A stretch of 64,000 nt of DNA from Quadrisphaera sp. DSM 44207 (lineage in GTDB: Bacteria > Actinomycetota > Actinomycetes > Actinomycetales > Quadrisphaeraceae), in assembly GCF_900101335.1 (NCBI RefSeq), contig NZ_FNKA01000003.1, forward strand, positions 496,001 through 560,000, read 5' to 3'. The translations under genes were made by a program, and so were the position numbers. This document shows positions 1-64,000 of this stretch, piece after piece (within the stretch, counting starts at the first letter, position 1; every line of letters begins with the position of its first letter). The notes under the pieces were generated by a model. That model worked only from the letters and a program-made list of their open reading frames with translations. It searched no databases and was not told the origin of the DNA.

Positions 1-1206
1 GCGGGGGCCGCGGACGCGCAGAGCAGCCGGGAGCTGCGCCGCAAGCAGCAGGCGCTGGCCCAGAGCCTGCGCGAGGCGCGCGAGCAGCTGGACGAGGTCA
101 GCGAGGCCGCCGTGCGGGCGTCCGCCGAGCTCGCCGACGTCCAGGCGCGCCAGCCGCAGGCGCAGGCGGAGCTGGACGCCGCGCAGGCGCAGGTGGTGGC
201 CGCCCGCGAGCGCGACGCCGAGCTCGCCCGCCAGCTGGCCGCGGCCGAGCAGGCCGAGCAGGTCGCCGTCGCGGCGCTGGAGGAGGGCGTGGCGGAGATC
301 GCGCAGACCGAGCGCTCTCTGGCCCGCATCGCCTCCGCCGCGTACCGCTCCGGCGGGGTGGACGCCGGCCTGGCCGTGGCCCTGGACGCCGAGAGCCCCG
401 ACGACTTCACCGAGCGCACCGTCATGCTCGACGCCGCGCTGCGGGCCCAGGCCGGTGCGCTGTCGCGGCTGCAGGAGCAGCGCGCCGTGGACAGCCACCA
501 GCGCTCCCGCCTGGAGGCCGTGCGCGCGCAGGTCGCGGTGCTGCGCCAGCAGGCCGCGGACAACCTCGTCCTCACCCAGCGGGCCGAGCGGGCCGCCGCC
601 GAGCGCAAGGCCGAGGTCGACGCGCTGGCCGCCGCCAAGGCGCAGGCCCTGGCGACCCTGGAGCAGGACAAGGCCGCCTTCGAGGCGCGGATCGCCGCCG
701 AGCAGACCACCAGCGACGAGATCGCCCGCGAGCTGCAGGCGCGGGAGGCGGCCGCGGCGGCGGCCCGCGCCAGCTCGGGCGGCGCGCCTCCGGCCGTGAC
801 GCCCAGCGGCGGCGTCCTGCAGCGGCCCGTGACCAGCACGCGGGTGACCTCCGGCTTCGGCTGGCGCACCCACCCCGTGTACGGCACGCGCAAGCTGCAC
901 GCGGGCACCGACTACGGCGTCGGCTGCGGCACCCCGGTGTACGCGGCCGCCGACGGCGAGGTGGTGCGGGCGGGCGGCGCCTCCGGCTACGGCAACATCC
1001 TCGTCATCGACCACGGCGTCGTGGCGGGCCGGCCGGTCGCGACGGCGTACGCGCACCTGCGCGGCTTCGCCGTCCCGACCGGCGCGCGGGTCCAGCGCGG
1101 GCAGCTGGTGGCCTACTCGGGCGACACCGGCGTCGGCACCGGCTGCCACCTGCACTTCGAGGTGCGCGTCTCCGGCAGCCCGGTCGACGCCCTCGACTGG
1201 CTCTGA
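1..1206 (+). CDS. M23 (LytM-type) peptidoglycan hydrolase with coiled-coil N-terminus, 5' end outside window
   Basis: The frame is open from base 1, so the start lies upstream; 401 codons are visible. Residues 1-255 are Ala/Glu/Arg/Gln-rich heptad-like coiled coil, followed by a Gly/Ser/Pro linker. From about residue 277 comes an M23 domain with the metal motifs HAGTD (near 300) and HLHFEV (near 384). This is the EnvC/LytM architecture: coiled coil plus a zinc endopeptidase that cuts peptide cross-links of peptidoglycan outside the membrane. In many actinobacteria the order is prfB-ftsE-ftsX-M23-smpB; smpB follows here, so it is probably the FtsEX-controlled division hydrolase. That link is inference because ftsEX is outside the window. 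Confidence 0.9.
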
Positions 1207-1217
1207 CGCCGCGCACC

Positions 1218-1279
1218 GCACTCCGCGGGCGGAGTGCGCTCCGAGTCCCCGCCGGGACCGCACTTCGCCCGCGGAGTGC
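1218..1279. repeat. Two 20-bp palindromes between the M23 gene and smpB
   Basis: Positions 1218-1237 and 1260-1279 can each fold into a 9-bp hairpin (arms GCACTCCGC/GCGGAGTGC). The second copy is the reverse complement of the first apart from one base that keeps a G-U pair. The first lies 12 nt after the M23 stop codon. A terminator or a dimeric operator are both possible; there is no U tract. Confidence 0.55.
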
Positions 1280-1294
1280 GCTGGACGGCGTCCG

Positions 1295-1300
1295 TAGACT
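1295..1300 (+). promoter_or_regulatory. Candidate -10 box (TAGACT) for smpB
   Basis: TAGACT matches the actinobacterial TANNNT -10 consensus and lies 43 nt before the smpB GTG, just after the second palindrome. No convincing -35 is visible. Confidence 0.35.
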
Positions 1301-1343
1301 CGGAGGGCCGCGGCGCAGGGCCGGTGGACGACGAGGAGGCGCT

Positions 1344-1820
1344 GTGCCCAGGGAGAACGGGCGGAAGGTCGTCGCGACCAACCGCAAGGCCCGGCACGAC
1401 TACGCCGTCGAGGACGTCTACGAGGCCGGCCTGGTGCTGCTGGGCACCGAGGTGAAGTCGCTGCGCCAGGGCCGCGCCTCCCTCGTCGACGGCTTCGCCA
1501 GCGTCGAGGGCGGCGAGGCGTGGCTGGAGGGCGTGCACATCCCCGAGTACGCCGAGGGCACCTGGACCAACCACGAGCCGCGGCGCAAGCGCAAGCTGCT
1601 GCTGCACGCCGCCGAGATCGCCAAGATGGCCAACGCCTCCGCCGAGGCCGGCTACACCCTCGTGCCGCTGTCGCTGTACTTCAAGGACGGCAGGGCGAAG
1701 GTCGAGATCGCGGTCGCGCGGGGCAAGCGCACGTACGACAAGCGCCAGGCGCTGCGCGAGAAGCAGGACGCCCGCGAGGCCCAGCGCGCCATGTCGCTGC
1801 GCACCCGCCGCGGCGAGTAG
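1344..1820 (+). CDS. smpB: SsrA-binding protein SmpB
   Basis: 158 aa, normal family length. SmpB binds the tRNA-like domain of tmRNA and brings it to stalled ribosomes for trans-translation in the cytoplasm. The N-terminal core has the expected motifs [19 protein letters not shown] and [18 protein letters not shown]. The basic C-terminal tail ([14 protein letters not shown] onward) is the part that enters the ribosomal mRNA channel. The GTG start has a GAGGAGG ribosome site at 1333-1339. Its RNA partner ssrA lies 1.25 kb downstream, separated by an oxidoreductase gene. Confidence 0.97.
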
Positions 1821-1880
1821 CGCCCGAGGCGGCGCGGCGCGGCGGGAACACCGCGGCCCGGCGCCGCGCTGGCACCGGAC

Positions 1881-2804
1881 ATGCGAGCTGTCTACCAGGA
1901 GTCCTTCGGCGGTCCCGACGTCCTGCAGGTGGGGGAGCGCCCCGACCCGCTGGTGGGCCCCGACACCGTCCTCGTGCGCGTGCAGGCGGCCGGGGTGAAC
2001 CCGGTCGACTGGAAGATCCGCGAGGGGTACCTGCAGGGCGCCTTCCCGCACCTCCTCCCCGTCGTCCCGGGCTGGGACGTCGCGGGCGTGGTGGAGGCCG
2101 TGGGCCCGGCCGTGCGCGACCTGGCCGTCGGGGACGAGGTCCTCGGCTACGTGCGCAAGGACGTCGTCTCCGAGGGCGCCTACGCCGAGCTGGTCTCCGC
2201 CGGCGACCGCCACCTGGCGCTGAAGCCGCCGCGCGTGGACGTCGTGCAGGCCGGTGGCCTGCCGCTGGCGGGCCTGACCGCCCTGCAGTCCCTGGAGGCG
2301 GTGCGCGTCGGCTCCGGCGACACCGTGCTCGTGCACGCCGCCGCCGGGGGAGTGGGCCACCTCGCCGTCCAGATCGCCGTCGCGCGCGGCGCGCGCGTGA
2401 TCGGCACGGCGAGCGAGCGCAACCACGACTTCCTGCGCTCCCTGGGCGCCGAGCCCGTCGCCTACGGCGAGGGCCTCGTGGACGCCGTCCGCGCGCTCGC
2501 GCCGGAGGGCGTGGACGCGGCCGTGGACTACGTCGGCGGCGAGGCGATCGCGCAGTCGGCGCAGCTCGTGCGCGACCCGGCCCGCTCGGCGTCCAACGTG
2601 GACCCGACGGCGATCGCCGAGGCCGGCGGCGTCTACTGCTTCGTGCGGCCGGACCCGCTGCAGCTGGCCCAGCTCGTGGCGATGGTCGACGAGGGCGCCC
2701 TGCGCGTGCACGTGCAGCAGACCTTCCCGCTGGAGCAGGCCGCCGACGCGCACCGCCTCCTGCAGGAGAACCACGTGCGCGGCAAGCTCGTCCTCACGGT
2801 CTGA
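1881..2804 (+). CDS. NAD(P)-dependent medium-chain alcohol dehydrogenase / quinone oxidoreductase family protein
   Basis: 307 aa. The N-terminal GroES-like fold (GVNPVDWKIREG, PGWDVAGVVEAVG) and the Rossmann nucleotide motif AAAGGVGHLAVQIA near residues 152-165 are characteristic of the zinc-less quinone oxidoreductase branch; the structural zinc Cys cluster of true alcohol dehydrogenases is absent. It should reduce a quinone, enone or aldehyde with NADPH, but the substrate cannot be read from sequence. The ATG has no strong ribosome site. It stands alone between smpB and ssrA, and a 12-bp repeat covers its stop codon (2798-2821). Confidence 0.88.
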   Translation: MRAVYQESFGGPDVLQVGERPDPLVGPDTVLVRVQAAGVNPVDWKIREGYLQGAFPHLLPVVPGWDVAGVVEAVGPAVRDLAVGDEVLGYVRKDVVSEGAYAELVSAGDRHLALKPPRVDVVQAGGLPLAGLTALQSLEAVRVGSGDTVLVHAAAGGVGHLAVQIAVARGARVIGTASERNHDFLRSLGAEPVAYGEGLVDAVRALAPEGVDAAVDYVGGEAIAQSAQLVRDPARSASNVDPTAIAEAGGVYCFVRPDPLQLAQLVAMVDEGALRVHVQQTFPLEQAADAHRLLQENHVRGKLVLTV

Positions 2805-2821
2805 GCGGCGGTCTGGGCGGC
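2798..2821 (+). repeat. Two 12-bp repeats across the oxidoreductase stop codon
   Basis: GGTCTGAGCGGC at 2798-2809 contains the TGA and is followed directly by GGTCTGGGCGGC at 2810-2821. It is the shortest example of a pattern seen at five other genes in the window. Confidence 0.6.
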
Positions 2822-2849
2822 TCGCTCCTGGCGGTCCTGCCCCTCCTCC

Positions 2850-2930
2850 GATGAGCACGGGGCGGCCCGGTGCCCCTCTGATGAGCACAGGGCCGCCCGG
2901 TGCCCACCGGGGACGAGCACGGCGCCGCCC
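2850..2930. repeat. 30-bp imperfect tandem repeat with GC hairpin potential
   Basis: Two 30-bp units (2850-2879, 2880-2909) share GATGAGCAC and CGGTGCCC around an imperfect palindrome, and a decayed third unit follows (ACGAGCACGGCGCCGCCC). The core TGAGCACGGGG...GTGCCC recurs in the perfect hairpin at 56022-56076. The rest of the 2805-3068 spacer shows only a possible -10 for ssrA (TAACCT, 3015-3020). Confidence 0.5.
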
Positions 2931-3068
2931 ACCGCCACCCGCACCCGCCCGCTGCCGCGGCAGGCGCGCGGCCCGGACGGCGGAATGGCGCGTGCGGGCT
3001 GGGCGTTGCACCGGTAACCTGGGCACGCCGCGCGGAGAGCACGACGTCCCGGGGCGCACAACTCCACA

Positions 3069-3435
3069 GGGGGTGCCAGGTCTCGACGTTGCATCGTCGA
3101 ACCAGGGGAAGCGAGTCGAGAACGCAGGGTCATCTCGTACAAAGTTCCTTGCAGACCAATAGCTGCCGATAACACGCGCAGCGACCTCACCCTCGCCGCC
3201 TGAGCGAGGCTTGAGGTCCGTCGGCCCGGGAGTGCTCCCGGCCCGGTCGCCGGCGTCGACTAGGGAGCCACTGCTGTCAGCCCTCGTCATCGGGGTTGGC
3301 GGGACTTCCAGGTGACTGAGCCCGGCAGCGGCGCGCCTGCGCGACCGCTGGGGCTGAGAAATCCCGTAGCAGGCTGCACTCGGAGAAGCCCTGGGGGTAC
3401 GACGACGGACGCGGGTTCGATTCCCGCCACCTCCA
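3069..3435 (+). ncRNA. ssrA: Transfer-messenger RNA (tmRNA)
   Basis: tmRNA rescues stalled ribosomes with SmpB. The 5' end GGGGGTGCCAGGTCTCGAC pairs with the 3' end CACCTCC (3428-3434), giving a 7-bp acceptor stem whose third pair is G-U, the alanyl-tRNA synthetase identity element. A T arm with GGGTTCGATTCCC lies at 3415-3425. The tag reading frame starts at GCC 3165 after CAATAGCT, close to the actinobacterial resume context, and ends with TGA at 3201-3203. The discriminator A is base 3435. The genome then reads CAC, so CCA must be added after transcription. End positions come from the acceptor pairing. Confidence 0.95.
3165..3203 (+). other. tmRNA tag-peptide reading frame
   Basis: Twelve codons encode ADNTRSDLTLAA followed by TGA. 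With the Ala carried by tmRNA, stalled proteins receive A-ADNTRSDLTLAA. The LAA end is the standard degron for ClpXP/ClpAP. The residue before it is Thr where most tags have Ala. Confidence 0.88.
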
Positions 3436-3446
3436 CACCCGCGGTC

Positions 3447-3508
3447 AAGGGCCCCAGCGCGGACGGCGCTGGGGCCCTTCGCCGTCCCGGGGCGCGGACT
3501 CGCGCCCC
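3447..3508 (+). terminator. Two hairpins behind tmRNA, the first a likely terminator
   Basis: AAGGGCCCCAGCGC (3447-3460) pairs perfectly with 3466-3479 over a 5-nt loop, giving a 14-bp stem 11 nt after the tmRNA 3' end. A second 8-bp hairpin, GGGGCGCG/CGCGCCCC, lies at 3489-3508. There is no T run after either. Confidence 0.75.
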
Positions 3509-3591
3509 GCATGCGGCCTGCCGGGCCGGGTCGACCACGAGGACACGCCCGGGCGTTGCGCCGCGCGGGTGATCCGGTGCCGTACTGGGGC

Positions 3592-6456
3592 ATGTCGGAC
3601 ACGATCCGTAGTCAAGCGATCACCAAGGAGAGCATGCTGCGCGGCACCCGCCCGCTGGGGCGGGGCTGTCCTCGAGCCTGGAGGCCCGGGGTGAACGGTG
3701 ACGTGGGTCTGGGCATGGCGTACGACTCCCTCTCGATCGGCACCGGCGCGCCCCAGGACGCCGCCACCAGCGCTGCCGGGTACGGGTGGACCCAGGTGGT
3801 CGGCTGGGGTGTGGCGCTGTTCCCCCAGGCCAGCGGCGCGGTGATCTACCAGGGACCCGGTGGTCTGACCGGTACCTTCACCCCCGTGTCGGGGTCCACG
3901 ACGGCGTTCACCTCCCCCGGAGGCATCAAGGCCGACCTGGTCAAGACCACCTCGGGCTACACCGTGAGCGAGCACGCTTCGAACCAGGTGATGACCTTCA
4001 CCACCGCCGGAGTGCTGTCCAAGATCGCCGACCGCAACGGCAACGCCACCACGGTGGCCACCTCGAACGGGTTGCCGACCTCGATCACGTCCTCGCGGGG
4101 CGCCACGGGTGCGCGCACCGCGACGGTGACCTCCACGGCCGGGCAGATCACCAAGCTCACCCAGACCTCGGGAACCTCCAGCCGGTCGGTGTCGTACGCC
4201 TACACGAGCGGGGACCTGACCTCGGTCATCGACGCGCTGGGTCGAGTGACGACCTTCAGCTACACCAACCACGAGCTGACGGGGATCCTCGCCCCCGGTG
4301 GGGTGGACACGAAGTTCACCTACGACACCAGCCACCGGGTGAGGAGCATCACCCAGGTCAACACCACGGTCGGGTCCTCGGGCAACGCGGTGACGTCGCT
4401 GACGTACAACGCCGACTCCACGCTGGTCCACGAGCCCGACCAGGGCCCCACCGGTGCCGCGGTCACGTACACCCTGACCTCCGACGGCTCCAAGCGGGTC
4501 GCCTCGGTGGTCGACGCGGCCGGGCGCAGCCGGGCGACGACGTACAACGCCAACTTCGACGCCCTGACCTCCGCCCAGGGCACCGGGGCGACCGGGTCGA
4601 CGGTCACCAGCACCTACGGCGCCAACAACGGCGAGTCGCTGACCTCGGTGAAGACCCCCGGTGGAGCCACCAGCAGCTTCGGGTACGCCAACACCGCCGC
4701 GTCGACCAAGTACCTGGCGACCTCGGCCACCGATGACGCGGGCAACCAGTCCCTGTTCACCTACAACGGCGCCGGCAACCAGCTGACCGCCACGGACGCG
4801 ACGGGCGCGCAGGCCTCGCTGACCTACAACACCGACGGCACGGTGGCGACCGCCGCCGCTCCGGGCAACGGCACCAACGTCACCGAGTACACCTACGACG
4901 CCGCCGGTCGCCTCGCCACGCGCACCGACCCCGCGGGCAGCGCCACCTACGGCTACGACCAGATGGGCCGACTGACCTCGGTGGTCAACAGCATCGACGC
5001 GGTCAAGACCAGCTACACCTACGACAAGTCCTCCAACCTGGCCACCTCCGTCGGCGGCGCCGGCACCACCACCTACGGCTACGACGCCGGGAACGCCCTG
5101 ACCTCGATGCTCGGCCAGCGGAAGTTCTACTTCGTCGTCGACGACCAGGGCCGGCGCACCGACACCTACATGGGCGGCAACGGGCCGAGCGCGACGAACT
5201 GGGCGGTGCGCTCTCACACCGACTACGACACCTCCGGGCGCGTCACCCGGGTGACCGCGGACCGCAAGCCCGCCACCACCGATCCTGCTCTGGCGACCCG
5301 GGTCACCGACCTGGCCTACTGCTACGCCGCCGGTTCCACCGCCCCGACCTGCTCGAGCACGACCAGCAGCGACCGGGCGTTCACCCAGTGGATGAAGAAC
5401 AACCTCACCGGCCAGGTCGCCACCTACACCTACGACAAGGCCCGACGCCTGAGCGGCGCGGCGGTCAGCGCCGGCACCGACAGCAGCGGCGCCGGCATCC
5501 CCGCTGTCACGTACGCCTACACCTACGACGCTCGCGGCAACCGCACCAGCGCCAGGACCACCAGCGGCAGCACCACCACCCAGACCCGCACCCACAACCC
5601 CGCCAACCAGGTCACAACCGCCGGTTTCAGCTACGACGCCGCCGGCAACCTCACCGCCGACCCGTCGGTCGGGTCCATGGCGTACAACAGCGCCGGACAG
5701 ATGACCTCCGTGACCACCGGCGGGACCGCCTACGACTACGCCGGCCTGGGCCAGAGCGAGCTGATCCGCCACCAGACCCCCGAGGGGACCTACGGTTACA
5801 GCTACGGACGCACCAACGCCCTGGGGCTGCCGATCATCGAGGCCGCCACCCTCTCCCGGCTCACCAGCTCGGCGTACCTGTACAACGACGAGGACGGCAC
5901 CCCCATCGGGCTCACCACCAGCGCCGGTGGGCAGGCGATGTACGTCTACGACGCCCAAGGCTCTCCCGTCGCCCTCATCGGTGACGGCAACAACACCGCC
6001 TTCACCTACTCCTTCGACCCCTACGGCATGGCCGACAACACCTACACCTCCGGCGGCCAGGCCATCCACCAGAACCCGTTCCTGTTCACCGGCGGACTCC
6101 AGGACCGCACCACCGGCTGGGTCAAGAACGGCGCCCGCTACTACAGCCCGACTGAAGGTCGGTGGACCCAGCACGACACCATCGACGCACCCCTGGACCC
6201 GGCCAACGCCAACCGCTACGCCTACGCCGGTTGCAACCCCGTCAATCTTCTTGATCCCACGGGAAGGTTGAGTCGGAGTTGCGGACTCAGTATCGGTGGT
6301 ACGGCTTTCGCTACGGCTTCCATCGGACTCCTGATCCTGTTTCCACCTGCGGGAGCAGGGGCGATCGCTGCGAGCGCTGCGGTCGCAGAGGGTGGATATG
6401 CGTTCGGGATAGCATCGGTTCATGACTCCTGCCCTGCTCCACGACGACGCCGATAG
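3592..6456 (+). CDS. RHS/YD-repeat protein, N-terminally truncated
   Basis: About 954 aa from ATG 3592; the frame is open from 3511 and the true start is uncertain. More than 20 YD repeats (YTYDAAGRL, YGYDQMGRLTSV, FSYDAAGNLTA and others) form the beta-shell that encapsulates a toxin. The RHS core ends with RYYSPTEGRWTQHDTID and NPVNLLDPTGR. The variable C-terminal tip after it is only about 70 aa, with a Gly/Ala-rich hydrophobic stretch, and resembles no toxin I know. The RHS homology begins inside the N-terminal fold (GDVGLGMAYDSLS). No signal peptide, PAAR or export domain precedes it, so the protein is probably not exported as encoded. It starts about 155 nt behind the tmRNA, a favoured integration site. 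It may be a pseudogene. Confidence 0.8.
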   Translation: MSDTIRSQAITKESMLRGTRPLGRGCPRAWRPGVNGDVGLGMAYDSLSIGTGAPQDAATSAAGYGWTQVVGWGVALFPQASGAVIYQGPGGLTGTFTPVSGSTTAFTSPGGIKADLVKTTSGYTVSEHASNQVMTFTTAGVLSKIADRNGNATTVATSNGLPTSITSSRGATGARTATVTSTAGQITKLTQTSGTSSRSVSYAYTSGDLTSVIDALGRVTTFSYTNHELTGILAPGGVDTKFTYDTSHRVRSITQVNTTVGSSGNAVTSLTYNADSTLVHEPDQGPTGAAVTYTLTSDGSKRVASVVDAAGRSRATTYNANFDALTSAQGTGATGSTVTSTYGANNGESLTSVKTPGGATSSFGYANTAASTKYLATSATDDAGNQSLFTYNGAGNQLTATDATGAQASLTYNTDGTVATAAAPGNGTNVTEYTYDAAGRLATRTDPAGSATYGYDQMGRLTSVVNSIDAVKTSYTYDKSSNLATSVGGAGTTTYGYDAGNALTSMLGQRKFYFVVDDQGRRTDTYMGGNGPSATNWAVRSHTDYDTSGRVTRVTADRKPATTDPALATRVTDLAYCYAAGSTAPTCSSTTSSDRAFTQWMKNNLTGQVATYTYDKARRLSGAAVSAGTDSSGAGIPAVTYAYTYDARGNRTSARTTSGSTTTQTRTHNPANQVTTAGFSYDAAGNLTADPSVGSMAYNSAGQMTSVTTGGTAYDYAGLGQSELIRHQTPEGTYGYSYGRTNALGLPIIEAATLSRLTSSAYLYNDEDGTPIGLTTSAGGQAMYVYDAQGSPVALIGDGNNTAFTYSFDPYGMADNTYTSGGQAIHQNPFLFTGGLQDRTTGWVKNGARYYSPTEGRWTQHDTIDAPLDPANANRYAYAGCNPVNLLDPTGRLSRSCGLSIGGTAFATASIGLLILFPPAGAGAIAASAAVAEGGYAFGIASVHDSCPAPRRRR

Positions 6457-6463
6457 GACAACG

Positions 6464-6643
6464 ATGCGCAATAGCCGGGCACGCAGAGCGCTCACTTCCG
6501 TTGTCCCACTCGGAGGTGCAACATGCTTCGGCCTGTTGAGCATCACTAGCGAACCCCCACTGCGCTGGACAGCGATGAGTGCTGCTCTCTGCCTTCTGGC
6601 ACTGGCTGCGCTCATGTTGCTGCGAAAGAATCAGCGATCATGA
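6464..6643 (+). CDS. Small two-helix membrane protein behind the RHS gene
   Basis: 59 aa from ATG 6464, with AGGA at 6455-6458 as ribosome site; ATG 6422 in the same frame would add 14 residues. A basic N-terminus (MRNSRARRALTSVV) is followed by two hydrophobic segments, about residues 11-25 and 36-52, and a basic end (LLRKNQRS). Not recognised. A small gene directly after an RHS tip is where the cognate immunity gene normally lies, and membrane immunity proteins are known, so that role is possible. Base composition is clearly less GC-rich than the surrounding chromosome. Confidence 0.45.
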   Translation: MRNSRARRALTSVVPLGGATCFGLLSITSEPPLRWTAMSAALCLLALAALMLLRKNQRS

Positions 6644-6823
6644 AGCGTTTCTGACGATCACTGAGAGTCGTAGGTCACTCACCCATGTCCTCGGCGTTCG
6701 ACAACGCCGGCCGCTCCTGGATCGACTGGCGTCTTCACGCGGCTCCCCAGGCACCCTTCCTGGTTGGGCCGACCGAGCGACTCCCCAGAGGATGGACGTG
6801 TCGGCGGTCGTGCTCCAGCGTCC

Positions 6824-7096
6824 ATGACCCTCATCATCAGGTCGCAAGAGGCGACTGACGCTGTGCTGAGAGATGTGATGGACGACGGCAGCACGCAGGC
6901 CCGAGAGCGTCGGCGGATCGGTCTCGTGCTGGTCGTCGTGTGGACAGCGGTCTCCGCTGCAGGGTTCCTCCTCATTGACGAGACGGGACTCTCGTGGGTC
7001 CCGATGGTCCTGGGTGCTGCCCTCCTCCCCGTGTTCGGAAAGCTGGTCCTTCGGCGCAGGGGGCACGTCGTCGGACTGCGCCAGTGGCGGTGGTGA
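6824..7096 (+). CDS. Small two-helix membrane protein, hypothetical
   Basis: 90 aa from ATG 6824, with no clear ribosome site. A soluble N-terminal third (RSQEATDAVLRDVMDD) and a basic patch (ARERRR) are followed by hydrophobic segments IGLVLVVVWTAVSAAGFLL and WVPMVLGAALLPVFG, then a basic tail. Not recognised. An orphan RHS immunity protein is one possibility because RHS debris lies on both sides. Confidence 0.42.
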   Translation: MTLIIRSQEATDAVLRDVMDDGSTQARERRRIGLVLVVVWTAVSAAGFLLIDETGLSWVPMVLGAALLPVFGKLVLRRRGHVVGLRQWRW

Positions 7097-7174
7097 TCGT
7101 CCGCTCGGACGTCGGCCGCTCACTGCAGCGATCGCCATCGCGACCCACTTGGTTGATCGAGGCCCGGAGAGCTG

Positions 7175-7321
7175 GTGGAACTCGCGCTCACCGTCCTGGT
7201 GCTCGTCTTCTTCGCGGTGGCGCTGCACCTGATGAGGAACCGCGAGGAGAACCGAGCAGGCAGGTGGCTGTCCTTCATGGTGGCGGCTGCGATCCTGGCG
7301 GTGCTCGGACTGGCGGTCTAG
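7175..7321 (+). CDS. 48-aa two-helix membrane microprotein
   Basis: Starts at GTG 7175 with GGAGA at 7166-7170 and ends at TAG 7319-7321. It is two hydrophobic helices (ELALTVLVLVFFAVALHLM and LSFMVAAAILAVLGLAV) joined by a charged loop, RNREENRAGRW. Third positions are coding-like and the ribosome site is well placed. Function unknown; it sits in the RHS accessory patch with three similar small genes. Confidence 0.45.
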   Translation: MELALTVLVLVFFAVALHLMRNREENRAGRWLSFMVAAAILAVLGLAV

Positions 7322-7380
7322 GCGGTCCACCGCCCTGTGACACGGCAGCAGACGGAGGGTTCCGTGGTGGACGACGCGCG

Positions 7381-7473
7381 GCCGCCGCCGCTCCGGGCAA
7401 CGGCACCGACGTCACCAAGGACACCCACGACACGACCGAGCAGCTGGCCTCCTCGCGTGCGGAGCTGGCATGA
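7381..7473 (+). pseudogene. Displaced fragment of an RHS repeat gene
   Basis: In the frame ending at TGA 7471 the DNA reads PGNGTDVTKDTHDTTEQLASS, which matches PGNGTNVTEYTYDAAGRLAT of the intact RHS gene (around 4860-4920). Nucleotide identity is obvious over GCCGCTCCGGGCAACGGCAC. The Tyr-Asp repeat residues have changed (YTYD to DTHD), so the copy is decayed. This marks the patch as a site of past RHS recombination. Confidence 0.7.
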
Positions 7474-7679
7474 CGACCCTGGTCCCGTGGACAGCTCTCG
7501 ACGTCGTCGGCGGCCTCCTCGCGGTGTGGGGCTCCATGGTCCTTCGACGGCACCGAAGTGGTCGCCTGCCGAATGACTCCGACGAAGCTCGTCGGCGTGG
7601 ACGCACAGCACTCATCGAGATCGATCTGGGGTTGACGTGCATCGTGGGCGTGGCTCTGCGGGCGGCTGCAGGTGGTTGA
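7470..7679 (+). CDS. Small membrane-associated hypothetical protein
   Basis: 69 aa. ATG 7470 overlaps the TGA that ends the RHS fragment (ATGA), the coupling expected for an immunity gene after a toxin tip. Hydrophobic segment TALDVVGGLLAVWGSMVL, then a polar Arg/Asp-rich stretch and a weaker hydrophobic end (LGLTCIVGVALRAAAGG). Family not recognised. The overlap suggests it once followed a full-length RHS gene. Confidence 0.45.
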   Translation: MTTLVPWTALDVVGGLLAVWGSMVLRRHRSGRLPNDSDEARRRGRTALIEIDLGLTCIVGVALRAAAGG

Positions 7680-7785
7680 TCCCGAGGAGCCCCGCCCCGT
7701 CGGGAGCACCACCCGCACCGCCCCCGCCCGCGGGGACCAGCAGCGCCCTCACCGCCGGCAGGAGCGCGACGACAACGGCAGCCGC

Positions 7786-8064
7786 TCAGTGCTCGCCAGC
7801 CACCTGGTCCGCGCACGGCGCCACCACGTAGATGCTCGGCGGCGCGGCCGCGCTCGGCACGGAGCGCACGGGGCCTGGCCCGAGGCGGGTCCAGCCCTGC
7901 CCGGTCCAGACGTGGGTCGCCTGCGCGAGCCACTCGCCGCAGGAGACCGTCACCCGCTGGTCGGCGGGCACGGTGGGGTCGAGGTAGAGGTCGCCGGGAG
8001 CGCGGTCCGGGCGACGCTGCCCAGGTATCACCCGGCAGACGGTAGGCGCTGCGCCCGCGAGCAC
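7786..8064 (-). CDS. Hypothetical protein with two cysteines
   Basis: About 92 aa from a GTG. The second half reads like a folded secreted-type domain (VTVSCGEWLAQATHVWTG, YVVAPCADQVAGEH) with two Cys that could form a disulfide. No signal peptide is visible in this frame, so the start may be wrong or the gene broken. Not recognised. The rest of 7680-8110 shows no other feature. Confidence 0.35.
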   Translation of the reverse strand: MLAGAAPTVCRVIPGQRRPDRAPGDLYLDPTVPADQRVTVSCGEWLAQATHVWTGQGWTRLGPGPVRSVPSAAAPPSIYVVAPCADQVAGEH

Positions 8065-8110
8065 CGCCGCGCCACGCCGGACGCCGCAGCGCGGCGGCGG
8101 GCCGCGGTGC

Positions 8111-9079
8111 TCAGCCGCGCGCCTGCGCGAGGACGGCGTCCATCGTCTCCATGACCGAGACCGTCTCGTCGAGCGGCATGAGCGGGCTCTCGAGCAGGCC
8201 CTCGCGCAGGCAGCGCGCCACCTCGTCGGCCTCGAACCGCAGCCCGCGGCCCTCCACCCGCCCGTCGAAGCGCTCCGGCTCCCCCTCGCGGGGGACGAGC
8301 GTGATCACCGTGGGCGCGTAGAAGTCGCCCTCGACCTCGACGCGGGCGTCGGTGCCGACCACGGCCGCGCGCGTCGGCGTCCTCGCCGCGGAGGTGCAGT
8401 GCAGCACCGCGTGGGCCCCGCCGGGGTGGTCCAGCAGGATCGACGTGCGCCCGTCCACGCCCGTGAACGCGGGCGTGACGAGCGCCGTGACGCCGCTCGG
8501 GGCCCCCAGCACCATCGAGGCGAAGGAGACCGGGTAGACGCCCAGGTCCAGCAGCGCCCCGCCGCCGAGCGCGGGGTCGAAGAGGCGGTGCGCCGGGTCG
8601 CGCGGGAACCACTGGCCGTGGTCGGCGGTGACGACCACCAGCTCGCCCAGGGCGCCGTCCGCCAGCAGCTGCCGCAGCCGGGCGGTGTGCGGCAGGAACC
8701 GCGTCCACATGGCCTCCATGAGGAACAGGCCCTGCGCGCGCGCGACGCCCACCAGGTCGCGCGCCTGCGCGGCGTCCATCGTGAACGCCTTCTCCACCAG
8801 GACGGGCTTGCCGGCCCGCAGGGCGAGCAGGGCGTCCTCGTGGTGCATCGGGTGCGGGGTGGCGACGTAGACGACGTCGACCTCCGGGTCCTCCACCAGC
8901 GCGGCGTAGCTGCCGTGGCGGCGCGGGACCCCGAAGCGGTCGGCGAAGGCGTGCGCCCGCTCGCGCGTGCGCGAGCCGACGGCGACGACGGTGCCGGAGC
9001 CCGTGAGGGCGAGGTCCGCGGTGAAGTCGCCCGCGATGCCGCCCGTGCCGATCACGCCCCAGCGCAGCGGTGCGTCCAT
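8111..9079 (-). CDS. Gfo/Idh/MocA family NAD(P)-dependent oxidoreductase
   Basis: 322 aa. The N-terminal Rossmann domain carries WGVIGTGGIAGDF, and the catalytic Lys lies in PVLVEKAFT near residue 95. The C-terminal alpha/beta domain (GGGALLDLGVYPVSFASMVLG) is typical of the dihydrodiol/xylose dehydrogenase branch. It should oxidise a cyclic polyol or sugar; the substrate is unknown. The ribosome site GGGGAGG lies upstream of the ATG. It stands alone, converging on the accessory patch. Confidence 0.9.
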   Translation of the reverse strand: MDAPLRWGVIGTGGIAGDFTADLALTGSGTVVAVGSRTRERAHAFADRFGVPRRHGSYAALVEDPEVDVVYVATPHPMHHEDALLALRAGKPVLVEKAFTMDAAQARDLVGVARAQGLFLMEAMWTRFLPHTARLRQLLADGALGELVVVTADHGQWFPRDPAHRLFDPALGGGALLDLGVYPVSFASMVLGAPSGVTALVTPAFTGVDGRTSILLDHPGGAHAVLHCTSAARTPTRAAVVGTDARVEVEGDFYAPTVITLVPREGEPERFDGRVEGRGLRFEADEVARCLREGLLESPLMPLDETVSVMETMDAVLAQARG

Positions 9080-9243
9080 GCGCCTGCCTCCCCGTCGGTG
9101 GTGGGGTCGCCATCCTCCCGGGCGGGGTGCGCGGCCCGCGCGCGGGTGCCGTGCCTGCGGACCGCGCCCGGGCTCACCTGGACCCGCGGCGGAACTCCCG
9201 GCGCGGGACCGCCGCGCCGGAGCCGGAGCCGACGCCCCTCGTG

Positions 9244-9301
9244 CCGTCCGTCCCGGGGGGCGGGAACCGCTCCTCCGGCCCCCGCCCCCCGGGACGGACG
9301 G
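9244..9301 (-). terminator. 21-bp perfect hairpin behind the 5'-nucleotidase gene
   Basis: Arms 9244-9264 and 9281-9301 are perfect reverse complements with a 16-nt loop, beginning 3 nt after the stop codon of the minus-strand nucleotidase gene. Almost pure G/C and without a T run. Confidence 0.75.
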
Positions 9302-9304
9302 GCG

Positions 9305-11098
9305 TCAGGGGACGACGGTGATGCGGTCCGTCGCCGGCGGGGCGATCGGCTCGCCCGCCAGGGAGGAGACGAGGGCGTCGACGTCGAAGCCGGGCTGGTT
9401 GACCGGGTTCGTGCCCTGGGTGAGCACCGTGAAGCCATCCCCGCCGCCGGCGAGGAAGCTGTTCACCGTGATCCGGTACGTCGCCGCCGGGTCGACGGCC
9501 GTGCCGCCGATGGTCAGCGAGCCCGGCACCACCCTGCGCTCGGAGGCGTCGACGGTGTAGGCCACCGAGCTGGAGGGCTGCAGCACCCGCCCGACGGCGA
9601 ACTGCTGGTCCAGCAGCGCGTACAGCTGGGCACCGGTCAGGTCGAGCGTGGTGAGCAGGTTGTTGAACGGCTGGACGGTGAAGGCCTCGCCGTAGGTGAC
9701 GACGCCGGCCCCCTCGCCCGCGGGCGAGGGGGCGTGGGTCAGGTCGGCGCGCACGCCGCCGGGGTTCATGAACGCCGCGACGGCACCCGCCTCGTCGTCC
9801 GTGGCCGCCAGCTGCGCGTCGGCGACGAGGTTCCCCAGCGGGGACTCCCCCAGCAGCGCCGTGCTCGCGCCGGAGGCGGGCAGCAGCTCCTCCTGGGCGC
9901 GCACGACGTCGGCGGTCACGGCCCCGACCGGCTCGTTCGCGATGGGCGCGGCGATCTCCTGGTAGCGGGCGATCAGCGCCTGCGCCGCCGGGTCCGGGGC
10001 CACGTCGCGGGTGACGACGACGTTCTCGGCCTCCTTGGCGACGACGTCGCCGCTGCGGCGGTCGACGGTCAGGTCGACGTCGGTGATGAGCCGGCCGTTG
10101 GAGAGGGCCTGGGTGACGAGCTTGCCGTCGACGAGCTGACCGCCCTCGCAGACGAAGCCGGTGTGGGTGTGCCCGGTCATCACGACGTCGACCTCGTCGT
10201 CGAGCGCGCGCACGACGTCGAACGCGGGCCCGGTGGGCGCGTCGCACGCCTGCACGGAGCCGGTGGTGGCGCCGCCCTCGTGCAGGGAGACGACGACGGT
10301 CTCCACGCCCCGGCGGCGCAGCTGCTCGACGTACCGGTTGACGGTCTCGGCCTCGTCGAGGAACTGCACGTCCTCGATGCCGGCGGCGGAGACGATGCTC
10401 GGCGTCCCCTCCAGGACGACGCCGATGACGCCCACGCGCACGCCGCCGACCCTCTCCACCGCGTAGGGCCGGAAGATCGGCTTCCCCGTGGTGCGGTCGA
10501 CGACGTTCGCCGCCAGCCACGTGGCGTCCGACCCGTCGTAGCCGTCGCCGTCGAGGCACCCGTCGACCGGGTGGCACTGCCCGCCCCGCACGAGGCGCCG
10601 CAGCTCGTCGACGCCCTCGTCGAACTCGTGGTTGCCCACGGTCGCGAGGTCGAGGCCGAGCGCGTCCATCGCCTCGACCGTCGGCTCGTCGCGGAAGAGC
10701 GCGGCGAGGAACGGGCTGCCGCCGACGAGGTCGCCGTTGCTGATCGTCAGGGTGTTGTGGTTCTCCGCCTCCTGCTGGCGCAGGTGGGTGGCGAAGAAGG
10801 CCAGGCCCCCGGCGTCGAGGGTCGCGCCGTCGACGCTCACTCGAGCGCCCGAGCCGGTCGGGGGCTCCAGCGCCCCGTGGAAGTCGTTGAAGCCCAGCAG
10901 CTGCACCTGCACCGACGGGGCGCCGGAGGGCTTGGTGGCCTTGGTGGCCTTGGTGGCCTTGGTGGCCTTGGCGGCCTTGGCGGCCTTGGTGGGCCCGGCG
11001 GTCGCGGCGCTCTCGGCGACGGCGGGGGCGGTGTCGAGAGCGAGCGCGCCGAGCGAGAGCGACGCCGCGAGGGCGGCGGCCAGGGAGCGGTGCCTCAT
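9305..11098 (-). CDS. Secreted bifunctional metallophosphatase / 5'-nucleotidase
   Basis: 597 aa from ATG 11098 (GGAGGA ribosome site). Signal peptide RSLAAALAASLSLGALALD ending near AVAES, then a Lys/Thr/Ala repeat linker (KATKATKAT) coded by a 9-bp DNA repeat at about 10926-10985. The metallophosphatase domain shows GFNDFHGAL, VGNHEFDEG and MTGHTHTGF for two metal ions. The C-terminal substrate domain has YGEAFTVQPFNN and FLAGGGDGF. It hydrolyses nucleotides or nucleotide sugars outside the cell to supply nucleoside and phosphate. No sortase motif is seen, so it is probably released or held by the basic linker. Ends in a strong hairpin. Confidence 0.92.
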   Translation of the reverse strand: MRHRSLAAALAASLSLGALALDTAPAVAESAATAGPTKAAKAAKATKATKATKATKPSGAPSVQVQLLGFNDFHGALEPPTGSGARVSVDGATLDAGGLAFFATHLRQQEAENHNTLTISNGDLVGGSPFLAALFRDEPTVEAMDALGLDLATVGNHEFDEGVDELRRLVRGGQCHPVDGCLDGDGYDGSDATWLAANVVDRTTGKPIFRPYAVERVGGVRVGVIGVVLEGTPSIVSAAGIEDVQFLDEAETVNRYVEQLRRRGVETVVVSLHEGGATTGSVQACDAPTGPAFDVVRALDDEVDVVMTGHTHTGFVCEGGQLVDGKLVTQALSNGRLITDVDLTVDRRSGDVVAKEAENVVVTRDVAPDPAAQALIARYQEIAAPIANEPVGAVTADVVRAQEELLPASGASTALLGESPLGNLVADAQLAATDDEAGAVAAFMNPGGVRADLTHAPSPAGEGAGVVTYGEAFTVQPFNNLLTTLDLTGAQLYALLDQQFAVGRVLQPSSSVAYTVDASERRVVPGSLTIGGTAVDPAATYRITVNSFLAGGGDGFTVLTQGTNPVNQPGFDVDALVSSLAGEPIAPPATDRITVVP

Positions 11099-11197
11099 GG
11101 GTCCTCCACGAACGGGTGCCCGGGTGCGGATGATCCGCACCCTACGTCCCATTGTGTGCGCGCACGGTGACAGTTCCGGGAACGTGCGGTGCCCGGT

Positions 11198-11845
11198 TCA
11201 GGCCGGTGCCGAGGGCGCCCCGGCGGCCGCCCACGGCAGCAGGACGCCGAGCACCACGAGCGCCGCGCCGGAGGCGGCCACCAGCGCCCGCCAGCCGGTG
11301 CCCAGGCCGTCGAGGAAGCCGCCGGGGCCGCCGGCGGGCGCCACCCCCGCCGGCTCCAGGGACGCGGTGAGCGCGAACAGCTCGACGCGGGAGGCGAGCA
11401 GCGCCCGCTGGGACTGCAGCGACTCCAGCTCGCCCTGGCGCTGCGCGAGCGCCTGCTCCGCCTGCACCAGGGCCTCGGTCGTCGGGGCGCCGTCGAGCAG
11501 CCCCTGCAGGCGCCCGACCGAGGTCTGCAGGGCGCTGACGCGGGCGTCGAGGTCGACGGCGTCCGCGGTGACGTCCGAGCTGGAGACCGAGACCTCCGCG
11601 ACGTCGCCGAGGTCCTCCAGCCGGGCGAGCACCCCGGTCAGGGCCTGCGCCGGCACCCGGGTGACCAGCTGCGCCGAGCCGGCCCCGCCGTCCGGGGACG
11701 CCGCGCGCTCGGTGCGCTCCTCGACGCGGCCGCCGGCGGGCTCCACGGGCTCGCCGACCCGCTGGGCGGCCCGCGCGGGCTCGGCCACGGCGATCCGCGC
11801 GGACGCCGTGGTGACGACCTGCCGGTCCTCGGCCGCGGCGAGCAC
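11198..11845 (-). CDS. DUF4349 domain protein lacking its N-terminal signal
   Basis: 215 aa from the only in-frame start, GTG 11845. The domain is clear (DRQVVTTASARIAV, SAQLVTRVPAQALTGVL, DARVSALQTSVGRLQGLLDG), with a helical hairpin and one C-terminal membrane segment (LVAASGAALVVLGVLLPW). Family members normally begin with a lipoprotein signal peptide. Here the frame upstream to the pncA stop at 11990 has no other ATG, GTG or TTG and no hydrophobic stretch, so the export signal is missing. Function of the family is unknown; envelope anchoring is assumed. It follows pncA on the same strand and is probably co-transcribed. Confidence 0.75.
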   Translation of the reverse strand: MLAAAEDRQVVTTASARIAVAEPARAAQRVGEPVEPAGGRVEERTERAASPDGGAGSAQLVTRVPAQALTGVLARLEDLGDVAEVSVSSSDVTADAVDLDARVSALQTSVGRLQGLLDGAPTTEALVQAEQALAQRQGELESLQSQRALLASRVELFALTASLEPAGVAPAGGPGGFLDGLGTGWRALVAASGAALVVLGVLLPWAAAGAPSAPA

Positions 11846-11989
11846 CGCCGCGGCCGGGTCGGCGTCCGCCGCCGTCGACCCACCGGCCGCGTCGCCGTCC
11901 TGGGCCGACTCCGCACCGGCCCCGTGGCCGGATCGTGTCCGCCCGCCGCGGCGGGCTCGGCGCGGTGGGCCCGCCGCGGCGGGCGGTGC

Positions 11990-12583
11990 TCACACCAGGT
12001 GCACGCCCGCGGCCGCCATGTCCGCCCGCGCCCGCTGCGGGTCCTCCGGTCGCAGGGCCACGAACCGGGTGACCGCCAGCGGCACGGTGACGTCGTAGCC
12101 CAGCCGCGCGCCGTCCAGCGCCGTGGCGCGCACGCAGTGGTCCCCGGCGAGGCCCACGACGACCAGGCGCCGCACGCCGGCCTCCTGCAGCAGGGCGCCG
12201 AGGCGGGTGGCGTCCGTGCGCCCGCTGGCGAGGTCGACCTCGGAGAAGCCGGAGTAGCCGTCCTCGGTGCCGGTGCCCTTGCGCACCCGCGAGGCGCCCT
12301 CCGGCACCCGCAGCCCCGGCGCCAGCTCCGCCCCCGGGGTGCCGGCCACGCAGTGCACCGGCCAGGTCCCGCCGTCCTGCGCGAAGTGCGGGGTGTGCTC
12401 GGGGTGCCAGTCCTGCGTGAAGACGACGGGCGAGCCCGCCGCGACCGCGGCGTCGACCTCGGCGTTGACGAGCGGGACGACGTCCTCGCCGCCGGCCACG
12501 TACAGGCCCCCGGCGGGGTCGGCGAAGTCCACCTGGACGTCGACGACGACGAGCGCGGTGCCGGGTGCGTACTGCTGCGGCAT
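11990..12583 (-). CDS. pncA: Nicotinamidase / isochorismatase-family hydrolase
   Basis: 197 aa. Catalytic triad visible: Asp15 in VVDVQVDF, Lys in RVRKGTGTE and Cys in GLAGDHCVRAT. Metal ligands of the PncA type lie in TQDWHPEHTPHF and WPVHC. This set is diagnostic for nicotinamidase, which converts nicotinamide to nicotinate for NAD salvage and activates pyrazinamide in mycobacteria. Cytoplasmic. ATG start at 12583 with a weak GAGG site; divergent from the GGDEF gene across about 150 bp. Confidence 0.9.
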   Translation of the reverse strand: MPQQYAPGTALVVVDVQVDFADPAGGLYVAGGEDVVPLVNAEVDAAVAAGSPVVFTQDWHPEHTPHFAQDGGTWPVHCVAGTPGAELAPGLRVPEGASRVRKGTGTEDGYSGFSEVDLASGRTDATRLGALLQEAGVRRLVVVGLAGDHCVRATALDGARLGYDVTVPLAVTRFVALRPEDPQRARADMAAAGVHLV

Positions 12584-12670
12584 GGGGCACAGCCTCGCAC
12601 CCCGGGCCGGCCGCGGTGCGGCCGGCGCCCGCTCGTCGCGCGCCCGGGCCCCGTCGGGCGGTCCGTGGGC

Positions 12671-12676
12671 GATAAT
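12671..12676 (+). promoter_or_regulatory. Candidate -10 box (GATAAT) for the GGDEF gene
   Basis: GATAAT is close to the sigma-70 consensus and stands out in this GC-rich spacer, 58 nt before the ATG. No clear -35 is visible. Confidence 0.4.
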
Positions 12677-12734
12677 CCGTCCCAGCGCTCCGAGGAGCAC
12701 CCGACGAGCACCCGACGAGCGATGGAGGGCCCGG

Positions 12735-14171
12735 ATGAGCAGCGCCGCGGCCGTCGTGGACTCCCTCGGCGCGCACGACGTGCTGTTCTTCCGCCGGCTG
12801 CGGCGCGGGGTGTGGTCCCACGTCAGCGGCGTCGGCCGCGGCGCCGGCTGGGCCGGCACGGTCGCCGTCGCCGAGGACGGCGCGGCCGGCGCGGGTGGGG
12901 TCGGCAGCGCAGGCGGGCTCGGCGGCGGCGGCGCCGCGGGGGAGGGCGCGGAGCCGGTGCTGCGCCGCGCGCTCGGAGCGACCGGCGTGGTCCGCCTGCT
13001 CTCGGCCACGCCCGCGCGCGTCGTGGGCCCGTACTTCGCCGGCACCGCGGCGGTGCTGCGCGTGGACGGCGACCTGCTGGCCGTGTGGGGCCACCCCGGG
13101 CGCAGCGAGCGGCTCCTGGCCGCCACCGACGAGGAGCTCTCCCGCGCGTCGGCTGACCTCGTGGACGCGGCGGAGGACGACACCGCGGCCCGGCGGCTGT
13201 CCGACGAGCTCGCCGTGCTGCACGCCGTCCAGGAGCTGACCGCCAGCCTGGACCAGCCGCTGCCGCAGACGCTGCACCGGGTCGCCGCCGTGCTCGCCGA
13301 GGCCCTCGGCTGCGCCCTGGCGGCGGCGTGGGTCGGCGACCGGTGCGCGGTGGTCGAGCGCGGGTGGCGCGCGCACGCCGACGCGCCGCAGGTCGCAGCC
13401 GCGGCGGCGGGCGTTGCCCCGCCGCCCGGCGCGCCCGCCGTCGTCCGCCAGGACAGCGCCGCCCACCCGCTGCCGCCGCCGCTCTCCCCGGCGCAGGGCG
13501 TGGTCTCCCACCTCCTGCTCGGCCTGGACGTGCCGGGCGGCGGAGGGGTGGTCGCCGTGCACACCACCGCCGCGCCGCGCGGCTTCACCGAGCTGTGCCA
13601 GCGCACCGCCGCCCAGCTGACCAGCACCGCGAGCGTGCTGCTGCAGGTGGCGCTGGCCCGCGAGCGCGTCGAGCAGCAGCTGCACGACGCGCGCCTGCTG
13701 CTGGGTCGCGACGCCCTGACGGACGTCGGCAGCCGCCACCGCTGGGACGAGGAGCTGGCCCGCGCCCAGCAGCTCGTGGACGGCGGCACGACCGTGTCCG
13801 TGGCCCTGCTCGACCTCGACGACCTCAAGTGGGTCAACGACACCCACGGCCACCCGGCCGGCGACGCGCTGCTGCGCGCGTGCGCCGCCGCGGTGCGCGG
13901 CTGCCTGCGCGGGGACAGCGACGTCGTCGCCCGCGTCGGCGGCGACGAGTTCGCCGTCCTCGTGCCCCGCGCCACCGACACCGAGGCCCTGGCCGCGCGG
14001 CTGCGCTCCGGCGTGGACGGCACGCTGCTGCCCTCCGGCCTGCCGCTGCGCGTGTCCATCGGCGTCGCCCGCTGCGGCCCGGGGCAGAGGGTCGCCGACG
14101 CCTTCGCCGAGGCCGACGCCGCCATGTACGCGGACAAGCGCCGCCGCCGCGACCAGCCGCGACCGGTCTGA
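12735..14171 (+). CDS. GAF-GGDEF protein, probable diguanylate cyclase
   Basis: 478 aa from ATG 12735 with GGAGGG at 12724-12729. Residues 1-150 are a variable Gly/Ala-rich region, about 165-315 fit a GAF-like sensor, then a short helix leads to a GGDEF domain (from LLLGRDALTDVGSRHRWDEEL to the end). The active site is intact: VGGDEFAVL, substrate and metal residues in DLDDLKWVNDTHGHPAGD, and ADAAMYADKR near the end. It should make cyclic-di-GMP from two GTP. The usual RxxD product-inhibition site before GGDEF is not present. No membrane segment, so cytoplasmic. Repeats of 10 bp cover its stop codon. Confidence 0.9.
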   Translation: MSSAAAVVDSLGAHDVLFFRRLRRGVWSHVSGVGRGAGWAGTVAVAEDGAAGAGGVGSAGGLGGGGAAGEGAEPVLRRALGATGVVRLLSATPARVVGPYFAGTAAVLRVDGDLLAVWGHPGRSERLLAATDEELSRASADLVDAAEDDTAARRLSDELAVLHAVQELTASLDQPLPQTLHRVAAVLAEALGCALAAAWVGDRCAVVERGWRAHADAPQVAAAAAGVAPPPGAPAVVRQDSAAHPLPPPLSPAQGVVSHLLLGLDVPGGGGVVAVHTTAAPRGFTELCQRTAAQLTSTASVLLQVALARERVEQQLHDARLLLGRDALTDVGSRHRWDEELARAQQLVDGGTTVSVALLDLDDLKWVNDTHGHPAGDALLRACAAAVRGCLRGDSDVVARVGGDEFAVLVPRATDTEALAARLRSGVDGTLLPSGLPLRVSIGVARCGPGQRVADAFAEADAAMYADKRRRRDQPRPV

Positions 14172-14190
14172 CCCGGTCTGACCCGGTCCG
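14161..14190 (+). repeat. Three 10-bp repeats across the GGDEF stop codon
   Basis: Three 10-bp units (GACCGGTCTG, ACCCGGTCTG, ACCCGGTCCG) run through the TGA at 14169-14171 and place a second TGA in another frame. Confidence 0.6.
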
Positions 14191-14209
14191 CCCGCACGAT
14201 CTCGCCCGC

Positions 14210-14623
14210 ATGAGCCCCTCCCGCACGAGCCGCCTGCCTCCGCTGGGCTCCCTGCTGGCGCGGGCGGTGCTCGCGCTCGCCGTGCTCGTGCACCTGGTGG
14301 TCCTCTACGCGCCGCGGGCGCCGTCCGGGGGCGGGACGCCCGGCGTCGACAAGGTCGTCCACGTCGCCGTCTTCGCGCTCGTGGTGTGGGCGGGCCGGTG
14401 GGCGCGGCTGGCTCGGCGCCCCCTGGTGCTCGTGCTGCTCGGCCACGCGCTGGTCTCCGAGGCGCTGCAGCACTGGCTGCTGCCGGCCCGCAGCGGCGAC
14501 TCGCTCGACGTGCTGGCCGACGCGGCCGGGGTCGCGCTCGGCGCGCTGCTCGCCGTGCCGCGCCCGCCCGCGCGCGCGATGATGCAGCCGTGGCCGCGGG
14601 AGGGGAGGAGGGCTGGTCGATGA
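14210..14623 (+). CDS. VanZ-like small membrane protein
   Basis: 137 aa, four predicted membrane segments: LLARAVLALAVLVHLVVLYA, VVHVAVFALVVWAG, PLVLVLLGHALVSEALQHWL and a last Ala/Gly-rich one. The conserved Asp-Lys-Val-X-His motif (GVDKVVHVAVFA), the EALQHWL helix and the DSLDVLADAAGV helix are VanZ-family hallmarks. VanZ members modulate lipoglycopeptide resistance, but most, like this one, have no known role. The 3' end overlaps algH by 4 bp (ATGA), so the two are coupled. Confidence 0.8.
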   Translation: MSPSRTSRLPPLGSLLARAVLALAVLVHLVVLYAPRAPSGGGTPGVDKVVHVAVFALVVWAGRWARLARRPLVLVLLGHALVSEALQHWLLPARSGDSLDVLADAAGVALGALLAVPRPPARAMMQPWPREGRRAGR

Positions 14624-15168
14624 CCGGCCGGCTGCTCGTCGCCACGCCCGCGCTGCGCCACCCCGCCTTCCGGCGCGCCGTCGTCCTGCTGCTCGACCAC
14701 ACCCGCGAGGGCGGCGCGCTCGGCGTCGTCGTCAACCGGCCGACGGCCATGGACGTCGAGGCGGTCCTGCCCGGGTGGCAGCCCTTCGTCACCGTGCCCG
14801 GGCGCCTGTTCCAGGGCGGCCCGGTGGCCCTGGACACCGCCCTCGGCCTCGTCACCGTCCCGGGGGACGAGTCCGACCCGCTCGGGGTGCGGCGCATCGT
14901 CGGCTCGGTGGGCGTGGTCGACCTCGACGCGCCGCCCGAGGTCGTCACGCCCGTGCTCGCGGGCCTGCGCATCTTCGCCGGCTACGCCGGGTGGAGCGCG
15001 GGCCAGCTGGAGGGGGAGATCGAGGAGGGCTCCTGGTACGTCGTCGACGGCGAGGCCGGGGACGCCTTCACCGACGACCCCGAGGGGCTGTGGAGCGACG
15101 TCTTGCGCCGCCAGCCCGGGGAGCTGGCCTGGGTGTCCACCTTCCCCGACGACCCGGCGATGAACTGA
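14620..15168 (+). CDS. YqgE/AlgH family protein
   Basis: 182 aa. Family motifs: GRLLVATPALRHPAFRRAVV, GALGVVVNRPTAM, FQGGPVALDTALGL and FAGYAGWSAGQLEGEIEEG. AlgH-type proteins are single-domain cytoplasmic proteins of conserved structure and uncertain biochemical role, linked to alginate regulation in Pseudomonas. ATG 14620 overlaps the VanZ-like stop codon; DUF3039 follows after its own promoter. Confidence 0.93.
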   Translation: MTGRLLVATPALRHPAFRRAVVLLLDHTREGGALGVVVNRPTAMDVEAVLPGWQPFVTVPGRLFQGGPVALDTALGLVTVPGDESDPLGVRRIVGSVGVVDLDAPPEVVTPVLAGLRIFAGYAGWSAGQLEGEIEEGSWYVVDGEAGDAFTDDPEGLWSDVLRRQPGELAWVSTFPDDPAMN

Positions 15169-15209
15169 GCCGGCCCGCGCGGAGCGGGCCTGCCTCGCCG
15201 CGGTCGACC

Positions 15210-15215
15210 TAGACT
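15210..15215 (+). promoter_or_regulatory. -10 box (TAGACT) 7 nt before DUF3039
   Basis: TAGACT ends 7 nt before ATG 15223 and there is no Shine-Dalgarno sequence, so transcription would begin at or next to the start codon and give a leaderless mRNA. Confidence 0.5.
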
Positions 15216-15222
15216 CGGGTGC

Positions 15223-15573
15223 ATGAGCGAGCCGCTGTCCGACCCCGCCGCCCGCCCGGCGTCCCAGCCCTCGGGGCCCGGCACCTCCGGGACGGCGGTC
15301 CTCGACCGCCAGCGCCTCGAGCAGCCCGTCGAGCCCGGGGACCACGAGCGCTTCGCCCACTACGTGCGCAAGGAGAAGGTCCTGGAGTCGGCGCTGTCGG
15401 GGGAGCCCGTCGTCGCGCTGTGCGGCAAGGTGTGGGTGCCCGGCCGCGACCCGAACCGCTTCCCGGTCTGCCCGGTGTGCAAGGAGGTCTACGACGGCCT
15501 GCGCGACCGGGCGGACGGCCCGGGCTCCGGCGGCTCGGGCTCCGGCGGCTCGGGCTCCGGCGCCGGGGAGTGA
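15223..15573 (+). CDS. DUF3039 domain protein, probable zinc-binding
   Basis: 116 aa. The conserved block HERFAHYVRKEKVLESALSG, VVALCGKVWVPGRDPNRFPV and CPVCKEVY defines the family; LCGK plus CPVC supply Cys ligands of a zinc-ribbon type. The N-terminus is disordered and the C-terminus is a Gly/Ser repeat (GSGGSGSGGSGSG). Function unknown; the family is common in actinobacteria. The MFS gene starts inside its stop codon (GTGA, 15570), so the two are translationally coupled. Confidence 0.9.
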   Translation: MSEPLSDPAARPASQPSGPGTSGTAVLDRQRLEQPVEPGDHERFAHYVRKEKVLESALSGEPVVALCGKVWVPGRDPNRFPVCPVCKEVYDGLRDRADGPGSGGSGSGGSGSGAGE

Positions 15574-17063
15574 TCCCCGGCGAGCTGCGGGCGGCGCTCG
15601 CCGGCGTCGTCGCCCTCATCTCGCTGGTCGCCTTCGAGGCGCTGGCCGTCGCGACGGCCATGCCCGTGGTCGCCACCGACCTCGGCGGGCTGCGCGGCTA
15701 CGGCCTCGCCTTCTCGCTGTTCCTCACCACCAGCCTGCTCGGCACGGTCGTGGCCGGCGGGTGGAACGACCGCCGGGGCCCGCGCGGCCCGGTCCTGGCG
15801 GGGCTGGGGCTGTTCTCGGCCGGGCTGCTGCTCAGCGGCGCGGCGACGTCCTACGCCGTGCTGCTCGCCGGTCGCGTCGTGGCCGGCCTCGGCGGCGGCG
15901 TGCTCGTCGTCACCCTCTACGTCGTCGTGGGCATGCTCTTCACCGACGAGCAGCGCCCGCGCGTGTTCGCGTGGATGAGCTCGGCCTGGGTCCTGCCCGC
16001 GCTCGTCGGCCCGCCCCTGGCCGGCTGGCTCGCGGGCCGCGTCAGCTGGCGGCTGGTCTTCCTGCTCGTGCCGCCGCTGGCGCTCGCGGCCGTCGCGGTG
16101 CTGCGACGCCGGCTGGCGGCCCTGGGGCCCCCGCCCGGCGGGCAGGACGCGCCCGCGCAGCGGCGCTCGCGCCTGGTCAGCGGCGTCGTCCTCGCCGGCG
16201 GCGCCGCGCTGGCCCAGGCCGGTGCCGCCGCCCTGGTGCCGCTGCGCGCCCTGCCGGTGGCCGCCGTCGCGGCCGGGGCGGTGCTCGTCGCGCTCGCGCT
16301 GCCGCGCCTCGTGCCCGCCGGCACCCTGCGCGCCGCGCGCGGCCTGCCCAGCGTCATCGCGGTGCGGGGGCTGTTCACCGCCTGCTTCGCCGGCGCGGAG
16401 GCGTACGTGCCGCTCATGCTCGTCGTCGAGCGCGACCTGGACGTCGGGGTGGCCGGGCTGGCCCTGACCGGCGGTGCGGTCGGGTGGGCCGCCGGCTCCT
16501 CCGTGCAGGGCCGGCCGGGGATGACCGTGCCGCGCTCCCGGCTCATGGCGGTCGCGGGCGGCGTGGTCGCGGTCGTCGTGGGCCTGCTCGCGCTGCCGTC
16601 GCTGCACCTGCTGCCGGCGCTGGCGGTGCCGGTGCTGTGGACGGTCGCCGGGTTCGGCATGGGCCTGGGGATGGCGAGCACGGGCGTGCTCGTGCTGTCG
16701 ATGTCGCCGCCCGCCGAGCGGGGCCGCAGCTCCTCGGCCCTGCAGCTGTCCGACGCCCTCGGGTCGGTGGCCGGCATCGCGGTGGGCGGGGCGCTGCTCG
16801 CCGCGCGCTCGGGCACCGCCGCACCGGGCGCCGCGCCGGGGGCCGCACCGGGCGCCGGCGTCCCGGACGACGGGGGGCTGACCTTCGCGGTGGTCTTCGG
16901 CGTCCTCGCCCTGGCCGGCCTCGCGGCCTCGGTCGTCGGGGCCCGCGCCCGCCCGCCCGCGAGCCGACCCGCGCCGGGGGCCGCCAGCCCTGCGCCCCCG
17001 GCCCCGGGGGCCGCGAGCACCCGTCCTGCGGCGCCGTCCTCGGCTACCGTGGCCGAGCCGTGA
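15570..17063 (+). CDS. Major facilitator superfamily transporter
   Basis: 497 aa, about 14 hydrophobic segments, resembling DHA2-type drug/proton antiporters. The A-like motif GGWNDRRGPRGPVLAGLGLF follows the second helix, and the first helix region has FEALAVATAMPVVATDLGG, seen in 14-helix exporters. Substrate not predictable. Ala/Pro/Gly-rich low-complexity stretches lie near the C-terminus ([15 protein letters not shown]). GTG 15570 overlaps the DUF3039 stop by 4 bp. Confidence 0.9.
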   Translation: MIPGELRAALAGVVALISLVAFEALAVATAMPVVATDLGGLRGYGLAFSLFLTTSLLGTVVAGGWNDRRGPRGPVLAGLGLFSAGLLLSGAATSYAVLLAGRVVAGLGGGVLVVTLYVVVGMLFTDEQRPRVFAWMSSAWVLPALVGPPLAGWLAGRVSWRLVFLLVPPLALAAVAVLRRRLAALGPPPGGQDAPAQRRSRLVSGVVLAGGAALAQAGAAALVPLRALPVAAVAAGAVLVALALPRLVPAGTLRAARGLPSVIAVRGLFTACFAGAEAYVPLMLVVERDLDVGVAGLALTGGAVGWAAGSSVQGRPGMTVPRSRLMAVAGGVVAVVVGLLALPSLHLLPALAVPVLWTVAGFGMGLGMASTGVLVLSMSPPAERGRSSSALQLSDALGSVAGIAVGGALLAARSGTAAPGAAPGAAPGAGVPDDGGLTFAVVFGVLALAGLAASVVGARARPPASRPAPGAASPAPPAPGAASTRPAAPSSATVAEP

Positions 17064-17149
17064 CACCGACCTCGCCCCTGCGCCGCACCGCTCGCCCGGC
17101 CGTCCGCTCCGCCGTCCCGCCGACCGGACCGGTCGGCGCCGGCGCTCCG

Positions 17150-18937
17150 ATGACCGCCGACACCGTGCTCGGCCCGTCGACGTCCGACGGCCAGCGCCCG
17201 CTGCGGGCGTGGCAGTCGCAGGCGCTGGAGCTGTACGAGTCCGCCCGCCACGACGACTTCCTCGTCACCGCGACCCCGGGCGCGGGCAAGACGACGTTCG
17301 CCCTCACCCTCGCCTCGCGGCTGCTCGCGCGCCGCGTCGTCGACCGGGTCGTCGTGGTGGCCCCGACCGACCACCTGCGCACGCAGTGGGCCGAGGCCGC
17401 CGACGCCGCCGGGCTCGTGCTCGACCCGACGCTGACCAACGCCGTGGGGCCGGTGCGCCCCGGCACCCGCGGCTACGTGACGACGTACGCGCAGGTGGCG
17501 GGCAAGCCGATGCTGCACGCGGCGCGGGCCACCGCCGCGAGGACCCTCGTGGTCCTGGACGAGGTGCACCACGCGGGCGACGGCCTGTCGTGGGGCGAGG
17601 CGGTGGAGGAGGCCTTCGCCCGCGCGGCGCGGCGCCTGTGCCTGACCGGGACGCCGTTCCGCACCACGCCGGGCGAGCGGATCCCGTTCGTCCGCTACGC
17701 CGAGGGCGGCGCGGACGGCGAGCTGGTCTCGGCCGCGGACTACACCTACGGCTACCGCGAGGCCCTGCGCGACGGCGTCGTGCGCCCGGTGGTCTTCGCC
17801 GCCTACACGGGCACCGCCCGCTGGCGCAACAGCGCCGGGGAGGTCGTGGCCGCGTCCCTGTCGGAGCCGAGCACGCGGGGCCAGGAGGCGACCGCCTGGC
17901 GCACCGTGCTCGACCCCAGGGGCCAGTGGGTGCCGCACGTGGTCGCCGCGATGGACGAGCGCATCACGCACCTGCGCTCCCACGGCGTGCCGGACGCCGC
18001 CGGGCTGGTGCTCGCCAGCGACCAGGAGGACGCGCGCGCCTACGCGCGGATCGTGAAGAAGGTGACCGGGGAGGCCCCGGAGCTGATCCTCTCCGACGAC
18101 CCGCGCGCGAGCGCGAGGATCGAGGCGTTCACGGCGTCGACGAAGCGGATCGCCGTGTGCGTGCGCATGGTGTCCGAGGGCGTCGACGTCCCGCGCGCGG
18201 CCGTGCTGGCCTGGATGACGAGCTACCGCACGCCGCTGTTCTTCGCGCAGGCCGTCGGGCGCGTGGTGCGCTCGCGCGGGCCGCACGAGGCCGCGACCGT
18301 CTTCCTGCCCGCCGTGCGCCCGCTGCTGGCCCTGGCCGCGGAGCTGGAGCAGGAGCGCAACCACGTCATCCCCCCGCCCGCGCAGGCGGGGGAGGACCTG
18401 GACCCGCTCCCGCGCACCGAGCGCAGCGGGGAGGGCCCCGCGCAGTGGGAGGCCCTGGACGCCGACGCGCAGTTCGCGCACGTGCTGCACGGCGGCCGGG
18501 CGGTGCTGGCCTCCGACGCCCGCGCGCCCGCGGCCAGCGCCGAGGAGGAGGAGTTCCTCGGGCTGCCCGGGCTCCTGACGCCGGAGCAGACCGCGGCCCT
18601 GCTCTCGCGGCGCGACGAGGACCTGCGCCGCCGCGCGTCGTCCGCGGTGCAGGAGGACCTGTTCGGCGGGCTCGGCGACGCCGCGGGCGCGGGCAGCGCG
18701 GGCGCGGGCGGCTCCGGCGGCTCCGCGGTCGAGGACGGCGGGCGGGCCTCCTGGCGCGCCGCGGCCGACCTGCGCCGGGAGGTCAACCGGCTCGTCGCGC
18801 AGCTGGCCGCCCGCACGGGGGAGCCGCACGCGCGCGTGCACGTGGCGCTGCGCACGGCGGTGCCGGGCCCGGCGTCCGCCTCGGCGTCGCAGGAGCTGCT
18901 CGAGCGCCGCCGCGACCACCTGCTCTCCCTGCTCTGA
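17150..18937 (+). CDS. DEAD/DEAH-box (superfamily 2) helicase
   Basis: 595 aa from ATG 17150; GTG 17060, overlapping the MFS stop codon, is in frame and would add 30 disordered residues. RecA-like domain 1 has PLRAWQSQAL, Walker A ATPGAGKTTF (about 41-50), APTDHLRTQWAEA, the DEAH-type box LDEVHHAG (about 136) and LTGTPFRT. Domain 2 has SEGVDVPRAAVLAWMTSYRT and FAQAVGRVVRSRG. Actinobacteria carry a conserved helicase of this kind near DUF3039; it is RAD25/UvsW-like, with DNA substrate assumed but not shown. The last 100 residues are helical and Arg/Glu-rich. Repeats begin at the stop codon. Confidence 0.9.
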   Translation: MTADTVLGPSTSDGQRPLRAWQSQALELYESARHDDFLVTATPGAGKTTFALTLASRLLARRVVDRVVVVAPTDHLRTQWAEAADAAGLVLDPTLTNAVGPVRPGTRGYVTTYAQVAGKPMLHAARATAARTLVVLDEVHHAGDGLSWGEAVEEAFARAARRLCLTGTPFRTTPGERIPFVRYAEGGADGELVSAADYTYGYREALRDGVVRPVVFAAYTGTARWRNSAGEVVAASLSEPSTRGQEATAWRTVLDPRGQWVPHVVAAMDERITHLRSHGVPDAAGLVLASDQEDARAYARIVKKVTGEAPELILSDDPRASARIEAFTASTKRIAVCVRMVSEGVDVPRAAVLAWMTSYRTPLFFAQAVGRVVRSRGPHEAATVFLPAVRPLLALAAELEQERNHVIPPPAQAGEDLDPLPRTERSGEGPAQWEALDADAQFAHVLHGGRAVLASDARAPAASAEEEEFLGLPGLLTPEQTAALLSRRDEDLRRRASSAVQEDLFGGLGDAAGAGSAGAGGSGGSAVEDGGRASWRAAADLRREVNRLVAQLAARTGEPHARVHVALRTAVPGPASASASQELLERRRDHLLSLL

Positions 18938-19028
18938 CTGCTCTGACTGCTCTGACTGCTCTGACTGCTCCGACTGCTCCGACTGCTCTGACTGCTCTGA
19001 CCGCTCTGACTGCTCCGACTGCTCCGAC
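18930..19028 (+). repeat. Eleven tandem 9-bp repeats starting at the helicase stop codon
   Basis: Eleven consecutive units of TGCTCTGAC (some TGCTCCGAC, one CGCTCTGAC). The first contains the helicase TGA (18935-18937). Because 9 is a multiple of 3, each TGCTCTGAC unit repeats the TGA in the helicase frame. Confidence 0.9.
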
Positions 19029-19058
19029 CCCCGCGATCGTGCGCGTCCCGCCTCCGTC

Positions 19059-19136
19059 GTGATCTTGCACTTTCCGACCACTGCTCGTCGTGATCATGCA
19101 CTTCGCGACCACCCGCAGTCGTGATCGGGTCGTGCC
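19059..19136 (+). repeat. 31-bp repeat array, forward orientation (array A, left)
   Basis: GTGATCTTGCAC (19059), GTGATCATGCAC (19090) and the decayed GTGATCGGGTCG (19121) are exactly 31 bp apart. The stretch around the middle unit (about 19075-19107) is the near-perfect inverse of about 19426-19457 on the other side of the SRPBCC fragment. Confidence 0.7.
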
Positions 19137-19173
19137 GTCACCCGTGAGTGGCGGAGTGGGCACGGCGTCATCG

Positions 19174-19407
19174 GTGGTCGCCGGCGTGTTCGCCGAGTTC
19201 GAGCACGAGCACGACCTCGAGGCCCTGCCGCCCCACACGGACGGACGACCGCGCACGCGGATGACCGACGAGCTGTCGTGGCGCAGCCCGACAGGGCTCC
19301 TCGGCCACGTCGCGGACGCCGTGCTGGTGCGGCGCACGCTCGCCGAGCTGCTCGCGGACCACGACGCCGAGATCGTCCGTCGGCTCGGCCGGGCGGGAAG
19401 TGCATGA
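19174..19407 (+). pseudogene. C-terminal fragment of an SRPBCC (START-like) protein
   Basis: The frame ending at TGA 19405-19407 reads VAGVFAEFEHEHDLEALP, TRMTDELSWRSPTGLLGHVA and LVRRTLAELLADHDAEIVRR: the last strands and long C-terminal helix of the SRPBCC ligand-binding fold. The N-terminal half is missing. The frame remains open upstream to 19090 but that part is repeat DNA. Bracketed by oppositely oriented 31-bp repeat arrays, so it looks like a relic left by recombination between them. Confidence 0.6.
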
Positions 19408-19485
19408 TCACCACGAGGAGCGGCCGCGAAGTGCACGATCACGACGAGCAGTGGGCGCGACGTGCATGATCACCGCGGGAGGGAC
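19397..19485 (-). repeat. 31-bp repeat array, reverse orientation (array A, right)
   Basis: TGCATGATCACC (19401), TGCACGATCACG (19432) and TGCATGATCACC (19463) are 31 bp apart. Between them lie G-rich 19-bp stretches of the type ACGAGGAGCGGCCGCGAAG. Orientation is opposite to the array at 19059. Confidence 0.75.
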
Positions 19486-19551
19486 GGGGGTGGCCCCGGC
19501 GACCGGCGGCACCTGAGACGATGGCGCGCCGCGGCCCGCTCCGGGCGGCGG

Positions 19552-19607
19552 CGACCAGCGCGAGACGACCAGCGCGGGACGACCAGCGCGAGACGACCAG
19601 CGAGAGA
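19552..19607 (+). repeat. Four tandem 14-bp repeats upstream of hom
   Basis: Four units of CGACCAGCGCGAGA (single-base variants in the second and fourth) end 17 nt before the hom start codon. They would lie in the hom leader; no known riboswitch or attenuator is seen here. Confidence 0.7.
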
Positions 19608-19624
19608 CGGGCGGGGACGGTCCA

Positions 19625-20956
19625 GTGGCAGGGGTACGGGTGGCGCTGCTGGGCTGCGGGGTCGTCGGCAGCGAGGTGGCGCGCGCCCTGACGGCGAACG
19701 CGCAGGAGCTCGCCGCGCGCGCGGGCGCGCCGCTGAAGCTCGTCGGGGTCGCCGTGCGCGACGCCTCCCGGCCCCGCGACGGCGTCGACCCGTCGCTGCT
19801 GACCACCGACGCCGCCGGGCTCGTGCACCGCGCGGACGTCGTCGTGGAGCTCGTCGGGGGCCTCGAGCCCGCCCGCGCGCTGCTGCTGGACGCGATGCGC
19901 GCCGGCGCGAGCGTCGTCACCGCCAACAAGGCGCTGCTGGCCGAGCACGGGCGCGAGCTGCACACCGCGGCGGCCGAGCGCGGCGTGGACCTGTACTTCG
20001 AGGCCGCGGTGGCCGGCGCGATCCCGATCATCCGGCCGCTGCGCGAGTCGCTGGCCGGCGACCGCGTCGAGGCGGTGCTCGGCATCGTCAACGGCACGAC
20101 GAACTACGTGCTCGACCAGATGGACACCGGCGGCGCCGAGCTGGCCGACGCCCTGCGCGCCGCGCAGGAGCTGGGCTACGCCGAGGCCGACCCCACCGCG
20201 GACGTCGAGGGCTACGACGCGGCCGCGAAGGCGGCCATCCTCGCCACCCTGGCCTTCCACACGCCGGTCCCGGCCGCGGACGTGCACCGCGAGGGCATCG
20301 CGGGCATCACCGCCGCGGACGTCGCGGCCGCGCGCGAGGCCGGCTCCGTGATCAAGCTGCTGGCGATCTGCGAGCGGGTGCAGGGCCCGGACGGCGAGGG
20401 GATCCAGGTGCGGGTGCACCCGGCGCTGCTCTCGCGCGACCACCCGCTGGCCGGAGTGCGCGGCGCCTTCAACGCCGTCTTCGTCAAGGCCGCCGCCGCG
20501 GGCCGGCTGATGTTCTACGGCCAGGGCGCCGGCGGCGTGCCGACCGCCAGCGCCGTCCTCGGGGACGTCGTCACGGTCGCCCGCCACCGGGTCGACTCCG
20601 GCCTCGGGCCCCGCGTGCTCGAGCACGCCGACCTGCCGGTGCGGCCCATGGGGCAGGCGCGCACGCGCTACCAGGTGCGCCTGGACGTCGCCGACCGCCC
20701 CGGGGTGCTGGCCGCCATCGCCCAGGTCTTCGCCGAGCACGGGGTCTCCATCGAGACGGTGCGCCAGAGCGCGCTTCCCGGCCCTCAGGCCGGGGGCGGA
20801 GCTGGCGACGGAGGCGGGGGCGCGGGCCGGACGGCGTCCCTGGTGGTGGTCACGCACACGGCCACGGACGCCGCGCTCGCGGCGACCGTGGCGGCGGTGG
20901 CGGAGGTCGACGCCGTGGCCGCGGTGGCCTCGGTGCTGCGCGTGGAGGGGGACTGA
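19625..20956 (+). CDS. hom: Homoserine dehydrogenase
   Basis: 443 aa, standard length with a regulatory ACT domain. NAD(P)-binding [15 protein letters not shown] at the start, [20 protein letters not shown] with the conserved Lys, the catalytic region [16 protein letters not shown], and [14 protein letters not shown] plus [16 protein letters not shown]. The ACT domain from about 350 ([20 protein letters not shown]) normally binds threonine for feedback inhibition; a Gly-rich loop interrupts it (near [13 protein letters not shown]). It reduces aspartate semialdehyde to homoserine for Thr and Met. First gene of a hom-thrC-thrB operon. No lysA is present upstream, unlike many actinobacteria. Confidence 0.96.
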
Positions 20957-20957
20957 C

Positions 20958-22028
20958 GTGGCGCACCTGTGGCGCGGGGTGGTCGAGGAGTACCGGGACC
21001 GGCTGCCGGTCGGCGCGGCGACGCCCGTGGTCACCCTGGGGGAGGGCGGCACCCCGCTCGTGCGGGCCTCGCACCTGTCGGACCTGACCGGCTGCGAGGT
21101 GTGGCTGAAGGTCGAGGGCTGCAACCCCACGGGCTCCTTCAAGGACCGCGGCATGACGATGGCGATCACCGCGGCGGCGGCTCAGGGCGCCCGCGCGGTC
21201 ATCTGCGCGTCGACGGGCAACACCTCCGCCTCCGCCGCGGCGTACGCGACGGCCGCGGGCATGGCCTGCGGCGTCCTCGTGCCCGAGGGCAAGATCGCCA
21301 TGGGCAAGCTGAGCCAGGCCGTCGCCCACGGCGCGACGCTGCTGCAGGTCGACGGGAACTTCGACGAGTGCCTCACCACGGCCCGCAAGATCGCCGAGGC
21401 GTACCCCGTCGAGCTCGTCAACTCCGTCAACCCCGCCCGCATCCAGGGGCAGAAGACGGCGGCGTTCGAGGTCGTCGACGCGCTCGGCGACGCCCCCGAC
21501 GTCCACTGCCTGCCCGTGGGCAACGCCGGAAACATCACGGCGTACTGGAAGGGCTACACCGAGTACGAGGCCGACGGTCCGGCGACCCGGCGCCCGCGGA
21601 TGTGGGGCTTCCAGGCCGCCGGCGCCGCGCCGATCGTGCTCGGCCACCCGGTCGACCAGCCCGACACCGTCGCCACCGCCATCCGCATCGGCAACCCCGC
21701 CTCGTGGCAGCAGGCGCTCGCCGCGCGCGAGGAGTCCGGCGGCACGATCGCCGCCGTCACCGACGAGGAGATCCTCGCCGCGCACCGGCTGCTCTCGGCG
21801 CACGACGGCGTCTTCGTCGAGCCCGCCTCCGCGGCCGGCGCGGCCGGGCTGCTGCAGCGGCACGCCGCCGGGGCGCTCGAGCCGGGCCAGCGGGTCGTCG
21901 TCACGGTGACCGGGCACGGGCTGAAGGACCCGCAGTGGGCGCTGCGCGGCGCCGACGGCGGGGAGGTGCTGCCGGTGCGCGTCGGCGTGGACGCCGTCTC
22001 CGCGGCCGCCGCCCTCGGCCTGGAGTGA
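20958..22028 (+). CDS. thrC: Threonine synthase
   Basis: 356 aa, the short actinobacterial type. PLP-binding Lys in [15 protein letters not shown] near residue 60; phosphate-binding glycines in [17 protein letters not shown]. Converts O-phosphohomoserine to threonine in the cytoplasm. GTG 20958 lies 1 nt after the hom stop codon, with GGAGGGGG in the end of hom as ribosome site. Product of the middle gene of the threonine operon. Confidence 0.97.
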
Positions 22029-22038
22029 GCGGCCCCTG

Positions 22039-23034
22039 GTGAGCGAGCGCAGCGCCCCGGCCGCGCGGGCGGGCCGCGTCGTCCTCGGGCGCCGCGTGCG
22101 CGTGCGGGTGCCCGGCTCCAGCGCGAACCTCGGGCCCGGCTACGACGCGCTCGGGCTCGCCCTCGGCGTCCACGACGAGGTGGCCGTCACCGCCGTCCCC
22201 GCCGAGCGCGGCGTGCGCGTGGCCGTCGAGGGCAGCGGCGCAGGGCGCGTCGGCGTCGGCGAGGACCACCTCGTCGTGCGCGCCCTGCGTGCCGCCCTGC
22301 GCTCGGCCGGCGCCGACCAGCCCGGGCTGGAGGTGGTGTGCCGCAACGGCGTCCCGCACGGGCGCGGCGTCGGGTCCTCGGCGGCGGCCGTCGTCGCCGG
22401 GGTCGCCGCGGCCGGTGCGCTGCTCGAGGTGCCGCTCGCGGACGACGTCCTGCTCGACGTCGCCTCGGCGCTCGAGGGCCACCCGGACAACGCCGCGGCG
22501 TCCCTGCTGGGCGGCCTGACCCTGGGCTGGCACGAGGCGCCGCCCTCGGCGACGGCGCACGGCGGCCGGTGGCGGGCGGTGCGCGTCGAGCCCTCCCCGC
22601 ACCTCGGCGTGCTGCTGTGCGTGCCCGGCGACGAGCTGTCCACCGCGCGGGCGCGCGCGATGCTGCCGCTGCAGGTGCCGCACGCGGACGCCGCGCACAC
22701 CGCCGGGCGCGCCGCCCTGCTCGTCGAGGCGGTCACGCGGCGCCCCGACCTGCTGCTGCCCGCCACCGAGGACCGCCTGCACCAGCAGCAGCGCGCCGCC
22801 GCCATGCCCGGCAGCTGGGCGCTGCTGATGGCGCTGCGCGCGGCCGGCCACGCCGCCGTCGTCTCCGGCGCGGGCCCCTCGGTGCTCGTCCTGTGCCCGG
22901 ACGACGCCTGCGCGGGCGCCGCGGCGCGGCTGGCGGCGGCCACCGGCGGCTGGCGGGTGCTGCGTCCCGGCATCGCGCGCACGGGCGCCGTCGTCGAGGA
23001 GCTGGCTGGAGGGCCCGGCGCGGCGGACGGGTGA
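22039..23034 (+). CDS. thrB: Homoserine kinase
   Basis: 331 aa GHMP kinase. Motif 1 RVRVPGSSANLGPGYDALG, ATP-binding loop HGRGVGSSAAAVVAGVAAA, and the C-terminal GHMP motif AVVSGAGPSVLVLCP. Phosphorylates homoserine for ThrC. GTG start 10 nt after the thrC stop codon. The C-terminus is slightly extended (EELAGGPGAADG). Confidence 0.96.
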   Translation: MSERSAPAARAGRVVLGRRVRVRVPGSSANLGPGYDALGLALGVHDEVAVTAVPAERGVRVAVEGSGAGRVGVGEDHLVVRALRAALRSAGADQPGLEVVCRNGVPHGRGVGSSAAAVVAGVAAAGALLEVPLADDVLLDVASALEGHPDNAAASLLGGLTLGWHEAPPSATAHGGRWRAVRVEPSPHLGVLLCVPGDELSTARARAMLPLQVPHADAAHTAGRAALLVEAVTRRPDLLLPATEDRLHQQQRAAAMPGSWALLMALRAAGHAAVVSGAGPSVLVLCPDDACAGAAARLAAATGGWRVLRPGIARTGAVVEELAGGPGAADG

Positions 23035-23062
23035 CCACCGGTGGGAACAGCGTGGCCAGTGG

Positions 23063-23068
23063 TACTGT
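23063..23068 (+). promoter_or_regulatory. Candidate -10 box (TACTGT) of rho, followed by a long leader
   Basis: TACTGT at the beginning of the 215-bp thrB-rho spacer would give an untranslated leader of roughly 170 nt. Rho genes are often autoregulated through long leaders; here this is inference. Confidence 0.35.
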
Positions 23069-23249
23069 TGCAGTGCCCGTACAGGTCGCGCGCCTCCGGT
23101 CCCGCACCGCCGCGCCGCCCAGGGTGATCACCCCGCCGCGACCCGCCCGAGGCCTCTGAGCCCGAGCGCGCGACACACCACCAGCCGGTCGGCTGGACAC
23201 CCGCGCCCTCCCGTTCGGACCGGGGCGCTGACGAGGGAGAAGGACCTTC

Positions 23250-25367
23250 GTGACAGACACCACCGAGATCGCCGTCCCGGCCGAGGCCGAGCGCGCGACC
23301 GAGCCGGCCGGCGCCCGCCGGGCCGGTCTGACCGCCCTGCGCCTGCCGCAGCTGCAGGCCCTCGCGGTCGAGCTGGGCGTCCCGGGCACCGCGCGGATGC
23401 GCAAGAGCGAGCTCCTGGACGTCATCCGCGCCGCACAGGGCAGCGGCGCGCCGGCCGGTGAGGGCACCGCCGCCCCCGCCGTGCGCCGGCCGCGGCGCGC
23501 GAGCGCCGCCGAGCAGGTCGTCCCGCCCGCGGACGCCGCCCCCGCGCCGTCCACCGCCCCGGCTGCCCAGACCGCCCCGGCTGCCCAGACCGCCCCGACC
23601 GCTCCGGACGCCACCACCGGCATGAACGGTGCCAACGGCGCCAACGGTGCGGACGGCGCCGCGCAGGAGCGGCGCCCCGCCGCCGAGCCCGCGGCCCGCG
23701 AGGAGCGCCGTGACGACGGGCGCGACGAGCGCCGTGCCGCCCGCGAGGGCGAGCGCGACGCCCGCGAGCGCGCCGACGAGGTGCGCGCGGAGCTCGACCG
23801 CGTGCTCGCCGAGCGCGAGCGCGCCGCCGACCGCGGGGAGCGCACCTCCCGCGCCGAGCGCAGCCGCACCGACCGCGCCGAGCGCGCCGAGCGGGGTGCC
23901 CGTTCCCGCGTCGAGGCCGGTGACGGCACCGAGGCGCGCCCCGAGGCGCGCACCGAGACCAGCGCCGACGGCCGGCCCGCCCGCGAGGACCGCCTCTCGC
24001 GCCGCGAGCGCACCGAGGCCCGTCCCGACACCCGTCCCGACGCGCGCGCCGACACCCGTCCCGAGGCCCGCACCGACGGCGGCGACGGCTTCGACGACGA
24101 CGAGGACGGCCGCGGCCGGCGCGGCCGCCGCGGGCGCTACCGCGACCGCGACCGCACCAAGCGCCGCGGGCGCGAGGGCGGGCCCGTGGTCGAGGAGGCC
24201 GTCGAGCTCAGCGACGACGACGTGCTGCTGCCGGTCGCCGGCATCCTGGACGTCCTCGACAGCTACGCGTTCATCCGCACCTCCGGCTACCTGTCCGGCC
24301 CGAACGACGTGTACGTGCCGCTCGGCCAGGTCAAGAAGGCCGGCCTGCGGGCGGGTGACGCCGTCACGGGCGCCGTCCGCCAGCCGCGCGAGGGCGAGCA
24401 GCAGGGGCAGCGGCAGAAGTTCAACGCGCTCGTGCGCCTCGACACCGTCAACGGGGCGTCGCCGGACGAGGCCCGCAAGCGCCCGGAGTTCAGCAAGCTC
24501 ACGCCGCTGTACCCGCAGGAGCGCCTGCGCCTGGAGACGCAGCCGAACATCCTCTCCACGCGGATCGTCGACCTGGTCGCGCCCATCGGCAAGGGTCAGC
24601 GCGGCCTGATCGTCTCCCCGCCCAAGGCGGGCAAGACGCTGATGATGCAGGCGATCGCCAACGCGATCAGCGTGAACAACCCCGAGGTCCACCTCATGGT
24701 CGTGCTCGTGGACGAGCGGCCGGAGGAGGTCACCGACATGCAGCGGTCGGTGCGGGGCGAGGTCATCGCCTCGACCTTCGACCGTCCCGCCTCGGACCAC
24801 ACCGCGGTCGCCGAGCTCGCCATCGAGCGGGCCAAGCGCCTGGTCGAGCTGGGCCACGACGTCGTCGTGCTCCTCGACTCGATCACCCGCCTGGGCCGCG
24901 CCTACAACCTCGCGGCCCCCGCGAGCGGCCGGATCCTCTCCGGCGGCGTGGACGCCGCGGCGCTGTACCCGCCGAAGCGCTTCTTCGGCGCCGCCCGCAA
25001 CATCGAGCACGGCGGCTCGCTGACGATCCTGGCCTCCGCGCTGGTGGAGACCGGCTCGAAGATGGACGAGGTCATCTTCGAGGAGTTCAAGGGCACCGGG
25101 AACATGGAGCTGCGGCTGGACCGCAAGCTCGCCGACAAGCGGGTCTTCCCCGCCGTCGACGTGAACCCGTCCGGCACCCGCCGCGAGGAGATCCTCCTCG
25201 GCCGCGAGGAGCTGCAGGTGATGTGGAAGCTGCGCCGGGTGCTCACCGCGCTCGACTCCCAGCAGGCGCTCGAGCTGCTGCTGTCCAAGCTGCGCGAGAC
25301 CCGCAGCAACACCGAGTTCCTCATGCAGGTGCAGAAGACGTCCCCCGGTCTCGGCCACGAGGACTGA
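23250..25367 (+). CDS. rho: Transcription termination factor Rho with large N-terminal insertion
   Basis: 705 aa, far longer than the 419 aa of E. coli Rho. Rho_N helical domain at about 25-68 (LRLPQLQALAVELGV, MRKSELLDVIRAAQG), then about 250 residues of Arg/Asp/Glu/Ala-rich disorder with repeats such as RPDTRPDARADTRPEAR and [16 protein letters not shown]-binding OB fold from about 324 (VAGILDVLDSYAFIRTSGYL), Walker A SPPKAGKTLM at about 455, LVDERPEEVTDM, and the Q/R-loop region LDSITRLGRAYN. Such insertions are typical of high-GC actinobacteria and strengthen RNA binding. GTG start with GGGAGAAGGA. Ends in a hairpin. Confidence 0.97.
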   Translation: MTDTTEIAVPAEAERATEPAGARRAGLTALRLPQLQALAVELGVPGTARMRKSELLDVIRAAQGSGAPAGEGTAAPAVRRPRRASAAEQVVPPADAAPAPSTAPAAQTAPAAQTAPTAPDATTGMNGANGANGADGAAQERRPAAEPAAREERRDDGRDERRAAREGERDARERADEVRAELDRVLAERERAADRGERTSRAERSRTDRAERAERGARSRVEAGDGTEARPEARTETSADGRPAREDRLSRRERTEARPDTRPDARADTRPEARTDGGDGFDDDEDGRGRRGRRGRYRDRDRTKRRGREGGPVVEEAVELSDDDVLLPVAGILDVLDSYAFIRTSGYLSGPNDVYVPLGQVKKAGLRAGDAVTGAVRQPREGEQQGQRQKFNALVRLDTVNGASPDEARKRPEFSKLTPLYPQERLRLETQPNILSTRIVDLVAPIGKGQRGLIVSPPKAGKTLMMQAIANAISVNNPEVHLMVVLVDERPEEVTDMQRSVRGEVIASTFDRPASDHTAVAELAIERAKRLVELGHDVVVLLDSITRLGRAYNLAAPASGRILSGGVDAAALYPPKRFFGAARNIEHGGSLTILASALVETGSKMDEVIFEEFKGTGNMELRLDRKLADKRVFPAVDVNPSGTRREEILLGREELQVMWKLRRVLTALDSQQALELLLSKLRETRSNTEFLMQVQKTSPGLGHED

Positions 25368-25398
25368 GCAGCACCGGCACCAGCACCGGCACGACGGC

Positions 25399-25440
25399 GG
25401 CGGGCGCTGCGGGATCCGGCAGGAATCCGCGGCGCCCGCC
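25399..25440 (+). terminator. Hairpin after rho
   Basis: GGCGGGCGC at 25399-25407 pairs with GCGCCCGCC at 25432-25440. The stem continues with GCGG/CCGC, a single bulged G and AT/AT around a 9-nt loop, 32 nt after the rho stop codon. No T run. Confidence 0.6.
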
Positions 25441-25552
25441 GCGCGTTGACCGGACGGCGGCGCGAGCAGCGCCTCTGGCAGACTGATCCCCAGGTCCCGG
25501 CTCACGTGCGCGCCCGCGCACGACCCGGCGGCCGCCGACGGAGGAGCCACCC

Positions 25553-25768
25553 ATGAAGAGCGACATCCACCCCGACTACCACGAGACCACCGTGGTGTGC
25601 ACCTGCGGGAACACCTTCACCACCCGCAGCGCCTCGCCGAAGAGCGAGATCCGCGCCGACGTGTGCAGCGCCTGCCACCCGTTCTACACGGGCAAGCAGA
25701 AGATCCTGGACACCGGCGGCCGCGTGGCCCGCTTCCAGCAGCGGTACGGCAACCGCGCCAAGGGCTGA
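25553..25768 (+). CDS. rpmE: Ribosomal protein bL31, zinc-binding form
   Basis: 71 aa. Begins [19 protein letters not shown] and has four Cys (CTCG and CSACH), the zinc-holding C+ paralog used when zinc is plentiful. It bridges the ribosomal subunits at the central protuberance. GGAGGAGCCACC precedes the ATG. The rho-rpmE-prfA order is conserved in actinobacteria. Confidence 0.97.
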
Positions 25769-25776
25769 GAACGCTC

Positions 25777-25816
25777 CGGACGCCGGCCCGCCCCACCCGG
25801 GGCGGGCCGGCGTCCG
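25777..25816 (+). terminator. 18-bp perfect hairpin after rpmE
   Basis: Arms 25777-25794 and 25799-25816 pair without mismatch over an ACCC tetraloop, beginning 8 nt after the rpmE stop codon. No T run. Confidence 0.8.
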
Positions 25817-25882
25817 TGCGTCCGGGCCCTGCAGCACCGACCTCGTCGCTGCTCCGTCCCCCCGTCGCTGCCCGTCCCTCGT

Positions 25883-26000
25883 CGTGATCATGCATCCCAG
25901 GACCGCGCCATGACCGGAACTGCATGATCACGCGGGAGGAGCGGGCTGGAACTGCATGATCACGCCAGGGAGCGGGTCCGAAGTGCATGATCACCGGAGG
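25883..26000. repeat. 31-bp repeat array B upstream of prfA
   Basis: One forward unit CGTGATCATGCA (25883) faces three reverse units TGCATGATCACG (25921, 25953) and TGCATGATCACC (25984), spaced 32 and 31 bp. Same family and same forward/reverse arrangement as the 19-kb array, without an insert between the halves. The last unit ends 17 nt before the prfA start codon, so the array overlaps the prfA leader. Confidence 0.78.
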
Positions 26001-26012
26001 GACGTGGAGGAG

Positions 26013-27095
26013 ATGAGCGAGGTGCCGGCGCCCGTCGCGGCGCTGCTGGCCGAACACGCCGAGCTGGAGGGGCAGCTGGCCGACCCCGGCGTGCACGTCG
26101 ACCCCGCCCGCGCCCGCACCCTCGCCCGCCGCTACGCGGAGCTGGGCCGCGTCGCCGCCGCGCACGCCGCGTGGCGCCAGGCCGCCGGCGACGCCGAGGC
26201 CGGGCGGCAGCTGGCCGCGGAGGACGCCGCCTTCGCCGCCGAGCTGCCCGCGCTGGAGCGGGCCGCCGCCGAGGCCGAGGAGCAGCTGCGCCGCGTGCTC
26301 GTGCCGCGCGACCCGGACGACGAGCGCGACGTCATCCTCGAGGTCAAGGCGGGGGAGGGCGGCGAGGAGTCCGCCCTGTTCGCCGGGGACCTGCTGCGCA
26401 TGTACCTGCGCTACGCCGAGCGCCTCGGCTGGCGCACCGAGGTCCTCTCGGCCACCGACTCCGACCTCGGCGGCTACAAGGACGTCGCCGTCGCGGTCAA
26501 GGCCCGCGGGGTCGGCGGCGAGGCCGAGGGCCCGTGGGCGCGGCTGAAGTTCGAGGGCGGCGTCCACCGCGTGCAGCGGGTGCCGGTGACGGAGTCCGCA
26601 GGCCGCATCCACACCTCGGCCGTCGGCGTGCTGGTCCTGCCCGAGGCCGAGGAGGTCGAGGTCGCGATCGACCCGAACGACCTGCGCGTCGACGTCTACC
26701 GCTCCTCGGGGCCGGGCGGGCAGTCGGTGAACACCACCGACTCCGCGGTGCGGATCACGCACCTGCCCACCGGCACGGTCGTCTCCTGCCAGAACGAGAA
26801 GTCCCAGCTGCAGAACCGCGAGCAGGCGATGCGGATCCTGCGCGCCCGCCTGCACGCGCAGGCCCAGGAGGCCGCCGACGCCTCGGCGTCCGCCGCGCGC
26901 CGCTCGCAGGTGCGCACGGTCGACCGCTCCGAGCGCATCCGCACCTACAACTACCCGGAGAACCGGATCAGCGACCACCGCACCGGCTACAAGGCGCACA
27001 ACCTCGACCAGGTGCTCGCCGGCGACCTCGACCCGGTCGTGCGCTCGTGCCTGGACGCCGACGCCGCGGCCCGCCTGGCCGCCGCCGGTGGCTGA
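26013..27095 (+). CDS. prfA: Peptide chain release factor 1
   Basis: 360 aa. Starts at ATG 26013 with GTGGAGGAG just before it; the upstream in-frame ATG at 25956 lies inside the repeat array and would add 19 residues of repeat-derived sequence. RF1 signatures: acidic region [38 protein letters not shown], and the peptidyl-tRNA hydrolysis loop [17 protein letters not shown] with GGQ. Recognises UAA and UAG. prmC begins inside its last codons, and PrmC methylates this GGQ glutamine. Confidence 0.97.
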
Positions 27096-27957
27096 CGACC
27101 TCGCGACGGCACTGCGGACGGCGACCGCGCGCCTGGCGGCGGCCGGCGTCCCCTCGCCCCGCGCGGACGCCGAGGCCCTCGCCGCGCACCTGCTCGCCAC
27201 CTCCCGCGGGCAGGTGCTCGCGCTCGCGCTGCGCGGGGCGCCCGCCCCTCACGGCTACGAGGAGCTCGTCGCGCGCCGGGCGGCGCGCACGCCCCTGCAG
27301 CACCTGACCGGCCGCGCCGCGTTCCGCACGGTCGAGCTCGCCGTCGGCCCCGGCGTCTTCGTCCCGCGCCCGGAGACCGAGGTCACCGCCGGGCTGGCCG
27401 TCCAGGCGGCGCAGCGGGTGGCGGCGTCGGGCGCGTCCCCGCTCGTCGTCGACCTGTGCACCGGCTCCGGCGCCATCGCCCTCGCCGTCGCCACCGAGGT
27501 GTCCGGGGCGCGCGTGCACGCCGTCGAGCTCGACCCCGCGGCGCACGCCTGGGCGCTGCGCAACCTCGCCGGCAGCGGCGTGCGGCTGCACCTCGCGGAC
27601 GCCGCGAGCGCCCTGCCCGAGCTCGACGGCGCCGTCGACGTCGTCGTCAGCAACCCGCCCTACGTGCCCCCCGGCGCGGTGCCCCGCGAGGTCGAGGTGC
27701 GCGAGCACGACCCCGCCCGCGCGCTGTACGGGGGCGGGCCGGACGGCCTCGACGTCCCCCGCGCGGTCGTGGCCACCGCCGCGCGCCTGCTGCGCCCGGG
27801 CGGCGTGGTCGCGGTCGAGCACGCGGAGGTGCAGCAGGAGGCGCTGCTGGCCCTGCTGGGCGCGCCGTCGTGGGTGGGGGCGGTCGGGCACGCCGACCTC
27901 GCGGGGCGCCCCCGGTGCGTCGTCGCGCAGCGCACCGGCAGCCCGGCACCGCGGTGA
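27088..27957 (+). CDS. prmC: Release factor glutamine methyltransferase PrmC
   Basis: 289 aa. N-terminal helical domain, then a class I methyltransferase: [23 protein letters not shown] motif [16 protein letters not shown] and the catalytic NPPY ([12 protein letters not shown]). Methylates the GGQ glutamine of RF1 and RF2. GTG 27088 overlaps the end of prfA by 8 bp. Confidence 0.96.
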
Positions 27958-27970
27958 CACACTGGCCCGT

Positions 27971-28675
27971 GTGAGCAGCCGCTACGACTGCAGCGACCCG
28001 GCGCAGCGCGCGGCGGGCCTGCGCCACGCCCGCGACGCCCTGGCGCGCGGGGAGCTCGTCGTGCTGCCCACGGACACCGTCCCCGGCGTGGCCGCCGACG
28101 CGTTCTCCGCCGGCGCGGTGGCGGGCCTGCTCGCCGCCAAGGGGCGCGGCCGCTCCATGCCGCCGCCCGTGCTCGTCCCCGACGGGCGCACCCTCGACGG
28201 CCTGGCGCTCGACGTCCCGGCCCAGGCGCGGGCCCTGGCGGAGCGGTTCTGGCCCGGCGCCCTGACGCTGGTCTGCCGCGCTCAGCCGTCGCTGGCGTGG
28301 GACCTCGGGGACACCGGCGGCACCGTGGCCGTGCGGGTGCCCGACCACGACCTCGCCCGCGAGCTGCTCGCGCAGACCGGCCCGCTCGCCGTCAGCAGCG
28401 CCAACCGCACGGGCCGCCCTCCGGCGGCGACGGCGGCGGCGGCGCAGGAGCAGCTGGGGGAGTCCGTGGCCGTCTACCTCGACGACGGCGCGCCGCCGCG
28501 CCCGGACGCCCCGCCGTCCACCATCGTCGACGCCACCGGCCCCCGGCTGGCGGTGCTGCGCGTCGGGGCCCTGGACGTCGCGGAGCTGGCGCGGGTGGCG
28601 CCCGACCTCGCCCCCGACCTGGCCCACGACGGCCCCTCCTCCGAGGCGGCCGGGCGGGAGGACCAGCCCGGGTGA
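27971..28675 (+). CDS. L-threonylcarbamoyladenylate synthase (Sua5/YrdC family)
   Basis: 234 aa. YrdC fold: LARGELVVLPTDTVPGVAADAF, KGRGRSMPPPVLV, AERFWPGALTLV, VAVRVPDHDLARELL, GPLAVSSANRTGRPP. It makes threonylcarbamoyl-AMP from Thr, bicarbonate and ATP for the t6A37 modification of ANN-decoding tRNAs. Slightly longer than TsaC, with an acidic tail, and lacking the Sua5 C-terminal domain. It starts 13 nt after prmC, and its TGA overlaps the GTG of the next gene by 4 bp. Confidence 0.94.
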   Translation: MSSRYDCSDPAQRAAGLRHARDALARGELVVLPTDTVPGVAADAFSAGAVAGLLAAKGRGRSMPPPVLVPDGRTLDGLALDVPAQARALAERFWPGALTLVCRAQPSLAWDLGDTGGTVAVRVPDHDLARELLAQTGPLAVSSANRTGRPPAATAAAAQEQLGESVAVYLDDGAPPRPDAPPSTIVDATGPRLAVLRVGALDVAELARVAPDLAPDLAHDGPSSEAAGREDQPG

Positions 28676-29796
28676 GGGCCTATCTGTTCCTCATGCTGCT
28701 CGCGGCCGGCACCACCTACCTGGCGACGCCGCTGGCCCGCCGCTTCGCCGAGCGCAGCCGGGCGATGACGCCCGTGCGCGACCGCGACGTGCACAGCGTG
28801 CCGACCCCGCGCCTGGGCGGGCTCGCGATGCTCGCGGGCGTCGCCGTCGCCTTCGTCGTCGCCAGCCGCATGCCGTTCCTGCGCGACCTGTTCACCTCCG
28901 ACAACGGGCCGTGGGCGGTGCTCGGCGCGGCGGCCATCGTCAGCCTCCTCGGCGTCGCGGACGACGTGTGGGGCCTGGACGCCCTCACCAAGCTCGCGGG
29001 CCAGGTGCTCGCCGCCGGCCTGCTCGCCTGGCAGGGCGTGCAGCTGGTCAGCCTGCCCGTGGGTGGGGTCACCGTCGGGTCGAGCACCTTCTTCCTCGTG
29101 CTCACGGTGCTCGCCGTGGTGGTCGCCGTCAACGCGGTGAACTTCGTCGACGGCCTCGACGGCCTCGCCGCGGGCGTGACCGGCATCGGCGGGGCGGCGT
29201 TCTTCGTCTACACCTACCTGCTCACGCGCGACGCCAGCCCCGACGACTACTCCAACCTCGCGTCCCTGACCGTCGCGGTGCTGGTCGGGGTGTGCCTGGG
29301 CTTCCTGCCGCACAACGCCCACCCGGCGCGCATCTTCATGGGCGACTCCGGGTCGATGCTCATCGGCCTGCTGCTGGCCTCCTCGGCCATCGCGGTGACC
29401 GGGCAGGTGGACCCGGCGGTGGTCTCGCGCGCCGACCTCGTGCCGGCGTTCCTGCCGGTGCTGCTGCCGGTGGCGGTGCTGATGCTGCCCCTGACCGACC
29501 TGCTGCTGGCGGTGGTGCGCCGCATGCTCGCCGGCCAGTCGCCGTTCTCCGCCGACCGCCTGCACCTGCACCACCGGCTGCTCGACCTCGGCCACACGCA
29601 CCGGCGGGCGGTGTGGATCCTCTACCTGTGGACGGCGGTGGTCGCGTTCGGGGCGGTGTCGCTGGCGTTCGTGCCGCTGGCGGTCGCGCTGCCGGTGTGG
29701 GGCTCCGCGCTCGCGGTGACGGCGCTGCTGACGACCGGCCCCGGGCGCCTGAGCGCCGCCCGCCGCTCCGGCGCGCTGCACGTGCCGCGCCGCTGA
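28672..29796 (+). CDS. wecA: MraY/WecA-family undecaprenyl-phosphate glycosyl-1-phosphate transferase
   Basis: 374 aa, about 11 membrane segments. Substrate and metal motifs: VHSVPTPRLGGLAM, the Asp pair in NFVDGLDGLAAG, IFMGDSGSMLIG, and the nucleotide-sugar motif RLHLHHRLLDLGHTHRRA, which marks the WecA/TagO branch rather than MraY. It transfers GlcNAc-1-phosphate to polyprenyl phosphate, the first step in arabinogalactan- or teichoic-type polymer synthesis. This gene precedes the atp operon in many actinobacteria. Repeats of 13 bp start at its stop codon. Confidence 0.92.
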   Translation: MRAYLFLMLLAAGTTYLATPLARRFAERSRAMTPVRDRDVHSVPTPRLGGLAMLAGVAVAFVVASRMPFLRDLFTSDNGPWAVLGAAAIVSLLGVADDVWGLDALTKLAGQVLAAGLLAWQGVQLVSLPVGGVTVGSSTFFLVLTVLAVVVAVNAVNFVDGLDGLAAGVTGIGGAAFFVYTYLLTRDASPDDYSNLASLTVAVLVGVCLGFLPHNAHPARIFMGDSGSMLIGLLLASSAIAVTGQVDPAVVSRADLVPAFLPVLLPVAVLMLPLTDLLLAVVRRMLAGQSPFSADRLHLHHRLLDLGHTHRRAVWILYLWTAVVAFGAVSLAFVPLAVALPVWGSALAVTALLTTGPGRLSAARRSGALHVPRR

Positions 29797-29859
29797 CCAG
29801 CGCCGCTGACGAGCGCCGCTGACGAGCGCCGCTGACGAGCGCCGCTGGACGAGCGCCGC
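29794..29859 (+). repeat. Five tandem 13-bp repeats starting at the wecA stop codon
   Basis: TGACCAGCGCCGC, three copies of TGACGAGCGCCGC and TGGACGAGCGCCGC follow without gap. The first base is the T of the wecA stop codon. A unit of 13 puts the TGA copies in successive frames. Confidence 0.88.
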
Positions 29860-29900
29860 TGGACGACGTCGCGGCCGCGGAGGGGGTCCGCCGCGGCCGA

Positions 29901-29906
29901 TACGAT
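29901..29906 (+). promoter_or_regulatory. Candidate -10 box (TACGAT) of the atp operon
   Basis: TACGAT lies 37 nt before GTG 29944, which has its own ribosome site. A nearby ATG at 29905 overlaps this box and is therefore an unlikely start. No clear -35. Confidence 0.4.
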
Positions 29907-29943
29907 GCCCGCGTCGAAGCTCCCCACCGGTCGGAGGCCCCTG

Positions 29944-30405
29944 GTGCGACCTGCGCAGCCGCAGGACCCCTACCGCGCGATGCTCCGCGGCGGCCTCGTG
30001 CCGACCCTCGTGGTCGCCGTCCTGGCGCTGGCCGTGGCGGTCGCTACGGGCGGCGCGCGCGGCGCCGCCGGCAGCCTCCTCGCCAGCGCGGTCGTCGTCG
30101 CCAGCTTCTCCTCGGGCCTCCTCGTGCTCTCCCGGGTCGCCCGCACGGCCCCGCCGATCACCGTGATGGCCGTGGCGCTGCTCACGTACACCACCAAGGT
30201 CGGGCTGCTCGGGCTGCTGCTCCTCCTCGTCGGGGGTGCGAGCTGGCTGTCGGGCGACGCCTTCGGGCTGACGGCGGTCGCCACGGCCCTCGTCTGGCTC
30301 GCGGGGGAGCTTCGGGCCTTCACGCGCGTGCGCACGCTCGTCTTCGACGAGAGCGGGCCCGCGCGGGGCGCGAACCCCGGCGCGGCTAGCATGACCGCCC
30401 GATGA
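29944..30405 (+). CDS. ATP synthase I-like membrane protein
   Basis: 153 aa from GTG 29944, with TCGGAGG 6 nt upstream. Four hydrophobic segments (LVPTLVVAVLALAVAVATGG, AAGSLLASAVVVASFSSGLLVL, PITVMAVALLTYTTKVGLLG and a last Ala/Val-rich one), the AtpI-type fold that assists c-ring assembly or magnesium transport. Identification rests mainly on topology and position at the head of the atp operon. ATGA overlap with the next gene. Confidence 0.7.
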   Translation: MRPAQPQDPYRAMLRGGLVPTLVVAVLALAVAVATGGARGAAGSLLASAVVVASFSSGLLVLSRVARTAPPITVMAVALLTYTTKVGLLGLLLLLVGGASWLSGDAFGLTAVATALVWLAGELRAFTRVRTLVFDESGPARGANPGAASMTAR

Positions 30406-30683
30406 CCGACCCTCCACCACCCCTCGGCCGACGGGCCCGCGAGGCGGCCGTGCGCGCCGAGCGCGAGCGGCTGTGGAGCGCGGGCGGGCTGCCCGAGGCG
30501 GGTGCCTGGCACGTGATGTCCCTCCTGCTGACCGGCGTGCTGCTCTTCGGCGGCGGCGGGTGGCTGCTGGGGCGGTGGCTGGAGCAGCCGTGGCCGACCC
30601 CGGTCGGGCTGGTGCTGGGGACGGCCGCTGCGATGACCAGCGTGTGGTTCCGCTACGGTGTCGACCGCTCGCGGCGGCAGTGA
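30402..30683 (+). CDS. AtpZ/AtpI-family small membrane protein
   Basis: 93 aa. A charged N-terminus (RRAREAAVRAERERLW) is followed by two hydrophobic helices (WHVMSLLLTGVLLFGGGGWLLG and TPVGLVLGTAAAMTSVWFRYG). The WLLGRWLE...P...G pattern is typical of AtpZ-like proteins encoded before atpB. Overlaps the preceding gene by 4 bp. A 132-bp spacer separates it from atpB. Confidence 0.7.
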   Translation: MTDPPPPLGRRAREAAVRAERERLWSAGGLPEAGAWHVMSLLLTGVLLFGGGGWLLGRWLEQPWPTPVGLVLGTAAAMTSVWFRYGVDRSRRQ

Positions 30684-30815
30684 GCAGCGCGTGACCGGCA
30701 CCGAGGTCGGCGTCGTCGCCGGCGCGGTGGCCGGCCCGGTGCCACCGCCGCCGCGTCGGGGTCGCCGCCGAGAGCACCACCGACCGACCGACCGCCGTCC
30801 ATCGGAGGACCTGCT

Positions 30816-31604
30816 GTGAGCCTGAGGGTTCCGACCGCCGCGAGCGAGGGCTTCGAAGCTCCCACCGCGGAGGAGTTCTGGCAGCCCCTGGTCGGGGAGG
30901 GCGCCTTCGCGCTGACCCGCCCGATGGTCCTCATGGCGCTGGCGACGCTCATCGTCGGTGCGGTCATGGTGCTCGGCACCCGCCGCCTGGCCGTGGTGCC
31001 GGGCAAGGGTCAGGCGGCCCTGGAGGGCGTCTACGGGATCGTCCGCAACTCCATCGCGCGGGACATGATCGGTGCGGCGCACTTCCGGCCGCACCTGCCG
31101 CTGCTGTTCAGCCTCTTCACGCTGATCCTCGTCAACAACCTGTTCGGGATCATCCCGCCGCTGCAGTACCCGACGATGTCGCGCATCGGCTTCCCGATCG
31201 CGCTGACCCTCTTCGTCTACGTCGTCTACCTGGGGATCGGCATTCGCCGCAAGGGCGTCGGCGGCTACCTGCGGGGCCTCGTGCCGCACGGGCTGCCCGC
31301 GGCGGTCGTGCCGCTGATCTTCCTCCTCGAGCTGATCACGTACTTCGTCACCCGGCCCGTGACCCTCGCCCTGCGACTGTTCGGCAACATGTTCGCCGGC
31401 CACATCCTGCTGCTGCTCTTCGCGCTCGGCGGGGAGTACATGCTCACGCACGGCGGCCTCGGCCTGAAGCTCGTCTCGATCCCGACCTTCCTGATGGCCT
31501 TCGTCCTGACGGTCTTCGAGCTGCTGATCGAGTTCCTGCAGGCCTACATCTTCACGCTGCTCGCCGCCTTCTACATCGCCGACTCGTACGCCGAGGAGCA
31601 CTGA
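30816..31604 (+). CDS. atpB: ATP synthase subunit a
   Basis: 262 aa, integral membrane Fo subunit that forms the proton half-channels. The essential stator Arg lies in [15 protein letters not shown] (about residue 186). Other motifs: [19 protein letters not shown] and the C-terminal [26 protein letters not shown] start with CGGAGG 9 nt upstream. Confidence 0.97.
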
Positions 31605-31714
31605 GCGCCCGGGGCGCCCGCAGACCAGCACGACCCCGGACAGCACCACCCGGGGCAGCACCACCCCCAGCCGCGGCGCCGGACGGCGCCACGACCGAGA
31701 GGAAACAGAGGGAC

Positions 31715-32629
<915 letters not shown>

Positions 32630-32630
<1 letters not shown>

Positions 32631-33439
32631 TGCGCGGGCAGTCCCGCGACTCCCTGGCCGCGGCGGACGACCGGCTCGAGGCGCTCCTGCCGTCGGTCGA
32701 CGCCGGCCGGCTGGGGGAGGAGCTGTTCGCCGTCGTCCGGCTGCTGGACTCCTCGGCCGGCCTGCGGCGAGCGGTGACGGACCCGGCGCGGGAGGAGGCC
32801 GACCGCGCGGCGCTGGTCACCCGGCTGCTGCGGGGCCAGGTCCAGGAGAGCACCGCGGACGTCGTCGCGGGCGTCGTGCGCCAGCGCTGGTCCGAGCCGC
32901 GCGACCTCGTCGACGCGCTCGAGCGCCTGGGCACCGTCGCGCTGCTGGCGTCGGCGGAGCAGCAGGGCGCCCTCGAGACGCTGGAGGAGGAGGTCTTCCG
33001 CTTCTCCCGCCTGGTGGCGGCGGACGACGCGCTCGCCCGCGCCCTGGGCGACCGCACGGCGGCGCCCGAGCGGCGCGGCGCCCTCGTCGACCGGCTGCTG
33101 GCCGGGCGGGCGCTGGAGCAGACGCGCGCGCTGGTGCGCCAGGCCGTGGTGGCCCCGCGCGGGCGCCGCCTCGAGGCCGCGCTGCAGGACGTCCTGGAGC
33201 TGGCCGCGCGGCGCCGCCAGCGGCTCGTGGCGGTCGTCACGGCCGCCTCGCCGTTGACCCCGTCACAGCAGCAGCGCCTGGCCGCCGCGCTGGGAAGGGT
33301 CTACGGCCGCGGGGTGCTGGTAGAGGTGGACGTCGATCCCGAGGTCCTCGGCGGCGTGCGCGTGCAGGTCGGCGACGAGGTCCTCGACGCCACGGTCGTC
33401 AGCCGGCTCGCGGAGGCCCGCCGGCGGCTCGCCGGCTGA
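32630..33439 (+). CDS. atpH: ATP synthase subunit delta
   Basis: 269 aa, the long actinobacterial OSCP/delta form linking F1 to the b stalk. N-terminal helical bundle (RDSLAAADDRLEALLP), C-terminal motif YGRGVLVEVDVDPEVLGGVR and VQVGDEVLDATVVSRLAEAR. Cytoplasmic face. The stop codon is followed by a repeat-rich 144-bp spacer before atpA. Confidence 0.95.
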
Positions 33440-33464
33440 ACCACCGGCCACCGGCCACCGGCGG

Positions 33465-33520
33465 CACAGCACCACCGGCACAGCACCACCGGCACAGCAC
33501 CACGGGCACAGCACCACCAG
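33465..33520 (+). repeat. Four tandem 14-bp repeats in the atpH-atpA spacer
   Basis: CACAGCACCACCGG occurs four times in a row (last two with one change each), preceded by three CCACCGG units and followed by two AGCACCACCCGAGCA copies. C/A-rich and unstructured, this would lie inside the operon mRNA just before atpA and may affect its translation or Rho access. Confidence 0.75.
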
Positions 33521-33583
33521 CACCACCCGAGCAGCGCCAGCACCACCCGAGCACCGCACCAGAGCAGAGAGCAGGGACAGACG

Positions 33584-35215
33584 ATGGCGGAGCTGACCAT
33601 CCGGCCGGAGGAGATCCGGGACGCCCTCGAGGAGTTCGTCTCCTCCTACACCCCCGACGCGGCCTCGCGCGAGGAGGTCGGGGTCGTCACCGAGGCCGGC
33701 GACGGCATCGCCCGCGTCGAGGGCCTGCCCAGCGTCATGGCCAACGAGCTGCTGCGCTTCGAGGACGGCACGCTCGGCCTCGCGCAGAACCTCGAGGACC
33801 GCGAGATCGGCGTCGTCGTGCTCGGCGAGTTCCGCGGCATCGACGCCGGCCAGACCGTGCACCGCACCGGGGAGATCCTCTCCGTGCCGGTCGGCGACGC
33901 CTTCCTCGGCCGCGTCGTGGACCCCCTGGGCAACCCGCTCGACGGCCGCGGCGAGATCGTCGCCGAGGCCCGGCGCGCCCTGGAGCTGCAGGCGCCGTCG
34001 GTGGTGCAGCGCAAGTCGGTGCACGAGCCGCTGCAGACCGGCATCAAGGCGATCGACGCCATGACCCCGATCGGCCGCGGCCAGCGCCAGCTGGTCATCG
34101 GCGACCGCCAGGTCGGCAAGACCGCCGTGTGCATCGACACGATCATCAACCAGAAGGCCGACTGGGAGTCGGGCGACCCCACGAAGCAGGTCCGCTGCAT
34201 CTACGTCGCCGTCGGCCAGAAGGGCTCGACGATCGCCAGCGTGCGCGGGGCCCTCGAGGACGCCGGCGCGATGGAGTACACGACCATCGTGGCGGCCCCG
34301 GCCTCCGACCCCGCCGGGTTCAAGTACCTGGCCCCCTACACCGGCTCGGCCATCGGCCAGCACTGGATGTACGGCGGCAAGCACGTCCTCATCGTCTTCG
34401 ACGACCTGTCGAAGCAGGCCGAGGCCTACCGCGCGGTCTCGCTGCTGCTGCGCCGCCCGCCGGGCCGCGAGGCGTACCCCGGGGACGTCTTCTACCTGCA
34501 CTCCCGCCTGCTGGAGCGCTGCGCGAAGCTGTCCGACGAGCTGGGGGCCGGGTCGATGACCGGCCTGCCGCTGATCGAGACGAAGGCGAACGACGTCTCG
34601 GCGTACATCCCGACGAACGTCATCTCCATCACCGACGGGCAGATCTTCCTCGAGTCCGACCTGTTCAACGCCAACCAGCGCCCGGCGGTCAACGTCGGCG
34701 TCTCGGTCTCCCGCGTCGGCGGCGACGCGCAGATCAAGGCGATGAAGAAGGTCTCCGGCACGCTGAAGATCGACCTCGCGCAGTACCGCTCGCTGGAGGC
34801 GTTCGCGATGTTCGCCTCCGACCTCGACGCGGCCTCGCGCAACCAGCTCTCCCGCGGCCAGCGGCTGATGGAGCTGCTCAAGCAGCCCCAGTACAGCCCG
34901 TTCCCGGTCGAGGAGCAGGTGGTGTCCATCTGGATGGGCACCACCGGCAAGCTGGACCCGGTGCCGGTGGAGGACGTGCGCCGCTTCGAGCGCGAGTTCC
35001 TCGACCACCTGCGCCGCCACGACGTCGCGCTGCCGGTCATCCGCGAGACGGGCCAGTTCTCCGACGACACGATCCAGGCGCTGGAGACCGAGGTGGCCCG
35101 GTTCACGCAGGGCTTCCGGGCCTCCGCGGACGGCGGCGGCGCACCGGCGCAGGAGCAGGGCGACGGCCAGGACGCCGACGTCCAGCAGGAGCGGATCGTC
35201 CGCCAGGCCCGCTGA
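33584..35215 (+). CDS. atpA: ATP synthase subunit alpha
   Basis: 543 aa, non-catalytic nucleotide-binding F1 subunit. P-loop [10 protein letters not shown] near residue 174, [13 protein letters not shown], and [32 protein letters not shown] broken into the usual blocks. Acidic/Gln C-terminal tail ([16 protein letters not shown]). ATG start. Confidence 0.98.
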
Positions 35216-35273
35216 GGCGGGCGCGGACGGTCACGAGCAGCACGGGTCACCGGCGAAGGACGGGACGGACGAG

Positions 35274-37958
<2,685 letters not shown>

Positions 37959-37974
37959 GGGCGCAGGACCGGGC

Positions 37975-38433
37975 GTGGAGCAGCTGGTGCTGGCGGTCGC
38001 CGTCGCAGCAGCGCTCGTCGTCCTGGTCCTCGTCCTCTTCGCGCTGCGCCGCTGGTTGCTGACCCGCACCAGGGGCGCGTTCGACTGCTCGGTGCGGCTG
38101 CAGGGCCGTCCCGGCGCCCGGGCGGGCCGGGGCCGGCAGGGGCGCGGGTGGTCCCAGGGCGTGGCCCGCTTCGGCAGCGACCGGGTCGACTGGTGGAAGG
38201 TGTTCTCCCTCTCGCCGCGCCCGGGCGGCACCTGGGCGCGCGACGACCTGTCGGTCGTGGAGCGCCGCCCGCCCGGTCACGGCGAGGTCGACGCCGTCCT
38301 GCCCGACGCCGTGGTCGTGCGCTGCTGCCTGCGGGGGCGGCCGCTGGAGCTGGCGATGACCCAGGAGGCCTACACGGGCTTCGCGTCGTGGCTGGAGGCC
38401 GCGCCGCCCGGACCGCGGTCGCGGGTGACCTGA
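37975..38433 (+). CDS. DUF2550 domain membrane protein
   Basis: 152 aa. One N-terminal membrane helix (LVLAVAVAAALVVLVLVLFAL), then a soluble domain with RGAFDCSVRL, WSQGVARFGSDRVDWWKVFS and the C-terminal EAYTGFASWLEAAPPG. The family is found between atpC and murA throughout actinobacteria; its function is unknown. murA starts immediately after its stop codon. Confidence 0.88.
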   Translation: MEQLVLAVAVAAALVVLVLVLFALRRWLLTRTRGAFDCSVRLQGRPGARAGRGRQGRGWSQGVARFGSDRVDWWKVFSLSPRPGGTWARDDLSVVERRPPGHGEVDAVLPDAVVVRCCLRGRPLELAMTQEAYTGFASWLEAAPPGPRSRVT

Positions 38434-39738
38434 GTGGAGGTCGTCCGCGTCGAGGGCGGCGCGCGCCTGGAGGGCGAGGTCACCGTCCCGGGCGCGAAGA
38501 ACAGCGCCCTGAAGCTCATGGCGGCGGCGCTGCTGGCGCCGGGGGGGACGGTGCTGCACGACGTCCCCGACATCCTCGACGTCACGATCATGGCGGAGCT
38601 GCTGCGCCGCCTGGGCTGCCGCGTCGAGCAGGACGCGCCCGCCCGGCGGGTCGCGGTCGACGTGCCCGAGCAGGTCGGGCACCGCGCGGACTACGAGCTG
38701 GTGCGCGCCATGCGGGCCTCCATCAGCGTGCTCGGGCCGCTGCTGGCGCGGGTGGGGGAGGTCGACGTCGCGCTGCCCGGCGGCGACGCCATCGGCTCCC
38801 GGGGCCTCGACCTGCACGTGGACGGGCTGCGCCAGCTCGGCGCGGAGGTGGACGTCGCGCACGGCTACCTCGTCGCGCGCGCGCCGCGGGGGCTGCGCGG
38901 GGCGCTCGTGCCGCTGGCCTTCCCCTCCGTGGGCGCCACCGAGAACCTCCTCACGGCCGCGGTCCTCGCCGAGGGCACCACCGTGCTCGACAACGCCGCC
39001 CGCGAGCCGGAGGTCGTCGACCTCGCGCGGATGCTGTCGGCGATGGGGGCGCGCATCGAGGGCGTCGGCACCTCCCAGCTGCGCGTCGAGGGCGTCGCGA
39101 GGCTGCGCCCGGTGCAGCACCGGGTGGTGCCGGACCGGATCGTGGCCGGCACGTGGGCCTACGCGGCGGCGGCCGCGGGCGGCGACGTGCACGTGCGCGG
39201 CGCCCGGGCCGAGCACCTCGGCCTCGTCCTCGACAAGCTCACCCTGGCCGGTGTCGAGGTGGTGCCGACCGGGGACGGGCTGCGGGTGCTCGGCCCGCGC
39301 CCGCCGCGGCGCCCGCGCGCGGTCGACGTCGCCACGCTGCCCTACCCGGGCTTCCCCACCGACCTGCAGCCGTTCGCGCTGGTGCTCGGCGCGGTCTCGG
39401 AGGGCTCGGCGGTGGTGACGGAGAACCTGTTCGAGGCCCGGTTCCGCTTCGTGCCCGAGATCGCCCGCCTCGGCGCCGACGTGCGGGTGGAGGGCCACCA
39501 CGTGCTCGTGCGGGGGCGCCCGGCGCTGTCGGGGGCACCGGTGGAGGCCAGCGACATCCGCGCCGGCGCGGCGCTGGTGGTGGCGGGGTTGGTGGCGGAC
39601 GGCGTGACCGAGGTCAGCGGCGTCCAGCACCTCGACCGCGGCTACGACGCGTTCGTGCCGCAGCTCGCCGCCCTCGGGGCGCGCGTGGAGCGGGTGCAGC
39701 GCAGCCCCGGCAGCCTGCCGCTGCCCGGGCCCGGCTGA
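38434..39738 (+). CDS. murA: UDP-N-acetylglucosamine 1-carboxyvinyltransferase, Asp-type active site
   Basis: 434 aa. EPSP-synthase fold with [48 protein letters not shown] and [11 protein letters not shown]. It transfers enolpyruvate from PEP to UDP-GlcNAc, the first committed peptidoglycan step. The catalytic loop reads [15 protein letters not shown]: Asp118 replaces the Cys alkylated by fosfomycin, as in Mycobacterium (Asp117). GTG start directly after DUF2550. Repeats of 12 bp begin at its last four codons. Confidence 0.96.
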
Positions 39739-39794
39739 GGGCCCGGCTGAGGGCCCGGTCGAGGGCCCCGTCGAGAGGGCCCGACTGAGGGCCC
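39727..39794 (+). repeat. 12-bp repeats across the murA stop codon
   Basis: GGGCCCGGCTGA (39727-39738, the last codons and stop of murA) is repeated at 39739 and, with changes, at 39751, 39763 and, after a 2-bp slip, 39777, with a partial unit at 39789. The first duplicate reproduces Gly-Pro-Gly-stop in frame. GGGCCC is itself a palindrome. The tract fills the spacer between the convergent genes murA and 39807. Confidence 0.88.
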
Positions 39795-39806
39795 GGGACG
39801 GCCGGC

Positions 39807-40136
39807 TCAGCGCAGCAGGGCGCGGGCGACGCCCTCGTCCTCGGGGAAGACGAGCACGCGCGGGCCGTCCGTGGTCGGCGCGAGGGTGGCCCGCACGCCC
39901 GCGTCCACCAGCTGCCGGCGCTGCAGCTCCGCCTCCACGAAGGTCGCCGGCTCGCTGACCACGACCAGGAGCCCGTACTCGTCGGCGCGCCCGCGCACGG
40001 GACGGCGGGTGACCAGGGAGGCGCCGCGGCTGAACGTCCAGCGCAGCAGCAGGGCGAGCACCCCGACCATCGCGAAGGCGAGCAGGGGGGCGAACCAGTA
40101 CTCCAGCAACGAGCTGGGAGCACCGGACGCGAGCAC
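39807..40136 (-). CDS. Small membrane-anchored protein with DUF2007-like domain
   Basis: 109 aa from a GTG with GGAGGGAGG upstream. One membrane helix (WFAPLLAFAMVGVLALLLRWTF), then a soluble alpha/beta segment (YGLLVVVSEPATFVEAELQR, GVRATLAPTTDGPRVLVFPE) resembling the DUF2007 / putative signal-transducer fold. The family is common next to murA in actinobacteria; its role is unknown. Convergent with murA. Confidence 0.72.
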   Translation of the reverse strand: MLASGAPSSLLEYWFAPLLAFAMVGVLALLLRWTFSRGASLVTRRPVRGRADEYGLLVVVSEPATFVEAELQRRQLVDAGVRATLAPTTDGPRVLVFPEDEGVARALLR

Positions 40137-40268
40137 GACCCATCCTCCCTCCGCCGCCGCGCACCGTCGAGCCGTGCGGGCGCGCCGTCCCTCGACACAG
40201 CTGTCCCACCAGTACCATCAGTCACAGCCGCACCACGGGTCGTCGTGGCGCCGTCGCGAGGAGCCGCC

Positions 40269-40595
40269 GTGGACGTCCTGCCGCTCGTGCCCGGGCAGCT
40301 CCTGCGCCTGCGCGGGCGGCTGTCCCTGCGCGCCGTGGCCTCCGCCCGCGAGGCGGTGCACGAGGCCATCGGCGCCGGCACCGGGGTGCTCGTCCTCGAC
40401 CTCTCCTGCGTGCCGGCGTGCGACACGGCCGGCCTGGCGATGCTGCTGACGGCGCACCGGATCGCCGAGCGCCGCGGGCGCCGCCTCGAGCTGGCCGGCG
40501 TGGGCTCGGCCGTGGCCCGCGCGCTGCTGCGCAGCCGGCTGCACCGCGTCCTGCACCTGCAGTCCGTCCCGCGAGGCGCGCCGCTGCCCCGGTGA
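40269..40595 (+). CDS. STAS domain protein (anti-sigma factor antagonist type)
   Basis: 108 aa from GTG 40269 with GAGGAG 5 nt upstream; an earlier in-frame GTG at 40245 has no ribosome site. STAS fold: LLRLRGRLSLRAVASAREAV, VLVLDLSCVPACDTAGLAML, RRLELAGVGSAVARAL. The phospho-acceptor position, usually Ser in DSSG, is Thr in CDTAG. It may work in an anti-sigma partner switch; no kinase gene is adjacent. A possible -10 (TACCAT) lies at 40213-40218. Repeats of 14 bp cover the stop codon. Confidence 0.8.
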   Translation: MDVLPLVPGQLLRLRGRLSLRAVASAREAVHEAIGAGTGVLVLDLSCVPACDTAGLAMLLTAHRIAERRGRRLELAGVGSAVARALLRSRLHRVLHLQSVPRGAPLPR

Positions 40596-40624
40596 CGCTG
40601 CCCCGGTGACGCCGCCGCGGTGAC
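40583..40624 (+). repeat. Three 14-bp repeats across the STAS stop codon
   Basis: GCTGCCCCGGTGAC at 40583-40596 (containing the TGA at 40593-40595) is repeated exactly at 40597-40610 and once more as GCCGCCGCGGTGAC at 40611-40624. Confidence 0.85.
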
Positions 40625-40680
40625 GCCGCAGCGCGATCGTCGTCGCGCGAGCTCCCCGCCGGTGGGAGAGGATCCTCCCG

Positions 40681-42654
40681 GTGGAGGAGAGCGGCGGCAT
40701 CGGCCTGCTGGTCGGCGTCGCCGCCGCGACCACGCTCGTCGCGGGGCTCGCCGAGCGGTTCCGCTACCCCGCCCCCCTCGTCCTCCTGGTCGTCGGCGCC
40801 GTCGCCGCGGTGGTCCCGTGGGTGCCCACGGTCCCCCTGGAGCCGCACGTCGTGCTCGAGGGCGTGCTCCCGCCGCTGCTGTACGCCGCGGCGATCCGCT
40901 CCTCCCTGACGGACTTCACGAGCAACCGGCGGGGCATCACCCTGCTCTCGGTGGGCCTGGTGGTCGTCACCACCCTCGTGGTGGGGGCGGTGGTGGCGGC
41001 GCTGCTGCCGGTGCCCCTGTGGGCCGCCTTCGCGCTGGGCGCCGTGGTCGCCCCGCCGGACGCCGTGGCCGCCACCGCCGTGGCGCGCGGCATCGGCATG
41101 CCCCGCCGCGTGGTCACGGTCCTGGAGGGCGAGAGCCTCGTCAACGACGCCACCGCCCTGGTGTGCCTGCGCACGGCGCTGGCCGCGGGCGCCGCCGGCA
41201 GCGTCAGCTGGGCCGGCACGCTGGGCGACTTCGCCGTCAGCGCCGGCGGCGGCTTCCTCGTCGGCGCCGCGACCGCGTGGGTGCTCGGCCGCGTGCGCGC
41301 GCGCACCTCCGACGCGGTGCTCTCCACCGCCGTCTCCCTGCTCGCGCCGTTCGTCGCGTACCTGCCGGCCGAGCACCTCGGCGCCTCGGGCGTGCTGGCC
41401 GTGGTCGTCACGGGCCTGCTGCTCAGCCACTCCTCGCTGACCCAGCTCAGCGGCGCGGCCCGGCTGTCGGAGCAGACCAACTGGCGCACGATCCAGTTCC
41501 TGCTGGAGAACGCCGTCTTCCTCCTCATCGGCCTGCAGGCGGACGACGTCGTCGTCGCCGTCGCCGCCAGCGACGTCCCCCTGGCGCGCACGGCGCTGGT
41601 GTGCGCGGCGGTGCTGGCGACCACGGTGCTCGTGCGCCCGGCGTGGGTGTACGCCGCGGCCGCGGTGATCCGCCGGCTGACGCCGCCGGGCCACCGCGAG
41701 CCGGTGCCGGACGCGCGCTCGCTCGCCGTCATCTCGTGGGCCGGGATGCGCGGCGTGGTCACCCTGGCGGCGGTCTTCGCCCTCCCGCAGGGCACGCCCT
41801 ACCGGGAGGTGCTCGTCCTCGCGGCGTTCGTGGTGGCCGCGGCCACCCTGCTGGGCCAGGGCGCCACGCTGCCGTGGCTGGTGCGCCGCCTCGGGCTGCC
41901 CGGCCCGGACCCGGCGCAGGACGCCCTGCTGGAGGCCGCCGCCCTCCAGCAGGCCCACCGCGCCGGCCTGGCCCGGCTGGAGGAGCTGCTGACCCCCGAC
42001 GTGCCGCCCCAGGTGCTGGAGCAGCTGAGGGAGCGCTCCGGCGGCCGGGCGGACGCCCTGTGGGAGCGGCTGGGCTCCCTGGACGGGCGCGAGCCGCCGA
42101 CCGTGCAGTACGCGCGGCTGCGCCGGGCGATGCTCGAGGCCGAGCGCGCGTCGCTGGTGCGCCTGCGCGACGAGCGCGTGGTGCCGCACGAGGTGCTGCG
42201 CCGGGTGCAGGAGGTCCTCGACGTCGAGGAGTCGCTGCTGGACCGCTCCGTCACCGAGCAGGCCTCCAGCGGGGTCCTGCGCGCCCTGCTGGACCTCGAC
42301 GCGGACGCGCGCACCGGCGCGCCGGCGCGCGCGGTGGTGGGGACGCGTCCTCCCGGCGCTCCCGGCAGCGCGTGCCCGGAGCTGCGGGCGGCTCCCGGGG
42401 GCGCGGACGGGCTCCCGCTGGAGGCGGCCGAGCGCTCGCGGCCCCTGGACTGCGCCGGGTGCCGCGAGGAGGGCACCAGCGCCGGCTGGACCGCGCTGCG
42501 CCGGTGCCTGACCTGCGGGTACGTGGGCTGCTGCGACTCCTCGCCGCGCCGTCACGCCACGCGCCACTTCGAGGCCACCGGCCACCCGGTGATGCGCAGC
42601 GCCGAGCCGGGCGAGGCCTGGCGCTGGTGCTACGTGCACTCCGAGCTCGGCTGA
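40681..42654 (+). CDS. CPA1-type Na+/H+ antiporter fused to a UBP-type zinc finger
   Basis: 657 aa. Residues 1-420 carry about 12 membrane helices with the CPA1 ion site ([20 protein letters not shown] and VLEGESLVNDATALV). Residues about 420-575 are a cytoplasmic helical region. Residues about 580-657 form a ubiquitin-protease-type zinc finger: CAGCREEG, LRRCLTCGYVGCCDSS, RHATRHFEATGHPVM and WRWCYVH give the Cys/His ligands. It should exchange Na+ or K+ for protons. Bacteria of this type lack ubiquitin, so the finger's ligand is unknown. GTG start. Confidence 0.92.
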   Translation: MEESGGIGLLVGVAAATTLVAGLAERFRYPAPLVLLVVGAVAAVVPWVPTVPLEPHVVLEGVLPPLLYAAAIRSSLTDFTSNRRGITLLSVGLVVVTTLVVGAVVAALLPVPLWAAFALGAVVAPPDAVAATAVARGIGMPRRVVTVLEGESLVNDATALVCLRTALAAGAAGSVSWAGTLGDFAVSAGGGFLVGAATAWVLGRVRARTSDAVLSTAVSLLAPFVAYLPAEHLGASGVLAVVVTGLLLSHSSLTQLSGAARLSEQTNWRTIQFLLENAVFLLIGLQADDVVVAVAASDVPLARTALVCAAVLATTVLVRPAWVYAAAAVIRRLTPPGHREPVPDARSLAVISWAGMRGVVTLAAVFALPQGTPYREVLVLAAFVVAAATLLGQGATLPWLVRRLGLPGPDPAQDALLEAAALQQAHRAGLARLEELLTPDVPPQVLEQLRERSGGRADALWERLGSLDGREPPTVQYARLRRAMLEAERASLVRLRDERVVPHEVLRRVQEVLDVEESLLDRSVTEQASSGVLRALLDLDADARTGAPARAVVGTRPPGAPGSACPELRAAPGGADGLPLEAAERSRPLDCAGCREEGTSAGWTALRRCLTCGYVGCCDSSPRRHATRHFEATGHPVMRSAEPGEAWRWCYVHSELG

Positions 42655-42682
42655 CGCGCGTGCCGCGCGGCAGCCGCGGGCC

Positions 42683-43378
42683 TCAGAACAGGCGGGCGGA
42701 GGGGTCGTCGACCCCGCGCAGCGCGTCGTAGTCGAGCAGCACGCACCGGATGCCGCGGTCGCCCGCCAGCACGCGCGCCTGCGGCTTGATCTCCTGCGCG
42801 GCGAAGACGCCCGTGACGGGCGCGATGAGGGGGTCGCGGTTGAGCAGCTCCAGGTAGCGCGTCAGCTGCTCCACGCCGTCGATCTCACCGCGACGCTTGA
42901 CCTCCACCGCGACCGTGCCCCCGCCCGGTGCCCGGACGAGCAGGTCGACCGGGCCGATGGCGGTGGGGTACTCGCGGCGCACGAGCACGTGCCCCTCGCC
43001 GAGGAGCCCGACCTGCTCGGCCAGCAGGCGCTGCAGGTGGGCCTCGACGCCGTCCTTGACGAGGCCGGGGTCGACGCCGAGGTCGTGGCTGGAGTCGTGC
43101 AGCACCTCGTGGACCGCGACGACGAGGCAGTCGTCGGTCCTGCCCGAGCGCACCGTCCACACCTGCTCGGCGCCGGCCGCGGCGCGCTCGCCCTCGGCGG
43201 GCTCGACGGCCAGGGTGGCGGGCGGGCTCATCCAGTTCAGCGGCTTGTACGAGCCGCCGTCGGAGTGCACGAGCACGCTGCCGTCGGCCTTGACGAGCAG
43301 CAGGCGGGTCGCGAGCGGCAGGTGGGCCGTGAGCCGGCCCTCGTAGTCGACCGAGCACCGGGCGATGACGAGGCGCAC
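42683..43378 (-). CDS. nucS: Endonuclease NucS (EndoMS), non-canonical mismatch repair
   Basis: 231 aa. N-terminal DNA-binding domain ([49 protein letters not shown]) and C-terminal RecB-like nuclease with Asp in [15 protein letters not shown] in [14 protein letters not shown] and QLTRYLELL. It cuts both strands at G-T, G-G and T-T mismatches and replaces MutS/MutL in actinobacteria. GTG start; TAGGCT lies 8 nt upstream on this strand with no ribosome site, suggesting a leaderless mRNA. Confidence 0.95.
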
Positions 43379-43386
43379 GAGGGCCG

Positions 43387-43392
43387 AGCCTA
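43387..43392 (-). promoter_or_regulatory. -10 box (TAGGCT) 8 nt before nucS
   Basis: On the minus strand TAGGCT is followed by 8 nt and the nucS GTG, with no Shine-Dalgarno sequence: the leaderless arrangement. Confidence 0.5.
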
Positions 43393-43420
43393 CGCCGCTG
43401 CCACCTGCGAGCATGGGCGC

Positions 43421-43747
43421 GTGCCGCGCTCGAACCGCCCCCGCCCGCGCCGCGGTGCCGGGCCGACGCGGCCGGCGCGGGCGCAGGAGGACGAGGGCCT
43501 GGCCGGCGTCAGCGGCTGGGGCTACGAGCGGGCCGGTGACGGCGAGTGGCACGTGCGCACCGTGCCGGGCGCGGCGGCGGCCAAGGCCTACCGCTGCCCG
43601 GGCTGCGACCAGGTGATCCCGCCGGGCACCCCGCACGTGGTCACCTGGCCCGGCGACGACCTGCTCGGCCCGGACGCCGCGATCGGCTCCCGGCGCCACT
43701 GGCACCGCTCCTGCTGGTCGGCCCGGGGCCGTCGCCGGCCGCGGTGA
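43421..43747 (+). CDS. Small zinc-finger-like protein next to nucS
   Basis: 108 aa from a GTG. Basic disordered N-terminus ([15 protein letters not shown]), then [19 protein letters not shown] and a Cys/His cluster [18 protein letters not shown] plus RRHWHRSCW that should hold a metal. The family lies beside nucS in many actinobacteria and is often labelled ATP/GTP-binding protein without evidence. Function unknown; a role with nucS is only suggested by conserved neighbourhood. Confidence 0.72.
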
Positions 43748-43911
43748 CGAGCACGCCGGCGGGGACGGTGACGGGCACGGCGGCGCGCTGCCCGCGTGGC
43801 CGAGCGCGACGCGACGGTCGAGGATGGGAACCGGCGCCTCCGGTGTTGCAGGCCCCTGTCCGCGTCGCACCCGTCGGCCACGTGCAGGCCACCGCCCGAG
43901 GAGACCGCCCG

Positions 43912-44724
43912 ATGTTCCGCAGAGCCACCGCCGTCGCCGTCCCCGCGCTCGTCCTGGCCCTGGCCGCCTGCGGTGGCGGCGAGGGCTCCGGGTCGGGCTC
44001 GGCGTCCTCCGGCGCGGAGGAGGACCTGGCGGCGCAGGTGCAGGAGGAGGGCGTGCTGCGGGTCGGCACCGAGGGCACCTACTCCCCGTTCAGCTTCCAC
44101 GACCCGGCGACCAACGAGCTGACCGGGTACGACGTCGAGGTCGTCACCGAGGTCGCCGAGCGGCTCGGGGTCGAGGTGGAGTTCTCCGAGGTGCCCTGGG
44201 ACGCGATCTTCGCGGGCCTGGAGGCCGAGCGCTACGACGTCGTCGCCAACCAGGTCTCGATCACCGAGGAGCGCCAGGGCCTCTACGACTTCTCCGCCCC
44301 CTACACCGTCTCCACCGGCGCGATCGTCACCCGCGCCGACGACACCTCGGTCACGAGCCTCGCGGACGTCGCGGGCAGGACCGCTGCCCAGACCGCCACG
44401 AGCAACTGGGCCGAGATCGCCCGGGAGGCCGGGGCGAGCGTGGAGACCGTCGAGGGCTTCACCCAGACCGTCGCCCTGCTGCAGCAGGACCGCGTCGACC
44501 TGACCATCAACGACGACCTCGCGGTGCTCAACTACCTGGAGACCAGCGGGGACACCAGCGTGAAGATCGCCGCCCGCACCGACGACCAGACCGAGCAGGC
44601 GTTCGCCTTCCGCAAGGGCTCCGGGCTGGCCGACGACGTCGACGCCGTCCTGGAGGAGATGCGCGCCGACGGCACCCTGGCGCAGATCTCCACCGAGTGG
44701 TTCGGCGAGGACGTCTCGAGCTGA
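43912..44724 (+). CDS. Amino-acid ABC transporter substrate-binding lipoprotein
   Basis: 270 aa from ATG 43912 with GAGGAGA. Signal peptide with lipobox LALAACGG, Gly/Ser linker, then a family-3 solute-binding fold: [55 protein letters not shown] and [20 protein letters not shown]. Most similar in style to cystine or polar amino-acid binders. First gene of a three-gene operon with the permease and ATPase. Confidence 0.93.
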
Positions 44725-44729
44725 GCCCG

Positions 44730-45440
44730 GTGACCGCGCTGGACGGGGTCGCCTCCGCCCCCGCCGCCTCGGAGGCGGAGGCGACGTGGCTGCTGGTGCA
44801 GGAGTCGTGGCTGCCGCTGCTGGAGGGGCTGGTGCGGGGCACCATCCCGCTGACGGTGGTCAGCTTCGTCCTCGGCCTGGCGCTCGCGCTGGTCGTGGCC
44901 CTGATGCGGCTCTCGCCCGCGGGGCCGGTCGCGGGCCTGGCGCGGGCGTACGTGTCGGTGATCCGCGGCACGCCGCTGCTCGTGCAGCTGTTCCTCATCT
45001 TCTACGGCCTGCCGTCGTTCGGGGTGACGCTCGACCCGTTCCCCAGCGCGGTCATCGCGCTCACCCTCAACGTCGGCGGGTACGCCTCGGAGGTGGTGCG
45101 CGCCTCGATCCTCGCCGTCCCCCGCGGCCAGTGGGAGGCCGCCGCGACCGTCGGGATGGGCTACTCCACGGCCCTGCGCCGCGTCGTCCTGCCGCAGGCC
45201 GCGCGGGTCGCGGTGCCGCCGCTGTCCAACACCCTGATCTCCCTCGTGAAGGACACCTCGCTGGCCTCGACGATCCTCGTCACCGAGCTGCTGCGGCGGG
45301 CCCAGGAGATCGCCGCGCCGACCTTCGAGTTCTTCACCCTGTACTCGATCGCGGCCGTCTACTACTGGGTCGTGTGCCTGGCGCTGTCGGTGCTGCAGTC
45401 GCGGCTGGAGACCCGCCTCGACCGGTCCGTGGCCGCATGA
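44730..45440 (+). CDS. Amino-acid ABC transporter permease
   Basis: 236 aa, HisM/GlnP type with about five membrane helices. Family motif [20 protein letters not shown] and the EAA loop [20 protein letters not shown] followed by [23 protein letters not shown] start 5 nt after the binding-protein stop codon; overlaps the ATPase gene by 4 bp. Confidence 0.95.
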
Positions 45441-46246
45441 GCACTCCGTCCGGTGCCGACCCGCGCCCCGCCGCGCGCGCCTCCGAGCCGCTGGTCTCCG
45501 CCCGGGGGCTGGAGAAGTCCTTCGGGGACAACCACGTGCTGTGCGGCATCGACCTGGACGTGCCGGCCGGGTCGGTCACGTGCGTCATCGGCCCGTCGGG
45601 GTCGGGCAAGACGACGGTGCTGCGCTGCCTGAACGCGCTGGAGACCCCCGACGCCGGCGTGGTGCGCGTCGGCGACGTCGAGGTCGACTTCTCCGTCCCC
45701 GCCGACCGGCGCACGGCGCGGCGGCGGGCCGCGCGCCTGCGCGCCCAGAGCGGGATGGTCTTCCAGTCCCACAACCTCTTCCCGCACATGACCGTGCTGC
45801 AGAACGTCCTCGAGGGCCCGGTCGTCGTGCAGAGGCGCCCGGTGGAGCAGGCGCGCGCCGACGCGCTGGCCCTCCTGGAGCAGGTGGGGCTGGCCGGCAA
45901 GGCCGACCAGCACCCCTCGCAGCTGTCCGGCGGGCAGCAGCAGCGCGTCGGCATCGCCCGGGCGCTGGCGATCCGGCCCCGGGTGGTGCTCTTCGACGAG
46001 CCGACGTCCGCGCTCGACCCCGAGCTCGTCGGCGAGGTCCTCACCGTCATGAAGGACCTCGCCACCGAGGGCTGGACGATGGTCGTCGTCACCCACGAGA
46101 TGCGCTTCGCCTCCTCCGTCGCCGACCGGGTGCTGTTCGTGGACGGCGGGGTGGTCGTGGAGTCCGGGCCGCCCGCCCAGGTCATCGGCGCCCCGCGCGA
46201 GGAGCGCACCCGCCGGTTCCTGCGCCGCGTCCTCGACCCGCTGTGA
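45437..46246 (+). CDS. Amino-acid ABC transporter ATP-binding protein
   Basis: 269 aa. Walker [14 protein letters not shown]-loop [18 protein letters not shown], signature [16 protein letters not shown], Walker [15 protein letters not shown] and H-loop VVTHEM. Powers uptake through the preceding permease. ATGA overlap with the permease; an N-terminal extension of about 20 disordered residues precedes the domain. Confidence 0.96.
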
Positions 46247-46298
46247 GGTCGGCGACCCGCTGGTGGTCGGGCGCGCGCTCCCGCCCGGGCCGGCGCCG

Positions 46299-47075
46299 TC
46301 AGGCGCCGCCCCGAGCGAGGACGAGCAGCTCCCCGCCGCCGCGCTGGAGCTCGTACCCGCCGGTCGACCGCACCTGCGCGTCGATCCCGCTGCCGGCCAG
46401 CGCGCTCAGCAGGCGGTCCAGGTGCGGGTAGCGCATGCCGTCGGCGTGCTGCAGGAGGGGGAAGACGCGCACCTGCCCGGCGGCGACCCGCACCAGCTCG
46501 CGCAGAGCGGCCAGGTGGAAGGCCTCGTCGAGGCGGTCGGCGTAGGTGAAGAGCAGGTGGGAGGAGAGGACGAGGTCGAAGGAGGAGTCGGGGAAGGGCA
46601 GGGAGGGCAGCGCACCGGGCAGGTACCGCTCCGGGTGGGCCCGGGCGTCGGCGGTGAAGGCGCGCGCCGCGGCGACCCGCTGGCGCAGGTGGTCGGCGGG
46701 GTCGGGGAACCACGTCCACACGTAGCGGTGGGCGTGGGCGCGCACGAAGGCGTTGCCGCGCATCGCCTCCTGCACGGCGTGGGCCCCCAGCGCCGCCAGC
46801 GCGGCGGCCCGGCTCGCGGCGTCCGGCTCGGCACCGGGGTAGGCGGGGTCGACCGCGGTGGCGTCGACGCCGCGGGCCGCGGCGCCGGCGGTGAAGCCCG
46901 CCGCCCCGCCGGGGCAGTCCAGGACCCGCCTGCGGGAAGCGGCCAGGTCGGTCAGGTCCTGCTCGGTCAGGGCGAACATCGCCGAGTACTCGGCGAAGGA
47001 GCGGGCGCTGACCAGCACCGGCCCGATGCTCCCGGCCCGGGCCGGGGTGGTGCCGTGGATCTCGAACGGGGACAC
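46299..47075 (-). CDS. SAM-dependent methyltransferase-like protein
   Basis: 258 aa from GTG 47075 with GAGGAGG upstream; an earlier frame start would add 20 low-complexity residues. SAM motif I is RRVLDCPGGAAGFTAGAAARG with the acidic residue in ATAVDP; motif IV region is PFPDSSFDLVLSSHLLFTY, followed by LRELVRVAAGQVRVFPL. Class I fold with a helical insert; substrate unknown. Convergent with the ABC operon. Confidence 0.82.
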   Translation of the reverse strand: MSPFEIHGTTPARAGSIGPVLVSARSFAEYSAMFALTEQDLTDLAASRRRVLDCPGGAAGFTAGAAARGVDATAVDPAYPGAEPDAASRAAALAALGAHAVQEAMRGNAFVRAHAHRYVWTWFPDPADHLRQRVAAARAFTADARAHPERYLPGALPSLPFPDSSFDLVLSSHLLFTYADRLDEAFHLAALRELVRVAAGQVRVFPLLQHADGMRYPHLDRLLSALAGSGIDAQVRSTGGYELQRGGGELLVLARGGA

Positions 47076-47078
47076 CGG

Positions 47079-47112
47079 TCCTCCTCGTCGACCCGGCGCG
47101 GCGGGAGGAGGA
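47079..47112 (-). promoter_or_regulatory. Hairpin that could mask the methyltransferase ribosome site
   Basis: TCCTCCTC at 47079-47086 (on the coding strand, the ribosome site) pairs perfectly with GAGGAGGA at 47105-47112. The remaining spacer to 47344 (about 230 bp) is GC-rich and shows no gene. Confidence 0.35.
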
Positions 47113-47344
47113 CGCACCCCCGAGGCCGCAGCCACCGGGCTGGGTCTCGGTCTGCGGATCGCAGCGGACGGGCCCGCCCTACCGGGGCGGCCACTGCCGA
47201 CGGGCGGGCGAGCGCGTCACGAGCGGCACGGTAGACCTCCTCCGCGGCCCGGCGCCGCGGAACTCCGCAGCCGCCCGCGCTCGCCCGCCGGCCGTTCCTC
47301 CCGTGCCCGTCGCGGGAGGTCGAGGGCCGTCCTGCCGTGCGGGC

Positions 47345-48745
47345 TCAGTGCCGGTCCTGGCGCGGCATGACCACCTCCTGGACGACGAGCAGCACGCCCG
47401 CCGCCACCGGGATCGCGATCAGCGCGCCGAGCAGCCCGAGCAGGCTGCCGCCGGCGAGGGCGGCCACGAGCGCGAGCGTGCCGGGCACCGAGACCGTGCG
47501 CTGCATCACCCGCGGCGCGATGACGTAGTTCTCGAACTGCTGGTAGGCGATGAACCACACGGCCAGCACCACCGCGGCCGTGACCGACGTGAAGAGCGCG
47601 ACCGCGACGGCGACCACGGCGCCCAGCGTCGCCCCCACCAGCGGGATCAGGCCCACCACCGTGACGACGAGGGCCAGCGCCGCGGAGTACGGCACGCCCA
47701 GCACGGTCAGGAGCACGAAGGTCAGGACGCCGTTGATGGCGGCGATGCTCACCTGGCCGATGACGTAGCCGCCGATGCGGCGGATCACCTCGTCGCCCAG
47801 CAGCTGCACGCGGCGGCGGCGCGAGGCCGGCACGAGCCGGTAGACGGTGCCGGTGATGCCGCGCAGCGAGGCGAGGAAGTACAGGGTCAGCACGAGCACC
47901 GTCAGGACGCTGGCGACCCCGGACGCCACGGCCCGCCCGGCGCCGTAGATGCCGCCGAAGACGGTGGACAGGGTCTGCCCGCTGGCCAGGCGCGCCTGCA
48001 GCTCCGACTGCAGGCGCTCGGTGAACCGGTACTCGCGGTCCAGCGCGGCCAGGCGCTCGTTGCGCTGGATGCTCTCGGTGAGGTCCTGCACGTAGGTGGG
48101 CGCCTGCGCGGTCAGCTCGGTCAGCTGGGCGACCACGGGCGGCACGACCGCCGAGAAGAACGCGGCGCACAGGCCGACCAGCGCGACGAAGACGACGCCG
48201 ATCGCCAGCGGGCGGGGCAGGTCGTGGCGCTGCAGCCACCGCACCACCGGGTCCAGCCCCAGCGCCAGGAACATGGAGACGGCCACGAGGGTCAGGACCG
48301 CGGACAGCTGCCCGAGCAGCTGCACGATGGCGTAGGCGAGCAGCACGCCGAGGGCGCCGGTGAAGCCGAGGTAGAACGGGTGGGAGCGGTTCAGGGGCCT
48401 GCCGGGCTCCCCGTAGCGCCCCGCGCGGCGCCGCTCGACGAACGGCGACTCCCCGCCCGTGCCGACGCCCGTGCCGACGCCCGTGCCGGCGCCCGGCCCG
48501 CCGCCCTCGGTCCCGGCGGTGCCGCTCCCGCCGTCCGGCGGCGCGCTCGCCAGCTCCCCGCGCAGCAGCTGGTCGAGGGTGGGGTGGTCCGCGCGCGGCG
48601 GGGCGGGCAGGTGCACGGTGGGCGGCCAGCGGTGCGCGCGCGCCCCGGCCTCCGGCCGGCCGCGCCACGCGGCCGCGCCCGCCCGCAGCGCCGCCGCGGC
48701 GCGCCGCACCGGCACCCGCGAGCGCCGGCGCCCCGCAGAGTCCAC
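47345..48745 (-). CDS. AI-2E family transporter
   Basis: 466 aa from GTG 48745. The first 120 residues are disordered, with a repeated GTGVGTGVGTG stretch. Then come eight membrane helices of the AI-2E/TqsA family: HPFYLGFTGALGVLLAYAIV, ALGLDPVVRWLQRHDLPRPL, the long periplasmic segment, VLTLYFLASLRGITGTVYRL, and the C-terminal PRVMQRTVSVPGTLALVAAL. Members export autoinducer-2 or act as Na+/H+ antiporters; which applies here is unknown. A TACCGT box lies 6 nt upstream of the start codon. Confidence 0.92.
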   Translation of the reverse strand: MDSAGRRRSRVPVRRAAAALRAGAAAWRGRPEAGARAHRWPPTVHLPAPPRADHPTLDQLLRGELASAPPDGGSGTAGTEGGGPGAGTGVGTGVGTGGESPFVERRRAGRYGEPGRPLNRSHPFYLGFTGALGVLLAYAIVQLLGQLSAVLTLVAVSMFLALGLDPVVRWLQRHDLPRPLAIGVVFVALVGLCAAFFSAVVPPVVAQLTELTAQAPTYVQDLTESIQRNERLAALDREYRFTERLQSELQARLASGQTLSTVFGGIYGAGRAVASGVASVLTVLVLTLYFLASLRGITGTVYRLVPASRRRRVQLLGDEVIRRIGGYVIGQVSIAAINGVLTFVLLTVLGVPYSAALALVVTVVGLIPLVGATLGAVVAVAVALFTSVTAAVVLAVWFIAYQQFENYVIAPRVMQRTVSVPGTLALVAALAGGSLLGLLGALIAIPVAAGVLLVVQEVVMPRQDRH

Positions 48746-48751
48746 GGCCGG

Positions 48752-48808
48752 ACGGTAGCGCGAGCGCGGCGCGCGCAGGGCCGGTCGGCCGGGAGCGGCA
48801 CCTACAGT
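48752..48808. promoter_or_regulatory. Divergent -10 boxes of the AI-2E and thiamine-binding-type genes
   Basis: On the minus strand TACCGT (48752-48757) is followed by 6 nt and the AI-2E GTG. On the plus strand TACAGT (48803-48808) is followed by 7 nt and ATG 48816. Neither start codon has a clear ribosome site, so both mRNAs are probably leaderless. Confidence 0.5.
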
Positions 48809-48815
48809 GGGGCCC

Positions 48816-49136
48816 ATGCTCCTCGCCTTCTCCGTGGCACCGATGGGCTCGGGCGACTCGGTCAGCGCGGCGGTCGCCGACGCCGTCCGGGTGGTGCGCG
48901 ACTCGGGCCTGCCGCACCGCACCGACGCGATGTTCACCACGCTCGAGGGCGAGTGGGACGAGTGCATGGACGTCGTGCGCCGCGCCTGCGAGGCCGCCGG
49001 CCGGCACGGCGAGCGGGTCTCCCTGGTGCTCAAGGCGGACGTCCGGCCCGGGCGCACGGGGGAGATGCAGGCCAAGCTCGACCGCCTCGACGCCGCCCTG
49101 GAGCGCGCCGAGGGCGAGCCCGGGCGCGGCCAGTGA
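48816..49136 (+). CDS. MTH1187/YkoF-type thiamine-binding family protein
   Basis: 106 aa. Short ferredoxin-like fold with LLAFSVAPMGSGDSVSAAVADA, LPHRTDAMFTTLEGEWDECM and RVSLVLKADVRPGR, the MTH1187 family signature. Archaeal and bacterial members bind thiamine-like ligands; cytoplasmic, role uncertain. Leads a three-gene unit in which each stop codon overlaps the next start codon by 4 bp. Confidence 0.88.
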   Translation: MLLAFSVAPMGSGDSVSAAVADAVRVVRDSGLPHRTDAMFTTLEGEWDECMDVVRRACEAAGRHGERVSLVLKADVRPGRTGEMQAKLDRLDAALERAEGEPGRGQ

Positions 49137-49807
49137 GGCGCCTGGCGCTGCCCCGGCCCGTCGCGCTCGCCGTCCTCGTCCTCGGCCTGCTGGCCGCGCT
49201 GGCCGCCCTCGCCCTGACGACGGTCGCCCGCCCGACGCAGACCCTGACGGCGACGGCGGCTCCGGGCGGGCGGGCGCCGCTGGTGCTGACGGCCCCCGGG
49301 GTGCTGGAGAGCCGCCCCGGTCCCGTCACCGTCACCGCCCGCGGCGAGGGGGACGTCCTGCTCGCCGTCGGGCGCGAGGACGACGTGCTGGCCTGGGCGG
49401 GGGACGCCGCGCGCACCACGCTCACGCGGCTGTCCGGGCCCGAGGTGCTGGCCGTCGAGACGGCGCCGGGGGCCTCGACGGCGCCCGACCCCGAGGGCTC
49501 GGACCTGTGGGTGCAGGAGGCCAGCGGTCAGGGCAGCGCGTCCCTGACCCACGACGCGCCCGACGGCGCGTGGCTGCTGCTCGTGGCCGGGGACGGCACG
49601 GGCCCGGCGCCGCAGGAGGTGAGCCTGGCGTGGCAGGAGGAGGCCGCGCCGACCTGGGCGCTGCCCGTGCTGGTCGCGGGCCTGCTGCTCGCCCTCCTCG
49701 GCGCGGCGTCCCTGCTCGCCCGGCGGCGGCCCGCGCCCGCGCCCGCGGCTCAGGAGCCGGTGCCGGTCGGCAGCCGCCCCGCCGGCGGGCGGGAGGACGC
49801 GCCGTGA
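49133..49807 (+). CDS. Membrane-anchored hypothetical protein with external beta domain
   Basis: 224 aa. N-terminal membrane helix (VALAVLVLGLLAALAALAL), an extracytoplasmic Thr/Val/Gly-rich beta-type domain (LVLTAPGVLESRPGPVTVTA, VLLAVGREDDVLAWAG), a C-terminal helix (LPVLVAGLLLALLGAASLLA) and a basic/Pro tail. Family known only as hypothetical to me. GTGA overlaps on both sides link it with the genes before and after. Confidence 0.75.
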   Translation: MRRLALPRPVALAVLVLGLLAALAALALTTVARPTQTLTATAAPGGRAPLVLTAPGVLESRPGPVTVTARGEGDVLLAVGREDDVLAWAGDAARTTLTRLSGPEVLAVETAPGASTAPDPEGSDLWVQEASGQGSASLTHDAPDGAWLLLVAGDGTGPAPQEVSLAWQEEAAPTWALPVLVAGLLLALLGAASLLARRRPAPAPAAQEPVPVGSRPAGGREDAP

Positions 49808-50796
49808 GCCGCGGACGCCGGGTGCTGGCGGGTCTCGCGCTCGCCGCCGCGCTGGGTGCGTCCGGGTGCGCGGCGGACGTGCCGGCGCCCCGCCCGCAGG
49901 AGGACGCCGGACCGGTGCCGGCGGTGACCGCGGGCCAGGTCGACCGCGTGCTGGAGGACCTGGGCGCCGCACTGGCGGCCGGGGACGCCGCGCTCGACCC
50001 CGCAGCCCTGCAGGCGCGCGTCGACGGCGCCGCGCTGCAGACGCGCCTGGCCGGGTACGCCGTGCGCGCGGGGCAGGCCACCGCGGCGCAGCCCGCGCCG
50101 CTGGTGGGCGAGCAGCTGCTCGAGGCGGTGCCCGCGAGCGGCCCGTGGCCGCGCTGGTTCACCACCGTCACCGAGCCCACCGACGGCGCCGTGCCGCAGC
50201 TGCTCGTGCTGACGCAGGCGGGCCCGCGCGACCCCTACCGCCTGACCTCCTCGGCGACCCTGCTGCCGGGCACCACGCTGCCCGAGCTGGCGCTGCAGGA
50301 CGGCGTCGCCCTGACCGCGGCCGCGAGCGACGCCGCCGGGCTGTCCGCCAGCCCGGCGGACGCGCTCGCGCACTACGCGGACGTGCTCACCGGCGGCGGC
50401 GCCAGCCAGTGGGCCGCCGGCACCGCCGACGACGCGCTGCGCCAGCAGGTGACCTCCGAGCAGGACGCCGAGCGCGCCGCCGTCTCCCAGTACTTCGCGT
50501 ACGCGGTCGCGCACACCCCGCGCGAGGGGGCGGCGTGGGCGCTGCGCACGCAGGACGGCGGCGCCCTGGTCGTCGGCGTCCTCGACGCCACCCGCACCTT
50601 CACGCCCAACGCTCCGGGCATCCGCCAGGTGCTGCCCGAGGACCTCGCGGTGCTCGCCGGCCGCCCGGACGCCCCGTCGGGCTCGACCGTGACGACGGCC
50701 ACCGCGGTCGCGCTGCACGTGCCGCCCGCCGGCTCGGACCAGCAGCTGCGGCTCGTCGCCGCCAGCCGCGGCCTCGTCGGCATCCAGGTCGCCTGA
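49804..50796 (+). CDS. Hypothetical lipoprotein
   Basis: 330 aa. Signal peptide and lipobox (RRVLAGLALAAALGASGCAAD), then an alpha/beta secreted domain with LLEAVPASGPWPRWFTTVTE, LVLTQAGPRDPYRLTSSATL and DALAHYADVLTGG. Actinobacteria have a conserved lipoprotein of this type before a YbbN-like gene; function unknown, perhaps envelope quality control in view of the thioredoxin-TPR neighbour. Coupled to the preceding gene by a 4-bp overlap. Confidence 0.78.
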   Translation: MSRGRRVLAGLALAAALGASGCAADVPAPRPQEDAGPVPAVTAGQVDRVLEDLGAALAAGDAALDPAALQARVDGAALQTRLAGYAVRAGQATAAQPAPLVGEQLLEAVPASGPWPRWFTTVTEPTDGAVPQLLVLTQAGPRDPYRLTSSATLLPGTTLPELALQDGVALTAAASDAAGLSASPADALAHYADVLTGGGASQWAAGTADDALRQQVTSEQDAERAAVSQYFAYAVAHTPREGAAWALRTQDGGALVVGVLDATRTFTPNAPGIRQVLPEDLAVLAGRPDAPSGSTVTTATAVALHVPPAGSDQQLRLVAASRGLVGIQVA

Positions 50797-50847
50797 GGGC
50801 GCCGCCCTGCGCCGAGCGCCGCGGGGCGGGTGCGCGAGGATGGAGGC

Positions 50848-51840
50848 ATGAGCACGCCTGCCTCCCCGCCCGGTCCGCGGATCGACCTGCGGGGCGCCGT
50901 GGACCTGTCCGGGCTCGCCCGCCGTCCCGCCCCCGCCGCCGCGCCCCCCGCGGCGCCGGGCGGCGCGCCCGCCGGGCCCGCGGCGCCCGCAGGGCCGGAC
51001 GCCGACGCGGGTGCCGGCCTCCGCGTCGTCATGGACGTCACCGACGCCTCCTTCCCGGCGCTCGTGCAGCTGTCGGCCCAGGTGCCCGTCGTCGTCGACC
51101 TGTGGGCGACGTGGTGCGGCCCGTGCAAGCAGCTCTCGCCCGTGCTGGAGAGGCTCGCGGAGGAGTTCGAGGGCCGGTTCCTCCTCGCCAAGGTCGACGT
51201 CGACGCCAATCCGCAGACCGCGGCGGCGTTCCAGGTGCAGTCGATCCCGAGCGTGGTGGCGATCCTGCGCGGCCAGCCGGTGCCGCTGTTCCAGGGCGCC
51301 TACCCCGAGCCGCAGGTGCGCCAGGTGCTCGAGGAGCTGCTGCGGGTCGCCGAGGCCAACGGCGTCACCGGCCGCGTGCCGGCAGACGGCGCGCAGGCGC
51401 CGGCCGTCGAGGACGAGGAGCCCCCGCTGCCGCCGCTGCACCAGGAGGCGTACGACGCCATCGAGCGCGACGACCTCGACGGCGCCGCCGACGCCTACCG
51501 GCGCGCCCTGGCCGAGTCCCCCGCCGACGACCTGGCGCGGGCCGGCCTGGCGCAGGTGGAGCTGATGCGCCGCACCCGCGGGGCCGACCTGGACGCCGCC
51601 CGCGCCGCGGCGGCCGCCGCACCGGGCGACGTCGACGCCCAGCTGCTCGTCGCCGACCTCGACGTCCTCGGCGGGCACGTCGAGGACGCGATCTCCCGCC
51701 TCGTGGACCTCGTGCGGGTCACGGCCGGCGACGAGCGCGAGCGCGTGCGCCAGCACCTGCTCGGCCTGTTCGAGGTGGTCGGCGCGGGCGACCCGCGCGT
51801 GGCCGCCGGCCGCCGCGCGCTGGCGGGCGCCCTGTTCTGA
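50848..51840 (+). CDS. Thioredoxin-TPR co-chaperone (YbbN/CnoX-like)
   Basis: 330 aa from ATG 50848. Ala/Pro-rich N-terminus, thioredoxin domain at about 60-170 with active site LWATWCGPCKQLSPVLERLA (CGPC), then TPR-like helices about 190-320 (LDGAADAYRRALAESPADD, LLVADLDVLGGHVEDAISRL). YbbN/CnoX proteins hand clients to DnaK and GroEL and protect thiols under oxidative stress in the cytoplasm. Converges with glgB. Confidence 0.92.
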   Translation: MSTPASPPGPRIDLRGAVDLSGLARRPAPAAAPPAAPGGAPAGPAAPAGPDADAGAGLRVVMDVTDASFPALVQLSAQVPVVVDLWATWCGPCKQLSPVLERLAEEFEGRFLLAKVDVDANPQTAAAFQVQSIPSVVAILRGQPVPLFQGAYPEPQVRQVLEELLRVAEANGVTGRVPADGAQAPAVEDEEPPLPPLHQEAYDAIERDDLDGAADAYRRALAESPADDLARAGLAQVELMRRTRGADLDAARAAAAAAPGDVDAQLLVADLDVLGGHVEDAISRLVDLVRVTAGDERERVRQHLLGLFEVVGAGDPRVAAGRRALAGALF

Positions 51841-51874
51841 GCCCGCGGGCCGCCGGCGGGCGCGACGAGGCGCG

Positions 51875-55885
<4,011 letters not shown>

Positions 55886-56021
55886 GCCGCCACCCTTCCA
55901 CGCAGGGTCCGGCGTCGCACCGCGTTGATCAGCCGGGGTGACCCGCGGTGGACGGCCGGGGCGACCGCGCCGCGCCGGCGCGCGCGGCGTCCCGACTGGG
56001 CGGCGTCGTGCCCGTCCCGCC

Positions 56022-56076
56022 TGAGCACGGGGGCGCCCAGTGCCCGTAGGAGTAGCACTGGGCGCCCCCGTGCTCA
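56022..56076 (-). terminator. 22-bp perfect hairpin between treS and maltokinase
   Basis: Arms 56022-56043 and 56055-56076 pair without mismatch over an 11-nt loop (CCGTAGGAGTA). It lies in the 260-bp gap after the treS stop codon and could end or attenuate transcription before maltokinase-glgB. The arm begins TGAGCACGGGGG and resembles the 2850-2930 repeat. Confidence 0.65.
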
Positions 56077-56145
56077 CCAGGGGCGGTGAGGGCGCGCGCG
56101 GTATCAGCGGGGCGCGCGGTATCAGCGGTGCGAGGGCGCGCGGGG

Positions 56146-57852
<1,707 letters not shown>

Positions 57853-57856
57853 CGGT

Positions 57857-60169
57857 TCAGCTCCTCTGGGCGGTCGGGGCGGCGGCCTGCCGGGCAGGCG
57901 GGACGACGTGGATCACGTGGGCGGAGCGGCCCGGCCCCAGCTCGACGTAGCTGTGCTCGGACCAGGTGTAGGTCTCGCCGGAGAGCAGGTCGCGGGCGGA
58001 GAACGCGTCCGACCACTGCAGCCCGAGGGCCGGCATGTCCAGGTGCACCGTCGTGCCCCGGTAGGAGTGCGGGTCGAGGTTGACCGCGACGAGGACGACG
58101 TCCTGCACGCCCGTGGGGCAGTGCTCGGCGGGCACGCGCCGGGAGTAGACGAGGAAGGAGTCGTCGTCGGCGCGGTGGAAGACCAGCCCGCGCAGCCGCT
58201 GCAGCGCCGGGTGGGCCCGGCGGGCCTCGTTGAGCAGCGTCAGCAGCGGCGCGAGGCTGCGCCCCTGCGCGACGGCGGCCTCGAAGGGGCGCGGCTTGAA
58301 CTCGTACTTCTCGTTGTCGACCTGCTCCTGGGCGCCGGGGCGGGCGACGTTCTCGACGAGCTCGTAGCCGCTGTAGATGCCGTACGTCGGCACGGCGGTC
58401 GCGGCGATCACCGCCCGCAGCGCGAACGCCGCCGGCCCGCCGTACTGCATGGAGGGCGTGAGGATGTCGTGCGTGGTCGGCCAGAAGCTCGGCCGCAGGT
58501 GGTCCGCCGTCCCAGGGCGTCCGTCGGGGCCGATCTCGTCGGCGCCGTGCGTGAGCTCCGTGAGGTACTCGGTCAGCTCCTGCCGGGTCTCGCGCCACGT
58601 GTAGTACGTGTAGGACTGCGCGAAGCCGACCTTCGCCAGCGCGCTCATCATCGCCGGCTTCGTGAACGCCTCGGAGAGGAACAGCACGTCGGGGTGCTGA
58701 TCGCGCACCCGCGCGATCAGCCACTCCCAGAACTCCACCGGCTTGGTGTGCGGGTTGTCGACGCGGAAGAGCGTCACCCCGTGCTCGACCCACAGCAGGA
58801 CGACGCGCAGCACCTCCGCGTACAGGCCCTGCGGGTCGCGGTCGAAGGACAGCGGGTAGATGTCCTGGTACTTCTTCGGCGGGTTCTCCGCGTACGCGAT
58901 CGTGCCGTCGGCGCGCACGACGAACCACTCCGGGTGCTCCCGCACCCACGGGTGGTCCGGCGAGCACTGCAGCGCCAGGTCCAGGGCCACCTCCAGGCCC
59001 AGCTCGCGGGCCCGGGCGACGAAGGCGTCGAAGTCCTCGAAGGTGCCCAGCTCGGGGTGGATCGCGTCGTGGCCGCCGTCGGCCGAGCCGATCGCGTACG
59101 GGGAGCCGGGGTCGCCCTCGAGCGCGACGAGGGTGTTGTTGCGGCCCTTGCGGTGCGTGGTGCCGATCGGGTGGATCGGGGTCAGGTACGCCACGTCGAA
59201 GCCCATCGCGGCGATCGCGGGCAGCCGCTGCGCGGCGGTGCGCAGCGTGCCGGAGACCCAGCGGCCGCTCTCCTCGTCGAGGCGGGCGCCCTCGGAGCGG
59301 GGGAAGAACTCGTACCAGGCGCCCACCAGGGCCCGCTCGCGCTCGACGCGCAGGCGCTGCGCCGGGCCGGCGGTGACCAGCTCGCGCACCGGACGGCGCT
59401 GCAGCGCCCCCTGCACCTGCGGGGAGGTGCCGGCGGCCAGGCGCGCCGCGGGCGGCCGGTCGGCGTCGCGCAGGGCCGTGACGGCGTCGCGCAGGCGGGC
59501 GGCGTCCTCGGGGTCGCGGCCGGGATCGGCGGCGGCGCGCTCGAGCAGGTTCGCGCCCTCGACGAGCATGAGCTCGGTGTCGACGTCGGCCGCGACCTTG
59601 ATCGTCGCGTCGTGCTCCCACGTGCCGTACGGGTCGGACCAGCCCTCGACGCGGAAGGTCCAGTCGCCGGGGGCGTCGGGGACCACCCACGCCTCGTAGC
59701 GGTCGGTGCCCGGGGCGAGCAGGCGCATGCGCGCGCTCGCGTGCTCGGTGCCGTCGGGGCGCACGAGCACGGCCGTGGCGGCGACGGCGTCGTGGCCCTC
59801 GCGGAAGACCGTCGCGCGCACGGGCACCGCCTCGCCGACGACGGCCTTGGCGGGCCAGCGGCCGCAGTCCACGGACGGCGTGGTGCTCAGCACGGGGATG
59901 CGCCCGATGGCCGTGCCCGGGGGGAAGGAGCGCCCGTCCGCCGCGCCGTCCGCCGCCCCGTCCGCGGTGCCGGTGCCGGCGCTCGCGCCCTCGACCGCCC
60001 GGGCGCGCGAGGCGCGGGTGCGGGTCCCGGCGGCGGGCGCCTGCCCGCCGTCCGCGGCCCTCGCCCTGCGGGTGCGTCGCGCGGGGACCTCCGCCGCCGC
60101 CGCGTCGTCCCTGCCCGCTGCGCCCTCGGCTCCGTCGTGCGTGGTCGTGCCCGTGGGTCCCTCGCTCAC
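57857..60169 (-). CDS. glgE: Alpha-1,4-glucan:maltose-1-phosphate maltosyltransferase
   Basis: 770 aa; the core starts near residue 85 ([20 protein letters not shown]) after an Ala/Arg/Thr-rich extension. GH13_3 motifs: [19 protein letters not shown], nucleophile Asp in [12 protein letters not shown], Glu in [13 protein letters not shown] and Asp in [14 protein letters not shown]. It adds maltosyl units from maltose-1-phosphate to linear alpha-glucan. First gene of the glgE-treS-(mak-glgB) unit, divergent from glgP. Confidence 0.96.
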
Positions 60170-60177
60170 GGGGGGAG

Positions 60178-60212
60178 AACCTACCCCGCGCCCCGCCCGA
60201 CTGTTCTAGGTT
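60178..60212. promoter_or_regulatory. Mirror-image leaderless promoters of glgE and glgP
   Basis: The 51-bp gap holds TAGGTT on both strands: minus at 60178-60183, 8 nt before the glgE GTG, and plus at 60207-60212, 8 nt before the glgP GTG. Neither gene has a Shine-Dalgarno sequence. The -35 region of each would overlap or abut the -10 of the other. Confidence 0.6.
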
Positions 60213-60220
60213 CGTCCCTC

Positions 60221-62776
60221 GTGAGAGCCATCCGCCGCTTCACCGTCCGCACGGTGCTGCCCACCCCCCTCGCTGCCCTCGGCGAGCTCGCGAGCAACCT
60301 CCGCTGGTCCTGGCACCCGCCGACCCGCGACCTGTTCGCCGGCCTCGACCCCGCCCGCTGGGACGCCGTCCGCCACGACCCGATCGCCCTGCTCGGCGCC
60401 CTGCCGCCGGAGCGGCTGGAGGAGCTCGCGGCCGACGCGGGCACCGTCTCCGCCGTCGAGGCCGCCGCCGCGGACCTGCACCGCTACCTGTCCGAGCCGC
60501 GCTGGTACCAGGGCCTGGACGACGCGCCGGCGTCCATCGCGTACTTCTCCCCGGAGTTCGGCATCACCACGGTGCTGCCGCAGTACTCCGGCGGCCTCGG
60601 CATCCTCGCCGGGGACCACCTCAAGGCCGCCTCCGACCTCGGCGTCCCGATCGTCGGCGTCGGCCTGCTGTACAAGGCCGGCTACTTCGAGCAGTCCTTC
60701 AGCCGCGACGGCTGGCAGACCGAGACCTACCCCGTCCAGGACCCCGACGACCTGCCGCTGGCGCTGCTGCGCGAGGCCGACGGCGCTCCCGCCCTGATCT
60801 CGGTGCAGCTGCCCGGCGGGCGCACCCTGGACGCGCACGTGTGGCGGGCCGACGTCGGGCGCGTGCCGCTGCTGCTGCTCGACTCCGACGTGCCGAGCAA
60901 CGACGAGGCCGCCGCCGGCGTGACCGACCGCCTCTACGGCGGCGGCGGCGAGCACCGCCTGCAGCAGGAGATGCTCCTCGGCATCGGCGGCGTGCGGGCC
61001 CTGCGCCTGTGGTCGCGGCTGTCCGGGGCCCCGGACCCGGCCGTGCACCACATGAACGAGGGCCACGCCGGCTTCCTGGGCCTCGAGCGCATCCGCGAGC
61101 TGATCGACGCCGGCCTGTCCTTCGACGAAGCCGCCGAGGGCGTGCGCGCCAGCACCGTGTTCACCACGCACACCCCGGTGCCGGCCGGCATCGACCGCTT
61201 CGGGCGCGACCAGGTGCAGCGCTTCCTCGGCGAGTCCGGTGTGCTCGGGGCGGTGCCGATGGAGCGCGTGCTCGCCCTGGGCGCCGAGGACTACCCCGGC
61301 GGCGAGGCCACGGTGTTCAACATGGCCGTCATGGGCCTGCGCCTGGCCCAGCGCGCCAACGGCGTCTCGCAGCTGCACGGGCACGTGAGCCGGGGCATGT
61401 TCTCCGGCCTGTGGCCGGGCTTCGACGAGGAGGAGACGCCCATCACCTCCATCACGAACGGCGTGCACGCGCCGACGTGGGTGGACCGGCGCGTCGGCGA
61501 CCTGCTGCGCGAGGCCGGCGGCGGGGACGACGTCTCCGACCAGGCCGCGGCGGCGCCGCGCGTGGCGCCGTCCGCCCTGTGGGCCGCGCGGCGCCAGATG
61601 CGCGAGCAGCTCGTGCTCGACGCCCGCCGCCGCGTGCGCGCGTCCTGGCTGCGCCGCGGCGCGACGTCCGCGGAGCTGGGCTGGGTCGACGACGTGCTCG
61701 ACCCGGACGTGCTGACCATCGGCTTCGCCCGGCGCGTGCCGACGTACAAGCGCCTGACCCTGATGCTGCGCGACCCGCAGCGGCTCAAGGCGCTGCTGAC
61801 GCACCCGACCCGCCCGGTGCAGCTGGTCATCGCCGGGAAGTCGCACCCGGCGGACGACTCGGGCAAGCGGCTGCTGCAGAAGATGGTGCAGTTCGCCGAC
61901 GAGCACGACGTGCGCCACCGGATCGTGGTGCTGCCGAACTACGACATCGGCATGGCGCAGATCCTCTACCCCGGCTGCGACGTGTGGCTGAACAACCCGC
62001 TGCGCCCGCTGGAGGCGTCCGGCACCTCGGGGATGAAGGCGGCGCTGAACGGCTGCCTGAACCTGTCGATCCTCGACGGGTGGTGGGACGAGTGGTTCGA
62101 CGGCGAGAACGGCTGGGCGATCCCCACCGCGGACGGCGTCGACGACCCCGACCGCCGCGACGAGCTCGAGGCCGCCGCGCTGTACGACCTCGTCGAGACG
62201 CAGGTCGCGCCGCGCTTCTACGACCGCGACGAGGACGGGCTGCCCGGGCGGTGGCTGGAGATGGTCGGGCACACGCTGCACACGCTGGCGCCGAAGGTGC
62301 AGGCCACGCGCATGGTCTCCCAGTACGTGCAGGAGCTGTACCAGCCGGCGGCGCGCAGCGGCGAGCAGCTGGCGGCGTCGTCCTGGAGCGGGGCGAGGGA
62401 CCTGGCGCAGTGGAAGCAGCGCGTGCGCGCCGCGTGGCCGGGCGTGCGGGTCGACCACGTGGACTCCAGCGGCCTGGGGGACGTCGCCGAGGTCGGCGAG
62501 GTGCTGTGCGTCTCGGCGTACGTCTCCCTCGGCGACCTGTCGCCGCAGGACGTCGACGTGCAGGTCGTGCACGGGCGCGTCACGGAGGCCGACGAGCTGG
62601 TCGACACGGCGCAGCAGTCGCTCGACGTCGCCGAGGCGTACGAGGACGGGCGCTACCAGTTCGCCGGCGAGGTCGTGCTGCGGCGCACCGGGCCGTTCGG
62701 GTACACGGTGCGGGTGCTGCCGCGCCACGACGGGGCCGCCGGCCCGGCGCACACGGCGCTGGTCACGAACGCCTGA
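60221..62776 (+). CDS. glgP: Alpha-glucan phosphorylase (GlgP/MalP family)
   Basis: 851 aa, the type with an N-terminal DUF3417 region (FTVRTVLPTPLAALGELASN, LRWSWHPPTRDLF). Catalytic domain: AYFSPEFGITTVLPQYSGGL, HHMNEGHAGFLGLERI, FTTHTPVPAGIDRF, TNGVHAPTWVDRRVGDLL, and the PLP-binding Lys in EASGTSGMKAALNG (about 606). It releases glucose-1-phosphate from alpha-glucan and so opposes the GlgE pathway encoded on the other strand. Confidence 0.95.
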   Translation: MRAIRRFTVRTVLPTPLAALGELASNLRWSWHPPTRDLFAGLDPARWDAVRHDPIALLGALPPERLEELAADAGTVSAVEAAAADLHRYLSEPRWYQGLDDAPASIAYFSPEFGITTVLPQYSGGLGILAGDHLKAASDLGVPIVGVGLLYKAGYFEQSFSRDGWQTETYPVQDPDDLPLALLREADGAPALISVQLPGGRTLDAHVWRADVGRVPLLLLDSDVPSNDEAAAGVTDRLYGGGGEHRLQQEMLLGIGGVRALRLWSRLSGAPDPAVHHMNEGHAGFLGLERIRELIDAGLSFDEAAEGVRASTVFTTHTPVPAGIDRFGRDQVQRFLGESGVLGAVPMERVLALGAEDYPGGEATVFNMAVMGLRLAQRANGVSQLHGHVSRGMFSGLWPGFDEEETPITSITNGVHAPTWVDRRVGDLLREAGGGDDVSDQAAAAPRVAPSALWAARRQMREQLVLDARRRVRASWLRRGATSAELGWVDDVLDPDVLTIGFARRVPTYKRLTLMLRDPQRLKALLTHPTRPVQLVIAGKSHPADDSGKRLLQKMVQFADEHDVRHRIVVLPNYDIGMAQILYPGCDVWLNNPLRPLEASGTSGMKAALNGCLNLSILDGWWDEWFDGENGWAIPTADGVDDPDRRDELEAAALYDLVETQVAPRFYDRDEDGLPGRWLEMVGHTLHTLAPKVQATRMVSQYVQELYQPAARSGEQLAASSWSGARDLAQWKQRVRAAWPGVRVDHVDSSGLGDVAEVGEVLCVSAYVSLGDLSPQDVDVQVVHGRVTEADELVDTAQQSLDVAEAYEDGRYQFAGEVVLRRTGPFGYTVRVLPRHDGAAGPAHTALVTNA

Positions 62777-62794
62777 GGACCCCCCCGGTCCGGC

Positions 62795-62828
62795 GCGGCC
62801 CCGGTCCCCTCGAGGGGACTGGGGCCGC
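62795..62828 (+). terminator. 15-bp hairpin after glgP
   Basis: GCGGCCCCGGTCCCC (62795-62809) pairs with 62814-62828 over TCGA, with one G-U pair, 18 nt after the glgP stop codon. No T run. Confidence 0.75.
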
Positions 62829-62846
62829 GTGCGTTGCTGCTGCGAG

Positions 62847-62922
62847 GCCGCGTTGCCGCTCAGATGCCGAGCAGAAGGGTCCCTCGGAGCCGTCCGCCGC
62901 GGCATCTGAGCGGCAACGCGGC
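62847..62922. repeat. 23-bp perfect inverted repeat behind the glgP terminator
   Basis: Arms 62847-62869 and 62900-62922 are exact reverse complements separated by 30 bp. The inner ends are CAGATGCCG/CGGCATCTG. It lies between glgP and the last gene, close to that gene's start. Confidence 0.75.
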
Positions 62923-62951
62923 ACGTGGAAGGCAACGACGTCTAGGAGCGG

Positions 62952-64000
62952 ATGCCTCACGCCTGTGGACGGCTGCAGCGACGCGCCGCTCACCCGATCG
63001 AGACTGCCGGTCTGCGAGCGGGCCGGCCGGACGACGTGGAGCTGCCCCTGGTCTTCACCACGGCCGAAGCGCTCGAGGCCGGGTGGACGCGCCACGAGGT
63101 CACCGGCCGCGTCCGCCGCGGGGACTGGGTGCGCCTGCGCTCCGGAGCCTTCTGCCTGGCAGAGCGGTGGCGGGCCTCGGACGCATCAGGCCGTCATGTC
63201 CTGGGAGCTGTCGCGGTGGCGAGGTGCCGCGACGGCGCGGTCCTCAGCCACCTGTCCGCGGCCGCCCGGTGGGGCTGGCCCCTCCCGCCGGGTGGTGACC
63301 AGCCGTCCTGGCTCACCACTGCGCCGGGGCCCGCGACCAGGACGGTGCGGCTCGAGCGGCTGCGGGTCGAGGTCGCCGACCTCGGGGCCCCGGAGGTGGT
63401 GCCGGCCGTCGCAGCGCGCGTGTCGGTGACCTCGCGCGCCCGCACGGTCGCGGACTGCCTGCGCCACCTGCCCGCACCGGACGCCGTGGCCGTCGCTGAC
63501 GCCGCCGTGGCGGCGGGCCTGTCGCGGGCGGACCTGGACGAGGCGCCGAGGCGGCAGACCGGATGGCCCTACGCCGAGCGGGCGCGGGGACGCGTGCGGC
63601 TCGTCGATCCCCGCCGGGAGTCCTGGCTCGAGTCCTGGTCCGTGGTGAGGCTCCACGAGCGCGGAGTGCCGCTGCCGGAGCCCCAGGCCGTGGTGCACGA
63701 CCGGCGCGGCCGCTTCCTCGCCCGGGTGGACTGGTGGTGGCCGCAGCACGGAGTCGTCGGGGAGGCGGACGGGCGGGTGAAGTACCGGCGGGCCGGGATC
63801 CGCACCCCCGAGGACGCCGACCGGCTCCTGCGGGAGGAGAAGGGGCGCGAGGACCGCCTGCGGGACGCGGGGCTGGAGGTCGTGCGCTACGGCACGCGCG
63901 ACGCCGACGGAGGGATCGAGGAGCTCCTCGACCGCGTCGGCCGGGCCCTGGCGCGGGGTGACCCCGCACGCGTGCACGGCCGCATCACGCCGACGCCCCT
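62952..64000 (+). CDS. AbiEi-antitoxin/DUF559-like protein, 3' end outside window
   Basis: 349 codons are visible with no stop codon before the window ends. ATG 62952 has AGGAG at 62944-62948. N-terminal winged-helix-type region as in AbiEi-family proteins (LVFTTAEALEAGWTRHEVTG, RVRRGDWVRLRSGAFCLAE, LSHLSAAARWGWPLP). The C-terminal part resembles the DUF559 very-short-patch-repair-like nuclease fold: RESWLESWSVVRLHERGVPL, LARVDWWWPQHGVVGEADGR and VKYRRAG supply Glu, Asp and Glu-x-Asp/Lys. Such genes are abundant and variable in actinobacteria; function unknown. Confidence 0.75.
   Translation, partial: MPHACGRLQRRAAHPIETAGLRAGRPDDVELPLVFTTAEALEAGWTRHEVTGRVRRGDWVRLRSGAFCLAERWRASDASGRHVLGAVAVARCRDGAVLSHLSAAARWGWPLPPGGDQPSWLTTAPGPATRTVRLERLRVEVADLGAPEVVPAVAARVSVTSRARTVADCLRHLPAPDAVAVADAAVAAGLSRADLDEAPRRQTGWPYAERARGRVRLVDPRRESWLESWSVVRLHERGVPLPEPQAVVHDRRGRFLARVDWWWPQHGVVGEADGRVKYRRAGIRTPEDADRLLREEKGREDRLRDAGLEVVRYGTRDADGGIEELLDRVGRALARGDPARVHGRITPTP

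Follow-up and report, generated by a model that had tools for sequence, protein, structure and literature searches.

The window, a 64-kb stretch of DNA from a high-GC actinobacterium with a genome of 3.2 Mb, carries a tmRNA gene followed directly by an Rhs gene and by an array of small membrane-protein ORFs, which ends shortly before a Gfo/Idh gene. The features of this locus are collected in Table 1.

Table 1. Features between the tmRNA gene and the end of the small-ORF array (positions in the window)
Feature	Position	Strand	Basis and remarks
tmRNA (ssrA), tag ADNTRSDLTLAA	3069..3436	+	ARAGORN; RF00023
GC-rich hairpin, likely ssrA terminator	3447..3479	+	self-inverted match of 91%; alignment with related genome G006 extends to 3491
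DNA lacking recognisable homology, open frame continuous with Rhs; conserved Rhs N-terminal module missing	3485..3684	+	N-terminal HMM
Rhs/YD-repeat core ending DPTGR; Asp pair D892/D915	3685..6267	+	PF05593, TIGR03696; 36–51% identity to homologs; AlphaFold2 beta shell
Hydrophobic 62-aa tip rich in Gly/Ala, with stop codon (predicted toxin tip acting on membranes)	6268..6456	+	one TM segment; GC3 0.52; homolog tips of same position and type
ORF A, 59-aa two-TM protein, candidate cognate immunity	6464..6643	+	also open from ATG 6422; recurs in homologs
ORF B, 90-aa two-TM protein, candidate orphan immunity	6824..7096	+	frame open from 6764
ORF C, 48-aa two-TM protein, candidate orphan immunity	7175..7321	+	GC3 0.90
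Scar of internal Rhs core, 54 bp	7378..7431	+	90.7% identical to 4846–4899, E 1e-16, blastn self-comparison
ORF D, 69-aa small membrane protein, candidate orphan immunity (least secure among A–D)	7470..7679	+	one TM segment over threshold

The Rhs gene and its position behind the tmRNA

The Rhs gene lies in a stop-free open frame of 1028 codons, with a first ATG at 3511, another at 3592 and the stop codon at 6454–6456. Recognisable Rhs homology begins at 3685, 249 nt past the tmRNA, and continues to the stop codon; the start about 155 nt behind the tmRNA, which had been given in the original prediction, corresponds to the ATG at 3592. From 3685 onward the frame is intact, and its third-position GC (GC3) stays at 0.90–0.98 to the end of the core. 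The frame contains YD repeats (PF05593, 2.3e-23) and the Rhs-associated core domain (TIGR03696, residues 836–918, 6.6e-19), and no PAAR/VgrG-type T6SS domain was found within it.

An AlphaFold2 model built on 16 sequences shows a beta shell with a pLDDT of 65.7, and the PDB structures closest to it are T6SS Rhs shells, Tse5, teneurins and Tc toxins. Foldseek gave E-values of 5e-35 for Rhs shells and 4e-31 for Tse5, with TM-scores of just 0.2–0.4, kept low by the imperfections of the model. Profile searching at the sequence level likewise retrieves Rhs proteins, Tse5 and teneurins, and this gives firmer ground than the TM-scores for predicting an Rhs shell fold. The 23 residues that separate the two aspartates at the end of the core equal the spacing of D1141 and D1164, the catalytic pair of Tse5 (PMC10684867). 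This spacing is kept in 42 of 51 core ends, and the first Asp motif of the window core is DAPL, not DPXG. We regard the two residues as a predicted C-terminal aspartyl protease pair ahead of the variable tip.

The gene had been described as truncated. The truncation is real and affects the 5′ end only; the C-terminus is a natural one. An HMM made from the first 135 residues of 15 homologs aligned to the window only from HMM position 53 onward, which corresponds to 3685, and the conserved N-terminal module (consensus GxRxxATxLPF...VDVGTGNLxV) was found in none of the six frames. A search for the N-terminus in another frame gave no match, and a weak MAFFT alignment of 3485–3684 was unsupported. 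The missing part would map onto the ssrA hairpin and about 200 bp of DNA with no recognisable homology. In homologs the module is present, and several of them have a signal-peptide-like stretch upstream of it, whereas the window Rhs has neither a signal peptide nor the first ~50 conserved residues. Since the N-terminal secretion or delivery region is absent here and present in homologs, the window copy is a truncated and probably non-functional member of its group.

A truncated Rhs protein might still be made and remain inside the cell, where it would act as a toxin–antitoxin-like module or serve as a silent reservoir of tips. The open frame with its two ATGs would allow this, and the available part of one source reports orphan rhs genes of Salmonella as toxin–antitoxin modules (PMC7043789). 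However, no other Rhs gene that could accept the tip was found in the 3.2-Mb genome, and such a role would leave most of the core without a use; hence we consider an intracellular function unlikely. The same search answers the earlier suggestion to look for a full Rhs gene with the same core elsewhere in the genome: the copy in the window is the sole one found.

It had also been proposed to compare the interval between ssrA and Gfo/Idh across strains. Among 12 related genomes, 11 of the same family and none of the same genus, nothing was shared past the ssrA terminator, and none had Gfo/Idh within 10 kb of ssrA. This lack of shared sequence indicates local acquisition of the Rhs locus. Its place directly behind ssrA, together with the lack of a common flank in relatives, would suit an integrative element that inserted at the tmRNA and then decayed, and the original prediction had named tmRNA as the integration site. 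However, a search of the window for another tmRNA 3′ end (≤3 mismatches) found none, so that a direct repeat is lacking, and the nearest match on the contig to the tyrosine integrase family (PF00589), the only integrase family searched, is ~140 kb away. Moreover, 25 related Rhs loci contained no tmRNA and only four tRNAs, and some homologs are plasmid-borne. Within the scope of these searches the stated absence of an integrase and of a second attachment site holds, neither the attachment repeat nor a nearby integrase of a tmRNA-integrated island was found, and we find integration at the tmRNA quite unlikely. The position of the Rhs gene behind it may reflect chance or a convenient insertion point.

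The tip and the small membrane-protein ORFs

A GC-rich core with an AT-richer extension is the classic core/extension break of Rhs genes. In the window Rhs, GC3 is 0.94 for the core but 0.52 for the tip. GC3 drops at the same border in all 34 loci measured, where tip and partner ORF lie below the core by a mean of 0.27. The less GC-rich DNA noticed behind the Rhs gene is therefore real and represents the ordinary tip region of such a gene and what follows it. The window tip is hydrophobic and Gly-rich and matches no enzyme family; no similarity to other tips was detected (best shuffle z 3.7), and its structure is uncertain in the AlphaFold model (pLDDT 21–29). Tips exceed shuffled sequences in GxxxG content, and some have no TM segment. 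By analogy with Tse5, the window tip may be a toxin tip of the pore-forming type.

ORF A starts 8 nt past the Rhs stop, and the preceding AGGA overlaps the stop codon TAG; the ORF has no codon-position bias (GC3 0.61). Its position directly downstream and its recurrence in homologs, together with two TM segments by hydropathy, make it a candidate immunity gene. With TM calls made from plain hydropathy, the 64 kb contain four ORFs of 40–130 aa with at least two TM segments on both strands, and three of these (A, B and C) lie at 6422–7321; small two-TM ORFs were absent from all 300 Markov shuffles of the segment. Of four small membrane-protein genes originally counted, the three two-TM ORFs thus exceed chance, whereas the fourth, ORF D, has one TM segment over threshold. 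The second Rhs fragment also proved real yet tiny, namely the 54-bp scar. ORFs A–D resemble other immunity-type proteins weakly, and neither the window ORFs nor the partner ORFs tested in homologs reached the cut-off of any Pfam or NCBIfam family.

Behind the array, 7683–7785 matches C1:856289-856395 of the same genome over 107 bp at 79%, in reverse orientation; the C1 stretch sits in the frame of an apparent AbrB-like multi-TM membrane protein. The window stretch, which separates the array from Gfo/Idh, may be a further gene scar. In addition, a 92-aa frame (GC3 0.90) on the minus strand at 7786–8064, beside Gfo/Idh, was assigned to no family.

The locus had been called debris, and it is quite possible, although we lean slightly against it, that it is a dead remnant in which the 5′ end was lost, toxin and membrane ORFs are unexpressed and the intact frame merely reflects recent truncation. 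The missing N-terminal module and signal peptide, the lack of another Rhs as acceptor in the genome, the core scar and the failure to find a sigma-70-like promoter all agree with this. However, the core frame has no frameshift or internal stop and its GC3 is uniform, three two-TM ORFs are packed in 1.3 kb compared with one across the other ~62 kb, and orphan immunity genes have a use without their own toxin. Thus, the loss of the 5′ end stands, whereas about 925 codons of the frame, the tip and the adjoining immunity-type ORF look intact.

Recurrence of the layout and probable exchange of cassettes

Homologs were taken from plasmids of Curtobacterium, Glaciihabitans, Microbacterium and Frondihabitans and from 59 loci of a contig scan, in which a single-protein query matched nothing and an alignment query gave all 59. 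The layout of a common core with a short tip recurs in Cellulomonas, Curtobacterium, Arthrobacter, Leifsonia and others; phage records held distant Rhs only. The clade set comprises 49 distinct Rhs core ends, among them that of the window, and almost all of their tips measure 53–103 aa. In 44 of these ends the Rhs stop is accompanied by a small ORF with one or more TM segments, and in 34 by one with exactly two, a partner being counted when its start falls −103 to +51 nt from the stop. By comparison, among 331 other long ORFs in the same loci the stop had a small TM ORF in 12 cases and a two-TM ORF in 7. The enrichment of two-TM partners is highly significant (Fisher p 7e-30), with a p value that overstates independence because the loci are related; tips and partner ORFs are nonetheless strongly divergent in sequence.

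A broader survey covered about 400 Actinomycetota genomes searched with TIGR03696, from which 59 core ends were picked from the list and read. A partner ORF followed 3 of 44 closed long tips and 5 of 10 short tips (p 0.003), and hence is tied to short hydrophobic tips and not to Rhs genes generally. Rhs genes of Streptomyces plasmids, with ~30% identity, share the same layout with two-TM ORFs of 59–61 aa, which are mostly missing from the gene table, a table incomplete according to its makers. As a side observation, two-TM ORFs of 59–65 aa right after Rhs are missing from distributed gene tables in four Streptomyces plasmid loci (L154, L156, L157 and L158) and in one of Curtobacterium (L047). 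A clade member from Blastococcus (L121:1541-2398) has a prokaryotic phospholipase A2 tip (PF09056, 1.2e-6, just above the cut-off) followed by a four-TM ORF, which hints again at a membrane target.

These comparisons bear on whether the hydrophobic tail is instead the membrane anchor of a teneurin-like surface adhesin of the Rhs type, next to small ORFs unrelated to it. The shell fold matches teneurins too, and hydrophobic tails would suit an anchor. However, the core is conserved while tails differ among homologs, the composition break is common to the tail and the next ORF, some tips lack a TM segment and one is the phospholipase A2 above. We therefore give little credence to an anchor.

Exchange of tips is suggested by loci in which several partial cores stand in tandem, every one followed by a separate tip and most also by a separate partner ORF; such loci occur in Leifsonia (L118), Frondihabitans (L120), Actinotalea (L124), Cellulomonas (L102) and Kocuria (L100). 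Such tandem cassettes bear out the earlier view that Rhs loci grow through toxin tips and immunity genes. Moreover, an orphan ORF of Leifsonia aquatica (L118) has a nearly identical counterpart behind the Rhs tip of a second Leifsonia (L139), and the Curtobacterium locus L103 contains an orphan that matches the cognate ORF of locus L106. This sharing is the pattern expected of orphan immunity genes, and window ORFs B, C and D with the core scar fit it as candidates. Similarities of tips and of partners covary mainly among a few close pairs (Mantel test); without one near-identical pair, Mantel r is 0.18, which none of 5000 permutations reach, and the Spearman version is not significant.

Proposed mechanism and comparison with known systems

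We consider it rather likely that the locus is a horizontally acquired, 5′-truncated Rhs polymorphic toxin gene with a pore-forming-type tip, accompanied by cognate and orphan immunity genes. The secretion, cleavage, pore formation and immunity that we infer for it would proceed as follows. The intact ancestor would have been exported, as the signal-peptide-like N-termini of relatives suggest, with a YD-repeat shell enclosing its own C-terminus. The core aspartates would cut this C-terminus after DPTGR, and the freed glycine-rich hydrophobic peptide of ~62 residues would enter the cytoplasmic membrane of the target and depolarise it. ORF A would be the cognate two-TM immunity protein, blocking the tip in the producer's own membrane, while earlier tip replacements would have left ORFs B, C and D behind as orphan immunity genes, and the scar before ORF D a trace of the recombination behind such a replacement. 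In this genome the toxin probably can not be exported, and hence the immunity array is the part that may still work.

For Actinobacteria as a whole, we lean slightly towards a wider view. Exported Rhs toxins with glycine-rich membrane-active tips of about 50–105 aa, each with a two-TM immunity protein of ~50–100 aa, may be widespread and largely unannotated; their cassettes would be exchanged and orphans would pile up, and in the present locus the array would have outlived the export end. As short hydrophobic tips have no match among named toxin families, the Rhs genes that carry them are easily mistaken for truncated genes or debris; in several plasmid records that we checked, the adjoining ORF is missing from the gene table. 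A search of the open-access literature found no publication on this short-tip class of actinobacterial Rhs. Should the pairing prove real, it would offer a large number of minimal toxin/immunity pairs for direct tests, point to a membrane target for Gram-positive Rhs and open a route into the orphan immunity of actinobacteria.

Parts of this arrangement are known from other systems. Imm17, Imm-CdiI and the W-TIP toxin (PMC3482391) share the two-TM immunity architecture and the idea of a small hydrophobic two-helix toxin; they differ in being families whose cut-offs our ORFs do not reach. The bacterial teneurin-like protein BiTLP has a YD shell and a hydrophobic C-terminal fragment with a predicted TM region, but is much larger, and the available part of its description mentions no array of small two-TM genes (PMC13018210). 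Glycine-zipper LXG toxins such as EsxX, as far as the available part of the source describes them, have a depolarising glycine-zipper C-terminus neutralised by immunity proteins, but use a T7SS/LXG carrier without an Rhs shell (PMC12744356). CDI ionophore toxins (PMC11630599) resemble the tips in their polymorphic membrane-depolarising C-termini with highly variable cognate immunity proteins, and differ in CdiA delivery, five-helix bundles and a separate entry domain. Tse5/Tsi5 (RhsP1/RhsI1) of Pseudomonas aeruginosa combines an Rhs shell, an Asp pair 23 residues apart, a non-enzymatic membrane-active C-terminus and an immunity protein with two predicted TM segments (PMC9637101, PMC10684867); Tse5-CT forms pores and depolarises membranes, and the two-TM Tsi5 neutralises it (PMC9637101). 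However, Tse5 is delivered by a T6SS and has a PAAR-like N-terminus and a 149-aa toxin, whereas the actinobacterial Rhs proteins are of a signal-peptide type with Gly/Ala tips of 50–105 aa and a partner gene that mostly overlaps or abuts the Rhs gene.
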